Positions 1 to 50,831 of a stretch of 50,831 nt of DNA are shown here, one piece after another. The notes beneath the pieces were generated by a model. It was given only the letters and a program-made list of their open reading frames with translations, was not told where the DNA came from and did not search any database. The translations under genes were made by a program, and so were the position numbers. The DNA comes from a virus: the IMG/VR virus record IMGVR_UViG_3300034109_000852, positions 1 through 50,831 of that record, one strand, 5' to 3'. Every line of letters starts with the position of its first letter. Positions within the stretch are counted from its first letter, which is position 1.

Positions 1-1
1 G

Positions 2-772
2 TCACGGCGAAACACTGCTACGCACCTCCGTTTGCGGGCTGCGATTATCTACGGCCGTAGGGTATTGCGTCAAGGGGTATCCGACGAGCGACTCGCGAAT
101 ATCTCGCCTGCCGTACCTAGGCATCGGAAGCAGCGGATTTGGCGTGCATGTGTCATCCTCGATGGCAATCGCAACAAACGAAACACGCCAAAACAGTCGC
201 CGGCCGTTGAACTGCGGCCGGCGATGCACGCAGTATGGGTCGATCGCGTAGGCTACGAACGGATCGCACTGCCTGGTTGCGTCGTCCTCTGCCTGCTCTT
301 GCAGCAGCCAGTGCAGGTTGTGCCGCATCGGGTCGAAGTCGTCCGGCACGTCAAACGACTTCGCCTGCCACTCCGTGGCCGGCGAAGAGGCGCAAATGTA
401 GTTCTGCTCTGGCAGGTGCGGAACACGCATCGAAAAGCCGTCAACGTGCCAGTCGTCATCAGTCTGCGACAGCACCTCGCCGCTGCGGACCGTCACGTAG
501 ACGTACTGATTCGGAAGCCCATTCTGCTTCTGGATTCCGTCGCACGCATAGATCGCCGGCCTGAGCCAGTTCAGTTCGTGCGGTATGCGGAATCCGCCAC
601 TCTCAGGCGTTCGCACGGCCATCCGAAGTATGTACTGGTCGCGAAACTCTGGCGGGTGGATGCAGTGAAAAACAGGAACCGGATCGCTTCGCACCCAGTA
701 GCCGTCGAGGCTTAGGTTTTCAGTCGCGCGGCGGATGAAGTGGTTCGGCAGGCGCGACCGTATTGGTTTCAC
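2..772 (-). CDS. Candidate 2OG-Fe(II) dioxygenase-like protein
   Basis: A 256-residue protein starting at GTG, coupled to the preceding gene by a GTGA overlap. It has a HxD pair (WHVDGF, H109 and D111) and, about 70 residues on, a third histidine (H183) followed by arginines (R191, R192, R196) in a hydrophobic strand (LFWRVSF). That order is the metal and 2-oxoglutarate binding pattern of Fe(II)/2OG dioxygenases. If correct, it hydroxylates an unknown substrate; nucleic acid or protein are both possible. It is the last gene of the left-arm operon and its stop lies 2 bp from the window edge. Family assignment rests on motif spacing only. Confidence 0.5.
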   Translation of the reverse strand: MKPIRSRLPNHFIRRATENLSLDGYWVRSDPVPVFHCIHPPEFRDQYILRMAVRTPESGGFRIPHELNWLRPAIYACDGIQKQNGLPNQYVYVTVRSGEVLSQTDDDWHVDGFSMRVPHLPEQNYICASSPATEWQAKSFDVPDDFDPMRHNLHWLLQEQAEDDATRQCDPFVAYAIDPYCVHRRPQFNGRRLFWRVSFVAIAIEDDTCTPNPLLPMPRYGRRDIRESLVGYPLTQYPTAVDNRSPQTEVRSSVSP

Positions 773-993
773 GAAATAACCCTTACGCGGGGCTCCTCGT
801 CATCGTCGAGGAGCGTGAAATGCCGGTCTTTTATCACCGCCAGCAGTTTGCCGGCCTGCTCCTCAGTCACGATCATCGACGCATCGACGCGCACGAGGTC
901 GTTCACGGCCGCGTGGATCGACAAACTTGTGACATTCTTGAGCCCGAGGGCGTCGCAAAGCTCGCCGCCAAAGCCGTGGCTCGCTACGGCCAT
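769..993 (-). CDS. Small protein, paralogue of the gene at 19640-20104
   Basis: A 74-residue protein of unknown function. The start was placed at ATG 993 rather than the upstream GTG 1008, because this ATG overlaps the previous stop (TGATG) and the resulting N-terminus aligns with a second protein in the window. Both share the pattern LGLxNVxSLxIxAxVN followed by VTxxQ. The paralogue has a longer proline-rich tail. The shared block looks like a small self-contained domain. Nothing catalytic is visible. Confidence 0.75.
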   Translation of the reverse strand: MAVASHGFGGELCDALGLKNVTSLSIHAAVNDLVRVDASMIVTEEQAGKLLAVIKDRHFTLLDDDEEPRVRVIS

Positions 994-1241
994 CACTTCT
1001 GCCCCCACTCGCTCAAAAGCCGCAGGGACAGTCGCTCGACCTTCTTCTGGAGCTCGCGGTTCTCGCGGACGAGCCTGTCGATCTGAGCGTCGGCCGTCGC
1101 CAGGTCGAGCTCAAGCTCAGTCCGGCCATTACGGAGCCGCTCGATGCCGCGGTTCGCAGCCCGAGCCCCATCGGCGGCGCGGAGGTACATGAGCTCCCAA
1201 TAGTTCGCCCGAGCCTCCAGGCGTTCGAGTTCATCCTGCAT
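993..1241 (-). CDS. Coiled-coil protein
   Basis: An 82-residue, charge-rich protein with heptad-like leucine spacing throughout (ELERLEARANYWELMYLR, then LVRENRELQKKVERLSLRLL), predicted as one long helix or coiled coil. It overlaps its upstream neighbour's end by 11 bases and is coupled to the downstream gene by TGATG. No family recognised; probably a small oligomerising or adaptor protein. Confidence 0.7.
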   Translation of the reverse strand: MQDELERLEARANYWELMYLRAADGARAANRGIERLRNGRTELELDLATADAQIDRLVRENRELQKKVERLSLRLLSEWGQK

Positions 1242-1512
1242 TAGAGTCGGCTCCCAGGAGGAATGTTTTCCACCACGGAGCAGTCTGCTTCGCAGGCTGC
1301 TCCGGCCGGCTCTCCAGCACAGTCAGCCGCGTCGCCAGGTCGCCAACCAGATACAGCAGGCCGTTGATGTCCTTCGCCAGCGAGGCGACGGATGAGTTCA
1401 GGCGAGTGATTTCCAGAGCGTTCAACTTCGTCTCGTTGTGCAGGAAATCGACGTTGGCCGTCACCTCGATCTGGCCGAGACTCTTTTTCGCAGCCGGTTT
1501 CTTCTTGCTCAC
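1231..1512 (-). CDS. Hypothetical protein, lysine-rich N-terminus
   Basis: A 93-residue protein. The start is taken as GTG 1512, which forms a GTGA overlap with the upstream stop; the open frame extends further upstream but that part is low-complexity shadow coding. After a basic KKKPAAKK stretch comes a helical middle with regular leucines (NALEITRLNSSVASLAKDI) and a C-terminal PWWKTFLLG segment. It could be a small structural or membrane-touching protein. Function unknown. Confidence 0.65.
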   Translation of the reverse strand: MSKKKPAAKKSLGQIEVTANVDFLHNETKLNALEITRLNSSVASLAKDINGLLYLVGDLATRLTVLESRPEQPAKQTAPWWKTFLLGADSNAG

Positions 1513-1703
1513 GTTCGCACCTCGTGGTATTTCGACTCTTTTATCGCCGTTATCTCGGCCTGTAGAGTTTCTATTGTCGCCGCGGCTTCGTCCAGTGCTT
1601 TTTTCTGGGCGGCCTGCCACTCCAGTGCCTCACCGAGCCGGCCGACGAGGTCTGTGCCCATGTGAAAAGAGGCGATCTCCCGAAGCCGTTCAGGTGTTAT
1701 CAC
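1509..1703 (-). CDS. Hypothetical small helical protein
   Basis: A 64-residue protein with a GTG start 6 nt downstream of a good AGGAGG ribosome site. An in-frame ATG two codons earlier overlaps that site and is less likely. The C-terminal half is alanine- and glutamate-rich helix (ALDEAAATIETLQAEITAI). It overlaps the end of the upstream gene by 14 bases in another frame. Unrecognised. Confidence 0.65.
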   Translation of the reverse strand: MITPERLREIASFHMGTDLVGRLGEALEWQAAQKKALDEAAATIETLQAEITAIKESKYHEVRT

Positions 1704-1923
1704 TGTCATCCTCCTCTGCAATGTAGCCGGCGACGAATCGACGAAGCGCGTTGCTGTAGACAGCCACCGACTCCTTGAGCAAATACGATGCCGTCGCCAG
1801 CCCGGTTGCGCCGACCTGCTTTGCCATCGCAGCCTGCACCTCCATCGCGTCGGTGACGTCTCGGAGGCCGTTCTGCATCGCAAACAGACGCCGCACGATC
1901 TCGGCTTTGTCTTCCGCGTTCAT
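1690..1923 (-). CDS. Hypothetical helical protein
   Basis: A 77-residue protein with an ATG start in an ATGA overlap with the GP88-like gene upstream. It is mostly helical, with an acidic tail (EEDDSDNT). No known domain. Tight coupling to both neighbours places it in the same operon. Confidence 0.7.
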   Translation of the reverse strand: MNAEDKAEIVRRLFAMQNGLRDVTDAMEVQAAMAKQVGATGLATASYLLKESVAVYSNALRRFVAGYIAEEDDSDNT

Positions 1924-2660
1924 ATTCGTCCACTCAGGATCGGGAGCAGTTCCTTGGCTCGGCTGGCCGCGGAGCCGTCAAAGCATCGCCGGCACCGACC
2001 GCACGTCCCGGCGATGTCGTCGGCCGCGTTCAGCGGGCAGTCGTCGCCGTTCAGCGGCTCGTCAGCCGGATCGTAACCGTCGTAGAACACGACCGGCGCC
2101 AGGCTCTTCTCTGGCTTCTCGCCAGCATCGCACTGGTAGCTCCAGAACCAGTTGCCGCGGTACTCCCGCATGGCGGCGGCCCGAGTCCACGAGTGCTGGT
2201 CGAGGCTAAAATGGACGAACACGTTCGCCGCCGGCTCGATGTTCACGGCGTGCTGCGGCAGCCTCGTGACCACCCACTGCGGAATGTCCGGCATGAGCGG
2301 CGCCGCATAGTTGATGCACTCCACCGACTGCGCAAACAGGTCGCCCCCGCCGTTCCAGCGGACGAAATCGAGTTGCATCCTAGTCGCCCATTTTGCGACG
2401 ACGGATGCAACTCTCTTCGGATCAGCGACCGTCGCGTTATACAACCGCCACTGTTTCTTCAGGCTCGCCGGCCACGTCGCCGGCCCGCACATGAAATAGC
2501 AGGTATCCACGCACACCTTCGTCGGCGTGCAGGTGGCCGCGATCGGGTAGTTCAGGCTGTGGCCTGTGACCTTATTCGTCGAGAACGGGTTCTCGTCGTC
2601 TCCGAGAAGCTCGACAGTCTCGGCCGCGGCGGTCTTGGCCTGGAGGGCGTGAAACTTCAT
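1920..2660 (-). CDS. GP88-like family protein (copy 1)
   Basis: A 246-residue protein beginning at ATG 2660 in an ATGA overlap with the GNAT gene. The N-terminal part has a cysteine cluster (CTPTKVCVDTCYFMC), the middle a strand with FVRWNGGGDLF and a later PDIPQWVVTRLPQH, and the C-terminus a Cx12-type cluster ending CGRCRRCF. This order, cysteine-rich entry, central (D/G)GD(L/F) strand, PDI strand, terminal cysteines, matches the phage GP88 family, whose biochemical role is not established to my knowledge. A second member lies at 49721-50653. Metal or Fe-S binding by the cysteines is likely. Confidence 0.6.
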   Translation of the reverse strand: MKFHALQAKTAAAETVELLGDDENPFSTNKVTGHSLNYPIAATCTPTKVCVDTCYFMCGPATWPASLKKQWRLYNATVADPKRVASVVAKWATRMQLDFVRWNGGGDLFAQSVECINYAAPLMPDIPQWVVTRLPQHAVNIEPAANVFVHFSLDQHSWTRAAAMREYRGNWFWSYQCDAGEKPEKSLAPVVFYDGYDPADEPLNGDDCPLNAADDIAGTCGRCRRCFDGSAASRAKELLPILSGRI

Positions 2661-3127
2661 TTCACCTCCCGCCACTGGTTCTCGGCGAGCTCGAAGAGCA
2701 CCGGCGTAAAACCAGCCCTCGACGCCACAAGGAGCATCTGCGGGCGGAACACGGCGACGAACGCCGTCGGAATCACGCCAGAAGCCCGCAGGCCGTTGGC
2801 GGCGAACGACGCCACGCCACGGCCTCGCCACTCCGGCCGGACGAATGATTCGAGCGTGTCCCACACGAGATGGGAGGATTTATCCTCCCATCTCTCTGTG
2901 CGGCTCCACCCAATGATCTCCCCCTGGTCATACACCAGAGCAATCGTCCCGTCGGCCGTAAGCTGAGACGCCAGCGTCCGCTGGAAATCACTGCCGTCGC
3001 GGGTTGCGTGGGAAATGAGAAAGCATCGCGTCGTCGCGTCGATGTTGCAGGTCGGCACGACCTCGCACATGAACGTGTCGAGCCGCTTGATCGACCAGCC
3101 GGCTGGGAGGACTGTGGTGGAGTTCAC
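2657..3127 (-). CDS. GNAT-family N-acetyltransferase
   Basis: A 156-residue protein with a GTG start in a GTGA overlap. The central EGEIIGWSR-like strand followed by FVRPEWRGRGVASFAANGL is the acetyl-CoA pyrophosphate-binding motif A (R/Q-x-x-G-x-G/A) of GNAT enzymes. The later AFVAVFRPQM strand and RAGFTPV match the C-terminal GNAT elements. It would transfer an acyl group from CoA to an amine of an unknown host or phage target. Neighbouring modification-type genes (GP88, methyltransferase, PAPS-reductase-like) suggest a nucleic-acid or protein modification context. Confidence 0.8.
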   Translation of the reverse strand: MNSTTVLPAGWSIKRLDTFMCEVVPTCNIDATTRCFLISHATRDGSDFQRTLASQLTADGTIALVYDQGEIIGWSRTERWEDKSSHLVWDTLESFVRPEWRGRGVASFAANGLRASGVIPTAFVAVFRPQMLLVASRAGFTPVLFELAENQWREVK

Positions 3128-3381
3128 TGGCAGAACCTCTTCACAAACAGCGGCGTGTTCTCGCCCACGTAGCAGCAGAGCGTGTTGAACGACAGGTACT
3201 CGTCGGCCTCCTCATGCGTCATGCCGTCGCGCTCGACGAGAATCTCGACGCACTTATCGACGTCATAGACGACGACGTGCGGATGATGCGTTGACACCGT
3301 GTAGCCGATGATCGCATCGTCGAATCCGTCGGCAGTCAGAGCCTCTGGATTCACCTCCACGATTTCTTCGTGAATGCTCAC
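3124..3381 (-). CDS. Conserved phage-type hypothetical protein
   Basis: An 85-residue acidic protein with a GTG start in a GTGA overlap. It contains DAIIGYTV, a hydrophobic strand VVVYDVDKCVEILVERDGM and a CCYVGENTPLFV end. The type recurs in phages as a small uncharacterised protein. No catalytic residues are evident. Confidence 0.75.
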   Translation of the reverse strand: MSIHEEIVEVNPEALTADGFDDAIIGYTVSTHHPHVVVYDVDKCVEILVERDGMTHEEADEYLSFNTLCCYVGENTPLFVKRFCQ

Positions 3382-3569
3382 TCAGCACCCCCATTCGCCG
3401 CCTCGGCGCGTTCCTTGACAAGCGCCTGCTGCTCAAGGCGAAACATGAGGTCGCGGATCACGCGGGCAATGCCGGCGTAAACAGGCACGTAATCGCCGAC
3501 GCCGAACTTCGCGAGGTAGTCGCAGAAGAGGAGGGCGTCGGCTGGCGTTTCAATGGAGTCGTCAATCAT
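3378..3569 (-). CDS. Hypothetical small acidic protein
   Basis: A 63-residue protein, ATG start in an ATGA overlap with the methyltransferase stop, and GTGA coupling to the next gene. Predicted helical (PADALLFCDYLAKFG, then RDLMFRLEQQALVKERAEA). Unrecognised; its position in an unbroken chain of overlapping genes supports it being real. Confidence 0.7.
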   Translation of the reverse strand: MIDDSIETPADALLFCDYLAKFGVGDYVPVYAGIARVIRDLMFRLEQQALVKERAEAANGGAE

Positions 3570-4288
3570 GCAGCAACCCTCTTCCTCGCAATGGAGGCGT
3601 ACTCAGGATTCAACTCTATACCCGTAGCCTTACGGCCCATTTGCTTCGCGACGGCCAGCGTTGTGCCGGAGCCGGCGAACGGATCGAGGACGACGTCGCC
3701 TGGATTCGACGAGACGCCGATGATGCGGGCGACGAGCTCGCTCGGAAGCTGCGTCGGGACTCCAGCCACCCGCTCCTTGAACGTGCCGCAGACACGATTG
3801 ATCTGCCAGACGTCGCCCATGACCTTGCCGCCGGGGGCGGCGCGGCGGTCGCCGTACTTCGTCTGCCGGTCGCTCGGCACGGTCACAGCCTCGCGGTTGA
3901 ACGTGAAATTCCTATCGTCCTTGACCGCGTAGTAGATCGGCCGGCTCGTGCGGGCGAACTTCCGCTGGCACTGCACGCCGAAGGTTTCGTGCCAGGTGAT
4001 CCGATTGCGGACCGAGAAACCCTGAAGTCGCAGAGAAATGTCGATCTCAGCGCCGTGCTCCTGTCCGCTGATGATCCAGATCGAACCTTGCGGCTTGAGG
4101 ACATGGTCGCACAGCCAAATCCATTGCCTGCACCACTGCCAGTAGTCCACCCGGCGATCGGCCTTCTTGCCACTGCCGTAGTCGATGCCGATGTTATACG
4201 GGGGATCGGTCAAGACGAGATCGACGCTCTCGCGAGGCAGCGCTGCGAGGACTTCGCAGCAGTCGCCGACGTGAATGGTGCAGGTCAC
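3566..4288 (-). CDS. DNA methyltransferase, DPPY class, beta order
   Basis: A 240-residue AdoMet-dependent DNA methyltransferase. Catalytic motif IV is TDPPYNIG (D28-Y31) and the AdoMet-binding motif I DPFAGSGTT (about 202-210) lies C-terminal to it, giving the beta-group order typical of N6-adenine (less often N4-cytosine) enzymes. A TGIELNPEY strand follows motif I. No restriction endonuclease gene is adjacent, so it is an orphan, probably protecting phage DNA from host restriction or altering regulation. Start is GTG in a GTGA overlap. Confidence 0.93.
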   Translation of the reverse strand: MTCTIHVGDCCEVLAALPRESVDLVLTDPPYNIGIDYGSGKKADRRVDYWQWCRQWIWLCDHVLKPQGSIWIISGQEHGAEIDISLRLQGFSVRNRITWHETFGVQCQRKFARTSRPIYYAVKDDRNFTFNREAVTVPSDRQTKYGDRRAAPGGKVMGDVWQINRVCGTFKERVAGVPTQLPSELVARIIGVSSNPGDVVLDPFAGSGTTLAVAKQMGRKATGIELNPEYASIARKRVAA

Positions 4289-4533
4289 AGCTTCACCCCA
4301 TACACCTTCTCGATCTCACGCTTCACTTCATCCCGCATCCGCTCCCAGCCAACCATCGCGGCCGCCATAACGACCTCGCGATCGTCGCCGTGGCCGAGCT
4401 TGTCGAGCAGTGTCACGAGGCTCTGCACAGTCCGCGTCAGCCGAAGGATGCGGCGCTCCTGCGCGTCGAGGCGACGACGCAGGCGGGCGTTGCCGCGAAC
4501 CTGGCCTCGTAGCTCTTGGAGGTACGTTTTCAT
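4285..4533 (-). CDS. Basic coiled-coil hypothetical protein
   Basis: An 82-residue, arginine- and lysine-rich helical protein (RLRRRLDAQERRILRLTRTV) with an ATG start. Its stop couples to the methyltransferase by GTGA. It may bind nucleic acid or an acidic partner. A tRNA-like sequence sits immediately upstream (about 4541-4628). Confidence 0.65.
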   Translation of the reverse strand: MKTYLQELRGQVRGNARLRRRLDAQERRILRLTRTVQSLVTLLDKLGHGDDREVVMAAAMVGWERMRDEVKREIEKVYGVKL

Positions 4534-4540
4534 TGATAAG

Positions 4541-4628
4541 GCGCCTTGCCCGAGTCGAACGGGGTCTTCCCTTTTGGGGACGTTTTGCCGTCTCCGGTGG
4601 CTGCCGCCGGATGCAAACTATGGGGCGC
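4541..4628 (-). other. Degenerate tRNA-like element in an intergenic gap
   Basis: On the minus strand the 88-nt gap between two genes ends in a T-arm-like hairpin (CCCG-TTCGACT-CGGG) followed by AAGGCGC. GGCGC can pair with GCGCC at the 5' edge, and a TCCC-CAAAA-GGGA hairpin sits where a class II variable arm would be. A proper D arm and T33 anticodon loop are missing, so this is not a confident tRNA gene; it may be a decayed tRNA, a tRNA mimic or chance. Confidence 0.2.
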
Positions 4629-4631
4629 GTG

Positions 4632-4907
4632 CTACAGGTCCGCGTCTTCCAGATCGTCGTCGTCGCAAAGCAACTCCAGAACCCGATCAAGCTTCATGTC
4701 GATCTGCTCGACAGTCTCAAAGAGCGTCGGCTGCGCCTTCGCCTCGTTGCGGACGTGATCGACATACGCCCAGCCGTCGGCCTTCCGAACGAACCACTTG
4801 TCGTCCTGAATCGAGAAGTAGCCGTTGATGGCTCCGTCTTCGATGCCTTGCTTGACCGTTGACGACCACGCATTGAACGTGTCTATGGATACGATTTCAC
4901 TCGTCAC
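4632..4907 (-). CDS. Hypothetical acidic protein
   Basis: A 91-residue protein whose start is chosen as GTG 4907. It forms a GTGA overlap with the protease stop and sits 7-8 nt after AGGAGG. The middle has aromatic-rich strands (GYFSIQDDKWFVRKADGWAYV) and the tail is a helix ending in a run of aspartates (LLCDDDDLEDADL). Function unknown. Confidence 0.7.
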   Translation of the reverse strand: MTSEIVSIDTFNAWSSTVKQGIEDGAINGYFSIQDDKWFVRKADGWAYVDHVRNEAKAQPTLFETVEQIDMKLDRVLELLCDDDDLEDADL

Positions 4908-5623
4908 TTGATGACCTCCTGAATCCATGCTGCGTACTCGCTCACGTCGGTGTGGCCGCTCTCCTCGCCCTCGCGGCTCAGGAGCGGCCCTTTGTCTCGC
5001 ATGGTCAGGCTGTTGATCCCAGCCAGTTCGCCGTTCGCGAACAGCGGGCCGCCCGAATCGCCTGGGGCAATGCAGAACTCCATCGGGCTCGACCGCCGTC
5101 TGGCATCGCAGATCATCATGTGGCGCTCGTATCGCACGATCGTGTTCGTCCCTGCCCGCAACAGACCGTCATGCTCGCCGTGGCCGCCAGACAGCCGGCC
5201 CGTCACTCCGTAGCCGGCAATGCTCACCGTCTGGCCCACGTTATGCCGTGTTTTAGCCAACGGCGGATAGAAATCCAGACCAAAACTTCTTTCCGAATGG
5301 AGGAGGGCGATGTCGTGCTCGCCGAAGCGATCGTTCCACTCAGGGTGGATGACAACCCTGTCGATGGCGTGGTCGTTCACGACGATGCCATCGACCGCGT
5401 GAACCACATGGGCAGCCGTGATTGCCCAGTGGCCGGAAATCAGCGTCGCCGTGGCTATATGCTGCCGTCCGTCGCTGGCCGTTCCTCTCAGGCGGGCCGT
5501 ATACGGCCTGAAGCCGTCGGCGTAGGCGATGTAGGCCGAGTCTGGCACAGAATCGTCCGTAGTGCCTGCGTCGGCTGGGCCGACGAGCGAAGCCATCACG
5601 GCGGCGGCAGCGAGATTCTTCAT
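4904..5623 (-). CDS. Secreted trypsin-like serine protease
   Basis: A 239-residue S1-family peptidase. The catalytic triad is complete: H72 in TAAHVV, D104 in EHDIALL and S190 in GDSGGP. The N-terminus MKNLAAAAVMASLVGPADA is a Sec-type signal peptide with likely cleavage after ADA, so the mature enzyme (about 220 residues) acts outside the cytoplasm. C172 and C184 may form a disulfide. Start ATG 5623 gives a clean signal peptide; an in-frame GTG lies five codons upstream. A secreted chymotrypsin-fold protease is unusual in phage. Possible roles are host-envelope attack at lysis, receptor or competitor modification, or prophage-conferred fitness. Confidence 0.9.
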   Translation of the reverse strand: MKNLAAAAVMASLVGPADAGTTDDSVPDSAYIAYADGFRPYTARLRGTASDGRQHIATATLISGHWAITAAHVVHAVDGIVVNDHAIDRVVIHPEWNDRFGEHDIALLHSERSFGLDFYPPLAKTRHNVGQTVSIAGYGVTGRLSGGHGEHDGLLRAGTNTIVRYERHMMICDARRRSSPMEFCIAPGDSGGPLFANGELAGINSLTMRDKGPLLSREGEESGHTDVSEYAAWIQEVIK

Positions 5624-5639
5624 AGCCTTGCCGTCCACC

Positions 5640-5810
5640 TCACTGGACGATCGTTCTGTAGGCGAGGGCGAGGAGAAGGGCCGTGAATGCGAGAATCATC
5701 GGAGCCGCCGCGTAGCAGACGACCTTCATCACGCTGTCGATCCGCCTCAGGTCTTCGGCGATCTCGGCGTCGAGGCGGCGGCGCTGCTGCTCGAAGTAGT
5801 CGTCGTTCAT
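5640..5810 (-). CDS. Small single-pass membrane protein
   Basis: A 56-residue protein with a charged helical N-terminus (EQQRRRLDAEIAEDLRRID) and one C-terminal transmembrane segment (MILAFTALLLALAYRTIV). Starts at ATG 5810, overlapping the previous small gene's stop (ATGA). Together with that gene it forms a pair of tiny membrane proteins just upstream of the secreted protease. Holin, spanin or release functions are possible but unproven. Confidence 0.65.
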   Translation of the reverse strand: MNDDYFEQQRRRLDAEIAEDLRRIDSVMKVVCYAAAPMILAFTALLLALAYRTIVQ

Positions 5811-5908
5811 CGCATATACCCAATTAGGGATACATAGGCGACGGCCCCGGCGAGGACGAGAATCGTCGCCACGTTGAGCCAGGTGTGCAGGAATGGGTCG
5901 ATGGTCAT
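5807..5908 (-). CDS. Tiny membrane protein (33 residues)
   Basis: A 33-residue gene, MTIDPFLHTWLNVATILVLA at its start, with one membrane segment (VATILVLAGAVAYVSLIGY). ATG at 5908; the stop overlaps the next ATG (ATGA), supporting translation coupling. It fills an otherwise empty 100-bp gap. Its size and single helix resemble pinholins or small phage membrane regulators. Confidence 0.6.
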   Translation of the reverse strand: MTIDPFLHTWLNVATILVLAGAVAYVSLIGYMR

Positions 5909-5910
5909 TG

Positions 5911-6765
5911 TTACACTCCGCACATGCCTTCGCACTCGTTGTCGAAATCCACGAACAGGCCCATCTGGCCTGTCTTTTGGCCTTCCGTTCGCAGGTCGGC
6001 GTCGCGAAGAGGGACGTATGACCTGTGGATGAACGAAATGCCTCTTGCGCCGTCTCCGCGAACGGCATCATCAACCTCGCACGCGCGGCGCCACCCGTCT
6101 GGGTCGTTCTCCTTCAAGTCGCGCCACTCTTCGTTTGTCTTGTACGGACAGAACACGCACGCAGACCTGGGCACAGGATGCGGAACCCTGTCCTTGAGGT
6201 ATGCCTTGCAGTCCCCTCGCGTCATCTCTAGGTCAAACAGGGGAAACTCAACCTTCCACTGCTTCGGCCTTGCCGAATACCGCTGCTTGACGCGTATGAC
6301 GCGACGCGGCTCGTCGAACGAAAGGCCCATGTGCTGAATGCACTCTGCATCCTTTGGAAGCGGCCTGCCAGGATCGACGCCGTATATTTCACGCCGAATC
6401 ACACGCTCAACAACATCAACCTTGAATTCCTTTGTGCATTGCCGCTGCCCGACGCCCTTGTTCTTTCCAGCCTCGTCCTGAACGTAGGCCGGAATTGACG
6501 AAAAGTACGTCCCGTCCCTTCGGCGGTTGCCGCGGTAGTCTGTGCCGGCGATCACGCAGTCGCCGAGCTTGCCGGCGGTCGCCCGAATGATCTTCGGGCC
6601 GCCAAGCGTCTCAAGCCACTCAAGGTGCCGATAGACATCCGCTGGCTCCTCCTGAGTGTCGGCGAAGATGGCGTAGTCAAACTTCTGCACCTCTCCGTCG
6701 ATAGCCATGAGGTACAGGGCCGTTGACTGGACGCCGGCGCCGAGATTGAGGATGTGGGTTTTCAT
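5911..6765 (-). CDS. PAPS reductase-like (PP-loop) family protein
   Basis: A 284-residue adenine nucleotide alpha hydrolase/PAPS-reductase-like protein. The N-terminal NLGAGVQSTAL is a variant PP-loop, FADTQEE is the acidic strand, GQRQCTKEFK matches the (R/K)xCTxxxK motif and CVFCPYK is the C-terminal CxxC pair typical of the phage group. ATG 6765 starts in an ATGA overlap. Relatives act in sulfate assimilation, tRNA or DNA thiolation and DndC-type DNA sulfur modification; the phage copies are mostly uncharacterised. No dnd partner genes are present. Confidence 0.85.
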   Translation of the reverse strand: MKTHILNLGAGVQSTALYLMAIDGEVQKFDYAIFADTQEEPADVYRHLEWLETLGGPKIIRATAGKLGDCVIAGTDYRGNRRRDGTYFSSIPAYVQDEAGKNKGVGQRQCTKEFKVDVVERVIRREIYGVDPGRPLPKDAECIQHMGLSFDEPRRVIRVKQRYSARPKQWKVEFPLFDLEMTRGDCKAYLKDRVPHPVPRSACVFCPYKTNEEWRDLKENDPDGWRRACEVDDAVRGDGARGISFIHRSYVPLRDADLRTEGQKTGQMGLFVDFDNECEGMCGV

Positions 6766-7127
6766 TGGTCGCACCTCGCCGAACTCCACTCCGTCTGGCC
6801 GCCGTGCTCGACAACCATGAACGAGTCTTGAGATATGCAGTCGCGTAGGGTTTGCCCCAAATCAGATGCCAGACGCAGAAGGTCGCTCCCGCCTGACGGA
6901 AACCGCGGGTAGTTCCTGAAGCCGATTACGAATCCGGCCTCCTCGCCGCCTCGGTAGATGTACGTCGTTGGCGTCACCGTCACGCAGCACGGCCTGCCCT
7001 TGCAAAACCGGCGGATGACCTGCTTGGCGTGCTCAATGTCTCCGGCCATGAATAGCTCGACGATGCTGGTTGGCTCCGCTTTAGAGCCGCCGCCGAGCCG
7101 CGTCGATTCTCCGTAGACGTCACTCAT
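6762..7127 (-). CDS. Hypothetical phage protein
   Basis: A 121-residue protein with ATG in an ATGA overlap. It has the central strand GFVIGFRNYPRFPSGGSDLL and a C-terminal SFMVVEHGGQTEW. Two adjacent cysteines lie in RPCCVTV. I do not recognise a family. It is translationally coupled to the PAPS-reductase-like gene. Confidence 0.75.
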   Translation of the reverse strand: MSDVYGESTRLGGGSKAEPTSIVELFMAGDIEHAKQVIRRFCKGRPCCVTVTPTTYIYRGGEEAGFVIGFRNYPRFPSGGSDLLRLASDLGQTLRDCISQDSFMVVEHGGQTEWSSARCDQ

Positions 7128-7333
7128 TTAGCACCCAGTAGCTTGCTGATCTCTTCCGTGCTGATCTGCCGCTGTTTCGGCCTCGTCGCGTCCATGTACT
7201 CGGTAAACACATGGCCCGCGAAGTACACCGCCGTCTTCGCATCCTCCGCAACGAGGCCGGCAGGATTGCCGGCCATCGCTGCGGCGATGCTGACTGTGAG
7301 TTGCCACAGACGCTCCTCGTTGTCGCGCATCAT
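7124..7333 (-). CDS. Hypothetical small protein
   Basis: A 69-residue protein. The start is ATG 7333 (an ATGATG pair), overlapping the preceding stop. The middle is alanine-rich helix (LTVSIAAAMAGN, then AEDAKTAVYFAGHVFTEYM) but polar enough to be soluble. Unrecognised. Confidence 0.7.
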   Translation of the reverse strand: MMRDNEERLWQLTVSIAAAMAGNPAGLVAEDAKTAVYFAGHVFTEYMDATRPKQRQISTEEISKLLGAK

Positions 7334-7647
7334 TCGTACCGAACGACTGCCACCCAACCACGACGCAGTGGGCACCAGGCGGTGCCGATCTCACGCACAC
7401 GCCGCTGGCCCCAGTAACACGCCCGCCGACAAGCCGCGTCGGGACTGACTGTCGAGAAGCCCAGCCCCTCGTAGCCAAAGCCGCGCCGGCCGCAGTGGAC
7501 GAACGTGTTCGTCACCGCGAGGTGATCGGCGTGCTCCTGGGCAGAGACGATGCCGACGCTCCGACGGCCGTGGACGACGACGGTCGTGTCGGCCGAGGCT
7601 ACGGCGGCAGTCAGGATAAGACACAGCGAAAGAATCATGGGACGCAT
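7330..7647 (-). CDS. Small secreted protein
   Basis: A 105-residue protein with a clear signal peptide (MRPMILSLCLILTAAVASA) and a strong AGGAG site 7 nt before ATG 7647. The mature part carries four cysteines (in HCGRR, ACRRACYW and AWCPL), pointing to two disulfides and an extracytoplasmic location. It lies directly downstream of the TatA-like gene. No family recognised. Confidence 0.75.
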   Translation of the reverse strand: MRPMILSLCLILTAAVASADTTVVVHGRRSVGIVSAQEHADHLAVTNTFVHCGRRGFGYEGLGFSTVSPDAACRRACYWGQRRVREIGTAWCPLRRGWVAVVRYE

Positions 7648-7666
7648 GGTGATGCTCCTAGAGGTT

Positions 7667-7855
7667 TCAGGCCCGAACATTCGACTCAATGGCTCGTTCG
7701 ATCTCACGGCACTCGCTCTCGACTTCGAGGAACCCACGCTTGAATTCGACGACCGACTGGCCGACACTGCGGGCGATCTTCGGGAGACGTCCTCCGAAAA
7801 GCATGACTGCGATGCTACCGATAAGACACAGTTCAAAAGTCCCGATCCCAAACAT
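7667..7855 (-). CDS. tatA: TatA/B/E-like twin-arginine translocase protein
   Basis: A 62-residue protein with the TatA layout: a short N-terminal membrane helix (FGIGTFELCLIGSIAVML), the hinge FGGRLP corresponding to the FG-x-x-LP motif, then a basic amphipathic helix (KIARSVGQSVVEFKRG) and an acidic tail. AAGGAG precedes the ATG by 7 nt. In bacteria TatA oligomers form the pore or thin the membrane for folded-protein export. TatA homologues in phage genomes are unusual. Here it follows a gene with an RR signal-like N-terminus and precedes a secreted protein. A holin-like use of the same architecture is an alternative. Confidence 0.85.
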   Translation of the reverse strand: MFGIGTFELCLIGSIAVMLFGGRLPKIARSVGQSVVEFKRGFLEVESECREIERAIESNVRA

Positions 7856-7880
7856 GACGACACTCCTTCGTTACAGGTCA

Positions 7881-8153
7881 CTAACCGATCTCGTGGACGT
7901 CCAGCGAGATTTCTTGCGGGAGCAGCAGCGCAGGCTGCGTGATTCCGTGTTCTTTCAGGTGCAGTCGCAGGTTGTCGCGAATGCTCTCCATCACCTCGCC
8001 GGAGACGCGAGTATTCACGCGAAAGACGAGCAGCGTCTTTTTCTTCTCGTCCAGAGGCACGGCCTGCGCCGCGAGCTCTTTCTCGCCGGACTTCGTATTC
8101 AGCAGAAACGGCGACGCGAAGAGTCCCTGGAGTGCGGAGCGGCGGTCGATCAC
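7881..8153 (-). CDS. Protein with twin-arginine signal-like N-terminus
   Basis: A 90-residue protein starting at GTG 8153 in a GTGA overlap with csrA. The N-terminus [17 protein letters not shown] has adjacent arginines, then a short hydrophobic stretch and an AQA site near residue 31, resembling a Tat signal peptide, although the hydrophobic core is short. The rest is a mixed alpha/beta domain ending with [13 protein letters not shown]. It is encoded between csrA and the TatA-like gene, which suggests it could be that translocase's cargo. An untargeted cytoplasmic protein is the alternative. Confidence 0.7.
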
Positions 8154-8314
8154 TTCGCCACCGCCTTCCCGAGCAACTCCTTGCGGATGATGTTCATTTC
8201 CTTCGGCGCCTGGATCGCGAGGCGAACCTGGCCGTCCACCACGCGGGTGACGACGATCTCAATGTCGTTGCCGATCAGAAGCCGCTCTCCGCGGCGTCGT
8301 GTGAGAACAAGCAT
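8150..8314 (-). CDS. csrA: CsrA-family RNA-binding translational regulator
   Basis: A 54-residue CsrA. It begins [20 protein letters not shown], matching the CsrA beta1-beta2 signature with the conserved LTRR, GE and IG positions. [11 protein letters not shown] is the beta4-beta5 and APKE region, and the C-terminal helix includes R44, the usual RNA-contacting arginine. It should dimerise and bind GGA motifs in mRNA leaders, altering translation and stability. ATG 8314 follows an ACGGAG ribosome site that itself contains an ANGGA CsrA target, so autoregulation is plausible. It has its own promoter and a long leader hairpin. Confidence 0.95.
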
Positions 8315-8338
8315 TGCTGACTCCGTTCAGCGGGTGCC

Positions 8339-8387
8339 GGTGACTGGCGGCTCAGTCAGGAAGTGACATAAAGAACCGCCAGCCACC
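8339..8387 (-). promoter_or_regulatory. 15-bp stem-loop in the csrA leader
   Basis: The arms at 8339-8353 and 8373-8387 pair over 15 positions with two G-U wobbles around a 19-nt loop. The hairpin lies between the promoter (8406-8434) and csrA, so it is part of the 5' leader. It is followed by GAACGGAG at the start codon, a potential CsrA site. There is no U-run, so a translational or stability element is more likely than a terminator. Confidence 0.6.
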
Positions 8388-8405
8388 AACGTAGTGTGTG
8401 GGCGT

Positions 8406-8434
8406 AGCCTATGCTCCGGCCGAAACGGCGTCAA
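8406..8434 (-). promoter_or_regulatory. Sigma70-like promoter of the csrA operon
   Basis: TTGACG (8429-8434), 17-bp spacer, TAGGCT (8406-8411), read leftward. It lies at the 3' end of the preceding gene and would give csrA a leader of about 85 nt. The -10 and downstream CTACGC match other promoters in the window. Confidence 0.65.
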
Positions 8435-8873
8435 GACGTTTCCGGCAGGCGTCGCGGACGGCTGGCCGCGGGTGCGATGCTGCGGCCCATTCGACGTAGT
8501 CTTTGCCACGCGGATGCGACAGAGCCTCGTCGATCGTCTGGCCCTCAAAACGCCCGTCGCGGAACACGAACTCGTCCTCCTTCGGCTTCATGTGGCCCTC
8601 GATAGCCGGCTCACGCGAGATCGTCCCGCAGAAGCAGCATTCCAGCGTCCACTCACCTCTGTAGTCGTCGATGATGTCGAGCGCCATCGCTCCACACGCC
8701 TCGTCGGCGCACGCATACACGCCGTCGGTTCTGCCGAGGATACGCGCCGCCGATTTCCCTAATATATAAGGGCTTTTTTGCGTTTTCTCGTCTGACTCAG
8801 CAGGGGGTACGACTTTTGGCCGTTTCTTGCCCTTCACCGGCTCGTCCGGCGTCACGTCGAATAGCGTACTCAT
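8409..8873 (-). CDS. Zinc-ribbon protein with ExoX-like C-terminal domain
   Basis: A 154-residue protein. CADEACG (residues about 55-61) and ECCFCGT (about 78-84) supply paired cysteines for a zinc ribbon. The C-terminal part (GRFEGQTIDEALSHPRGKDY, then VEWA) resembles the small domain found at the end of exonuclease X-like and other phage DNA-processing proteins. It sits directly after the UvrD-like helicase, so a role as a recombination or repair accessory is likely. The ATG lies 7 nt after an AAGGCT box similar to the phage -10 element, with no obvious Shine-Dalgarno. Confidence 0.7.
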   Translation of the reverse strand: MSTLFDVTPDEPVKGKKRPKVVPPAESDEKTQKSPYILGKSAARILGRTDGVYACADEACGAMALDIIDDYRGEWTLECCFCGTISREPAIEGHMKPKEDEFVFRDGRFEGQTIDEALSHPRGKDYVEWAAASHPRPAVRDACRKRLDAVSAGA

Positions 8874-8888
8874 GTCGCGTAGCCTTTC

Positions 8889-10544
8889 TCAGAGAGGGAG
8901 TTCCATCCGGTACTTCTCGCGCGGGTCGTGGGCAATGATGAGCTTCTTACGAGCCCGCGTCACGCCGACGTACTCGATTCGCCGCTCCTCGTTGAAGCGG
9001 GCCTGGTCGTTTTCCTCGCTTTCGCGAATCCGCCGGCCGAGATTTGTCAGCATCACGACTTTGTCGCTCTCTTGACCCTTGACTGAGTGAATCGTGCCGA
9101 TCCGAATCTTCGGGTTGCTCACGACATCGACACCCCAGCGTTTCGCGGCAGCCGACCACTTCGTGCCGCCGTCAGGCAGGCCGCTCCACGCACCGCTGGC
9201 GATCGCGGCCCGCAGGTGCTCGGTCGCCCCCAGTTGCCCGATGTCTTCGGGGTATATGCGGTCGAACGTCGAGCTCAAGCCCTTCGACCACCGGCTCTTG
9301 CTGCCCCGTTCCAGCCACGTCCGGCCGTCCGTCGTCTTTGATGGCAGCATTTCGAGGATGTAACTCCACTGGTCGCCGCTGATCGCTTCGCCGTGCTGGA
9401 GCCGCCAGAGGCCGCCCATGCCCAAATCTCGCGTATACGCGCCACCCTTGGCCTTCACCTTCCGAAACGGCATTCCGATGTCGTCTAGAATCGCGGCGAT
9501 CTTGCCGACGTGCCGGTTCGTCCTGGCGATGACGAGCGTGTCCTCGTCGGGCCGCAGGTCGGACAGGTCGTCCTCGAAGTTCTCGCTCTCCTCGACGCTT
9601 CCTTCGTGATCTGCCGGGGCGATCCCGCGATCCCAGTAGTCCGGCAGCCGCTGAAGGCACCGTTCGCCGAGGGCCATGATCGGCGGCGCACACCGATAGC
9701 TCTTCGGCATGATCTTCTGGTTCTTCCCGACGTCCCACGACATGAAATACTCGCTGCTTGCCCCCGCCCACGAGTACAGGACTTGGTACGGATCACCGAC
9801 GCACCACGCCCATTTCACGGCGTCGCCCGTCAGGAGTCGTCGGCAGGCCAGATCAAGCAGCTTGCTGGCGTCCTGGGCCTCGTCGAAAATCCAGCCCACG
9901 ACCGTGTCAGGAACCATGCCGTCAGGCATCACGAACTCCGGCCCGTCGGCCGGACTGTGCCTCACCCCCACGAACCGGCAGAGCATATCGGTGAAATCCA
10001 TCCGGTGATCGAGCCGCTTAGCCTGCTCGTACTGCTCAATCCGCTTGACCACCTCGCCGAACGACGGGGCGTCTGGGTTCTGGTCGGCCTCGACCACCTG
10101 CTTCAGCGGCGCGACGAGGTTCCTGGCGAGGCTCCAGTAGTTCAGGGCCGCCGCGGCCGCTGGGTCGCCCGTGTACAGGCTGACGCCGCCGTCATCGTCC
10201 TCCGACATGGAATACGCCACGTCGCTTCCTACGGCCTCTGACACCCATTTGTCGTCGTCTTTGCTCCCGCCCAGTATCTCCCCCTTGCTGACTCCCAAGA
10301 CCCTGTAGGCGACGCTGTGGGCCGTCCTGAACCAACCCTGCCCAGACAGGTCGTCGGCACTCACGCCCCACGCCGCTGCCGCTCGGCTCGCCGCCTCCGA
10401 CCTTGCGGCCCTGGTAAACGAGGAAAACCCGAGAGCGTAGGGGTTTCTGGCAACCTCCGGCCGCTCCATCGCCTTTTCCATGATGCCAAGCATCATGGTC
10501 GTCTTCCCCGTCCCAGCGCCGCCGATAACTCGTGCAGTTTGCAT
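8889..10544 (-). CDS. UvrD/Rep-like superfamily 1 helicase
   Basis: A 551-residue SF1A helicase. Walker A is GGAGTGKTT (8-16), motif II is FDEAQD, motif III is YSWAGAS, motif V is IGTIHSVKGQESDKVV and motif VI is YVGVTRARKKL. It should translocate on single-stranded DNA with ATP hydrolysis, in replication restart or recombination. ATG 10544 lies 8 nt after AGGAG; an in-frame ATG two codons earlier is too close to it. A cluster of GGACGGT repeats lies immediately upstream, between this gene and the primase. Confidence 0.93.
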   Translation of the reverse strand: MQTARVIGGAGTGKTTMMLGIMEKAMERPEVARNPYALGFSSFTRAARSEAASRAAAAWGVSADDLSGQGWFRTAHSVAYRVLGVSKGEILGGSKDDDKWVSEAVGSDVAYSMSEDDDGGVSLYTGDPAAAAALNYWSLARNLVAPLKQVVEADQNPDAPSFGEVVKRIEQYEQAKRLDHRMDFTDMLCRFVGVRHSPADGPEFVMPDGMVPDTVVGWIFDEAQDASKLLDLACRRLLTGDAVKWAWCVGDPYQVLYSWAGASSEYFMSWDVGKNQKIMPKSYRCAPPIMALGERCLQRLPDYWDRGIAPADHEGSVEESENFEDDLSDLRPDEDTLVIARTNRHVGKIAAILDDIGMPFRKVKAKGGAYTRDLGMGGLWRLQHGEAISGDQWSYILEMLPSKTTDGRTWLERGSKSRWSKGLSSTFDRIYPEDIGQLGATEHLRAAIASGAWSGLPDGGTKWSAAAKRWGVDVVSNPKIRIGTIHSVKGQESDKVVMLTNLGRRIRESEENDQARFNEERRIEYVGVTRARKKLIIAHDPREKYRMELPL

Positions 10545-10580
10545 TCCCATTGCTCCTATGTTTCCTAAATTGAACCAAGT

Positions 10581-10721
10581 GGACGGTTGGACGGTCTGTT
10601 AAGATAGGTAAACCGTCCACCCTAAAGCCTTGCAATCAAACAGCTTGCGCTTCGTGGACGGTGGACGGTGAGTGATTTTGGTAAATCGCTTCACCCCCAT
10701 CGGCATCCCCCTTTACCGTCC
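10581..10721. repeat. Six-copy GGACGGT iteron-like cluster
   Basis: GGACGGT occurs at 10581, 10589, 10656 and 10663, and its complement ACCGTCC at 10612 and 10715, six copies in 141 bp. The 10581/10612 pair also forms an inverted repeat. The block straddles the primase-polymerase 3' end and the gap before the helicase. Such arrays are typical of initiator binding (origin iterons) or operators. Confidence 0.6.
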
Positions 10722-12429
10722 AATCGCCGTCATCGCCGGCCGAGAGCCGCTCTAGGGCAGCCAGCCACTCGCGGGTGAACACAACGTATTCCAGTCGCCC
10801 GCTCTCAAAGCGGTGCCTGCGGTGGTCGAAGTCTCGCTGCCCCATGATCTCTAGGAGCTTCGCCCGAACGCGATTCCGCTCCCCAGGAACAACGTCGTGG
10901 CTCCGGCCAATGTCCTCCCAGATTTTGCCCCACTGGAGCCAGAGTTCGTCCGGCGTGACCCAGCACGGCCTCCCAGACTCGTTCGGCTCTGGGTTGTCCT
11001 CGCTCTTCGGCGTCGTGGCCTTCTTGATGACCTGAAGGACGTAGCCGGCCAACTGGGCATATCGCAGGCTCGACGTGCCGACCGCGATGTCGTCCTCCTC
11101 TCGCTTGCGGGCCATCAGCAGTTCCATGAGGCCAGGTACGGCTTGGAACCCGTTCGCCTTGCAGGCATCGTGCCCCTTCCAGATTTTCTGCCACCGGCCG
11201 GCATCGCCGTCGAGGATGTAAGCCCGTGTGGCAGTGAACACGGCCGCCGCCACCTTCGGGGCTGACCTGAACGTGTCGAACGTCATGTGGATGCGACCGC
11301 GGCACGGGGTCGCCTCCCAGAGCGGGACGCACAGAACGATTTCTGGCGGGTCGGAGTGGATCATCTCGATCCGCCAGTCGCCAGGCTCGTATGCCTCTGT
11401 CTTCCCGACCGTCACCTTCTTCAGCCCGTACAGTTCAAACCCGCTGCCAGGTGGCGGCTTCTTCTTGCCGTCTTCGGCGGCCGCGATATTGTCGAGCTCA
11501 CGCTCAACGGCAGACTCTTCGGCGTCAGCGTCAGCCGGCGACCATCCCGTCTCCTTCCGCCTTCGGTAGTGTTCGAGGCAGTCTGCGATGATCTGACGGA
11601 CGTGCTTCTCGTCGGCTGGCGGCTGGCAGTTCTCCTTATTGAGCAGCAGGATTTCACGGGTCGTGATTTCCTGCATGGTACGATCGAGTGGATTACGCTG
11701 GTTCACGATTTTGAACCATGACCATCGCAGGATCGCGCGGTGCCGGTGGCCGTCTGGTATCTTCCCAAACAGCATTGTCGAAGCCGGCTTCTCGTCCGGC
11801 TTGCCGGCAGACCGTCCGGCGCCGTTTGAGAGCGCGACCAGAAGCGCCTTCGGCGTCCTCGCGATCTCGACATCGTCGAGCGAGAACCCAGGCTTCCACG
11901 AATACTGAACGCCAGAGCGGTGCCATGACGGCGGCAGTACGCTCTGAATCGACGCCTCTCCGGCTCCCATGCGGACCTCAAGGCCGCCTGGTGAGGCGGT
12001 CCCTTTGCATTCGGACAGGCAGTCATCCCACCGCGTCAACTGGTGCGTCGATTTTCCGCTCGTCCACGTCGGCGTTTCGAGGTCGTCCATGCCGATCGAC
12101 TTGCGGAACTGCCTCGCGGCCTCGTCGTCGTCCTCGCTGTCGATCATCCCGCCTTTCGGCCCGAGCAGGCAGCCGACGTTGAACGGGATGCCGTCTTCCA
12201 GCCACTCAAGGATGTCATCCTCAGTCTGCGCAACACGAGACGCCCAGTCATCCCCGACCGGATGCTTCCCGCAGTTGCGTTCGCCAGACTTCCCGATGGC
12301 GTGATCCTTCCGGCCGCATGTACACCGGCCGTCCGGCCAGATGCCGTGAACGCGAACGAGGATCAAGCCTTTTGATAGGTAGAGCGCGCATGCCTTGAAC
12401 ATGGCGTCTGGGTCGAATTCAAATGCCAT
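10636..12429 (-). CDS. Bifunctional DNA primase/polymerase-type protein
   Basis: A 597-residue protein. The N-terminal 200 residues follow the phage Prim-Pol layout: a cysteine-bearing insertion (CTCGRKDHAIG ... CGKHP), NVGCLLGPKGGMID with nearby acidic residues, TSGKSTHQL, then GLEVRMGAGEASIQSVLPPS and a following histidine. It probably makes primers and may extend them. The C-terminal 350 residues have no Walker motif, so it lacks the fused helicase seen in many relatives and may recruit one in trans. The separate UvrD- and SNF2-like genes flank it in the same transcription unit. Confidence 0.85.
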   Translation of the reverse strand: MAFEFDPDAMFKACALYLSKGLILVRVHGIWPDGRCTCGRKDHAIGKSGERNCGKHPVGDDWASRVAQTEDDILEWLEDGIPFNVGCLLGPKGGMIDSEDDDEAARQFRKSIGMDDLETPTWTSGKSTHQLTRWDDCLSECKGTASPGGLEVRMGAGEASIQSVLPPSWHRSGVQYSWKPGFSLDDVEIARTPKALLVALSNGAGRSAGKPDEKPASTMLFGKIPDGHRHRAILRWSWFKIVNQRNPLDRTMQEITTREILLLNKENCQPPADEKHVRQIIADCLEHYRRRKETGWSPADADAEESAVERELDNIAAAEDGKKKPPPGSGFELYGLKKVTVGKTEAYEPGDWRIEMIHSDPPEIVLCVPLWEATPCRGRIHMTFDTFRSAPKVAAAVFTATRAYILDGDAGRWQKIWKGHDACKANGFQAVPGLMELLMARKREEDDIAVGTSSLRYAQLAGYVLQVIKKATTPKSEDNPEPNESGRPCWVTPDELWLQWGKIWEDIGRSHDVVPGERNRVRAKLLEIMGQRDFDHRRHRFESGRLEYVVFTREWLAALERLSAGDDGDWTVKGDADGGEAIYQNHSPSTVHEAQAV

Positions 12430-12445
12430 TTTGCACTAACTCCGT

Positions 12446-13168
12446 TTAGCGACTGCCGAACTTCCGTTCCATTGAAATCCTCGCTCCGTCAATAACTCCG
12501 CGACGCTCGCTCCAGACCTTGTTCGTGCCGTTGATGACGAACAGGAGCTCTTGAGGCTGTATTTCGCCGACGCCAAGCCTGCCCCAGAACCTGACCGCGA
12601 AGGCCGCAGGCGCCTCCCTGCCGAGACGCTGGCCGTAGTGAGCGAAACCGTTGTACGAGAAGACATACACGTAGCCGTGGCCGTCGAATTTCGTCTCCGC
12701 GTAGTCGTGACACTGTGACCACCACTTCGTGTAGTCCTTCATGTCGAAGCTCTGCTTGAACTTGCGGAAATTCTTGAACTCGACCCCGAGTCTCGGCGAC
12801 TTCGTCTTCCACCCAGAGTCATCGCGAGGAGTGATGATTGCGTCGATCCGAACTCTTTTTCCGCTCCAGTGCGTCCCCCACACCTCCTCAAACACATGGA
12901 AGTGCCTTGCTAGCCGATCCAGAACGCCCCTCTTGAGATCAGACTCGTTGCCCTTCGCTCTCGCCGCGTCATCGACGCATCGGTATGCGATCGAATAGAC
13001 GTCGCCTGGTGTTCTCGACGATGATCCGCTCTCGTCGAGCAACTGCTCGATGCGTTCGATCACTTCCTGTAGGACGTCAACCGAGTCGTCTTGCATCAAC
13101 TCGGAGGCGAGACGCAGGCAAATCAGATAGATGTCTTCGTCGTTCACCGCCCTGCTCCTGCGTTGCAT
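12446..13168 (-). CDS. Candidate PD-(D/E)XK-type nuclease
   Basis: A 240-residue protein starting at ATG 13168, 6 nt after GGAGGG. After a helical N-terminus, the middle reads VRIDAIITP followed by LGVEFKNF. This is the D ... ExK pairing of the PD-(D/E)XK nuclease core, followed by aromatic strands (YVYVFSYNGF). Location between replication genes fits a recombination exonuclease or resolvase-type enzyme. The call rests on this one motif. Otherwise it is an unrecognised replication-module protein. Confidence 0.5.
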   Translation of the reverse strand: MQRRSRAVNDEDIYLICLRLASELMQDDSVDVLQEVIERIEQLLDESGSSSRTPGDVYSIAYRCVDDAARAKGNESDLKRGVLDRLARHFHVFEEVWGTHWSGKRVRIDAIITPRDDSGWKTKSPRLGVEFKNFRKFKQSFDMKDYTKWWSQCHDYAETKFDGHGYVYVFSYNGFAHYGQRLGREAPAAFAVRFWGRLGVGEIQPQELLFVINGTNKVWSERRGVIDGARISMERKFGSR

Positions 13169-13176
13169 AAGAAACC

Positions 13177-13213
13177 CTCCCCCGCCCACCGCATTTCGCA
13201 GTGGGCGGGAGAG
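13177..13213 (-). terminator. Strong hairpin between replication genes
   Basis: Arms 13177-13189 and 13201-13213 pair over 13 bp (one G-U) around CGCATTTCGCA. It sits 9 bp upstream of the nuclease-like gene, so its foot nearly contains that gene's ribosome site. With no U-run it may be a translational control hairpin or processing site rather than a terminator. Confidence 0.45.
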
Positions 13214-13350
13214 GCGTAATCCGCCGAGTCGGCGTGACGTGAAAGGGAGAAAGCGTCAGAGGCTCGACCGGCTGGCCGTGTTTTTCGCCACCGCGGCCTG
13301 GGCGTCCGGCCCCTAAGACGGGGTTTCGCGCCGCCGGCCCAGCGACAAAA

Positions 13351-14130
13351 TCACTCGTCGTCGTGGGCGTCCGGCGTGACGGTGGCGCCGGCCGGAGGAG
13401 CGGAGAACATCCGCTTCAACGGCTCGACGTACACGCGCCGCGCGACCTCGCCCTGCTCCTCGCTGATCGTGCCGACGACACGCGGCACGATGGTGGAGTA
13501 GGGCTGGCCGCCCGCGCTCTTCGCCTTCTCCAGACGCAGGCCGACGACCACCTCGTAGTGGAAGCTCGGCAACCGCTTCTGGAACGGCAGCCACGACTGG
13601 AGCGAGCCAGGTCCGACGGTCACGAGGATCGGCCACACGTCGCCCTCGCGGAGGATCGCCAAGATGCGGCTCTCCTTGACCTTCTTGCCGCCGCCCTTCG
13701 CCGAGCCGTAGCCGAACTCGGTGCTCTTCGAGATGGCGTCCCAGTCGTACTTCCGATCGCCGATGCGGAACCGCTCCAGCGTCTCCGGCTTGATCTCGGT
13801 CCCGAGCTCGTCGGAGACGCGGTAGCCCACCATCAGATCGTTGCTGATGATGATCGGCCGCTGATCCGTCGGGTCTTGGGACGGCCAGAGCACTCCGCGC
13901 TTTGAGATGCCCACGAGCAGGCCCACGATCTCATCGCAGGTCGTCTCGTTGCCGTCGAGGTTCACGGTCCACTTGGTGCCGCCGCCGGCCGGCGTCTTCA
14001 CGCGGACCAAGTCCTGTTCCCGCATCGGCTCGCCATCGAGGTTCGCCTCGATGATCCGAAGCTGCCGGCTGTCAGCCGAGAGCGCCGGATAGTTGATGCT
14101 CTGGACACTCGTCGAAATCGCAGTCGTCAT
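13351..14130 (-). CDS. Conserved replication-module protein, function unknown
   Basis: A 259-residue protein with AGGAG 6 nt before ATG. It contains TKWTVNLDGNETTCDEIVGLLVG, quoted here only in part as TKWTVNLDGNETTCDEI, a lysine- and glycine-rich loop (YGSAKGGGKKVKESR) and a proline/acidic tail. Beta-rich composition, the acidic C-terminus (TPDAHDDE) and position among helicase and primase genes are compatible with a single-stranded DNA-binding or recombination mediator protein. No OB-fold signature can be asserted by eye. Confidence 0.65.
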   Translation of the reverse strand: MTTAISTSVQSINYPALSADSRQLRIIEANLDGEPMREQDLVRVKTPAGGGTKWTVNLDGNETTCDEIVGLLVGISKRGVLWPSQDPTDQRPIIISNDLMVGYRVSDELGTEIKPETLERFRIGDRKYDWDAISKSTEFGYGSAKGGGKKVKESRILAILREGDVWPILVTVGPGSLQSWLPFQKRLPSFHYEVVVGLRLEKAKSAGGQPYSTIVPRVVGTISEEQGEVARRVYVEPLKRMFSAPPAGATVTPDAHDDE

Positions 14131-14175
14131 AACTGTCTCCTCGCGTAGGGAATGAAACCAATCGAACCAGACACG

Positions 14176-14622
14176 TCACTTAACACTGACGTGTCGCAGC
14201 TTCGGAGCAACGTGCTCCGAGAGCAGACCTTCAAATGGAGTACCGTCGGAATACGGCGCGCGGGCATCCTTGCCCGCGGCCATCTCCTTCAGCAGGCTTT
14301 TCAGCCTCGCCGTGTTGACGCTGGCAATCGCCTCCGCGAAGCCAGCCGCCTTCGCGGCACGCATGACCAGTTCCTTCCGGTCCTCGCTCACGCTCATGTA
14401 ATGATCGTGCTCGACGCGCCACGAACGACCAGCGACCTTGACTCCGTCGAGCCGCTGTTCAGACATCTCGCGGATCGCAGCCTCTTCGAGGCTGGCCCGC
14501 CGTTCCTTCAATTCGTCGATGTCGCCGTTCAGGCGAGTCAACTTCTTGTCGATCTCAGCGATTTCAGCGAGCGCCGACTGGAGCGTCGGCTCCGTATCCG
14601 CGAAGGATGGATTCAACGACAT
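14176..14622 (-). CDS. Coiled-coil phage protein of the replication module
   Basis: A 148-residue protein with a clear N-terminal coiled coil (LAEIAEIDKKLTRLNGDI, then ELKERRASLEEA) and a C-terminal alpha/beta part (SWRVEHDHYMSVS). GAGGGA precedes ATG 14622, and the start overlaps the helicase 3' end by 59 bp. Unrecognised; likely a partner of the adjacent SNF2-like helicase or the downstream protein. Confidence 0.75.
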   Translation of the reverse strand: MSLNPSFADTEPTLQSALAEIAEIDKKLTRLNGDIDELKERRASLEEAAIREMSEQRLDGVKVAGRSWRVEHDHYMSVSEDRKELVMRAAKAAGFAEAIASVNTARLKSLLKEMAAGKDARAPYSDGTPFEGLLSEHVAPKLRHVSVK

Positions 14623-15958
14623 TTTTGCGTTCCCTCAGTGCCTCATAGACCTTGCCGTCCACCGTGGAGCGGCCATGAATCGTCGATACAAGGTGGTAGA
14701 TGAGCGTGCGGCGCTCTTGACCTGGGCGGTGCAGTCGCGCGACGGCCTGCTCGTACTCCGCGAGGCTGTAGCCGAGGCTAAAGAACCAGCAGTAGCTTGC
14801 CCGCGTCAGATCAATGCCGATACCGCCAGATTGAATCTGCACCACAAGGCACGTTGTCTCTTCGCGTTGCCATTGGGCCAGTTCGCTGCGTTCGCCTGAG
14901 AGTTCACTGACGGAGCGGTCGAGGCTTTCGCAGGCGGCGCGGGCCGATTCAATGTCACTGCGGAAGCGGCAGAAGATCACGACTGGCTCTAGCTGGGGCA
15001 AGTCCTCCAGCATATCGCGCAGCATTGTCGCCTTGGCGGGATGCTCGGCGATTTTCGTCGCGGCCGGCGTGTCGTCGTACCTCACGTAGCCGCCGCAGGT
15101 CTGCTGGAGCCGCAGGAGTCGCTCCAGTGCATTCTTCGGCGTCACGGCCCCAGTGTCGCAAACGTGGCAGAACTCGCGTTCGAGCTCCGCGTAGATTTTC
15201 GCCTCCGCAGGCGTCAGATCGCAGGGCACGTCGATGTACTGGATCGGCGGCAGGTCGAGCACGTCCTGGCTGCGGACGTGATGCGTCGTCGCGGCGACCT
15301 TCGCGTGGGCATCAGCTAGGTTGCGGAAGCCCACGACGAACTTCTGCGGGCCATTCGAGAAGACGGCGTACTTCGCCTTGTGCAGTGTGTAGGACGTACC
15401 AAAAGTGGGGCACTCCGGCGACTCGATGCTCCGGTAGATCGGCTGAAGGTCGAGCACCGAGTGCGGGATGAGCGTGCCGGTGAGGCCGATCGTGATCGCG
15501 TTCGGATTCTTCGCCCGCAGGCGTCCAGCCCAGCGGCTGGCGACGCCGGTCGCCGACTTGAGGCGGTGAACCTCGTCCCAGATCAGAAAATCCCAGGCAG
15601 TCTTTTCGGCCAGCTTGATCCGCCAGACAGTTTCGTAGTTGCAGACGACGATGACCGGCCGCTGGTCGGGGTCGGCGAGAGCCTCGCGAAGCTGCTTCTC
15701 CTTCTGGGCCGAAGAGCCTTTCTCCAGGCTGACGACGCGAAACTGAGGAGCCCAGAGCCCGACCTGCTTCGACCAGGCCGGAATGACGGCCTTCGGGCAG
15801 CACACGAGGGCCGCTCGCCACGGCTTCACTTCGTGCTTGCGGGTCAAAAACGACAGCGTGGTGCGGGTCTTGCCGCTTCCCATGCCGTGGTTCCAGACAA
15901 AGCTCTGGCGATCCCACGCCCACGCGATCGCGTCTTCTTGGTGCTTCCACAGAGCCAT
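14564..15958 (-). CDS. SNF2-family DEAD/DEAH-like helicase
   Basis: A 464-residue SF2 ATPase. Walker A is GMGSGKT (25-31), motif II is DEVH (128-131), SLTGTLIPH-type motif III is visible as GLTGTLI, and the C-terminal domain has SGGIGIDLTRA and the arginine-finger motif ARLHRPGQERR. This is the compact phage SNF2-like helicase type. It probably remodels or unwinds DNA or RNA during replication. The start is ATG 15958, preceded by GGAGGAG. An ATG four codons upstream would itself overlap that site. Confidence 0.92.
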   Translation of the reverse strand: MALWKHQEDAIAWAWDRQSFVWNHGMGSGKTRTTLSFLTRKHEVKPWRAALVCCPKAVIPAWSKQVGLWAPQFRVVSLEKGSSAQKEKQLREALADPDQRPVIVVCNYETVWRIKLAEKTAWDFLIWDEVHRLKSATGVASRWAGRLRAKNPNAITIGLTGTLIPHSVLDLQPIYRSIESPECPTFGTSYTLHKAKYAVFSNGPQKFVVGFRNLADAHAKVAATTHHVRSQDVLDLPPIQYIDVPCDLTPAEAKIYAELEREFCHVCDTGAVTPKNALERLLRLQQTCGGYVRYDDTPAATKIAEHPAKATMLRDMLEDLPQLEPVVIFCRFRSDIESARAACESLDRSVSELSGERSELAQWQREETTCLVVQIQSGGIGIDLTRASYCWFFSLGYSLAEYEQAVARLHRPGQERRTLIYHLVSTIHGRSTVDGKVYEALRERKNVVESILRGYGADAPVGAR

Positions 15959-15981
15959 ACGCTCCTCCATGAGTGTGGAGG

Positions 15982-16010
15982 AATGTATCGGCTTATTGGC
16001 TACGCGACAA
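15982..16010 (-). promoter_or_regulatory. Promoter upstream of the SNF2-like helicase
   Basis: TTGTCG (16005-16010), 17-bp spacer, TACATT (15982-15987) in the 54-bp gap before the helicase, read leftward. A 5' leader of about 20 nt carrying GGAGGAG would follow. Confidence 0.55.
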
Positions 16011-16012
16011 GA

Positions 16013-16594
16013 CTACGTTTTTTTCTTCAGGGAATACCGCACTCTTCCCTGCATTTTGCCGGTAGAGAACGCCGCCTTGGCATCGGCGAGGTTCGCGAGG
16101 GCCGACTTCTTCGACACGATCCACTGCGGCTGCTTGGACGACCGCGGGCTCCAGAGCCGGCGGCCGATGAGCTTGCCTTCTTTCACGAGCCGGTTCGCCC
16201 ACGTCACATGGGTGCCCATGATCTCGGCGGCCTCGGCGACCGAGATCGCGTCGGACAGTTGGATTTTGTGCTCGACGGCAGCCAGGTGCTTCAGGACCGC
16301 CTTCCGGTGCTTGTCATTCGTCCGAGGCCGCTTGCCGGTGCCCCCCTCAAGGGCCATTTTCTCAGAGTATCCGCACCAGTTCTCCTCGCATTCGGCCCCG
16401 TCGAAGAACGTGATCTGCCGGCCCTTGTCGCCAACGTCGTGCGTGTGGGCTGTCAGCTTCCCCGTTTTGGCGAGCCTGTAGGGCACGGTGAAGTGCAGTC
16501 CCAGGATCGCCGCGGCCTCGAATCCACCGACCGCCTGCCGTGTCTCGCCGGCAGGCCGGATTTTGTGGACTGTGTAATTTGCGGGCTTTTTCAT
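16013..16594 (-). CDS. Double helix-turn-helix DNA-binding protein
   Basis: A 193-residue basic protein with two related HTH units: GFEAAAILGLHFTVPYRLAK (about 24-43, continuing TGKL) and SVAEAAEIMGTHVTWANRLV (about 119-138, continuing KEGKL). Both end in xGKL, as in excisionase/MerR-type winged helices. It is divergently arranged to the plus-strand integrase operon, 105 bp away from the next gene, so it is a good candidate for the lysogeny regulator or a recombination directionality factor. Confidence 0.75.
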   Translation of the reverse strand: MKKPANYTVHKIRPAGETRQAVGGFEAAAILGLHFTVPYRLAKTGKLTAHTHDVGDKGRQITFFDGAECEENWCGYSEKMALEGGTGKRPRTNDKHRKAVLKHLAAVEHKIQLSDAISVAEAAEIMGTHVTWANRLVKEGKLIGRRLWSPRSSKQPQWIVSKKSALANLADAKAAFSTGKMQGRVRYSLKKKT

Positions 16595-16623
16595 GGGCTT
16601 GCCCTCCGGCCAGTGACTCGGCC

Positions 16624-16652
16624 TTGAAATGGAGGATAGGGGATTCTAGATT
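16624..16652 (+). promoter_or_regulatory. Plus-strand promoter of the integrase operon
   Basis: TTGAAA (16624-16629), 17-bp spacer, TAGATT (16647-16652), followed by a leader with GGAGG before ATG 16700. It lies in the divergent gap between the double-HTH gene and the small gene preceding the integrase, a natural site for operator control. Confidence 0.6.
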
Positions 16653-16699
16653 TCACCGCTGGCGAAGTGACCGAACGGATTCAGAAACGGAGGCCAGCG

Positions 16700-16921
16700 A
16701 TGGAGCGCGAGAAACGCTATCGGGTCGTGTGTGAGTGGGTTGACGATATGGATAACGATCACACCGATTCCGACGAGATTCAAGTCAGGGCAACTTCTGC
16801 GGCCTCGGCAATCGCTGCGGCCAGAAAGAAGTGGAGGCTGACCATCGGTGCCGAGTGGCCCCGGTGCCGGCTGGAAAAAACTTGGATTCTCGCACCATCC
16901 CACGCGGATGGACTTGCCTAG
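16700..16921 (+). CDS. Hypothetical small protein upstream of integrase
   Basis: A 73-residue protein with GGAGG 6 nt before ATG 16700. It contains a strand RYRVVCEWV, an acidic loop (DDMDNDHTDSDE) and an alanine-rich helix (ATSAASAIAAARKKW). Codons run on the plus strand, against nearly all neighbours. It is cotranscribed with the integrase 39 bp downstream. Possibly an accessory or directionality factor; not recognised. Confidence 0.65.
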   Translation: MEREKRYRVVCEWVDDMDNDHTDSDEIQVRATSAASAIAAARKKWRLTIGAEWPRCRLEKTWILAPSHADGLA

Positions 16922-16960
16922 TACGCAAGGAGGTGGCACCTTCTGGGGGGAACTCCCACC

Positions 16961-17815
16961 ATGACGCTCACCGAGTTGCTCGTCGATCAGTATGCTCCGC
17001 TAAAGGGGATCGAGGACCGCACGGTCACGATCTACGGCTTCACTATTTCTAAGTGGGCCGAGTTTCTCGGTCGCCAGCCGACGGTCGAGAACGACCTCTG
17101 CGACGAGCTCGCGATCGCGAAGTTCCTGGCCCACAGGCTACGTACCCGCTCCGTTGGGACGGCCGCAAAGGATCGCTGCCAGATTCACGCATTGGCAACC
17201 TTTGCTTTCCAAAAGGGTCTTACGAGGGTCTGCCCGCAGATGCGGCCGATCCGCGTGCCTGAGAGGGTGCCGCAGGCGTGGCTGACAGATGAGTTCAAGC
17301 GGCTGCTCTCGGCGTGCGACGGCGAGGAGGGGCAGATCGTCGGCGTGTCGGCGCGGCTGTGGTGGAGAGCCGCGCTGCTGACCTGCTACGAGATTGGTGA
17401 ACGCATCGGCGGCATCCTCGGCATCGAGTGGGGTGACGTCACGCCGCAGGGCATCATCGTCCGCGCCGAGGAGCGGAAGGGAAAGAGGCGCGACATCTAC
17501 CGGACGATCTCGCCTGAGTGCCACGCCGCAATCGAGGCTATCCGCACCGACCGCCGGCTGGTGTTCGACTGGGATCGGGCCTACAGCACGATCTGGGGAA
17601 AGCTCGGCAAGATTTGCGAGCGTGCTGGCCTGCCGAATGATCGGTGCAGCAAATTCCACCGCATCCGCAAGACGACGGCCTCATACGCCGCCGCCGCCGG
17701 CCTCAGCGCTCAGGCCGTGATGGATCATGCCAGTCCGCTGACGACGAGGAAATACCTCGACCCGCGCATCGTTCAGCCGCAGGACATTCACAGCGTGCTG
17801 CCGAAAGTTAGCTGA
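16961..17815 (+). CDS. int: Tyrosine recombinase (integrase 1, plus strand)
   Basis: A 284-residue phage integrase. An N-terminal SAM-like core-binding domain (about 1-95) is followed by the catalytic domain with all expected residues: R148 (GERIGG), K173/K175, H233-x-x-R236, H256 and nucleophile Y265 (TTRKYLD). A GGGGGGAA site precedes the ATG. It should catalyse site-specific integration or excision. Its stop overlaps the end of a second, convergent recombinase by 8 bp, an unusual arrangement. Confidence 0.95.
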   Translation: MTLTELLVDQYAPLKGIEDRTVTIYGFTISKWAEFLGRQPTVENDLCDELAIAKFLAHRLRTRSVGTAAKDRCQIHALATFAFQKGLTRVCPQMRPIRVPERVPQAWLTDEFKRLLSACDGEEGQIVGVSARLWWRAALLTCYEIGERIGGILGIEWGDVTPQGIIVRAEERKGKRRDIYRTISPECHAAIEAIRTDRRLVFDWDRAYSTIWGKLGKICERAGLPNDRCSKFHRIRKTTASYAAAAGLSAQAVMDHASPLTTRKYLDPRIVQPQDIHSVLPKVS

Positions 17816-18626
17816 CCAACCGCGGCACGACCGGAGCGTTTTGCCGAATCTGCCCCCAATCAGCGTATGCGGACTCGAAAAGCCCGACGCTGCGGTGGCC
17901 GAGGTGGTAACGGCCTTTGCCTGGGTTCTCCATCTCGACGTGAGTCGCCCCGCTCCTTCGCAGCCATTTCGACGAGCCGTCGAGCCCGCACGACCTCAGG
18001 TGGGCTTTCATTAGCCGCATCGCCTGCCTCTTCTTGCAGACCCACCCGAGCACGCTGCCGTCTGGGGACATAACGAGCAGCTTCTTGACGGCCTCGACGC
18101 AGGCTGGCGAGAGCAGCTTCGTGATCGCATCGCCAGTTTTATGCTGCTGCCACCGGAGCGTATCGGCGTCGAAGTTCTCCGCGCGAAACGCCCAGACGTC
18201 GCCGAACCGTGCGCCGGATTCGTAGGCCAGAAGCATCCAGCATCGCATCACGAGGCTCATTGGGGCGCCAGTTCGCGTCCACTTGCCCTTATATCCTTCC
18301 GTAGCCTTTATGGCCGACTGAATCTGCTCGACCGTCCACGCCTTTGTCGGGGGCTTCTTCCCCTTGATCCGCATGATTCCCTTGGGCGGGTCTTTGATGA
18401 GGTCGGCATCCCAGGCCCATCGCCAGAGCCCCACGAGCATGACTCGCTCGCAGCGGCAAGTGATGCTGGATCGCGTGGCGAGGCGCGACTTCAGGTAGGC
18501 GTTCACTGCCTCCTGCTTTGGGTGCTTCACCCTAGCAGCGAGCCTCAGGACGTTTGCCTCATGGGCCTTCGATACGGCCCTCTCGGCGAGGTATTTCTTG
18601 GCGATCTGCGTAAAAGTCAGCGTCAT
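17808..18626 (-). CDS. Tyrosine recombinase (integrase 2, minus strand)
   Basis: A 272-residue tyrosine recombinase with a core-binding domain (1-90) and catalytic residues R140 (SGARFGD), K163 (QHKTGD), R223, H244 (LGHRS) and Y254 (ESAYAD). The usual HxxR histidine is replaced by lysine (KWLRR, K220), a known variation in some integrase subgroups. GGAGGG lies 8 nt before ATG. It is only distantly similar to the plus-strand enzyme, so this is not a recent duplication. Confidence 0.92.
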   Translation of the reverse strand: MTLTFTQIAKKYLAERAVSKAHEANVLRLAARVKHPKQEAVNAYLKSRLATRSSITCRCERVMLVGLWRWAWDADLIKDPPKGIMRIKGKKPPTKAWTVEQIQSAIKATEGYKGKWTRTGAPMSLVMRCWMLLAYESGARFGDVWAFRAENFDADTLRWQQHKTGDAITKLLSPACVEAVKKLLVMSPDGSVLGWVCKKRQAMRLMKAHLRSCGLDGSSKWLRRSGATHVEMENPGKGRYHLGHRSVGLFESAYADWGQIRQNAPVVPRLVS

Positions 18627-18789
18627 TGCTTTCGCCCTCCGTTATGGATGGGCGTAGGCTACCAGGCGCAGTGTTTTCCGCAAGCCTCCGGCTCCCGACC
18701 GCGTGCCGCGGTAGGTACGGGCAGTTCAGGCAGCCAAGGCCGCAGCAGACGCCGCGGGCGGCAAGCCGCTCTGCGGTGAATGCGGTCAC
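18559..18789 (-). CDS. Small cysteine-motif protein (CCGxGCxNCPY type)
   Basis: A 76-residue frame starting at GTG 18789 in a GTGA overlap with the HNH gene. Its RGVCCGLGCLNCPYLPR segment matches the short CCGxGCxxCPY proteins (DUF5522-like), probably metal-binding. The remainder is low-complexity and runs 68 bp into the integrase gene, so the tail may be degenerate. Real by coupling and motif, but the C-terminus is doubtful. Confidence 0.5.
   Translation of the reverse strand: MTAFTAERLAARGVCCGLGCLNCPYLPRHAVGSRRLAENTAPGSLRPSITEGESNDADFYADRQEIPRREGRIEGP
18656..18683 (-). promoter_or_regulatory. Promoter upstream of integrase 2
   Basis: TTGCGG (18678-18683), 16-bp spacer, TAGCCT (18656-18661), followed by ACGCC as in the csrA promoter. 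It would give the minus-strand integrase its own transcript with a leader of about 25 nt carrying GGAGGG. Confidence 0.55.
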
Positions 18790-19100
18790 TTTCGCCGCAC
18801 TTCCGCCGATCGCAGCGTATCGGCGAGGCGGCGAACGTCAGGCCGCCACGCCTCCCAGTCGCAGGCGTGTCCGACGACGTGGTGGCACGGCCGGCAGAGG
18901 GTGATGAGGCCGCTCGGCGGCGGCAATTCCGGCCCGCCGGCGTGGACGGGCAGGATGTGATGCACTTCGAGGTCTTTCGCCACGCCGCAGGCTTGGCAGA
19001 AAGGCTCTCGGCGAACGTGGGCGTCGCGCCATGCCTTCCAGCGGCCCGATCGGGCGGCGCCGTAGAGGTCTGAAGCAGCCTTTCGCAGCCAGCCGAACAT
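18786..19100 (-). CDS. HNH endonuclease
   Basis: A 104-residue HNH nuclease. CQACG and CRPCH give the zinc cysteines, and LEVHHILPVHAGG carries the HH catalytic pair. LITLC is the conserved central segment. AAGGAGG stands 8 nt before ATG. It would nick or cleave double-stranded DNA; in phages such proteins act in packaging, homing or host DNA degradation. It lies far from the terminase, so a packaging role is less certain. Confidence 0.92.
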   Translation of the reverse strand: MFGWLRKAASDLYGAARSGRWKAWRDAHVRREPFCQACGVAKDLEVHHILPVHAGGPELPPPSGLITLCRPCHHVVGHACDWEAWRPDVRRLADTLRSAEVRRK

Positions 19101-19173
19101 CGAAGCCGCCTCCTTGCAGCTTCATTCATTTTACTGGCCGGCTGGTGGCAGGAGACTCAATGTGTAGCGCAGT

Positions 19174-19443
19174 TCAGCCCAGCCGCTCTAGCAGGCCGCG
19201 AAGGGTGGCGACTTCATCCTTGTGCCGAAGGTCTTGGCAGGCGACTTCCACCGCCTCACGCTCCACTGTCGTGAGACGCAGCCGGTCGATCTCGGCCTCG
19301 CGGGCTTCGATGTAGCGGATGATCTTTGGAAGGAACTCCGACACTGGCCCCGACTGCCCGTAGGCATCTACCACCTTAATGCCCAGCCGGTCGGCTTCTG
19401 GCCCTAGTTGCTCAAGAATCTGGAAGGCGTGTCGGTTGTCCAT
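19174..19443 (-). CDS. Hypothetical helical protein
   Basis: An 89-residue protein. The start is ATG 19443 with GGAGAG just upstream. Predicted long helix with charged heptads (REAEIDRLRLTTVEREAVEV). A palindrome-rich gap lies upstream and may hold its regulatory site. Not recognised. Confidence 0.65.
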   Translation of the reverse strand: MDNRHAFQILEQLGPEADRLGIKVVDAYGQSGPVSEFLPKIIRYIEAREAEIDRLRLTTVEREAVEVACQDLRHKDEVATLRGLLERLG

Positions 19444-19468
19444 GTCTCTCCATTCGCTCAATAAGGTC

Positions 19469-19630
19469 ATACCCGTTTGGGTATAGCCGCACCTGCGGCG
19501 TGTCCGGTCATTCGGTAAGCAGTTATGGGCGGTTATTCTTCCAGAACCGCGCATCTATTGGCAGTTTCAGCGAACTTCTGTGCGGTCGTGATAACGGCAT
19601 TATCGCCAAGCGGAATCTGATAATTAGATT
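19469..19630 (-). promoter_or_regulatory. Intergenic region with three short palindromes
   Basis: The 196-bp gap 19444-19639 has no gene. It contains ATACCC-GTTT-GGGTAT (19469-19484), GATAA-CGGCA-TTATC (19590-19604) and AATCT-GATAATT-AGATT (19614-19630). The two AT-rich palindromes stand out in this GC-rich genome and may be repressor operators for the downstream helical protein. Confidence 0.4.
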
Positions 19631-19639
19631 GTTCTGTGG

Positions 19640-20104
19640 CTACTCGTCGCCTCTTATCGTTCGCCGCGTTTCAGGCGCGCGTGAGCATGGCGCGGGCGGC
19701 GCGGGCGGAGGTGGCTGCGTTGCTGGAGGATAAAACCGCCCGCCAGCATTCGGATACAGCACGTTCAAGTCGATCACGCCGTCTCTGTGTGCCTTCTCCT
19801 CAAATGCTAGCCCACGCTCCAGCGACTCTATGTATTCGTCAGAGAAGTGCGGCCCACTCTCGTCGTCGCCCCATCGGCAGCGATGCTGGGCCTTTGATTC
19901 CCATTCGGCTTTCGGCACCAGCACCCACTCTTTTGTCTCCAGGGCGGTCGCCAGAGCGTCCATCTGCGTGCCGGTGACGTACTGCTCCGTCACAACGGCG
20001 ACGGCACTGTTGACCTCGGCACTGATCTTGAGCGACCGCACGTTCTCCAGGCCGAGAGCGGCGAGGATGCGGTTGATCGCGGTGTTTGGCGGAATCACTG
20101 CCAT
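19640..20104 (-). CDS. Hypothetical protein, paralogue of the gene at 769-993
   Basis: A 154-residue protein. ATG 20104 overlaps the preceding stop (TGATG). The first 45 residues (LGLENVRSLKISAEVN, then VTGTQMDAL) match the smaller left-end protein. The middle is charged and the C-terminus is a proline-rich linker (PPATQPPPPAPPAP) ending in a basic tail. The shared N-terminal domain may bind a common partner. Confidence 0.7.
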   Translation of the reverse strand: MAVIPPNTAINRILAALGLENVRSLKISAEVNSAVAVVTEQYVTGTQMDALATALETKEWVLVPKAEWESKAQHRCRWGDDESGPHFSDEYIESLERGLAFEEKAHRDGVIDLNVLYPNAGGRFYPPATQPPPPAPPAPCSRAPETRRTIRGDE

Positions 20105-20550
20105 CACTTCGCCTCCGGCGGCTCTTTGGTCCACAGCTTCACAGGCAACTCTCTGACTCGTTCTGCTATGGCAAGGGCTTCCGCTGACAGGCCCACTCCC
20201 GGCGGCTTGGTCCTGTATGGGTCGTGCTCGACCAAGCACCCAGGGACTTGTCCCGATGCGTGACTTTGGCCCATGGGCTCTGCGTGCGAGATGACATCCG
20301 CAACCAATGGCTTCATCGCAGGTGGCTCTGGCAGCGGCATCCAGTGGGTCGGCACAATTGGCGTGCCGTCCCATTCTTGCAGTGGCACGGCGTCCAAGTA
20401 GCCATCCACAAACGAAGCGATGCCACACCTTGTCGAATCGGTGACAAGAACTTCCTTGCCTCTTTCCGGCAAATCTTCGCTCACTGAAATCCAAGGCTGC
20501 GGAGTGATCGTCATTTCATAACCCTTCGGCAACAGAACTTCGTTTCTCAT
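20104..20550 (-). CDS. DUF551-domain protein
   Basis: A 148-residue protein whose first half matches DUF551: WISVSEDLPERGKEVLVTDS, then a strand, then PTHWMPLPEPP. DUF551 proteins are common small phage and bacterial proteins without assigned function. The C-terminal half is a variable helical extension. ATG 20550 follows GAGAGAGAC. Coupled by TGATG to the paralogue gene downstream. Confidence 0.85.
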   Translation of the reverse strand: MRNEVLLPKGYEMTITPQPWISVSEDLPERGKEVLVTDSTRCGIASFVDGYLDAVPLQEWDGTPIVPTHWMPLPEPPAMKPLVADVISHAEPMGQSHASGQVPGCLVEHDPYRTKPPGVGLSAEALAIAERVRELPVKLWTKEPPEAK

Positions 20551-20603
20551 GTCTCTCTCTTTTCGCTGTAGCGCAGAAACTGTCACTTCCCGACAGTTTG
20601 TGG

Positions 20604-20816
20604 TTAGTCCAGCAGGCACTCCCTGCTGTCTCGGATCATGTCGCGTATCCGCTCGGCCAGCGCCGCCTCTGTCGCCGTAGGCTCGCCGTGCTTGAGGAGC
20701 GACCGGCAGTGCTGGTCGATCTCCGAGAGGATGCGGCGGGCCTCGCTGCCAGTGCGGGCGGCATCGAACTCGGCCTGCTCGTCAGGAAGGCGGTAACGAA
20801 TCCAAACGTGTGGCAT
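20604..20816 (-). CDS. Hypothetical small protein
   Basis: A 70-residue helical protein starting MPHVWIRYRL at ATG 20816. No strong ribosome site is visible, and an in-frame upstream extension exists, so the start is uncertain. Charged amphipathic helices (EARRILSEIDQHCRSLLKHG) dominate. Unrecognised. Confidence 0.6.
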   Translation of the reverse strand: MPHVWIRYRLPDEQAEFDAARTGSEARRILSEIDQHCRSLLKHGEPTATEAALAERIRDMIRDSRECLLD

Positions 20817-20845
20817 ATGAGTTGTTACGCGGCCTTGACAGAAAC

Positions 20846-21130
20846 CTATGCCCGTTTTCGTTTGGGCATAGGTTTCGTAACAGGCTTGCCCATCTCGCGG
20901 AGCCAATCGTCGCCTGTCTCCTGCTCGCCGTACCGCATGGCGGCAGCCTCATCGAAGGCGTCGGCCCTGCCCAGATCGAACCACGCTGGGTAGTGCCGCA
21001 GGATGCGTCGGGCCTCCTCGCGGATGTCACGCTTCACCCCCTTGATCCCGCCTGCGTAGGGCGAGGCCAGTCGCCGCAGGAAGTCCCTGGCACGGCAGAC
21101 GGCGTAGGTTCGTTCGTCGGGGAGTGTCAT
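20846..21130 (-). CDS. BPSL0761-like small protein
   Basis: A 94-residue basic protein. The MTLPDERTYAVCRARDFLRR start followed by REEARRILRHYPAWFD resembles the BPSL0761 group of small proteins known from bacteria and phages, of unknown role. A lysine/arginine tail (KPMPKRKRA) suggests nucleic-acid contact. It is the first gene after the palindromic promoter region, so it may be among the earliest expressed. Confidence 0.7.
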   Translation of the reverse strand: MTLPDERTYAVCRARDFLRRLASPYAGGIKGVKRDIREEARRILRHYPAWFDLGRADAFDEAAAMRYGEQETGDDWLREMGKPVTKPMPKRKRA

Positions 21131-21186
21131 GTTTTTTGACAGAAAAACTGGCTATTTCTTCTATCCAAATCGTATGCGAAAAGCGA

Positions 21187-21230
21187 CGAAAACCGTATCG
21201 TTTTCGGTACGTTTCGGGTTTCGCGAAACG
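21187..21230. promoter_or_regulatory. Palindrome cluster, candidate operator
   Basis: CGAAAAC (21187-21193) and GTTTTCG (21200-21206) form one inverted repeat. CGTTTCG (21210-21216) and CGAAACG (21224-21230) form a second, and GTTTCGCGAAAC (21218-21229) is a perfect 12-bp palindrome. They lie just downstream of a strong promoter and before the first early gene, where repressor or antirepressor binding would control the left arm. Confidence 0.55.
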
Positions 21231-21259
21231 CGAAAGCCTTACCTAGTCGATGTGGTGCC

Positions 21260-21287
21260 ATTGTACCGGCTTCGCCCACCGGCGCAA
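21260..21287 (-). promoter_or_regulatory. Leftward early promoter
   Basis: TTGCGC (21282-21287), 16-bp spacer, TACAAT (21260-21265). It is the best -10 in the window, placed in the 208-bp gap between the late block and the left-arm accessory genes. The transcript would carry a leader of about 120 nt including the palindromes at 21187-21230. Confidence 0.65.
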
Positions 21288-21338
21288 CGCTCGCCGTGAC
21301 GCTACATCACTCGGCTGAACACTGTGGGTGTAGAGCTG

Positions 21339-21644
21339 TCAGCGAAGCAGACCCTTCAGGCCAGCCGCGACATCCGGGCCGAGCAACTCCAGCACCCTCG
21401 CATCGACCTGCGCCTGCGTGTAGTCGCCAGCAGCGTCGTACTTCTCGCCTTCCCAGAGAACCAGCGAAGCCCGGTCAAACGGAAACTGGAGGCTCGCCAT
21501 GCAGGACTTCCGCATGGGGTTGTCGGTCACGGTGACATCCAGATGAGGCACGGTGAGCGGAGCGATGTGCCGCACCTCGCCGGTCTTGGGGCGGGTGTAC
21601 GAGTCAGGCTGCACGGTGACAGGGGGATTGAGTTGCATGGTCAC
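21339..21644 (-). CDS. Hypothetical protein at the end of the late block
   Basis: A 101-residue protein with a GTG start in a GTGA overlap with the adhesin stop (an ATG two codons on is an alternative). It has strands with PLTVPHLDVTVTDNP and ASLQFPFDRASLVLWEG, and a C-terminal helix with GPDVAAGLKGLL. As the gene coupled to the adhesin it may be a fibre chaperone or attachment factor. Not recognised. Confidence 0.7.
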   Translation of the reverse strand: MTMQLNPPVTVQPDSYTRPKTGEVRHIAPLTVPHLDVTVTDNPMRKSCMASLQFPFDRASLVLWEGEKYDAAGDYTQAQVDARVLELLGPDVAAGLKGLLR

Positions 21645-23110
21645 ACTACTCCAAGGATGGATGATCCGTTGATGCCGCGAGATGGATTGAACGCAAGCGT
21701 CGGAGGGTTTGGCTGGTACGCACCTGAACTCGCGTAATAGAACCCACCGCGATTCTGGGCGTTGTCATTGAACGTGATCGTGTAGCCTGGACTCGGCCAG
21801 TCCTGCATATACGGCGACTGATTGTACGAGTCGTCATTGAACACAAGCGGGCCGTAGAACGCAGGAATATAGGAAGACGAAGCATAAACCGCCGAACTAG
21901 CCCAGTTCGACGACTGATCGTTGAACGTCGCCGTGCCGCCGATCTTTGACCAGTATTCATTCTTCGACGAGTCGTTGAACGTCGCCGTGCCGTTCACTTC
22001 GGCTCGCATATTCGGAAGGTTGTACTGCGAACTGTTCACTCCGTTCGCAGAATATCCGTTGAACGTCGCGTTGCCGTACACAACGCCCGAATAGTTCCAT
22101 GCGTTGTTGAACGTCGCGTTACCCTGTACGTTGCCATACAGGGTGTTGTCCGAATAGTGTCCGTTGGAAGAGCCGTCATTGAAGACGCCAGTTTGCACGC
22201 TTCCGGCGTTGTACGGCCCACCGTCGCCGAACGTCGCCGTGCCTTGCACTGAACCATATGGGCTGTTGTACGCACCAAACGAAAACGTCGCGTTGCCTTC
22301 GACGATGCCGTTGTTGTATGCCCCGACAAAAGTCGCGTCACCTGTGATTCGCCTACCGTAAGGCTGATTCCCGGCACCACTCAGGAACGTCGCGTTGCCG
22401 TTGATCTGCGAGAGGTTATTCGCCCCGTTCTGGAACGTCGCGTTGCCAACAACTGTTCCCTCGCCAATCGTATAGTCGTTCGACGCATTCGCACCGTCGA
22501 ACGTCACGTTGCCCGTAATGGTGCCGTAATTGTACGCGGCAGAGGTTGAGCCGTTGAACGTCGCCGTGCCGGTCACAGTGATGGCGATAGACCAGTTCCC
22601 GCCACTCATCGTGAAGTCCACCACCGTCGGCTCGCTGCCGCTGGTGTTTTGCGAGAGCGACCCTGTCACCACTACGCTGTCGCTGCTCGTCGGCAGGCTC
22701 GTCGCCGGGATTGTGCAAGCCTCGTCCGTCCACCAGTTCCCATCGGAGCCGCCGGTCATGTACGAGGACGATGCGGCGACATCAGGGCTGCAAGACAAAA
22801 GGAGGTTCCCCGCTGCGCCAGCAGCGTTTGCGACCAAGTTGAACGTCGCGCCGTCAATCGTCGCGGTCACAGCGACATTGGCCTCAATAACCGACTTCAG
22901 ATTGGCGAGCGACTCCGCTAGGTCAGCCCCAATAGGAACGGCGACATAGCTCGTGGAACTGTCGCTATCAAACTCAAAGGCAGTGCTTCCGATAACGATA
23001 GTGGTGCCGTCGCTGGGCTGGCCGGAGAAAGTGAAATAGCCGGTCGCAGCCGCAAGGACATTCGCCCAGTTCCCGTCACCCGTCGCGTTGTTGTAGTACA
23101 GCGTTGCCAT
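21641..23110 (-). CDS. Repeat-rich beta-solenoid tail fibre/adhesin
   Basis: A 489-residue protein. An N-terminal domain (about 1-110, with TTIVIGSTAFEFDSD and an ANAAGAAGNLL loop) is followed by roughly 14 imperfect repeats of about 20 residues, each with G(N/T)ATF(N/x) and an asparagine-rich turn, up to about residue 440. This pattern is typical of right-handed beta-helix or solenoid fibres with asparagine ladders. It is probably a receptor-binding or surface fibre. The repeats are also visible in DNA as recurring GAACGTCGC(G/C)TTGCC-like blocks, giving scope for recombination-driven length variation. Confidence 0.75.
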   Translation of the reverse strand: MATLYYNNATGDGNWANVLAAATGYFTFSGQPSDGTTIVIGSTAFEFDSDSSTSYVAVPIGADLAESLANLKSVIEANVAVTATIDGATFNLVANAAGAAGNLLLSCSPDVAASSSYMTGGSDGNWWTDEACTIPATSLPTSSDSVVVTGSLSQNTSGSEPTVVDFTMSGGNWSIAITVTGTATFNGSTSAAYNYGTITGNVTFDGANASNDYTIGEGTVVGNATFQNGANNLSQINGNATFLSGAGNQPYGRRITGDATFVGAYNNGIVEGNATFSFGAYNSPYGSVQGTATFGDGGPYNAGSVQTGVFNDGSSNGHYSDNTLYGNVQGNATFNNAWNYSGVVYGNATFNGYSANGVNSSQYNLPNMRAEVNGTATFNDSSKNEYWSKIGGTATFNDQSSNWASSAVYASSSYIPAFYGPLVFNDDSYNQSPYMQDWPSPGYTITFNDNAQNRGGFYYASSGAYQPNPPTLAFNPSRGINGSSILGVV

Positions 23111-23114
23111 CTAT

Positions 23115-23564
23115 TTAGTATCCCGGTACGAAGGCGACCACATCCCACTTGTCCCGCCCCGCGTGATACGTCGCGGCGAGGATGTCCGTCTTGCCTGCCG
23201 TCGTGCTGAACGGCAGCGGCGAGGTCGCAGACGCAGGCAGATTGAATGCCGAGTCCAGCGTCACCGACCGGCCACCAGTGCCGTCCTGCGTGATCCGCCA
23301 CCGGAGAGTCTTGCCATCCACCGGGTTCGTCGGATTGGCGAGCGTGCAGTTGTCGGTTAGCGTGATGTCGAAGATGTCGCCAGACGCGGCGTCCGTGCTG
23401 AGCGTGGCGGCGTAGGCGATAGCAACAACGTGCGGGTTCCGCAGCAGTGAGGCCGACACCTTCTTGGTGACAGGCGAGCCAGTGGGGTCGTCAACAATAA
23501 CGAACAGGTCATCGGGCGTGACGGCCGAAGCCGCAGACAGTTCGCTGATCTTCACCTCTGTCAT
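23115..23564 (-). CDS. Tail-associated/fibre protein
   Basis: A 149-residue protein whose start, KISELSAASAVTPDDLFVIV, is characteristic of N-terminal modules of phage tail fibre or appendage proteins. A C-terminal beta domain with TQDGTGGRSVTLDS, seen in many tail proteins, ends in WDVVAFVPGY. It lies between the holin-like gene and the adhesin. Its ATG overlaps the preceding TAA by one base. Confidence 0.75.
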   Translation of the reverse strand: MTEVKISELSAASAVTPDDLFVIVDDPTGSPVTKKVSASLLRNPHVVAIAYAATLSTDAASGDIFDITLTDNCTLANPTNPVDGKTLRWRITQDGTGGRSVTLDSAFNLPASATSPLPFSTTAGKTDILAATYHAGRDKWDVVAFVPGY

Positions 23565-23692
23565 TAGTTCTGCTCCGTTCTGATCTTGTCGCCCGATTCA
23601 GTGGCGATGGCCGCACCGGACTCAGTCAAAAGCACAGGAGCCGAAGGCGCGGCGATCGGCTTTTTCGACGGCCTGAGAAGCCTGGGGTTCAT
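23564..23692 (-). CDS. Small protein (42 residues) of the tail region
   Basis: A 42-residue gene, MNPRLLRPSKKPIAAPSAPV at its start and ending TESGDKIRTEQN. Its stop overlaps the next gene's ATG. The N-terminus MNPRLLRP and the repeated ESG/TESGD pattern resemble small proteins found near tail fibre genes. It fills a 180-bp gap. Function unknown. Confidence 0.6.
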   Translation of the reverse strand: MNPRLLRPSKKPIAAPSAPVLLTESGAAIATESGDKIRTEQN

Positions 23693-23743
23693 TGGCATAG
23701 TGCGCTACTCGCTATGGCTTTACAGTAGGGATGTGGCGCAGCC

Positions 23744-23998
23744 TTACGGCTGCTCGTCTTTCGCCTTCTCGCCAGCCCTCGGCTGGAGGGCGTATAGCAG
23801 CTTCGTCTGCTCCTTCACCGCCTCGGCGATCTCTTTCTGGCTCTGGGCCACGGTCTGGAGGAATGCGGAGTGCTGCTCGACGAGCGGTAGCAGGATGTCA
23901 GACCTGAGCATCCATCCAAAAAAGATGGCGACCAGGGTAGGAAAACCCCACCGCTCTAATACCGTCTTCAGCGTGTCGCCCATTTCCTGCCCGCTCAT
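23744..23998 (-). CDS. Holin-like membrane protein
   Basis: An 84-residue protein with one membrane segment (FPTLVAIFFGWMLRSDILLPL) after a short N-terminus, then a long charged helix (LQTVAQSQKEIAEAVKEQTK). A single helix plus basic/acidic coiled tail is the layout of several small phage holins and of BhlA-like proteins. ATG 23998 overlaps the preceding stop (ATGA). Best available lysis candidate in the late block, though no endolysin is adjacent. Confidence 0.6.
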   Translation of the reverse strand: MSGQEMGDTLKTVLERWGFPTLVAIFFGWMLRSDILLPLVEQHSAFLQTVAQSQKEIAEAVKEQTKLLYALQPRAGEKAKDEQP

Positions 23999-24351
23999 GT
24001 CTTGAGCATCACCACGCAAACGGCCGCCGTGCTGTTCGTCGTCGCGCTGACGATCTTGATCGCGCCGCAGCCGTAGGTTTCGTCGGGCAGCGGGTAGACG
24101 CCGCCCGTCACGGTCGATGGCGACAGGGTGATGTCGGCCACGCTGCCGTCGATCTTGCGGAGCCGGTAGAACGGCCCAGTCGTGGCGTCAGACGCCCAGA
24201 TTTGGAGCGTTGTGGCGGCCGTCGAGACGGTGCCGATCTCCAGGGCACCGCCGGCAACATCGTCCCATCGCAGCGTCGTGGCTACGGCTGTCGAGGTGGA
24301 CAGCGTGATCGGGACGGCCTTGAACTTGCGGCGAATCTTTGGCTCGGACAT
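23995..24351 (-). CDS. Virion-associated beta-rich protein
   Basis: A 118-residue, serine/threonine-rich beta protein (STSTAVATTLRW, ATTLQIWASD) with GGAGGTG 7 nt before ATG. Composition matches small capsid decoration or tail proteins elsewhere in the block. Likely structural; no family recognised. Confidence 0.65.
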   Translation of the reverse strand: MSEPKIRRKFKAVPITLSTSTAVATTLRWDDVAGGALEIGTVSTAATTLQIWASDATTGPFYRLRKIDGSVADITLSPSTVTGGVYPLPDETYGCGAIKIVSATTNSTAAVCVVMLKT

Positions 24352-24391
24352 AACGACGCACCTCCCTGTGCGTTGCGGGGCTCGCTGGCCC

Positions 24392-24964
24392 TCACGAGGC
24401 GGAACACGGGGCTATATCCCCATTGTATAACCGCGTAGCCTTACGCATGGCGGCATCCACGGTGCCTGCCAGGGCTTCGAGCGTGCCGTTGTTGTAGATC
24501 GTCAGATCGACGAGCTCGCGGCTTACGCCTGCCTCGCTGGTGTGCCTTGCCGTATCCTCGGCAAGGCAGGCGTAGGAATCTCGCACGACCTTCCAGACGA
24601 CCCCGCCGGCGTCCTTGACGGCCTGGGCCTCGTTGTCGAAGCGGACGTCGGTCAGAACGACTCTCGCGGACGCGAGAGCCGTTCGGATCGCAATCCCAAC
24701 CCACAAATCATCCTTCACCATCCCCCGCCCCCACTCGGTTCCGAGGCTCTGGAGAAGCTGCCTGGGCGACTTGCCGAGCCACTCGATCGGCTTTTCCTTG
24801 AGCTCGCGGTCGTGAAGTTGTTCGACCGTCAGGCCGGTCAGCGTGGAAACCATCGCGTAAAGCGGGTCGGCGAAGGCTATTTCGGCAAAGAAATACTTGG
24901 TGACGAGGACGTTCGCCACACTCCCCTTGCCTGCCCCCGCGGCACCGCACAGCCCGATAATCAC
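24392..24964 (-). CDS. Deoxynucleoside monophosphate kinase
   Basis: A 190-residue P-loop kinase of the phage dNMP kinase type. Walker A is GAAGAGKGS (residues 7-15), then FADPLY, the KSPRQLLQSLGTEWGR substrate-binding segment and a VLTDVRFDNEA strand. It phosphorylates dNMPs to dNDPs to feed phage DNA synthesis. GTG start in a GTGA overlap with the dCMP deaminase, a functional pairing. Confidence 0.92.
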   Translation of the reverse strand: MIIGLCGAAGAGKGSVANVLVTKYFFAEIAFADPLYAMVSTLTGLTVEQLHDRELKEKPIEWLGKSPRQLLQSLGTEWGRGMVKDDLWVGIAIRTALASARVVLTDVRFDNEAQAVKDAGGVVWKVVRDSYACLAEDTARHTSEAGVSRELVDLTIYNNGTLEALAGTVDAAMRKATRLYNGDIAPCSAS

Positions 24965-25431
24965 AGTTCCAGCCTCCGTCCGTCAAAGAGAACCGATACC
25001 CCCAGAGGCTCGGCGAGCCATCGCATCGCGACGCCGGCGTCCCGCAGCATCTTCTCACCGGCCAGCACCTGCTCCATCCAGCGTTCCGGCGTCTGCTCTC
25101 GCGGCGTGACGTGGCCGATGACCTCGGCGACGCCGGCGTTGATGATCGCTCTGGCACAGTCGGGGCAGGCAAACCAGAGGGCGTACATGGTCGCCCCGTT
25201 CGTCTTCCACCCGCACTTCGCGGCCGCATAAATGGCCGCTCGCTCGGCGTGCTCCATTGCCGCGTATTTCTGCGGCGTTTCGAGCACTTGCTCTACCCCT
25301 TTTGGGAAGCGATTGGCCGCCCATACGACCGCATTTCTGGCCGCCAGGACGGCACCGTTCTGCGTGCGGTTGTCGTGCGACTGCGTCGCTGCGACCTTGG
25401 CGGCGTAGCGGAGGTAGTCGAGGTCGGTCAT
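24961..25431 (-). CDS. Deoxycytidylate (dCMP) deaminase-like protein
   Basis: A 156-residue cytidine/deoxycytidylate deaminase. The zinc and proton-shuttle motif is H61-A-E63 (MEHAERAA) and the second zinc motif is C89-P-D-C92 (WFACPDCARA). dCMP deaminase would supply dUMP for dTMP synthesis; no thymidylate synthase is in the window. ATG 25431 overlaps the phosphoesterase stop (ATGA). The adjacent dNMP kinase supports a nucleotide role rather than RNA editing. Confidence 0.92.
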   Translation of the reverse strand: MTDLDYLRYAAKVAATQSHDNRTQNGAVLAARNAVVWAANRFPKGVEQVLETPQKYAAMEHAERAAIYAAAKCGWKTNGATMYALWFACPDCARAIINAGVAEVIGHVTPREQTPERWMEQVLAGEKMLRDAGVAMRWLAEPLGVSVLFDGRRLEL

Positions 25432-26603
25432 TTGCCGCGCGGCCCCGCTACGTGCATCGCCACCAGGCCGCCCTCCGGCTTGTAGACGAAACACTCCATC
25501 CCGCGCCTCGACCCCACGTAGCCGCCGGCTGCGTGCCACTCGTCGGCCGGTGCAATGCTGGGGGCGGTTCTCAGGACGACTGAATCCTCGGTGGCGATGA
25601 ACTTCTCTGCCGCCTGCCCGTGGAGGTGCCCGGTGTGGTACTCGCGATACCAGCACTTCGACCACAGGTCGGCGGCCTCGATCGCCATCAACTGCGGGAG
25701 CCGCTTCTTCGCCTTGTCGCCGTGGGCTGCACCGAGCAGGTTCGCCCCGTGAGACAGGTACTGCCGCCGCGTGTATTTGTCGGAGATCGCGAGCCTGCCG
25801 TCGTTTCTGAACCGCTCTCTCAGGATTCGCTGAAATGCCCATGAAAGCATTTCATCGTGATTCCCGTTGACCACGACGACGTCGGTCTGAGCGGTCGCCG
25901 CTGCCCGCTCGACGACGCCAATGAGGGCGTTGCACCCGACGTTCCACACCTTCTGAATGCGGCCGTCATTATCCTGCGGCGTGCCGGCGGTCGTCGCCCC
26001 CGACGGGCCGTCGGAGTTGAAGAGATCGCCCAGAAACAGAATCGTCCTGCGCGTGGGCTTGTACGTGTCGCCGACGGAGATGAGCTCGTCCGTCGTGTCG
26101 GCGATCGTCTTCGCAGCGATGTCGAGGTCGAAGTCGGAATCGCCAGTGCTCTTGGCCCAGCAGTACCTGCCGACGTGAACGTCGGCCACGACGAGAACGT
26201 GCCACAGGTCGTCCCTGGGGCCGCGCCGAGGCTTGTGTGCCTTGACCCTTGGGCTCTTGATCTTTGCCGCCGCAATCATCGCCGCAACCGCCTCGGCAGT
26301 GCTCGGCCTCGCCTTGGGCCGCAGGCGAACGAACACGCGATGCAGTTCGGTGACAACGGGCTCGCCAGTGTCGCGATTGGCTGTCAAACCCTCCCACTTC
26401 GTGGCCTCAGAGGCCGCGACTTCAAATTTCGTGAGGTCGGCGTCGATGTGCTTCAGAAGGTCATCGACGGTCTTGATGCGAGCAGACACGCTGCGGGCTT
26501 CGAGCCCGTCGGCTGTGTCCTTCTTCGTCACCTCTTCGATCGTCAGCCCCTTGTCGCCGCCGATGTTGGCGGCAATCTCGGCCCCTACGCTTTTTCGAGC
26601 CAC
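25428..26603 (-). CDS. Calcineurin-like metallophosphoesterase
   Basis: A 391-residue protein. An N-terminal helical/winged region (1-125) precedes a metallophosphoesterase core with VADVHVG (DxH), FLGDLFN (GD), NGNHDE (GNHD), AAHGD and TGHLHG (GHxH), a complete two-metal site. It probably cleaves phosphodiesters in DNA or RNA, or cyclic nucleotide signals. Phage relatives are common near nucleotide genes. GTG start 19 bp inside the upstream gene. Confidence 0.9.
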   Translation of the reverse strand: MARKSVGAEIAANIGGDKGLTIEEVTKKDTADGLEARSVSARIKTVDDLLKHIDADLTKFEVAASEATKWEGLTANRDTGEPVVTELHRVFVRLRPKARPSTAEAVAAMIAAAKIKSPRVKAHKPRRGPRDDLWHVLVVADVHVGRYCWAKSTGDSDFDLDIAAKTIADTTDELISVGDTYKPTRRTILFLGDLFNSDGPSGATTAGTPQDNDGRIQKVWNVGCNALIGVVERAAATAQTDVVVVNGNHDEMLSWAFQRILRERFRNDGRLAISDKYTRRQYLSHGANLLGAAHGDKAKKRLPQLMAIEAADLWSKCWYREYHTGHLHGQAAEKFIATEDSVVLRTAPSIAPADEWHAAGGYVGSRRGMECFVYKPEGGLVAMHVAGPRGK

Positions 26604-26839
26604 GCGATTACTCCTTGCGGGCCTACTTTCGCTATGCCGCGGTCGTGAAGGAACTTGGCGATAGCCTTGGCGGCCGGATATTTCTTTCTTCCGAACTTCC
26701 CGGCAGCCCAGAGTTGGCGAACCTCGTCAACTGTGCTGGCGTGCTCCGGCGAGACTCGCTGATACCACGCCTGCGGCGCCCGCTGCTCAATGTTCGCGAG
26801 TACCTCGTCAAGGACGCTCTCACGGGGCTTTTTCGCCAT
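26585..26839 (-). CDS. Small putative DNA-binding protein
   Basis: An 84-residue basic protein with a helical C-terminal half resembling an HTH (TVDEVRQLWAAGKFGRKKYP, then AKAIAKFLHDRG). It overlaps both neighbours by about 20 bp. Perhaps a partner or regulator of the phosphoesterase. Low certainty on function. Confidence 0.65.
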   Translation of the reverse strand: MAKKPRESVLDEVLANIEQRAPQAWYQRVSPEHASTVDEVRQLWAAGKFGRKKYPAAKAIAKFLHDRGIAKVGPQGVIAWLEKA

Positions 26840-27119
26840 CTATCCTGTACCCCAGGGTCCACAAAATGCGGGCCACGTCCCTCGCGGCCTCGGTGATCGA
26901 CTCCTCGCTGATCTGCGGGAAGCAGGCGTGCATCGCCTCGTGGATTTCCGTTTCAAGGAGCGGGCGGCCTTTCAGCCTCGCGTCGATGAGAATCTTCCGG
27001 TCGAGCTTTGGGTTCTTCGTGTCTGGAGAGATCGTCCAGCCGGCGGCCCGACCGCGTAGCTTCGAGTACCGCCAGAGCCACCGAAGTCCAGCAATCGTGA
27101 AGTGGTGATCGAGCGGCAT
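26820..27119 (-). CDS. HExxH-motif putative metallopeptidase
   Basis: A 99-residue protein with a zincin signature H60-E-A-M-H64 in ETEIHEAMHACFP, followed by an acidic helix that could supply the third ligand (EESITEAARD). The type recurs in phages as a small uncharacterised metalloprotease-like protein. The ATG sits exactly 7 nt after a TAAGAC -10 box, and no ribosome site precedes it, so its mRNA is predicted to be leaderless. Confidence 0.65.
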   Translation of the reverse strand: MPLDHHFTIAGLRWLWRYSKLRGRAAGWTISPDTKNPKLDRKILIDARLKGRPLLETEIHEAMHACFPQISEESITEAARDVARILWTLGYRIDGEKAP

Positions 27120-27126
27120 AGCCGTA

Positions 27127-27155
27127 GTCTTATCCCGTAGTCTTTGCGGCGTCAA
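27127..27155 (-). promoter_or_regulatory. Promoter giving a predicted leaderless transcript
   Basis: TTGACG (27150-27155), 17-bp spacer, TAAGAC (27127-27132), then 7 nt to the ATG at 27119. The CTACGGC after the -10 matches other phage promoters here. Transcription would start at or next to the A of the start codon. Confidence 0.65.
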
Positions 27156-27170
27156 CGGTGGTTTTCGCCG

Positions 27171-27494
27171 TCACTGGGCGTAGTAAAAGTCACGCAGGGC
27201 GATGAGCCGCTGGCGGCACCACACCTGCACGCGGTTCCCCGCCTCGTTCAGCCATCTTTTCCTAGCCTCGCACCCACACCCCCCCGGTATGCCTTCGGTG
27301 CGAGTCCACCGCTCGACGCGCTCCCGCGTGATACCCAGCCGCGTCAGCCACCGTTCGACGAGGTCGCCGACGGGAACCGGCTTCCACGCTTTCTGCGGAA
27401 TGGGGCGGCACTCGCGGTAGGTCGGCAGGCGTCTGGCCCGGTAGCCGCAGGTCGGGCAGGTCATCGCCGGGTTGTCGAGGTCGCAGAGCGTCAC
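27171..27494 (-). CDS. Cysteine-rich small phage protein
   Basis: A 107-residue protein. Start GTG 27494 forms a GTGA overlap. CPTCGY is a CxxC knuckle, and the GGCGCEARKRWLN segment is a motif often seen in small proteins near phage tail genes. A helix (VGDLVERWLTRLGITRERV) separates them. Probably zinc-binding. Role unknown; tail-associated by position. Confidence 0.7.
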   Translation of the reverse strand: MTLCDLDNPAMTCPTCGYRARRLPTYRECRPIPQKAWKPVPVGDLVERWLTRLGITRERVERWTRTEGIPGGCGCEARKRWLNEAGNRVQVWCRQRLIALRDFYYAQ

Positions 27495-30064
27495 AGGATG
27501 GTCAGTTTCCGCCACGGGGAGCCGTCGATCTCCAGCACGAATTCGCCCGCCACAGGCGAACACTGCGGGATTGCCGCGCAGCCTTGGCACGGCTCCGATT
27601 CCGCCTCCTGCGAGGAGTTAAAGAAGCCGCTGAAGTCCTGCGCCCGCGCCGTTGTCTCGCATGACGTGGCGCACTCTGGTTCATCGCACGCCTCGCCGCA
27701 CGTCTGCACTCGCACGGCAAGGTTCCGGGTCACGCCACCGCTCCCGCTCCCCGGCATCTGCCCCTGCCACTGAATCGCGTCTCGGCCGTGAGCGAAGTAG
27801 TTCACGGCACCAAACAGCGGCCCCGCTCCGAGCGTTCCGTTGAGCGACAGCACCACAACCGGCACCGCTGGCAGTCCGCTTGGCGGCACCCACTGCCCGC
27901 CAACAAAGTCCCGCACCTCAACGTCGATCTCATCGGGCGGGTCGCTGTCCCGTCCGCAGCAGATTGAACCCTTCGCAAGGCAGTCTTGGTTCGCGTACTC
28001 CGGGTCGTACTCACCGCCGGCGGTCACGGTGGCCGTCGCGCCGCGGTAGTCGGTGGCCGTGAACGACAAATCGTCGCAGTCGGAAACAAGCGTGTCGCTG
28101 TAGAACCGCGACAGACAGAAAACTTCGTCCTGCCGGTCAACGAACGATCCGCTGTTGCCGTAAATCGTGACGCGAGGCGGCGACAATGGGCCGTCGTAGT
28201 GGGCTGTTATCAGGTTTGTGTATTCACCAAACACGATATTACTGCACACCGAGTGCGTGTAGGTGCATCTTGTATTCCACGCTTCAATGTAGTATGCCCC
28301 GACGCTTGCCGGCCTGCGCAGCACGATGCTACGTCCGTTGAAGAATTGCCCGCAGCAGTTGTAGTTATGCTGCGACGCAACGTAGCCTGTGCCGCCGTCA
28401 TTCGTGATGGTGACGGCCGTGATCCGGCCGAAGGTTGCGCTGCCGGTGTTGGAGTCCACGGTAGCCGCCACTTGGGCACCAGTGCCAGTACCATACGGGC
28501 GTCGATCAACGACGGTCGCCGTCACATCGGCCACATACGGCGGCAGGCTCGCGTCCTCGCGGTAGTATTCGCCGCCATTGGTGATCGTCACGCCAGTCGG
28601 GACGCCCGTGTAGTAGTAGTACTGACCAGGGTTCGTCACTACCACGCGCGAGATTTCGCCGGTCGCCTTGTAGTAGTCGCCGCCGTTCGTGATTGTCACT
28701 GATTGGATGACGCCGTTGCCGGTTGCCTTGTAGAACTTACCAATGCCGCCGTACCCGTCGAGACCAACGCCCGTGATCGCGCCGTTCTCATCGACACTCG
28801 TAATGAGCCACCCGTCAGTCTCAACCAAGTAGTACGGATGACTACTGGAAAAACCAGTGCCAAACTCCGAATACCAAAAATACTCTCCAACCTCGTATCC
28901 GCTGCCTCCTTCAATTACGTTGATTGGAAACACGCCCCACGTTTCTGGATCATCTTCGTTGCTTACCATCGTTGCAGACAGCACTGCACCAGACCCGCCA
29001 GTAGTGCCGTCAACGCCCCAGACATACGGCGTGAGGTTCGGATTCTCTCTTCCAGCTTCGGTCGCAATCGTCCCGCTCGCCGCCGTCACCTGCGTTCCGT
29101 CCGTGGCCGTGAACGTCACCGGATCGCCGTCAGTGTAGCCGGTGCCGCCGTTCTCCACTTCCACCGAGTCAACGTGCCAGAGGGCCGTGTCGCTCGGCGT
29201 GGTCGGTGACTGCGAGAGCGTGACCGTGAGCGATGCGCCGCTGCCGCCAGCCACGCTCGCCGTGATCGTCGGCGTGGTGCGGGCGGTTTTGATGATCGCC
29301 GTGGCCTTGGTCTGCTCGGTGACGTTGGCACCGTATGAGAACGCGACCGCCGCCCCGTCGGTATAGCCTGACGTTGAACCGCTGACCGCAACGCTCGACA
29401 CGCCCCAGGTCTCTGGCGAGTCGCCGTTGCTGGAAAGCGTCGGCGTAAGCGTGGCCCCGGTGCCGCCAGACACGCTCGCCGTCAGGGTCGGCTGGGATCG
29501 AGCAGACTGTAGCGTCAGCACCGCCGGCACCGCGACCGTGTCGCCGGCCGCCACTTCGACCGTAAGCTGCTCGCCGTGGGTGTAGCCAGTGCCACCAGAC
29601 ACGGCCACAGACGCAATTTTCCACGTCGGCACGCCGCACTTGTCGTTGACGGCCTGTAGCGTTGGCGTAAACGTCGCACCGTCGCCGCTTCCTGTAATGG
29701 TGATCGTCGGTGCCACCCGACCCTTGAGCGCGTACCCGCTGCCTCCCGACAGCACCTCGATGGCGGTGATGGGATACGGCGATTCTGCCGATGACTCGCT
29801 GGCGCGCGCAAACGCCCCGCTGCCGTGGCAAGCCGTGAACTCGACATCGACCCAGTAGACACTCTCTGGGATTCCGCTGAACGTGACCGTCACCGTCTCT
29901 GGCAGCGAGCCTGTCGCGCAGAGGTCGCATTGGCCGCAGCACGGCGAGCAACTGGCTCCAAGCATGAACCCAAGCGGGTACATCCCGGCGGCGAACGCGA
30001 ATAGCGACCACAGCACCAGCGACGGCGGATCGGCGGATTGGATGGCGGCGAGAATGTCGAACAT
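27491..30064 (-). CDS. Large cysteine-rich repeat protein, putative tail fibre
   Basis: An 857-residue protein with an unusual N-terminus: a hydrophobic helix (PSLVLWSLFAFAAGMYPLGF) followed by a tight cysteine cluster (CSPCCGQCDLC). The body has many GG(T/S)GY repeats of about 60-75 residues with PTIT and GATFTPTL strands, as in baseplate or fibre proteins. The C-terminal third is cysteine-rich; over 20 cysteines in all. Start ATG 30064 overlaps the previous stop (TGATG); a GTG two codons earlier is possible. Likely a tail tip fibre or membrane-interacting adsorption protein. Confidence 0.7.
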   Translation of the reverse strand: MFDILAAIQSADPPSLVLWSLFAFAAGMYPLGFMLGASCSPCCGQCDLCATGSLPETVTVTFSGIPESVYWVDVEFTACHGSGAFARASESSAESPYPITAIEVLSGGSGYALKGRVAPTITITGSGDGATFTPTLQAVNDKCGVPTWKIASVAVSGGTGYTHGEQLTVEVAAGDTVAVPAVLTLQSARSQPTLTASVSGGTGATLTPTLSSNGDSPETWGVSSVAVSGSTSGYTDGAAVAFSYGANVTEQTKATAIIKTARTTPTITASVAGGSGASLTVTLSQSPTTPSDTALWHVDSVEVENGGTGYTDGDPVTFTATDGTQVTAASGTIATEAGRENPNLTPYVWGVDGTTGGSGAVLSATMVSNEDDPETWGVFPINVIEGGSGYEVGEYFWYSEFGTGFSSSHPYYLVETDGWLITSVDENGAITGVGLDGYGGIGKFYKATGNGVIQSVTITNGGDYYKATGEISRVVVTNPGQYYYYTGVPTGVTITNGGEYYREDASLPPYVADVTATVVDRRPYGTGTGAQVAATVDSNTGSATFGRITAVTITNDGGTGYVASQHNYNCCGQFFNGRSIVLRRPASVGAYYIEAWNTRCTYTHSVCSNIVFGEYTNLITAHYDGPLSPPRVTIYGNSGSFVDRQDEVFCLSRFYSDTLVSDCDDLSFTATDYRGATATVTAGGEYDPEYANQDCLAKGSICCGRDSDPPDEIDVEVRDFVGGQWVPPSGLPAVPVVVLSLNGTLGAGPLFGAVNYFAHGRDAIQWQGQMPGSGSGGVTRNLAVRVQTCGEACDEPECATSCETTARAQDFSGFFNSSQEAESEPCQGCAAIPQCSPVAGEFVLEIDGSPWRKLTIL

Positions 30065-30417
30065 CAGCACTCAGCAGCGATCAGGAGCCAGCGGTCGCCA
30101 ACGAACACGCACAGAACCTTCTTGGTGCCGCTCGCGACGGTGACGGCGGCAAACCAGTTGGTCGCGTTGAACTCAACGGTCGGAGATAGGGCTGTGCCGT
30201 CGGCCTTGATTTGGGTGACGGTGGCAGTTTGCCCCTTGGCCCACGTTGCGGCGATAGTGCCTAGCCGCGGCTCATTCCCGATTCGACCACGCGGCACATC
30301 CTGCAATCTCGTCGGTATCGCCGCGTCGCCAAGACGTATCGGCTGGCCGTCCGCTCTGTCGAGCGACGTCTTGATCCGCGTCAGCAGGCTTTCGCCTATG
30401 AGGAAGCCTTTTTCCAT
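30064..30417 (-). CDS. Tail-module structural protein
   Basis: A 117-residue protein. The helical N-terminus (LIGESLLTRIKTSLDRADGQ) is followed by a beta part with WAKGQTATVTQIKADG and NWFAAVTVASGTKKVLCVF. Position between a distal tail protein and the large repeat protein suggests a baseplate or fibre-connecting role. Unrecognised. Confidence 0.7.
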   Translation of the reverse strand: MEKGFLIGESLLTRIKTSLDRADGQPIRLGDAAIPTRLQDVPRGRIGNEPRLGTIAATWAKGQTATVTQIKADGTALSPTVEFNATNWFAAVTVASGTKKVLCVFVGDRWLLIAAEC

Positions 30418-30422
30418 TAATG

Positions 30423-31553
30423 CTACTGAAGCCGAACGCCAAGAATGTCGAAATCGAGTTCGTCGTAGATTACATATCTATAGACGAGAACCGGCGGCGA
30501 CGCCGTTGATAGCCGCGGAGTCCCGTCGTCGTTGAGCGCGATTGGCTGCGCGGACGGAAGCTGCGTGATCCCGCCCTCCACCTCGGCAATTCGCACCATC
30601 GCACGCACCTTGTCGCCAGCATTAATTCCATCTGGAAGCGAGAGCGGGATGGGAATTCTCCCTGCGGCGTGGCGAAGCGGCTGGCCGTACAAGTCTTGGT
30701 CTGCGCGGGCGTTATTTGGGTTGAACGCCCGCACGTTGAAGCCAGACTGAGGCTGCGCCCAGTCCCATCCAATTTCTGCGTTTATCGGGCTTCCGACATA
30801 GTTCGTTCTGTAGAGAAACTCATACGTTGCCATCCACCCGCGAAAAATCTGCCCGTCGAATATCTCGTTATGCGGCTGCGTGTTCATTGCACGAAACATG
30901 ACGCTACGTGGCGGCATCACCATCTGCCCAAGCGTCCATTGCTCCTTATTCACTTTCCCGACGTGCATTGCGTTTGCCGTCGGGTCGGGCCACATGAACT
31001 GCTGGACGTGAATGCTGACTACGGGCTCAAGCTTTGTTACTCCTTCGTAAATATCACCAGCCGGGTTAGTTGGATTTGGGTTAAAACCGAACCCTTGACC
31101 CTCTTTCCTCCAGCTATATACGGGAGCCTCAATCAGCGACGACTGTATGTGCCAATTAGCAGGCCGGACGTCTGGTGCCTGCGTGAGCGCAGTCCCGTCA
31201 ACTGGCCCAGGAAAGCTCTGCTCGATGCCGTTCCCGTCGATCTGCGGAGCCGGTCCAGGGACGTATGGATTGCCGTTGTCGTTCTCTGAGTCTGACGCCA
31301 TTGGCGTCCACGTATACGTGAACGTAGCCAGCCAGACGAGGCGGCCCTCGCCTTCCGGTTCAGCGGTGTATGACACGCACCGCAGAGCCGGATTCTCGGC
31401 GTCTCGTGAGCCGATGCGAACCTTGCACAGGTTCTCGAAGTCGAGGAATTCGCCGGGTGTTTCGCGGACGATGCGAAATGACTTCTGCCGAGTCGGCGTG
31501 ATGCCAGACTTCTCGAACCGCTGGCCGCTCTGTACCTGCGCAACTCTTGCCAC
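30423..31553 (-). CDS. Distal tail/baseplate-like structural protein
   Basis: A 376-residue protein with GTG start 7 nt after GGAGGG. Extended, beta-rich and aromatic-rich (WLATFTYTWTP, GWMATYEFLYRTNY, EIGWDWAQPQ), ending in YVIYDELDFDILGVRL. The gene lies two genes after the tape measure, the position of distal tail or tail-tip proteins. Specific family not recognised. Confidence 0.7.
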   Translation of the reverse strand: MARVAQVQSGQRFEKSGITPTRQKSFRIVRETPGEFLDFENLCKVRIGSRDAENPALRCVSYTAEPEGEGRLVWLATFTYTWTPMASDSENDNGNPYVPGPAPQIDGNGIEQSFPGPVDGTALTQAPDVRPANWHIQSSLIEAPVYSWRKEGQGFGFNPNPTNPAGDIYEGVTKLEPVVSIHVQQFMWPDPTANAMHVGKVNKEQWTLGQMVMPPRSVMFRAMNTQPHNEIFDGQIFRGWMATYEFLYRTNYVGSPINAEIGWDWAQPQSGFNVRAFNPNNARADQDLYGQPLRHAAGRIPIPLSLPDGINAGDKVRAMVRIAEVEGGITQLPSAQPIALNDDGTPRLSTASPPVLVYRYVIYDELDFDILGVRLQ

Positions 31554-31556
31554 TGA

Positions 31557-31925
31557 CTAGCCCTCCGTAATGTCCACGCGAAGCCGTGCGCCGGCGGTCC
31601 CGATCGCCTGGTACTGCTGCCCAGTGGACAACCGGAACAACGCCGGCTCGCCCGCCCTCAGTGTGGCGAGGCTGACGAACGACCCGCCTGCGTCGATGCC
31701 GATCTGGGCTACAGAAGCCGTCGCGGTCGAGAGGTTGCGAAACACGGCAAACCCGACGGATGACAGGTTCGCCGTGGAAAGCGTCGTCGCGTTCGTCGTC
31801 AGGGCGTAAGTCGTCGCGATCATCGAGTCGCTGGTCATGCTCGCCGTGACGCCGCGGGCGTTCACGTCGGATTGCAGGAATCCCTTGTTGACCTTCATTG
31901 AAACCGTACACGTTACGTCTGCCAC
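31557..31925 (-). CDS. Small tail structural protein
   Basis: A 122-residue beta protein with GTG start after AAGGAG. Serine/threonine-rich core (TTYALTTNATTLSTANLSSV) and a jelly-roll-like C-terminus (GEPALFRLSTGQQYQAIG). Directly after the tape measure, so a distal tail or tip component is likely. Confidence 0.7.
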   Translation of the reverse strand: MADVTCTVSMKVNKGFLQSDVNARGVTASMTSDSMIATTYALTTNATTLSTANLSSVGFAVFRNLSTATASVAQIGIDAGGSFVSLATLRAGEPALFRLSTGQQYQAIGTAGARLRVDITEG

Positions 31926-31942
31926 CGCTTGGTACTCCTTAT

Positions 31943-34900
31943 TTATGCGACTGGTGCGCCTGGCTTGTCTGCGATTCTCTTGAGAAGCTGGGTCTGACGC
32001 TGGAGCTCCGCGAGGTTGACGTCGCGGGCAGCATCATCGCCGCGGATCAGGCGGTTGAGCTCTGCCTGCCCCTGGGTCGTCGATGCGTCGGTTGCGCCGA
32101 GGGCGGCCCGCGACGGGCCTTGCAGGACGGCCGTCGTGACCTGATCCATCATGTCGAAGAGCATCGGAGCGGCGGCTCGCATCTGATCCTCTTCAAACCG
32201 CTTCTGCGCCTCGCGGCGGCGGGCTTCGTTCTGCTGAAGCTCGCCCATTGCTGCCTGGTCTGGCAGGCCGTTCTCGGCATCAATGATGTTCTGGGCCATC
32301 TGGTCGAAGTAGGCGTTGATGTCGGCCATGCCTTGTGCCATTTGCTCGGCAGCACGCTCTGCCGGCGTCAGCGACAACTCCTCGCCGCGGCGAGCGGAGC
32401 CTTGCCGCTCGGCGATGCGAGTGCTGTCGTCGCGGGCGGCGATGACGGCGTTGCCCTTGGCCGCTTCTGCCGTCACCTGCTCTTCAAGCCTTCGGCGTTC
32501 CGCAATGAGCTCTGCGTACCGCTCGGCCGTATAGTTGCCGGAGTCGATCTCTTCTTGGATTGCCTCTAGTTCGGCAAAGACGCCAGCAAGCGGCCCTCGC
32601 CCGCCGAGAGCCTGCCTCTCAAGCCGGTCGCGTTCTATGGCTACTGCATCCTCGACCCTCGCATTCGCCTGCCGCTGCTCTTCGAGGTCGCGGTCGGCCT
32701 GCTCGCGACGGGCGCGGTTGCGTGGCGTGTCAAAGCCAAGCTGGGCGCGTCTGGCCGCATCGGCTTCTTGTTGAGCAGAGCTAAGGTTTGCGGCGGCCTC
32801 TTGTGCGGCTGCGTTGAGGGCCTCCGAGAAGCGACGGAGAGCCAGCGTCGCCGCCTCCAGCGCCTGCACCTCTTTGTCGAGCGCCGGCAGCGCCTTCTCG
32901 GCGCGGCGACGAACAAATGGGTTCTCCGCGTCTAGGTCTTGCACAAGTGCGGCGCGGCGGGCTTCAAGCTCCCGAGATCGACGAGCAATAATGCCTTGCG
33001 GAGCCCCAGCCTCTTGTAGGTTTGACCGAGCCCTCTCAAGCCTGTTGCCGAAGAGAGATTGTGGGTCAACGATTGCCGCAGTCTGGACGGCCTGCGCCCT
33101 CCTTCTGAGGTCTTCCGCGCGCCGCCGCTCGCGGGCAATCGAGGCTCTGATCTCCGTTGCTTCTTCAGGAGTTGCCGCGTTGCCAGCGGCCCTTTGCAGG
33201 CGACTGACTTCGCGGGCGCTGGCCCGAGATTCTCGACGAATCTGCCTTGCTTCGACTGAGTCGCCTAAAGAGTTCCGAATGATTCCAGAAGTCTCTTCAA
33301 GCGTGGCTGCGATTGACAGCGAGCCTCGCGTAATCTTCTCCACGACCTTCTGGACGGCCGGAGACAGGCTGGCTTCAATACGGCGGATAGACGTAGTAAC
33401 GTCGTCAATAGCCTGGTCGATTTCATCGGTGCGTGCTCCGCTCCGAACGACTCCAGCCCGCTGCTCTTCGAGGCTTGAAAGCGACCCGCGAAGCTGTGCT
33501 AACTGCTGCCGCCTGTTCTCGACTGCTTCCGCCCCGCGCCTGGCGGCAAGGTCTGCCTGTCGCTGCCGCAGTTCTCGCTCAAGCGTGGCTACATCCTCCC
33601 CCGGCGGTGCCTCGCCGCCGAGGTCGCGTCTCAGCCGAGCCCTGTTGAGCCGCACCTGAGTCTGACGGACCCGCTCTTGCTCTGCCGCTATAAGCTGGTC
33701 ACGGACAGCGTTGGCGTCCGGCGCGGTGACGCCGCGAGCCACGGCTGCCTGCTCTCGCCTACGATTGCGGTCGATTTGGTTCTGGAGTGCAATTCGCCTG
33801 CGGAGGTCGCCCTCGTTTTCAAGCCGCTGCTCAAGGAGAGCTCGCTCGCCGCGGATGCCGGCAACTTCCGGCGATAGTGCAGTTGCGTCCTCGCGGCGGC
33901 GTTCCTCGGCGGCTCTGCGGATTTCTGCGATCCGCTCGTCGCGACTCGCGGCCCTCGCCTCAAATCCAGTGGCGCCTGCGCCTGCGATCTCTCTCGCCAG
34001 ACGCGCATACGCATCAGCAAGAGACTTGACGGCGTTCTCCTGCGAGCGTAGCGCGTCGTTGAGCTCCTTCAGCTTCGCCTTTTGCAGGTCGGTCTGATAC
34101 AGCCACTTGACGATCTGGCCGACCACCTGGGCGCCGATTACAGTGCCGAGCGAAATCCACAGGCCAGTCGTCCCGCCGACGATAAAGCCTAGCTGCGTAA
34201 TGTTGTTGCCGATTGCGCGTAGACGCTGCTGGAAGTCGCCTGTGACGCTAAAGAAGTCGTCGATCGCGAACGCGGCCTGCTGAAGCCCAAGCTGGAGCTT
34301 GTCCACGCCGAACCGAGAGACGTCGCCGCCAGCGAGAGCGCCCCTGGCGCTGGCCGCAAACGCCTTTGCCTGTGCGGCAGTGAAGTTTCCGGTCGCAACG
34401 GCCGCCGCTGCAATCTTATCAATGTACGAATCGAGCTTGCGCTGAACATCTGCCGTTCCAAGCGTTCCGGCCTTTCCTGCCTCTTCGAGAGCCCTGCGAT
34501 AGCTTTCAACCGCAGACGCCACGGGGCCGGATGCTGTCGCGCCTACGGCGAGAAGCTGGGACTGAATTGTGTTGAGTTGAGAAAGATAGCGGTCAGCGGC
34601 GTTGTCCTGAATGAAATCTCCAAAGCTGCCGCTGAACTGAGAGACTGAAACGGCACGCTTTAGGCTTCGCTCAAGCTCTCTCGCCTTCTGCGAGGCATTG
34701 TCAATCTCCTCTGCCGTAGCACTCGGTCCTAGCGCTGCGAGGCGCACGAACTCCTGCTCGACTGCCTTGATCGCCGGAATTAGATCGGTCCTCAGCGACA
34801 GCGGCAGCGAAGAAATCTGTGTCTTCAGTGAAAGAACAGAGTTGCCCAGCAGGTCGATCTGACGAGACGAGTCGTTGATGTCTGTCCCAAGAAAGCTCCT

Positions 34901-36133
34901 GGCCGCTCCGGCTGCGCGGTCTGCCAAAAAACCAGGCGGAAGATCGGTGCTATCGGATGGCAGTGGGCCGAACGGGCCTGTCGGGTTGCCTTGAATCGGC
35001 CGAAACTGAGCGTCAGCAAGGTCGCGCGCGGCGTCTGCTGCCTCTCTGATTCGAGGGGCTAGCCTGTCAAGAACAGCCGTAAGCTGATCGGCGTTGCTTG
35101 TTCCGGCGTCCACGCCGTTCGCCACATTGGCCGCGATGTTGGCGAGTCCACGAAGGCCGGCCTGGGCGGCCTCTGGCAGTTTTCGATACTCTGCGTCAAG
35201 CACCCTGGCGCGAGCGATAGCCCTCTCTTCCTCTGTGCCGGCCTGCGACCCAAAGAGCCCAACCCCTCTTCTCTCTCTTGGCTGCGCAACTACAGAAAGA
35301 GCGCGAGACGCCTGCTTGGAAAGGGCAATCTCGTTGGCGAGCTCGTCGTTGACCTGGCGAATTGCGACGACTTGCTTGTTGTACGCCGCCTCGGCCGCGG
35401 CCGCGTCACCGCTTCGTGTGAGTCGAATGTTTTCGAGAACCGCAAGGAGCCGCTCTGCCTCTTCGGTTGCCTGTCGCTGGCGCCCGACGATGGAGGCGAT
35501 GCCGCTGCCTTGAATCTGCTCCGGCGAAAGCTCCGCGGCCCCCCGCTGGAGTTCCGCTGCTCTTGTGGCCTGCTGAACAAGGGCTGGCTGCTGAAATCGA
35601 AGCTCGCCTCCAGTTGCAAGCCCGCTGACAAGCGACTGGGCCTGCGTCATTCGCTGTATCGCCTGCGTCGTCCGATCGACAACGCTCTCCACCTGCCTAA
35701 AAGATCGCTCCGAGACGCTGCCTTGCTGCTGGAGTGTGTTTGACAGATTGACGACAGCAGTCTGCGCCCTATTGAGTGCAGGCAGGAACGCGCCCTGCAC
35801 CTCTGCCGACAGCTTTGAGAATGACCCGGCAGCCTTCTCAAGCGGCTTGTTTACCTGCTCTGCAACGCTGACGAGTTGGCGTAGCTGCGCGACCTGGCTG
35901 TCGGTGCGGATGTTGAACTGGAGCGCAGACGCGAACTTCCGCTCAAGATTCTGAAGCGGCGTAAACAGGCCGTTCAGTGCTTCGCTGCCTGACTTCTCAA
36001 GTCGCTTTAGCGAGGCATTCAGGCTGACAGCGAAGCCGTTAACGTCGCCAACCGCGCCGGACAGCTTCCTCGACAAGTCCGACGTATTCGCCGTGACGAT
36101 CGCAGAGATTTTGCCGATGTAGCCGTTTGCCAT
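31943..36133 (-). CDS. Tape measure protein
   Basis: A 1396-residue protein, the largest in the window. Long alpha-helical, glutamate/arginine/alanine-rich coiled coils run through most of it (RARVLDAEYRKLPEAAQAGL; EAAERRRQEL-like stretches), with a hydrophobic segment near residue 650-680 (ITQLGFIVGGTTGLWISLG). It should set tail length, roughly 200 nm at 1.5 A per residue, and enter the host envelope on ejection. No lysozyme or peptidase insert was recognised. It directly follows the chaperone frame, the classic siphovirus order. Confidence 0.9.
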   Translation of the reverse strand: MANGYIGKISAIVTANTSDLSRKLSGAVGDVNGFAVSLNASLKRLEKSGSEALNGLFTPLQNLERKFASALQFNIRTDSQVAQLRQLVSVAEQVNKPLEKAAGSFSKLSAEVQGAFLPALNRAQTAVVNLSNTLQQQGSVSERSFRQVESVVDRTTQAIQRMTQAQSLVSGLATGGELRFQQPALVQQATRAAELQRGAAELSPEQIQGSGIASIVGRQRQATEEAERLLAVLENIRLTRSGDAAAAEAAYNKQVVAIRQVNDELANEIALSKQASRALSVVAQPRERRGVGLFGSQAGTEEERAIARARVLDAEYRKLPEAAQAGLRGLANIAANVANGVDAGTSNADQLTAVLDRLAPRIREAADAARDLADAQFRPIQGNPTGPFGPLPSDSTDLPPGFLADRAAGAARSFLGTDINDSSRQIDLLGNSVLSLKTQISSLPLSLRTDLIPAIKAVEQEFVRLAALGPSATAEEIDNASQKARELERSLKRAVSVSQFSGSFGDFIQDNAADRYLSQLNTIQSQLLAVGATASGPVASAVESYRRALEEAGKAGTLGTADVQRKLDSYIDKIAAAAVATGNFTAAQAKAFAASARGALAGGDVSRFGVDKLQLGLQQAAFAIDDFFSVTGDFQQRLRAIGNNITQLGFIVGGTTGLWISLGTVIGAQVVGQIVKWLYQTDLQKAKLKELNDALRSQENAVKSLADAYARLAREIAGAGATGFEARAASRDERIAEIRRAAEERRREDATALSPEVAGIRGERALLEQRLENEGDLRRRIALQNQIDRNRRREQAAVARGVTAPDANAVRDQLIAAEQERVRQTQVRLNRARLRRDLGGEAPPGEDVATLERELRQRQADLAARRGAEAVENRRQQLAQLRGSLSSLEEQRAGVVRSGARTDEIDQAIDDVTTSIRRIEASLSPAVQKVVEKITRGSLSIAATLEETSGIIRNSLGDSVEARQIRRESRASAREVSRLQRAAGNAATPEEATEIRASIARERRRAEDLRRRAQAVQTAAIVDPQSLFGNRLERARSNLQEAGAPQGIIARRSRELEARRAALVQDLDAENPFVRRRAEKALPALDKEVQALEAATLALRRFSEALNAAAQEAAANLSSAQQEADAARRAQLGFDTPRNRARREQADRDLEEQRQANARVEDAVAIERDRLERQALGGRGPLAGVFAELEAIQEEIDSGNYTAERYAELIAERRRLEEQVTAEAAKGNAVIAARDDSTRIAERQGSARRGEELSLTPAERAAEQMAQGMADINAYFDQMAQNIIDAENGLPDQAAMGELQQNEARRREAQKRFEEDQMRAAAPMLFDMMDQVTTAVLQGPSRAALGATDASTTQGQAELNRLIRGDDAARDVNLAELQRQTQLLKRIADKPGAPVA

Positions 36134-36140
36134 CCTTGGC

Positions 36141-36443
36141 TCACTGTTGGAGTTTCATCAACTCTGCGAACATCTGTTCCTGCGACTGTGTCGGCTTCTT
36201 GCTGGCGGGGATGAACACCTCTTCCTCCGGCACTCGCTTGTAGTTCCCACTGGCTGCCATGATGACGCGGCAAATCCGCGCCGTCTGACGCCAAGGGTTC
36301 TCTAGCGGATACCGACGGTCGAACTCGGCCCATGTGGCGAGCTCGCGACTGTCAACCTCCATCAGCAACCTTCGCACCGACATCCCTAAAGCAAGGGCGA
36401 GCCGGTACTGAAACAACTTCTCGGGGCGAAGGTCTAGGCTTCC
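36141..36443 (-). CDS. Tail assembly chaperone extension (frameshift product, DUF4035-like)
   Basis: A 100-residue frame, open from the slip site, with no ATG start in its first part (a TTG at 36416 is the only candidate). The sequence PEKLFQYRLALALGMSVRRL and SRELATWAEFDRRYPL matches the DUF4035/gpT-like domain attached to lambda-style chaperones. It lies in the -1 frame of the preceding chaperone, so it is most likely made as a C-terminal extension by programmed -1 frameshifting at GGGGG (36442-36446). The fusion would bind the tape measure during tail assembly. Confidence 0.75.
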   Translation of the reverse strand, partial: GSLDLRPEKLFQYRLALALGMSVRRLLMEVDSRELATWAEFDRRYPLENPWRQTARICRVIMAASGNYKRVPEEEVFIPASKKPTQSQEQMFAELMKLQQ

Positions 36444-36772
36444 CCCAACTTCTCAACCGCCTCCGGCGTGAACGCATTCAGGCTCCACGCCTTGTCGAAG
36501 AGCCGGTTGATGACCGTGCTCGACTTCTTGCCGAGCTCCTCGATGTCGGCGTCCTCGAACAGCCGCGCACCGCTCTCATCACACAGCGTCTTGACGAGGA
36601 ACCGCAACCTGAAGTTCTTCATCTTCTGGTCGGCGTAAGACTCCTCGAACGCCTCCCGCTCCAGCCCGCTGATCGTCCGCAGGCACACCGTGGCGTTGTT
36701 CCACTCGGGAACCACCACCGCCTCGGTCTTCGTGTCATTGATGGACAAAATGTCCTTCTTGCTCAGAGCCAC
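36434..36772 (-). CDS. Tail assembly chaperone (gpG-like)
   Basis: A 112-residue protein with GTG 36772 after GGAG. MALSKKDILSINDTKTEAVV, then VCLRTISGLEREAFEESY and a C-terminal helix matches the tail assembly chaperone pattern found between the tube and tape measure genes. It ends EKLGEA at TAG 36434. A G-run just before the stop lets a fraction of ribosomes shift -1 into the following frame. Confidence 0.8.
   Translation of the reverse strand: MALSKKDILSINDTKTEAVVVPEWNNATVCLRTISGLEREAFEESYADQKMKNFRLRFLVKTLCDESGARLFEDADIEELGKKSSTVINRLFDKAWSLNAFTPEAVEKLGEA
36442..36446 (-). other. Probable -1 frameshift slip site
   Basis: On the minus strand the chaperone reads AAG TTG GGG GAA GCC TAG. A -1 slip on the five G residues gives GGG GGA AGC CTA GAC and opens the DUF4035-like frame without a stop. 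Position, order and size match the lambda G/GT arrangement. Confidence 0.7.
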
Positions 36773-36800
36773 AAATAGCACTCCAAAGGGGGAAGAAAAC

Positions 36801-37193
36801 CTAACTAGCCGTGTACGTGGTCACGCGGAACGAAGCGTTGCCACGCACGATGTCGCTAACGCCGGCGCCTACAGAGCCACCGACTGCGATTGCATTCAAA
36901 GACACGCTGTATCCAGGCGAGTTGAAAAGCAGCGTGCCGCGCTTGCCTATGATTGGTCGAAGCGTCTTCGTGGCGGTGCCGCAGACAAACTCAATCTCGA
37001 CCGCGCCGTGGTCCGTCCAGTCGCCAGGCACGAGGTGCAGGACGGCGGTCGCGGTGTGGTTGACCGGAGTCAGATCGACAACCTCGGCCTGCGGCTCAGT
37101 GACGGACAACTGCGTCACGAGAAACGTGACCGCGTTGCCGCCACTGGCCGGCGTGAAAGTACAGGTTGCCCCTTGAGCTACAAACCCAGCCAC
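36801..37193 (-). CDS. Major tail tube-like protein A
   Basis: A 130-residue beta protein beginning MAGFVAQGATCTFTPASGG and carrying HTATAVLHLVPGDWTDHGAV and a final VRGNASFRVTTYTAS strand. Placed immediately before the chaperone, it is probably the tail tube subunit or a tube paralogue. It is similar in layout to the next upstream gene, pointing to duplication. Confidence 0.75.
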   Translation of the reverse strand: MAGFVAQGATCTFTPASGGNAVTFLVTQLSVTEPQAEVVDLTPVNHTATAVLHLVPGDWTDHGAVEIEFVCGTATKTLRPIIGKRGTLLFNSPGYSVSLNAIAVGGSVGAGVSDIVRGNASFRVTTYTAS

Positions 37194-37199
37194 GTCGCG

Positions 37200-37535
37200 T
37201 TACGCGACTCGGAAGGTCGCGCTCCCAGAGATGAGGGCACCGACAGAACCGCCGATCGAGGCGTTCGCGAGCGTCCCGTTGCCACTGAAGCTGATCGGGC
37301 CGGCGATACTGAGCGTGCCGGACGTGCCAGCGGTGAGGATGACGTTCGAGATGTAGTCGATCGTGACCTCGCGGTCGGTCGCAAAGCCGCCGACGTACTC
37401 CCGGCGGCCGTTCGGGGCGATGCCGAGGTGCGAGCCGTCGATGAGGTCTTGCGTGTCATTGACCTGTACGGAGGTGACGGTGAGCGTCGAGCCAGCGAAG
37501 GTAAAAGTCAGTCCCTGGGACGAAATGCCAGCCAT
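37200..37535 (-). CDS. Major tail tube-like protein B (paralogue)
   Basis: A 111-residue protein with the same start pattern (MAGISSQGLTFTFAGSTLTV) and end (GSVGALISGSATFRVA) as the neighbouring tube-like protein. GGAGG precedes the ATG. Either gene could be the major tail protein; the pair may give a two-subunit tube or one decoration protein. Which dominates cannot be told from sequence. Confidence 0.7.
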   Translation of the reverse strand: MAGISSQGLTFTFAGSTLTVTSVQVNDTQDLIDGSHLGIAPNGRREYVGGFATDREVTIDYISNVILTAGTSGTLSIAGPISFSGNGTLANASIGGSVGALISGSATFRVA

Positions 37536-37574
37536 GTAACACGCCTCCTTGCGTGAAGTCTAATCGCGTAGGTT

Positions 37575-38000
37575 TTACTGCGTGGACTCTTGCCACCGAA
37601 TCTGAAACAGTTGCCTGACCTCGTAGGCCGGAGGAAGCTGGGCTCCCACGGCCGTCGGGTCGAGGTAGTCGTCCGTCTCGGACACCAGCCTCATATCTTC
37701 GATTGTAACCCCGGCGAGCGTGCCGGTGGCTCCATCCAGCGCAAGCCGGACCTCGTCGCCAAGACGCCTCGCGGCGTCGTGTGACAATGCCCACGAAGCA
37801 ATCTGAAGGCTTACCAGAGGCAGGAACATCGGCCCAGAAAGGTGCGACTCCCGCGTGATGTTCTGCCGTTTGTAAACGATGAACGGGAAGCCGGCGCCGT
37901 TCGGGACGGCTATCGGAAAGACGTTCATTCCGACGTACTGGGCGACGCCTGGAGAGCCGACGAGTTTGTGGTAGACGTAATCTTCTGGCTTGACCAGCAT
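37575..38000 (-). CDS. Tail terminator/completion protein (DUF3168-like)
   Basis: A 141-residue protein with VFPIAVPNGAGFPFIVYKRQ, then VSLQIASWALSHDAARRLGD and a C-terminal YEVRQLFQIRWQ. This matches the DUF3168/gpU-like tail completion pattern. It lies after the HK97 gp10-like gene and before the tube genes, as expected. Confidence 0.8.
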   Translation of the reverse strand: MLVKPEDYVYHKLVGSPGVAQYVGMNVFPIAVPNGAGFPFIVYKRQNITRESHLSGPMFLPLVSLQIASWALSHDAARRLGDEVRLALDGATGTLAGVTIEDMRLVSETDDYLDPTAVGAQLPPAYEVRQLFQIRWQESTQ

Positions 38001-38003
38001 GGC

Positions 38004-38771
38004 CTACCTCGTGAGCTTGTTGATCTGGACGTTGATGGCGGCCTTGAGGGCATTCAGGGCGGCCGGAGACGCCTGTTGAATCGCCTTCTCCATCGCGTGG
38101 CTCGGCTTCATGGCGCCATATGTGTCTCCGGAGGCGAGGTAATACGGCCGCGTGCCGCCCCTGCCGTCCGGCACAAACGCACCCTTGCCGCTCTTGCGCT
38201 GGGCGACGTTCTTGCTGCCCATCAAGAAGTAGTAGCCGCGGCCCATCTTCTCGAATTTCTCGTTGTCGAACGCGAGGCCACCTCGCTCGTTCGCCACGCG
38301 GTTCATCTTGCCGTTGATCGACTGATGGACGTTGACATAAGTGCGTCGGTTCTGCGAACCAGGCTTTCGCCGGCCGGTTCCGAACTCAAAAAGCCAGGCG
38401 TGATTTCCCGCACCTTTCTTGAGCACGTCCCACTCGTCGGTGTTCACGACGTGGATCGGGCCGGCGACGGCGATGCCGACGCCTTCGTACTTCTTCTTGC
38501 CGGCCTGCACGCGCACGCTACGCTTCAGGTTGCCGGTGACGTCGCTGATGTTCGACTTGTAGGCGGCCATGACCGGCGCAGCGGCCTGCTTGGCCGCGTC
38601 CGTCAGGGGCTTCGTCGCGTCGCGGCCCATCGCGGTCGCAGCCCGAAGCAGCGATCTGGCGAGGTCGCGGACGCCGGACGTCTGGACAGTGACGAACCCG
38701 CCGGCCCGCTGAGAGCCTGTCTGTCCGCCACCAACGTCGCGAGGCAGCGTGCCTGGGATATTGACGGCCAT
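38004..38771 (-). CDS. HK97 gp10-like head-tail joining protein
   Basis: A 255-residue protein. GVRDLARSLLRAATAMGRDA followed by LTDAAKQAAAPVMAAYKSNI and LKRSVRV is the helical HK97 gp10-type entry. The HAWLFEFGTGRRKPG segment is the conserved FEFGT motif. It is longer than the usual 120-150 residues owing to an internal insertion rich in lysine and glycine. It acts at the head-tail junction. Confidence 0.88.
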   Translation of the reverse strand: MAVNIPGTLPRDVGGGQTGSQRAGGFVTVQTSGVRDLARSLLRAATAMGRDATKPLTDAAKQAAAPVMAAYKSNISDVTGNLKRSVRVQAGKKKYEGVGIAVAGPIHVVNTDEWDVLKKGAGNHAWLFEFGTGRRKPGSQNRRTYVNVHQSINGKMNRVANERGGLAFDNEKFEKMGRGYYFLMGSKNVAQRKSGKGAFVPDGRGGTRPYYLASGDTYGAMKPSHAMEKAIQQASPAALNALKAAINVQINKLTR

Positions 38772-38772
38772 G

Positions 38773-39090
38773 CTACGTCACCTCCCGCGCCAGAATCTCA
38801 AGGTACTCCCGACCGCTGCGGTCCACGACGCTTGCGATCTCCATCGTTCGGCCTCGCCAGAGAACGCGGTGCAGGTGCGTCACGTCCGATCGGAAGCGAA
38901 TGCGGATGCGGTGGGTCGCGATCACGTTCGCCTGCTGGGCTTGCAGGATGTCTCGGCTCGACAGGCCGCCGACTTCAGCCCACACGGTGGCGACAGTGGT
39001 ATCCCAGTTCAGCGTTGCCTCGCCGGACAGACCGCGCTGCTCGGCTGGAGCCTTGATGGTGATTCGCTCAGAGAGCTTCCCAATAATCAC
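38773..39090 (-). CDS. Head-tail adaptor (SPP1 gp16-like)
   Basis: A 105-residue protein with GTG 39090 in a GTGA overlap. GKLSERITIKAP, WAEVGGLSSRDILQAQQ, then HRIRIRFRSDV and GRTMEIASVVD follow the phage head-tail joining family order. It closes the portal connector and contacts the tail. Confidence 0.85.
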   Translation of the reverse strand: MIIGKLSERITIKAPAEQRGLSGEATLNWDTTVATVWAEVGGLSSRDILQAQQANVIATHRIRIRFRSDVTHLHRVLWRGRTMEIASVVDRSGREYLEILAREVT

Positions 39091-39533
39091 GCTACGGAGC
39101 CCTCGCCGATGAGAACGACGTCGTAGGTGCCGCCGACCGTGCCGGTCACGGTCACACCGCCGGCAGCAAGGCCGGCGGCCGACGGGTCGCAGTGAACAGC
39201 GGCAGCGCCGGCGGCGACGGACGTGATAGGCAGCCCGCCCACCGTGATTGCCGAAGCGCCTTTGTTTCTGATGTAGGCGACCTTGACCGCGGTGATCGTT
39301 ACCGTCGCCGGCGAGCCGTCTCGTGTGTCGGCGAGGGAGGCGAGATTGAGTGTTTCGGATGCGCCTGACAGCGTGCGGGTAGCGCTCCACACAACCTGTG
39401 CCTGATTTGCGCCTGTGCCGTCGGCGATTGACGCGGCGTATGAGACGGGAGTCGCACGCAGCGACCGCGACAGGTCGCCGCTCGACGATTCGTGAGCCAG
39501 GATCGACAGCGTCAGTTGTGCATTCAGCGGCAT
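39087..39533 (-). CDS. Virion-type beta protein
   Basis: A 148-residue serine/threonine/alanine-rich protein (LTLSILAHESSSGDLSRSLR) with a C-terminal GGLPITSVAAGAAAVHCDPS and a VVLIGEGS end. It resembles the next upstream virion protein in composition and the neck/decorations class. Function not established. Confidence 0.7.
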   Translation of the reverse strand: MPLNAQLTLSILAHESSSGDLSRSLRATPVSYAASIADGTGANQAQVVWSATRTLSGASETLNLASLADTRDGSPATVTITAVKVAYIRNKGASAITVGGLPITSVAAGAAAVHCDPSAAGLAAGGVTVTGTVGGTYDVVLIGEGSVA

Positions 39534-39534
39534 T

Positions 39535-40023
39535 TCATGCCCCCATTACATAGATTTCGTATTGCTGGCCTGCTGTACCGCCGATGCGGAGGATGCTCCC
39601 GCCGCTCGTCGTCGCGAAGCCGCTTGAATTCGGGCACGACAAGAGCATCGACCCGCCCTCGCGGATCGGATACCCACGCAGCGTCAGGCTTCCGAGGTTT
39701 ATCATTGGCGAGAAGTTCCACGACGTGACGTCCTGCCTGAAGACACTGAATTGCGACCCCGTCCAGCCCGCCGACAAGGCGATCTGGCTCGTTGCCGACA
39801 GGTTCTTCACCGCCAGCAGCTTGACGGCCGACACGCCGATGGCTGCGAAGTCGATCTCGTCAAAGCCTTCCGCCGGGAACGCCCTGCGGTCGCTCCACAC
39901 CTTCGTGCAGTCGCCAACATCGACGTTGAACTCGATCGGTTGCTCTTCCACCGCCACCGACAGGCCGCTCGTTGTCGCCCGCCGTGCGGTGACGCGAGCT
40001 CGAACCTGTGCCGTGACGCTCAT
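39535..40023 (-). CDS. Virion structural protein, neck region
   Basis: A 162-residue protein with ATG 40023 in an ATGA overlap. It has a repeated beta pattern (VKLLAVKNLSATSQIALSAG, MLLSCPNSSGFATTSGG) ending AGQQYEIYVMGA. Its ending and fold resemble the neighbouring beta protein, suggesting related decoration or neck proteins. No named family. Confidence 0.7.
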   Translation of the reverse strand: MSVTAQVRARVTARRATTSGLSVAVEEQPIEFNVDVGDCTKVWSDRRAFPAEGFDEIDFAAIGVSAVKLLAVKNLSATSQIALSAGWTGSQFSVFRQDVTSWNFSPMINLGSLTLRGYPIREGGSMLLSCPNSSGFATTSGGSILRIGGTAGQQYEIYVMGA

Positions 40024-40670
40024 CGGTAGCCGCCCCAGCCGCTCGCCGCCAGCAGCGTGTCGAAAGTCTGTGGCACAGGGAGCACCTGCGAATAGCCCGC
40101 AACCACAGGCTGCCGGTGTTCGTAGAGGTGGGCGACCTGAAGCAGGATTAGCTGCTTGAGAACTGCCGGCACGCTCGCGCCGCTGGCTCCGTAGCCTGCC
40201 GTCCATCGCACTGTGACGCTGTTCTCGTCGCCTCGCACCGCCGGCCACACGCCGTTGTAGAGCGGGTAAATCCGACCAGGCGTCGCGTAGGAGTCCACTT
40301 GAAAGGCACTCGCCGCCGAGGTGATCGTCTGGTCTACGCCGGCCTCGTTGCGGTAGATGACCGTGACCGTCTGCGGCGCCATCGGCGGCCGCGGCAGGAT
40401 CAGTTCCCAGAGCGGAAACGTGTCATAGCGGGCCTCCAGCACCTGCGTAATCATCGAAATGTCGAGGATGGACTCGACGTATTCGCGGCTCATCGTGATG
40501 AGCGACGAGATGTAGGCGTCGTCATCCGAAATATCCACCTTCGCCTGCGCCTTCGCCTCGGCGAGCGTCACGGGCTCGACCGTCGGGGCGGTGTGGACGC
40601 GAAGACTTCGATACGGCGTGATGCCGCTCGATGGATGCTCTGGCAGGCCGTAGCGGATGGTGACGGTCAT
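40020..40670 (-). CDS. Head-tail connector (gp6/phiE125 gp8-like)
   Basis: A 216-residue protein. PVTLAEAKAQAKVDISDDDA and ISSLITMSREYVESIL form the conserved helical core of HK97 gp6-like connectors; the QVLEARYDTFP strand and the C-terminal VPAVLKQLILLQVAHLYEHR helix also fit. It forms a ring below the portal. ATGA coupling to both neighbours. Confidence 0.88.
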   Translation of the reverse strand: MTVTIRYGLPEHPSSGITPYRSLRVHTAPTVEPVTLAEAKAQAKVDISDDDAYISSLITMSREYVESILDISMITQVLEARYDTFPLWELILPRPPMAPQTVTVIYRNEAGVDQTITSAASAFQVDSYATPGRIYPLYNGVWPAVRGDENSVTVRWTAGYGASGASVPAVLKQLILLQVAHLYEHRQPVVAGYSQVLPVPQTFDTLLAASGWGGYR

Positions 40671-40867
40671 TTCTGAGTGGCCTTTCTGGTGCGGGCTGGC
40701 GACTTCGGCTCCTCAGTGTTAGGGCGGGGTGTGACAGCTTCGGCGGCCGAACCTGTCACTTCCTCGACCATACCCCTACCGAGGTAAATCCTTGCCATCC
40801 CATCGCCCCACTCGAACTCCTGCCCGATGCGGTAGCCGGCGAATGACTTCTTGATGCGTACCTTCAT
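40667..40867 (-). CDS. Small head-region protein
   Basis: A 66-residue protein with ATG 40867 in an ATGA overlap. A compact basic N-terminal fold (MKVRIKKSFAGYRIGQEFEW) and a proline/lysine-rich disordered tail. Small proteins with this start are common between portal and connector genes. Function unknown. Confidence 0.7.
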   Translation of the reverse strand: MKVRIKKSFAGYRIGQEFEWGDGMARIYLGRGMVEEVTGSAAEAVTPRPNTEEPKSPARTRKATQK

Positions 40868-41595
40868 GCCACGAACCCCCACACTTCCTTTGGCGGCGAC
40901 TGCTGGTTGTTCCAGTAGTCCGTCGTGTGCTGGTGAACCTTGCCGCCCTCGACGCTTCGCGAGGGCCACGTAATCATCAACTCCGCGTGGCCGACGCTGA
41001 CGTGCGTCGAGACGCCGAGCGTGTTTCCGGCAGCCTCCCAGGCGTGCCAGAATGCGATGTCCTCATCAACGTGGTTGCTCGTGAAGCCGCCGTCGTCGCC
41101 GGCCTTGCCGATGAACCACGGCTTCGGCACCTTCTTGAGGGCCGCAGTCCGAAGGAACGTCGCCCCAAAGTGGGCCGTCCGAACACGCTGCACAGGCTTC
41201 GAGAACCAGTCGTCGTCCACGTTCAGCTTGTCCTCCGGCTTGTGGCCGAGGGGGCAGAACATGACCGCGTTGGCCTCTCGCTTGGATTGGAGCGGGGCGA
41301 TCGCATCGACACCGGAGTGCATCATCAAGGCAAGAAGCGCCTCGATCGTTTTCGCCGTGAAGATCGTATCGTAGTCGAACGTCAGAATGACGTCGTGCGT
41401 GTCGATGACTTGCTCGAAAGCCCGCTGGAGACACTGACCCCAGAAGGCTCCGGTGATCTTGATGGGGGATATTTTGTGCGGGGCCAGAGCCTGCGACACA
41501 CAAAAGAAATTGTCGGTGAAGCCAAGTCGCGGGGTGCTCATCACCGCCGCGACTTTGACTTCAGCCTCGACATTACCAATCCGCAGCAGCATCAT
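40864..41595 (-). CDS. GT-A-type glycosyltransferase in the head module
   Basis: A 243-residue protein with the glycosyltransferase 2-like layout: a strand ending VILTFDYDTIF carries the DxD metal/nucleotide-sugar motif (D-Y-D), followed by GVDAIAPLQSK, an AHFGATFLRTAALKKVPKPW acceptor-side segment and DEDIAFWHAW, which could hold the catalytic acid. The C-terminus ends with PPKEVWGF. It likely glycosylates a virion protein or the phage DNA. AGGAG lies within a small hairpin at the start. Confidence 0.75.
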   Translation of the reverse strand: MMLLRIGNVEAEVKVAAVMSTPRLGFTDNFFCVSQALAPHKISPIKITGAFWGQCLQRAFEQVIDTHDVILTFDYDTIFTAKTIEALLALMMHSGVDAIAPLQSKREANAVMFCPLGHKPEDKLNVDDDWFSKPVQRVRTAHFGATFLRTAALKKVPKPWFIGKAGDDGGFTSNHVDEDIAFWHAWEAAGNTLGVSTHVSVGHAELMITWPSRSVEGGKVHQHTTDYWNNQQSPPKEVWGFVA

Positions 41596-41673
41596 TCGCT
41601 CCTAGTTGAAGGAGCGGGCGCGCTTCCCTGCGCCTTCATCGGCCGGTCATTGGCCGTCCCGCTTGGACGGAAA

Positions 41674-42111
41674 TCAGCCCTTGACCAAACCGATGACGCC
41701 AGCCTGAGCCGCCGTCTCGGGCGACACCTCGCCACGGGACAGGCGAGCAGACATCGCCACATTGACCGCGGTGCTCGGCGTCATGCTGACCTTGAGATAC
41801 CGCTTGCGGGCCTTCGTATCGATGTCCATCTTCACAACCGAGACGCTGCCAGTGGCAGACACCGCGGGGATCGTGAAGCCGCCAACGCCGCCGCCAACGA
41901 GGGCGGTGACATTCGCGTAGGACGAATTGTCGTCCGACTCTTCGACCTTCAGCACGCTGGCGAAGGTTGTTGCAGCATTCGACGCCCGCATCACAGTGAC
42001 GCTGGCGTGGTCATAGCCGACCGTGTCGATCGTCATCGTGGCCGTCTCGCTGGAGGCGGTCACGCCTGCCGGCAGCGCGGCAACGACCTTGTCATTCTGA
42101 GCGTGGATCAT
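41674..42111 (-). CDS. Capsid-associated/decoration protein
   Basis: A 145-residue protein encoded directly after the major capsid gene. The ETATMTIDTVGYDHASVTVM strand followed by SVLKVEESDD and KARKRYLKVSMTPS is typical of small virion proteins located here. Probably a capsid stabilisation or decoration protein. AAGGAG precedes the ATG. Confidence 0.75.
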   Translation of the reverse strand: MIHAQNDKVVAALPAGVTASSETATMTIDTVGYDHASVTVMRASNAATTFASVLKVEESDDNSSYANVTALVGGGVGGFTIPAVSATGSVSVVKMDIDTKARKRYLKVSMTPSTAVNVAMSARLSRGEVSPETAAQAGVIGLVKG

Positions 42112-42138
42112 CTTCTTGGGTACTCCTTAGAGGGTGGT

Positions 42139-43497
42139 TCAGGCGGTCTTGAGGGCGACCACCGGGCCGACCTCCGAGGTGCTGCCCAGCGAGTGATGGT
42201 TCACATCGAACCGCATCGTGCCCTGGAGCAGAAGCTGATCCGTGGTGGCGTACACTTGGTCGTACAGACGCACCGAGAAGTCACGCCGGCGGGCGTAGAT
42301 GCTCGACAGCGACAGGTTGCCGAAGAGCACCTTCACCTTGCCGCTGTCCGCGCCGAGGGTGCTGTTCATCACATGCACCATCCGCACCGGATAGCCGAGG
42401 AAGGACTCGCCGGCCGCACTGCCGATGTTCTCGACCGTGTTGCCGCCAGCGGCGTACTTCAGGCGGGCGATGCTCGCCGCGTAGCCAGCCGGAGACACGT
42501 ACCAGGCCGCGCCCTGGCGGGCGTAGATCGGCAGCTTGCCGACGGCACCGAGGAAATCCTCGATGTCGAGCGTCTCGAATCCGGTGTTGCCGGCCGCAGC
42601 GTTGACCACCGAGGCGGTATGAGCGGCCTCGTTGATCTTCGACACGATGCCGCGAAGGCCGCCGTACTCACCCTGCGTCCCGTCGCCGAGCCAGCCGCAG
42701 AGGTCGATCTTGTAGGCCAGAGACTGAGCGAACTCAGCGGCCACTGCGTCGGCCAACCCCACTACGCCGGCCGAATCCTCGACCACTTCGGTGCTCATCC
42801 GGCAGCCGACGGCGAGCTTCTTGGCGACGAGAGACACGTTGCCGTAGGTCGGCTCGCTCTCGGTCACAGCCGAGCCTTCGCCGACGAAGTAGGCAGTCGT
42901 GCCGGTCAGCCGCTTCGGGATGACCAGCGTGTCGCGGGTCATCGTGACGTTCTCGCACACCGACGGCAGGGTGCCGTAGGTTTCGACGAGACGAATCACG
43001 CGATTCGCGAACTCCTCGGGGACGAGGGCGCCGCCAGAGGCGTTGTTGTTCTCACCGAGGGCGCGATTCTCGACGCCGTGATCCTTGCACCACCGCAGGT
43101 CGTCGGCATTCTTGAAGATGTGAGCCCGCAGCCACCGGCCACAGCGATAGGCACTTTCCACCGAGCCGGCGTCGTCGTTGAACGCGGTAAGCTGGGTGTG
43201 ATGGGGCAGGAGCGACCGAATCTCCAGCTTCTGCTTCTCTTCGACAGCAGCGGCCTTCTCCACCGCCGGGGCGGGGGCCGGAGCGGCCTTCTCGACCACG
43301 CTGCGGAGTTCCGCTTCCTTCGCGGCGATCCGCTCCTCGAAGTCAAGGGAGGTCTTCAGGTCGTCGGCCTGAGTGCCGAGCGAGATGAGCTCCTTGGTCT
43401 GATCGGCCGACCGCTCCTCGATGGAGCCGAGCTCCGACATCCGCGCGGCCACAGCCGCAGCACGTTCCTGAAGACGCTTGAGATTCGACGATGCCAT
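42139..43497 (-). CDS. Major capsid protein (HK97 fold)
   Basis: A 452-residue HK97-type capsid protein starting at ATG 43497 after AGGAGCC. The N-terminal 110 residues are a coiled-coil delta/scaffold domain (LKRLQERAAAVAARMSELGS) with a PAPAPAV linker. The capsid core has LVPEEFANRVIRLVETYGTL, DLCGWLGDGT and a P-loop-like QGAAWYVSP segment. The prohead protease upstream should remove the delta domain. A terminator-like hairpin and a promoter occupy the gap before it. Confidence 0.93.
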   Translation of the reverse strand: MASSNLKRLQERAAAVAARMSELGSIEERSADQTKELISLGTQADDLKTSLDFEERIAAKEAELRSVVEKAAPAPAPAVEKAAAVEEKQKLEIRSLLPHHTQLTAFNDDAGSVESAYRCGRWLRAHIFKNADDLRWCKDHGVENRALGENNNASGGALVPEEFANRVIRLVETYGTLPSVCENVTMTRDTLVIPKRLTGTTAYFVGEGSAVTESEPTYGNVSLVAKKLAVGCRMSTEVVEDSAGVVGLADAVAAEFAQSLAYKIDLCGWLGDGTQGEYGGLRGIVSKINEAAHTASVVNAAAGNTGFETLDIEDFLGAVGKLPIYARQGAAWYVSPAGYAASIARLKYAAGGNTVENIGSAAGESFLGYPVRMVHVMNSTLGADSGKVKVLFGNLSLSSIYARRRDFSVRLYDQVYATTDQLLLQGTMRFDVNHHSLGSTSEVGPVVALKTA

Positions 43498-43537
43498 GTT
43501 GGCTCTGGCTCCTGAAGTTGAGCCGGCCAACGCAAAC

Positions 43538-43579
43538 AAAAATGCGGCGGCCGGCGGGTGGTTCCCGCAAGCGCGCCGC
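43538..43579 (-). terminator. Terminator-like hairpin before the capsid gene
   Basis: GCGGCG/CGCCGC arms (with an inner CGGG/CCCG stem) at 43544-43579 are followed on the minus strand by ATTTTTG (43538-43543). It lies between the capsid promoter and the capsid start, so it may attenuate upstream transcription, or be an mRNA 5' stabiliser for the capsid transcript. Confidence 0.5.
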
Positions 43580-43647
43580 GTCGTGAATCCTCACGCCACT
43601 CGCACTGCTCACCGCGACTTCCGTCGCGATGCGTAGTCAATACTTGT

Positions 43648-43677
43648 AGCCTATGCGATACGCTACATCGTCCGCAA
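43648..43677 (-). promoter_or_regulatory. Capsid promoter
   Basis: TTGCGG (43672-43677), 18-bp spacer, TAGGCT (43648-43653), reading leftward. The -35, spacer length and -10 are identical in architecture to the small terminase promoter at 49030-49059. It would give extra transcription to the capsid gene, the most needed late product. Confidence 0.65.
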
Positions 43678-45390
43678 ACGAGTCCGCAGCACGGCAGCGT
43701 TCAGTTCGGCTGCCTTGACCAGAATCGCCTCGACCGGATCGGGCTCGGCGACTGGCACGCTGTTGGATTCGGCGGCCGATACCGGCGAAGGTTCGCCAAC
43801 ATCGAGTTGAGGAGCCGAAGGCTCCTCCTCAACGGTTGCCGTCGCACCTTCTCTGCTCTCGCTCTCCGACTCACTCATCGTGACCTCTGGAATAATGTGT
43901 AGCTGGCACAAGCCTTCCGGCGACACGCTTCCCTGCACGATTTCGCACCCGCCGCCACCTTCGTAGAAGATGCAGTTGGCACACCTCATTCCCTGAGCAA
44001 GAAACGGACTGTTCGGCATATAGTGAACGTCGGTCGGCGGGAACGGCCCGTGGATTTCCGCGATGTCCTCCAGCGCCTTGTAGAGGGCTCGCTTCGGCGG
44101 CGTGACGTTCTCTTCCATCGACCGAGACTCTTGGCGGTCCATCTGGGCGACCTTCGCCGCAGACCACCGCTGCGCTGCGTTTCCGCCCCACAAAAGCCAC
44201 GCCACAAACCCAGGCTTCTCGGCCCCCGGCGTGTCCCACCCAGGCGACTTGCTCGCCGACTCGTGGCGGGCGAACCAGGCGTTCATCTCCCGCACCCAGT
44301 CCTCGTTCATGTTCTCGCGGGCAGCGAGCTTGTTGGCCCTGGCGACCGTCTCGGGCTTCAGGCCGTCGCCGCTCCGGCCTTCCTCGTGGAGCTTCAGGCC
44401 GCGGCGGGCCGCGGCGGCCATGCCGGCCGTCGGCTTCAGGTTCACTTCGGCCCGCTCTTCGACGATGACTTGGTTGTCGGGGGTGACGGTGGCAGTAACT
44501 GCCTCAGATTCTGACTCGGAACGGTTCTCAGGCAGAGTCGCAGGCGACTCGGCTTCACGCCGCTTCAGCACCCACTTTGAGCCGGCCTCGCCGCCGGCCA
44601 GTTTCCACTCGACCCACGCCGGCGATCCGGTCCAATCGGCTGCACGGGCCTCCAGGCACCGCGCGTGGACGCTTGCGAGGTACTCGACCTCTTCGACGCT
44701 GACGATCTCGCGGGCCACGATGTGCTCGGCGATGCTCATCAGCACTTGATCGACGTCGTCGCGGCCGCGGCAGGCGTTCAAGCCCTTCCTGGCGGCGTTC
44801 GCCATCGTCTGATTCGGCCGGTATGCGTCGCCGAGGGCCATTTCGATGGCTCGGCGGCTCACGACCACACTCGCAGCCTCGAATGCGGGCCGCACGACGG
44901 GGCCGACGTCCTCCAGCTTGCCGATCGACCGCACTTCTCGACGCCGGACGCCGCCAGAGGTCATGCCCCAGCGGTCGCCGCGCTCCGCGGCTGTGTTTTT
45001 GATGGCGAAGGCGAAGCTCGATCCGGTCACGTAGCCGCCGGACACGAGCTCGACGACCTCTTCGGCGGTCTGAGTCTTCGGCAGCGGCCCCATTTCGTAC
45101 CGCAGGCCGTAGGAATCGGGCTTCAGCTTGAGCGTTCCGTTCGCAGAGCGGGCCAGAAGCTTGTCTTTCGAGTGGTTGTAGACGCCGATGACGTCAGGAT
45201 TCGTCGCCAGCACCTCGTCGAAGGCGTTCGGGTGGATGACCTCCACAAAACCGCCCAGATTTCGCGACTCCGAGTTGAATACGGCCGCATACCCGACGAT
45301 GACGGGCCTCTTTTCGCCGTTTCCGACCTCGCGGTACTCGATCGACGTGTCTGAAACAGTCAGGCGACGCTCAATTTCGTTCTCAGCCAT
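43663..45390 (-). CDS. Prohead protease with long multidomain C-terminal extension
   Basis: A 575-residue protein, starting at ATG 45390 after GAGGTGG. The first 185 residues are an HK97-type S78 prohead protease (VGYAAVFNSESRNLGGFVEV, VIGVYNHSKDKLLAR with catalytic H, SSFAFAIKNT with catalytic S). A middle helical region is followed by AARRGLKLHEEGRSGDGL and KPGFVAWLLWGGNAAQRW (about 320-410), a module seen in other phage head proteins. Residues about 467-500 carry CANCIFYEGGGGC and GLCQLHIIPE, resembling a high-potential iron-sulfur or zinc cluster. The extension is three times the usual family length. Confidence 0.85.
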   Translation of the reverse strand: MAENEIERRLTVSDTSIEYREVGNGEKRPVIVGYAAVFNSESRNLGGFVEVIHPNAFDEVLATNPDVIGVYNHSKDKLLARSANGTLKLKPDSYGLRYEMGPLPKTQTAEEVVELVSGGYVTGSSFAFAIKNTAAERGDRWGMTSGGVRRREVRSIGKLEDVGPVVRPAFEAASVVVSRRAIEMALGDAYRPNQTMANAARKGLNACRGRDDVDQVLMSIAEHIVAREIVSVEEVEYLASVHARCLEARAADWTGSPAWVEWKLAGGEAGSKWVLKRREAESPATLPENRSESESEAVTATVTPDNQVIVEERAEVNLKPTAGMAAAARRGLKLHEEGRSGDGLKPETVARANKLAARENMNEDWVREMNAWFARHESASKSPGWDTPGAEKPGFVAWLLWGGNAAQRWSAAKVAQMDRQESRSMEENVTPPKRALYKALEDIAEIHGPFPPTDVHYMPNSPFLAQGMRCANCIFYEGGGGCEIVQGSVSPEGLCQLHIIPEVTMSESESESREGATATVEEEPSAPQLDVGEPSPVSAAESNSVPVAEPDPVEAILVKAAELNAAVLRTRLRTM

Positions 45391-47029
45391 GTCCCACCTC
45401 GTCAAAATGTCGATCAAACCAGCCGTCGGTGACTGATTCGTACTTGTTTCCGCTCCGATGGCACCCCAGGAGGAGGTCTTTCGAGCGGTTCACCCACGAA
45501 GAAACGAACGAATCAACGTCTCGCCCAGCAGCTTCTGCTGCATCGCGAAGCTCAATTCGCATCTTTTCTTCGATTTGGCCGAACCATTGCGTGATTTTCT
45601 CTGGCTTCGCCCTCCGTTCGAGCACTCCGTCCGCTTCGATGACACTGAGTCGTCGCAGGGTGGTGCGGAACAGGGCTTCGGCAGCGTCGAGCGAGCGACG
45701 GCTCGTCGGTTCCGCGATAGCGGAGCCGACTGTGTCCTCCGCTTGCGTGTCGGTGCCGTCGGGCTGGGGGGCGTCTTCAGTGCTAGGAGGCGTTCCCTGC
45801 TGCGCAGGGCTCGCCGCAGTCGGATTCTCTGGCGTGAACGCCGACAAAAGCTGCATATTGACCTGAATGAACCGCTTCTTCCCTTCGCCGTTGGGCAGCG
45901 GGTTGTAGCCGATCTGGGCACGCACCTCGTCAACGTCGAGCACCCCCATGTTCGCCATCTCGCGGAGAAACTGAGAGCGAGCGGCGTAGTCGCCAGCCAT
46001 CAAGGCATTCGTGTCGAACTGGACGAAGTAGTTGCGGTCGTCTACCACGAGGTCGCGCCGGCAGGCCATCTCCCACCGCCGGCACCACGGGATCAACGAG
46101 AACGTGACGAAGTCGATCGCCGACTGCTCGACGGTCGAGAAGCGGACGTCAGACAGATCGCCCACAAGGTGGGGCGGCACCCGGTAGCACCGAAGAATCT
46201 CGTGCAACTGCCAGCGGCGCGTCTCGATAAGCTGTGCCGTATCGTTGCGTACTGGGTCGTCCTTCTTCTTGAATCCGAAGGGCATGACCACGGTCTTGAA
46301 GGCGTTCTTCGGGCCGGAATGGGCCTCGTCCCACTGGTCGCGGAACCGCCGAAGCGTCTCGGGCTTCTGCGGCTGATCAGTCTCGATATAGGTGCCGCCG
46401 TGCGCGCCATTCCCGAAGAATGCAGAGGAGTGCAGTTCGGTGGCTCGTGCGAGGGCGATGGCGTCTCGGGAGAGCGTAGTCGGCACAAACCCCGTGACTC
46501 CGTCGCTGGAGAGCCAACGAAGATGGAAAATCTCGTCCTGGCGGTACTCTTCGGGCGTAGGATTAGGGTCGGCGAGCGTGGCCGGCGAGCGGTAGTAGTA
46601 CCGGAGTTTCCCGTTCACCAGCCGCTTCGCCTCCATCCGCGATGGGTGGAGCGGGATGAGTTCGCTGACGGCGCCGTGCTCGACCGAGCCCTTGATGAGG
46701 GCATAGGCATTGCCCCACAAAAGCAGCCACGACTGCATGAGCTCGCGGAACTCAAACGACGACATCCACGAGTTCGGCTGGTAGTACAGCACCTCGTGCA
46801 GGTGCTTGTCGTCGGCGACCTCCTTGCCGCCGCCGGGGAGCCGCCGGCAGTAGTTCATAGGAAGGCTGGCGAGGCTTTCTGACAGCACGCGGACGCAGGC
46901 CAGCACGCCTGAGCATTCCAGGGCGACCTCCGGCGAGACATCGACGCCGGCCGTCGTCTTCCGGTTGGCGATGATCTCCTCGAAGACCCGCGAAAGACTC
47001 TGGCTACGAAGCTCGATGAGGTCGGACAT
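45383..47029 (-). CDS. Portal protein (HK97 gp3-like)
   Basis: A 548-residue portal. SGVLACVRVLSESLASLPMN, PNSWMSSFEFRELMQSWLLL and GNAYALI are the signature of HK97-type portals, followed by LSDVRFSTVEQSAIDFVTFS and a clip/crown C-terminus with an acidic, low-complexity linker (PSTEDAPQPDGTDTQAED). It forms the dodecameric DNA entry ring. Its stop overlaps the protease start region by 8 bp. Confidence 0.93.
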   Translation of the reverse strand: MSDLIELRSQSLSRVFEEIIANRKTTAGVDVSPEVALECSGVLACVRVLSESLASLPMNYCRRLPGGGKEVADDKHLHEVLYYQPNSWMSSFEFRELMQSWLLLWGNAYALIKGSVEHGAVSELIPLHPSRMEAKRLVNGKLRYYYRSPATLADPNPTPEEYRQDEIFHLRWLSSDGVTGFVPTTLSRDAIALARATELHSSAFFGNGAHGGTYIETDQPQKPETLRRFRDQWDEAHSGPKNAFKTVVMPFGFKKKDDPVRNDTAQLIETRRWQLHEILRCYRVPPHLVGDLSDVRFSTVEQSAIDFVTFSLIPWCRRWEMACRRDLVVDDRNYFVQFDTNALMAGDYAARSQFLREMANMGVLDVDEVRAQIGYNPLPNGEGKKRFIQVNMQLLSAFTPENPTAASPAQQGTPPSTEDAPQPDGTDTQAEDTVGSAIAEPTSRRSLDAAEALFRTTLRRLSVIEADGVLERRAKPEKITQWFGQIEEKMRIELRDAAEAAGRDVDSFVSSWVNRSKDLLLGCHRSGNKYESVTDGWFDRHFDEVGHG

Positions 47030-47032
47030 GCG

Positions 47033-48568
47033 TCAAAACACCAGAAGTTCGGGTTCTTCGTCGGGGCCGCGTTTTTCGCCGGAACACAGGCCGAGAGCCA
47101 TAATGGCAGCGACGGGGGCGTCGATTCTGGCCGTGGACTTGGAGTTGGATTTCGTCGGCTTCAGGTTTCCCGCGTCATCCGTCCTGACTTGAAGATTCGA
47201 CATCTGAAACGCGAGTGCCGGGTTGCCGCCGTGGCGTATCTTGCCGCCGATTGTCAGAGCCTGGAGCATCTTGGTAGGCGCGCTCATGCTCGCGTACCCT
47301 TGCCCATACGGCTTGACGTCAATTCCTTCGGCGACCAACTGCGTCGTGAGGTGCGTCGCGTTCCATCGGTCGATGGCAACAGCCCGAACCGCATTCTTCT
47401 CACAGAATGAGAGAATGTAGTCGCGCACCACGTCGTAGTCAGTCACATCACCTTCATTGATTGTACAAAAACCATCCTTCGCCCATTGGCGATACGGCGC
47501 TTCGTCCTTGCTGGCGCTCGCCTCTGGGATGAACAGGTGGGCGAAGATGTCATAGGTGCCGTCGGGGATGCCGTCCTCGTCTAGACCAGGCCAGACCGCG
47601 GCAAACGCAGTCGTGTCCTGCGTGCTCGACAGGTCAACGCCGCAATAGCACGGCCGATTGTCGGCCGGACGGAGGGGAGCGTCGTTCTTTTCCCACTGAC
47701 CTGTACGGAAAAAACGATTCGCTCCGTTGCTCACCCACTGGTTCAAGTAGAGGGTCCGAAATTTTATCTCCTGCGACACGCTCTCGCGGGCGAGGGCCGC
47801 TTCGCGCTCCATGAATTCCTTGCGGATCGTGATTCCGTAGTTCGGCGAGGCGACCCTCCAAGTGTCCTCCGAAAAAGGGTCGGCATCGTCGGGAGCCGCA
47901 AATATGCACGGCAGGAACGTCGGGTCGTCGAGCAGGCCGTCCTGCACCTTCATCGCCCGCTGCCACTCCTCGTAGCACGGGCCGACGCGATCCATTCCAG
48001 CCGTTGTCACATAGATGACGAGCGGCTCTTCTCTGGCGCCCATGCCCGATTCCAGCACATCGACGAGGTCGCGGTTGGGCTGGACGTGGAATTCGTCCAC
48101 AATGACAACGGACGGGTTAAAACCGTGCTTGCCCTTGTGCTCTGAACTGAGAAACTGGATTGTCGCCTTCTTGTGCGGTATGACAATCGAGTTCTTATAT
48201 ATCTTCGCCCGCTTGAGCAGCCCAGGACAGGACTCGATGTAACGCGAGCACGCCGTGTACAGGAGGCTGGCCTGCTTCCGGTCGCCGGCGGCGATGAGAA
48301 TCTGGCCGCCCTCGGCCCCGAAGAAGCCTTCGTAGGCTCCGATGGCCGCGCACATGGCCGTTTTGCCCGACTTGCGGGGCAGGGCCAGCAGGCTTCGCTG
48401 ATACTGCCGCAGGCCGTCCGCTCGCTGCGTATTGAAGAGCTTGTCGAGATACTCGTCCTGCCACGGCTCCGGTATGAACGGCTTGCCGGCGAACGGCGCC
48501 TCGGTGTGCCTGAGCAGCCGAGCGAATTCTCTGATGTCAACCGGCCGCTGTGTCGCCAAACAGTGCAT
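47033..48568 (-). CDS. terL: Terminase large subunit
   Basis: A 511-residue packaging ATPase-nuclease. Walker A is LPRKSGKT (63-70), Walker B is VVIVDEFH and the nuclease domain starts CYCGVDLSSTQDTTAF with a second acidic site at AIDRWNA. This is the HK97-like TerL type, which generally makes cohesive ends; the end type cannot be confirmed here. The ATG overlaps the small subunit's end by 32 bp. Confidence 0.96.
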   Translation of the reverse strand: MHCLATQRPVDIREFARLLRHTEAPFAGKPFIPEPWQDEYLDKLFNTQRADGLRQYQRSLLALPRKSGKTAMCAAIGAYEGFFGAEGGQILIAAGDRKQASLLYTACSRYIESCPGLLKRAKIYKNSIVIPHKKATIQFLSSEHKGKHGFNPSVVIVDEFHVQPNRDLVDVLESGMGAREEPLVIYVTTAGMDRVGPCYEEWQRAMKVQDGLLDDPTFLPCIFAAPDDADPFSEDTWRVASPNYGITIRKEFMEREAALARESVSQEIKFRTLYLNQWVSNGANRFFRTGQWEKNDAPLRPADNRPCYCGVDLSSTQDTTAFAAVWPGLDEDGIPDGTYDIFAHLFIPEASASKDEAPYRQWAKDGFCTINEGDVTDYDVVRDYILSFCEKNAVRAVAIDRWNATHLTTQLVAEGIDVKPYGQGYASMSAPTKMLQALTIGGKIRHGGNPALAFQMSNLQVRTDDAGNLKPTKSNSKSTARIDAPVAAIMALGLCSGEKRGPDEEPELLVF

Positions 48569-49022
48569 CCACGGGGTCGGCGTTGACCTTCACTGCCCCG
48601 TAGCCGAGGCGTGTCCGGTCGGCTGGGGTCAGCCCAAGCACCGTTTCGAGGTGCCGAAGCTGCTCGCCGCACTCCCTTGCCTGCGTTGCCATTGCCGTGG
48701 CCCGCGAGAATCTGATGCTGCCGTCTGCCGACAGCACCTCTGCATACGTGGCGTCGATCTTCTGAATCTGCTGCGCAGCGTACTCCCACTGGCAGTAGAC
48801 GACGCAGTACCGAGTCAAGACGTGCTCGTCAGTCTCGGCGAGCGTGCCCATCTTCGTCAGCCACTCCACCAGGCGGCCGAAAAGCTCCTTGCCGCGGGGC
48901 TTTAGCCACTCCGGCGGCTGCATCTGTGCGTCTGGCGTGACGCCCAATTCCTCCCGCCCCTTGGCGTACTTCGAGCCTCGCATTTCGAGAATGTGCTTCG
49001 GCTTCGGAGGGCGACCCTTCAT
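48537..49022 (-). CDS. terS: Terminase small subunit (P27 family)
   Basis: A 161-residue protein, MKGRPPKPKHILEMRGSKYA at its start, with the P27-type PPEWLKPRGKELFGRLVEWL and TLAETDEHVLTRYCVVYCQW helices. It recognises the packaging site. The start is ATG 49022, 7 nt downstream of a TAGGCT -10 box with no ribosome site, so the mRNA is probably leaderless. The open frame extends upstream to 49382 but that part overlaps the promoter and looks non-coding. Confidence 0.92.
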   Translation of the reverse strand: MKGRPPKPKHILEMRGSKYAKGREELGVTPDAQMQPPEWLKPRGKELFGRLVEWLTKMGTLAETDEHVLTRYCVVYCQWEYAAQQIQKIDATYAEVLSADGSIRFSRATAMATQARECGEQLRHLETVLGLTPADRTRLGYGAVKVNADPVDALFGDTAAG

Positions 49023-49029
49023 GCCATCT

Positions 49030-49059
49030 AGCCTATGTCGCGGGCTATAAGGCCCGCAA
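49030..49059 (-). promoter_or_regulatory. Late promoter of the terminase operon, leaderless
   Basis: TTGCGG (49054-49059), 18-bp spacer, TAGGCT (49030-49035), then 7 nt to ATG 49022. The spacer carries GCCTTATAGCCCGCG, which is partly self-complementary. It heads the long leftward late operon. Confidence 0.65.
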
Positions 49060-49407
49060 AGGAGTCGGCGGTTCGCGAACAGCGAACCGCCGCTGGGCCG
49101 TAGAAGTCCCATTTTTAGAAGGAGGTACGCAACCGTGGACGTGCGGTCTGCTGTCCCGAGGGTCGGTAGGTGGTACCCCCCTACCGTGGGGTATATGTTC
49201 GGCCGTACACTACCGCGGCATCGCGCGGCATCGCGCCGCGCATTCTCACATGCTAAGTGTCCACCTTGCAATTCCGGAAGCATGCGCGCAACAATCCGCG
49301 AAACCGAGCGTAAAAATACCGTGGGCTTGAATCGTCGCGCGACGATGATACAGTTTGCATGCGCGGCACGTCGCCGCGGCACGATGACCCCCCCCGAGGA
49401 TACAGAA
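49060..49407. other. Divergent intergenic region, no gene
   Basis: About 350 bp without a supportable gene, between the leftward terminase operon and the rightward right-end cassette. It holds a 7-bp stem CGGTAGG-TGGTACCCC-CCTACCG near 49165-49190, several GCATCGCG-type repeats around 49215-49240, and the plus-strand promoter at 49327-49354. It is a plausible site for packaging-site (cos/pac) or operator sequences. Confidence 0.5.
49327..49354 (+). promoter_or_regulatory. Plus-strand promoter with palindromic operator in the spacer
   Basis: TTGAAT (49327-49332), 16-bp spacer, TACAGT (49349-49354), upstream of ATG 49408. The spacer contains a perfect 12-bp palindrome CGTCGCGCGACG (49333-49344), a natural repressor site. 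Confidence 0.55.
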
Positions 49408-49668
49408 ATGAAATGCTACCACAGTTCTCCCGAGTGCAGTGTATTTGCCATCGGCGACGCCGATACTTTCGACACAGGCATCGAAGATACCGTCGTCGAC
49501 GTCTTCAAGAATGGCGCGCCATGTGGGCGCATCATTTGTCGATTCGACGAATGGCAAAATGAGCTGACATACCATCCCTCCGCGGGCTTGCCCGTGTGGA
49601 TTGTGGGCTTCTATGTCGGCGACGATTACCCTGATTCGGCGCTCTCCGAGGGGTATACGTTCAAGTAG
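49408..49668 (+). CDS. Hypothetical small acidic protein
   Basis: An 86-residue plus-strand protein with GAGG 8 nt before ATG 49408. Acidic N-terminal half (AIGDADTFDTGIEDTVVDVF) and a C-terminal strand LPVWIVGFYVGDDYPDSAL. It precedes the GP88-like gene by 52 bp in the same direction. Unrecognised. The in-frame region upstream of this ATG overlaps the promoter and was excluded. Confidence 0.65.
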   Translation: MKCYHSSPECSVFAIGDADTFDTGIEDTVVDVFKNGAPCGRIICRFDEWQNELTYHPSAGLPVWIVGFYVGDDYPDSALSEGYTFK

Positions 49669-49720
49669 TTCCGCCAACTGGTTTTTCATCCTATTAGCCA
49701 AATTTCAAGGGGTTTTCATC

Positions 49721-50653
49721 ATGGCAAAGTATGTTCCAACCGTCTCGAATCGTGCGGCGCTGAAATTCGCCCGAGTATGTATGTCATGCGGCAGCATGGC
49801 GGATGCCGCAGCAGCGGCGCGCCGCATGGCGCGGGGCATCCGCGGCAGCAGCAGGAAGCGGGGAACATGGAAGTACTTCCTGCTGCGCTTTGCTCGTGCC
49901 ATCGATGCCGGGGCGCTGCCGCATGAAATCTTTGCTATGGAGGGGAACGTGAAATTGCCATTCGTGGCATTCTCGACGTTGCCGATTGTCACATGCCCCG
50001 GCGCCGGGGCATGCGCGGGCATCGATGCCGCAGGGGGCGCGCCGAATCTCAAAAAGGCGTTCTGCTACAGCCTGCGCGCATGGCGTTACCCTGCGGCATT
50101 TCTGCGGCAGTGTCAAAATACCCTGCTGCTGCGATTCAATCGGCGCGCGATCATCGACGCATGGAAGGCGCTGCCGCAGGGCATCACATTTCGCCTTTAC
50201 GTTGACGGTGATTTTGATTCCGAGTCGACTGCGGTCTTTTGGTTCAATCTTCTGCGGCAGCGCCCCGATATCTTCGCGTATGGCTACTCGAAATCGTGGG
50301 GCATTCTTGAGAAGTTGGCGCACATGGTGCCCCCGAACTACCGCCTCAACTTGTCATCGGGGGGCATCGATGACAGCCCCGAGTATCGCGAGCGCATGCG
50401 AGCGCTGCCGATGACCCGCGGCGATTTCATCGCGCTGCCCGTCTCGGGCGAATTCGCCCGAGGATACGCGCGATACGATGACCCGAACTACCATCGGGCG
50501 GTCCGCGCCGCTGCCGCTGCCGCAGGGCTCGGGAAGGTGTTTTCCTGCCCCGGAACATGCGGCACATGCACGGGCGCGGGGCATGCCTGCGGGGCTTCGG
50601 GAGAAGACGGCAGCAGCATCATGCCGCTCCCGATTGTCATCGGCATTCATTGA
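49721..50653 (+). CDS. GP88-like family protein (copy 2)
   Basis: A 310-residue protein with AAGGGG before ATG. Central features match GP88: a cysteine-rich entry (TCPGAGACAG ... AFCYSLRAWRYP), a core strand RLYVDGDFDSESTAVFWF, then PDIFAYGYSKSW and a C-terminal CPGTCGTCTGAGHAC cluster. It is longer than copy 1 owing to an N-terminal helical, alanine/arginine-rich region. It lies in a plus-strand cassette with different base patterning (GCGGCAGC-rich) from the rest, suggesting separate acquisition. Biochemical function of the family is not known to me. Confidence 0.65.
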   Translation: MAKYVPTVSNRAALKFARVCMSCGSMADAAAAARRMARGIRGSSRKRGTWKYFLLRFARAIDAGALPHEIFAMEGNVKLPFVAFSTLPIVTCPGAGACAGIDAAGGAPNLKKAFCYSLRAWRYPAAFLRQCQNTLLLRFNRRAIIDAWKALPQGITFRLYVDGDFDSESTAVFWFNLLRQRPDIFAYGYSKSWGILEKLAHMVPPNYRLNLSSGGIDDSPEYRERMRALPMTRGDFIALPVSGEFARGYARYDDPNYHRAVRAAAAAAGLGKVFSCPGTCGTCTGAGHACGASGEDGSSIMPLPIVIGIH

Positions 50654-50664
50654 GCCCCACACAC

Positions 50665-50696
50665 AAGCCCCGCGGGCGCGATGCCCCGCGGGGCTT
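50665..50696 (+). terminator. 12-bp perfect inverted repeat after the GP88-like gene
   Basis: AAGCCCCGCGGG (50665-50676) and its complement (50685-50696) flank an 8-nt loop. A very stable hairpin 12 bp after the stop codon, without a U-run; probably ends the plus-strand transcript or stabilises its 3' end. Confidence 0.6.
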
Positions 50697-50711
50697 GCGC
50701 ATGCGCGGCAC

Positions 50712-50831
50712 GAGCGATGACAGCGGCAGCCCCTGCGGGCGGCACGAGCGATGACAGCGGCAGCCCCTGCGGGCGGCACGAGCGATGACAGCGGCAGCCC
50801 CTGCGGGCGGCACGAGCGATGACAGCGGCAG
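50712..50831. repeat. 34-bp tandem repeat at the window edge
   Basis: Three identical 34-bp units start at 50712, 50746 and 50780, followed by an 18-bp partial unit running into the end. Each unit includes GATGACAGCGGCAGCC and CGGGCGGCAC. The repeat has no gene and probably marks where assembly stopped; the true copy number is unknown. Confidence 0.9.

What the first reader, a model, noticed from the sequence alone, without database searches (positions are those of the whole stretch)
7330..8434. Phage operon linking csrA, an RR-signal protein, a TatA-like protein and a secreted protein
Seen: four genes in one tightly spaced unit behind a single promoter (8406-8434), encoding CsrA, a protein with a twin-arginine signal-like start ([13 protein letters not shown]), a 62-residue TatA-like protein with FGGRLP, and a signal-peptide protein. 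Known: CsrA is a global post-transcriptional regulator and TatA forms part of the folded-protein export system. Inference: the phage reprograms host translation and exports a folded cargo, or uses a TatA-like helix as a membrane lesion at release. I know of no described phage system of this composition.
Basis: partly seen in the sequence, partly recalled or inferred. Interest (0 to 1): 0.85.

Follow-up and report, generated by a model that had tools for sequence, protein, structure and literature searches.

The report
Phage operon with its own TatA
A group of little-known bacterial viruses carries, in one operon, a self-regulating RNA-binding protein (CsrA), a genuine component of the bacterial machine that exports folded proteins (TatA), and small proteins bearing the matching twin-arginine export tag, which suggests that the virus helps the host's Tat exporter ship viral proteins out of the cytoplasm.

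Summary
On the minus strand, csrA (8314-8150), a twin-arginine (RR) protein (8153-7881), a 62-residue TatA (7855-7667) and a Sec-signal protein (7647-7330) are tightly packed. The TatA is real: it passes the Pfam cut-off, keeps E8 and the F20-G21 hinge, is modelled as two helices, and matches solved TatA by sequence. It recurs in 12 IMG/VR contigs (10 distinct phages) at 66-82% identity, always downstream of csrA, as one clade apart from bacterial TatA. No contig encodes TatC. In 9 of 10 phages the gene just before tatA starts with a twin-arginine signal; the RR pair is invariant among RR proteins only ~28% identical. CsrA is core to a wider phage clade; its Shine-Dalgarno sits in a strongly covarying ANGGA-loop hairpin, so it very probably represses itself. 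The claimed promoter was not found. Best reading: phage TatA joins host TatC to export phage Tat substrates under CsrA-autoregulated translation. A TatA lesion or host-Tat interference is less likely but not excluded. Export, cargo function and host (perhaps Planctomycetota) are untested. Co-occurrence of TatA with Tat signals is significant by contig but not after phylogenetic correction.

The parts
8409..8873 (-). 154-aa conserved upstream gene, no family at cut-off, between helicase and csrA in the related contigs
   Evidence: ORF; orthologues at 32-47% in all 9 related contigs compared
8336..8391 (-). long GC-rich hairpin in the csrA leader (18-bp outer stem)
   Evidence: RNA fold of 8296-8408, -42.8 kcal/mol, z -3.2
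8316..8331 (-). GCUGA-ACGGAG-UCAGC hairpin on the csrA Shine-Dalgarno; ANGGA hexaloop = predicted CsrA-binding site (autoregulation)
   Evidence: 44 of 60 distinct leaders against 7% of shuffles; covariation score 0.519 against shuffled 0.165 (sd 0.026) and slid versions at most 0.163
8150..8314 (-). csrA, 54 aa
   Evidence: PF02599 9e-21; R6, R7 and R44 invariant in the alignment of four phage CsrA
7881..8153 (-). RR protein, 90 aa, twin-arginine signal-like start ([18 protein letters not shown]) plus a small predicted alpha/beta domain; proposed Tat substrate
   Evidence: six orthologues, RR invariant at 26-31% identity to the window protein; not found in any TatA-less locus
7667..7855 (-). 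tatA, 62 aa, TatA of the Tat translocase
   Evidence: PF02416 above cut-off; PDB TatA/TatB matches; AlphaFold two-helix model
7330..7647 (-). 105-aa secreted protein with a Sec-type signal, Cys-containing
   Evidence: ORF; 84% identical orthologue in G001, 35-47% in G005, G007 and G010
7124..7330 (-). 68-aa downstream gene of unknown function
   Evidence: ORF
5807..5908 (-). 33-aa single-TM protein conserved downstream of tatA
   Evidence: 33-73% identical orthologues in five related contigs

Best explanation
A temperate-type siphophage group carries an accessory Tat-export module behind its core csrA gene. The phage makes its own TatA, which oligomerises on the host TatC (no TatC is encoded by the phages found) and raises or redirects Tat transport of phage proteins that carry twin-arginine signals, here the 90-aa RR protein made from the gene just before tatA. 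CsrA binds the ANGGA hairpin on its own Shine-Dalgarno and so limits translation of csrA and, through the 4-bp stop/start overlap, of the next gene; this would time or dose the module. Shown by sequence: TatA identity, lone TatA, conserved gene order, RR invariance, covarying CsrA-type hairpin. Inferred: TatA-TatC pairing, actual export, CsrA binding, coupling, and what the exported protein does (perhaps cell-envelope modification or exclusion of competing phages).
For: TatA is above the Pfam cut-off, with invariant E8, F20-G21, L24-P25 and F38-K39 in 10 phages; best PDB match chloroplast TatA 7b7o, E 1.9e-8; model H4-20/H23-61. TatA is 66-82% conserved where CsrA is 37-66% and the RR protein about 25-32%, which suits a protein bound to a conserved host partner. 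Phage TatA is one clade (99/99) against 46 bacterial TatA rows, so it is long resident. csrA-tatA co-occurrence is 12 of 12 contigs; TatC 0 of 12. The gene directly upstream of tatA has a twin-arginine signal in 9 of 10 phages. RR is invariant in the six-member family, and that family is absent from all 81 TatA-less loci. TatA+ contigs have a Tat-signal gene in 9 of 9, TatA- in 10 of 33 (Fisher 2e-4). csrA leader hairpin; 4-bp overlap with the next gene in 9 of 10 phages.
Against: The window's own RR signal is not recognised by the TAT_signal_seq model, and the first hydrophobic position of the motif (RR-x-[hydrophobic]) is only Ala. The NCBIfam tatAE score is below its curated cut-off (38 against 53.9). 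The tree-corrected TatA/Tat-signal association is not significant (3.6 of 5 pairs in the same direction, 0 opposite, p 0.125), and one close TatA-less relative, L135, also carries a Tat-signal protein, so TatA is not strictly required. The RR-protein model is poor (pLDDT 53). The Foldseek match to E. coli TatA is not significant. The host is unknown.
Confidence: 0.58

Rival explanations
1. The phage TatA is a lysis or membrane-weakening factor: a short-TM plus amphipathic-helix protein used like a small holin, possibly triggered by binding the RR protein.
For: TatA and the small holin TpeE share size and topology, and TatA locally weakens membranes (review PMC9527704). No holin or endolysin was identified in the window.
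Against: The review stresses that TpeE lacks the residues essential to TatA, whereas the phage protein keeps them. tatA lies in a csrA accessory region beside Tat-signal genes, far from the structural genes; a separate short TM protein (23744-23998) next to tail-region genes is a better holin candidate. Most relatives lack tatA yet must lyse.
Confidence: 0.13
2. The phage TatA interferes with the host Tat system, competing for TatC to block or divert host Tat export, with the RR protein as a decoy substrate.
For: Lone TatA with no TatC; RR proteins beside it; many Planctomycetota, a possible host phylum, have one or two TatA genes of their own (135 of 149 genomes).
Against: All functional TatA positions are conserved, with no sign of a dominant-negative change; Tat-signal proteins next to tatA belong to several unrelated families, which looks like cargo more than one decoy.
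Confidence: 0.14
3. Chance packing of a host-derived auxiliary tatA with an unrelated small membrane-anchored protein; the RR is an N-terminal positive patch and no export is involved.
For: No curated Tat-signal model matches the window's RR protein; the tree-corrected association is weak.
Against: RR is invariant across six divergent orthologues; two Tat-signal proteins of tatA-bearing phages (in L008 and L026) pass the TAT_signal_seq cut-off; strong local enrichment; TatA monophyly shows long retention.
Confidence: 0.1

Closest known systems
TatA of the twin-arginine translocase (PF02416; TIGR01411)
   Same: Short TM helix with polar residue E8, FG hinge, amphipathic helix, acidic stretch after it
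   Different: Encoded by a phage, 62 aa without the long tail, phage-specific conserved E48-C49, no TatB or TatC nearby, next to csrA
CsrA/RsmA global post-transcriptional regulator (PF02599); csrA in phages (30 of 2517 phage genomes, PMC7366521)
   Same: CsrA family, RNA-binding arginines kept, ANGGA hairpin on its own Shine-Dalgarno as in autoregulated csrA/rsmA
   Different: Core gene of an uncultured phage clade, here leading an operon with tatA; hairpin conserved by compensatory changes across the clade
Twin-arginine signal proteins (TIGR01409)
   Same: RR-x-hydrophobic motif near the start followed by a weakly hydrophobic stretch
   Different: Phage-encoded, small, no known enzymatic domain; the window's own copy does not pass the model
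TpeE/BhlA small holins (PMC9527704)
   Same: One TM helix followed by an amphipathic helix, similar size
   Different: No sequence relation; these holins lack the residues essential to TatA, which this protein keeps

Membership tests
TatA (Tat translocase) | Match to PF02416 above the gathering score | tested here: met
   33.6 bits against 21, E 2.3e-8
TatA (Tat translocase) | Match to NCBIfam tatAE TIGR01411 above its cut-off | tested here: not met
   38 bits against 53.9, E 8.7e-10; a divergent member by this model
TatA (Tat translocase) | Polar residue before the TM helix, FG hinge, amphipathic helix | tested here: met
   E8, F20-G21, F38-K39 invariant in 10 phages; helices 4-20 and 23-61
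TatA (Tat translocase) | L-shaped fold matching solved TatA | tested here: inconclusive
   The only Foldseek hits in PDB are E. coli TatA 2mn7 and 2lzr, but E 2.0 and 4.6
TatA (Tat translocase) | Works with TatC to export folded proteins | not testable with these tools
   No TatC in the 12 records; needs complementation
Tat substrate (RR protein) | Twin arginine in the signal, conserved in orthologues | tested here: met
   RR invariant in 6 of 6
Tat substrate (RR protein) | Match to TAT_signal_seq TIGR01409 | tested here: not met
   No match for the window protein; met by proteins in L008, L026 and L135
CsrA | Match to PF02599 above cut-off | tested here: met
   74 bits against 27
CsrA | Match to NCBIfam csrA equivalog models above cut-off | tested here: not met
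   63.9 against 73 and 58.4 against 70.1; the protein is only 54 aa
CsrA | RNA-binding residues (R6, R44) and an ANGGA hairpin target | tested here: met
   R6 and R44 invariant; covarying hairpin
Small holin | Holin family match or linkage to endolysin | tested here: not met
   tatA matches no holin family; no endolysin found beside it

The most novel reading that the evidence does not exclude
These phages run a dedicated branch of the host Tat pathway: phage TatA plus swappable phage Tat cargo, dosed by an autoregulated phage CsrA, to place folded phage proteins outside the cytoplasm. One cargo, in L008, resembles part of the phage's own HK97 capsid protein, which could act as an exclusion or decoy factor in the envelope.
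Probability: 0.3. Interest if true: 0.87.

Novelty: new variant of a known kind. Interest (0 to 1): 0.72.

Why it matters
No phage-encoded TatA with its own Tat substrates turned up in the phage records or papers searched. If it works as proposed, phages use the folded-protein exporter deliberately, which opens a route by which they can remodel the host envelope. It also gives a natural minimal TatA (62 aa) beside defined small cargo, useful for the open question of how TatA and substrate act together. Separately, the csrA leader hairpin, supported by compensatory changes across many phages, makes phage self-regulation through CsrA directly testable.

Tried and rejected
1) Promoter at 8406-8434: no sigma-70-like site found. 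2) Close relatives among annotated phages: none by DNA or by TatA protein. E. coli TatA hits in the phage collection are host-like contigs: Salmonella records annotated as tatE, two short unannotated records, and large contigs filed as an Acinetobacter phage. 3) RR protein alone found no relatives in viral contigs; they were found by neighbourhood. 4) Host: terminase relatives in Planctomycetota are only ~38% identical and those prophage regions lack tatA and the RR protein, with one csrA in L192, so the host stays open. The 105-aa secreted protein and the RR family were not convincingly found in about 294 Planctomycetota genomes. 5) My first Tat-signal rule excluded a hydrophobic residue before RR and gave about 5 of 5 tree pairs; comparing L135 with L136 showed it missed a real signal, and the relaxed rule gives a non-significant 3.6 of 5. 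The earlier figure is withdrawn. 6) RR-protein structure too uncertain for a fold search.

Full report
Context. The window is an IMG/VR virus record of 50,831 bp, 62% GC. It is a tailed phage with large terminase, portal, head protease and major capsid protein, DNA helicases and primase, and an integrase at 16961-17815, so probably temperate. Nearly all genes lie on the minus strand. No annotated phage is close by DNA (first 25 kb searched).

Observation. CsrA is unambiguous. The 62-aa protein passes the Pfam TatA_B_E cut-off in two searches. The RR protein (90 aa) begins [20 protein letters not shown] and matches no family. The 105-aa protein has a Sec-type signal. csrA and the RR gene overlap by 4 bp (GTGA), and the later gaps are about 19-25 bp. 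The promoter was not supported, and the same-strand run goes on in both directions.

TatA. Relatives were found in 11 other viral contigs at 66-82% identity. In ten distinct sequences, F2, G3, G5, E8, F20, G21, R23-L24-P25-K26, G32, E37-F38-K39 and E48-C49 are invariant. The polar residue before the helix, the FG hinge and the amphipathic helix are the features that define TatA. Profile search of PDB sequences finds chloroplast TatA (7b7o, 1.9e-8), TatB, TatA and TatAd chains. The AlphaFold model has helices 4-20 and 23-61 with mean pLDDT 78. Foldseek returned only two hits in PDB, both E. coli TatA, but without significance. NCBIfam tatAE scores below its own cut-off, so this is a divergent member. 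On a tree with 46 bacterial TatA rows the phage TatA form one clade (99/99) on a long stem; with 54 columns its sister group cannot be named. None of the 12 records encodes TatC, though some are fragments.

Neighbourhood. All 12 contigs have csrA upstream on the same strand, 0.2-2.2 kb away. The RR-protein family lies just before tatA in six phages (window, L004, L005, L007, L011, L012). In L008, L009 and L010 a different RR-signal protein stands there; in L002 csrA itself does. Among the six RR proteins, at 26-31% identity to the window copy, only M1, R4, R5 and P79 are invariant. A mechanical scan of nine contigs found Tat-type signals in 15 of 116 genes within 2.5 kb of tatA and 7 of 533 elsewhere; several of the far hits look like start-codon artefacts. 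Two of these proteins (in L008 and L026), though not the window's, pass the curated TAT_signal_seq cut-off.

Controls. A search with the upstream helicase gave 54 loci. CsrA follows the helicase in 51 of 54, and two of the three exceptions end inside the helicase, so csrA is core. tatA is present in a minority, and the RR family occurs only with tatA (0 of 81 TatA-less loci). With a relaxed rule, 9 of 9 TatA+ and 10 of 33 TatA- contigs have a Tat-signal gene (Fisher 2e-4). About six of the ten TatA- cases look real by eye, so phage Tat cargo also exists without phage TatA. On the helicase tree tatA changed at least five times. Tat signals then went the same way in 3.6 of 5 independent pairs and never the opposite way, p 0.125; this is suggestive only. 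L135 and L136 have nearly identical helicases but only L136 has tatA and the RR protein, while L135 carries another Tat-signal protein. The module is therefore mobile or easily lost.

CsrA control. The csrA start is preceded by GCUGA-ACGGAG-UCAGC at 8331-8316, an ANGGA hexaloop on the Shine-Dalgarno, the classic CsrA target (established knowledge of the family). Such a hairpin is present in 44 of 60 distinct phage csrA leaders against 7% of shuffles. On 46 sequences anchored only on the GGA (not on pairing), covariation was 0.519 against 0.165 (sd 0.026) in shuffles and at most 0.163 in slid versions; all five pairs show double changes. The same strict hairpin occurs before 5 of 73 window genes, including csrA, the primase-like gene, an HNH endonuclease gene and two genes of the structural region (23995-24351 and 37200-37535), and before 15 of 712 genes in ten phages against 4.2 expected, so a small phage regulon is possible. 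In 9 of 10 phages the gene after csrA overlaps it by 4 bp, and by 13 bp in the tenth, where that gene is tatA, which fits translational coupling.

Mechanism. The simplest account is a phage-supplied TatA acting on host TatC to export phage Tat substrates, with output limited by CsrA autoregulation. The high conservation of TatA compared with its neighbours suits a protein that must fit a conserved host partner. What the cargo does is unknown; envelope modification or exclusion of other phages are guesses. A holin-like role and interference with host Tat remain possible (see rivals).

Literature. csrA in phages was reported in 30 of 2517 genomes (PMC7366521). TatA and the holin TpeE were compared in PMC9527704, which notes that TpeE differs at the positions essential to TatA. 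Targeted searches found no paper describing phage-encoded TatA, within an open-access library only.

Noticed in passing
L008:7302-7940 (+): A Tat-signal protein directly before tatA matches Phage_capsid (PF05065, 30 bits, above cut-off) and weakly the same phage's own major capsid protein: an apparently export-tagged capsid-like fragment.
   Followed up: partly
window 10636-12429, 18786-19100, 23995-24351, 37200-37535 leaders (-): ANGGA-loop hairpins like that of csrA lie on the ribosome sites of these phage genes, a possible phage CsrA regulon; the 23995-24351 hairpin recurs in the orthologue of G011.
   Followed up: partly
window 8336-8391 (-): Long hairpin in the csrA leader; the intergenic gap here is about 94 bp against about 30 in several relatives, so it looks like an inserted palindrome. 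Partly similar 15-mers occur near 11368 and 11618.
   Followed up: partly
upstream of csrA in most loci, e.g. L050:5963-5970: TAGGCTAC recurs about 30 nt before csrA at nearly constant distance, overlapping the stop of the upstream gene in the window.
   Followed up: no
window 5807-5908 (-): A 33-aa single-TM protein is conserved downstream of tatA in several relatives.
   Followed up: no
window 23744-23998 (-): 84-aa protein with one N-terminal TM segment beside tail-region genes: candidate holin, no family match.
   Followed up: partly
window 4904-5638 (-): Secreted trypsin-like protease with a Sec signal in a phage (PF00089 1.9e-21), with a 57% identical copy in G010.
   Followed up: no
window 5911-6765 (-): PAPS-reductase-like protein (phrog_424, 2.8e-37) in the same accessory region; its orthologue lies upstream of csrA in L011.
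   Followed up: no
L192:6374-6610 (+): A csrA-like gene in a Planctomycetota prophage region whose terminase is related to the window's.
   Followed up: no
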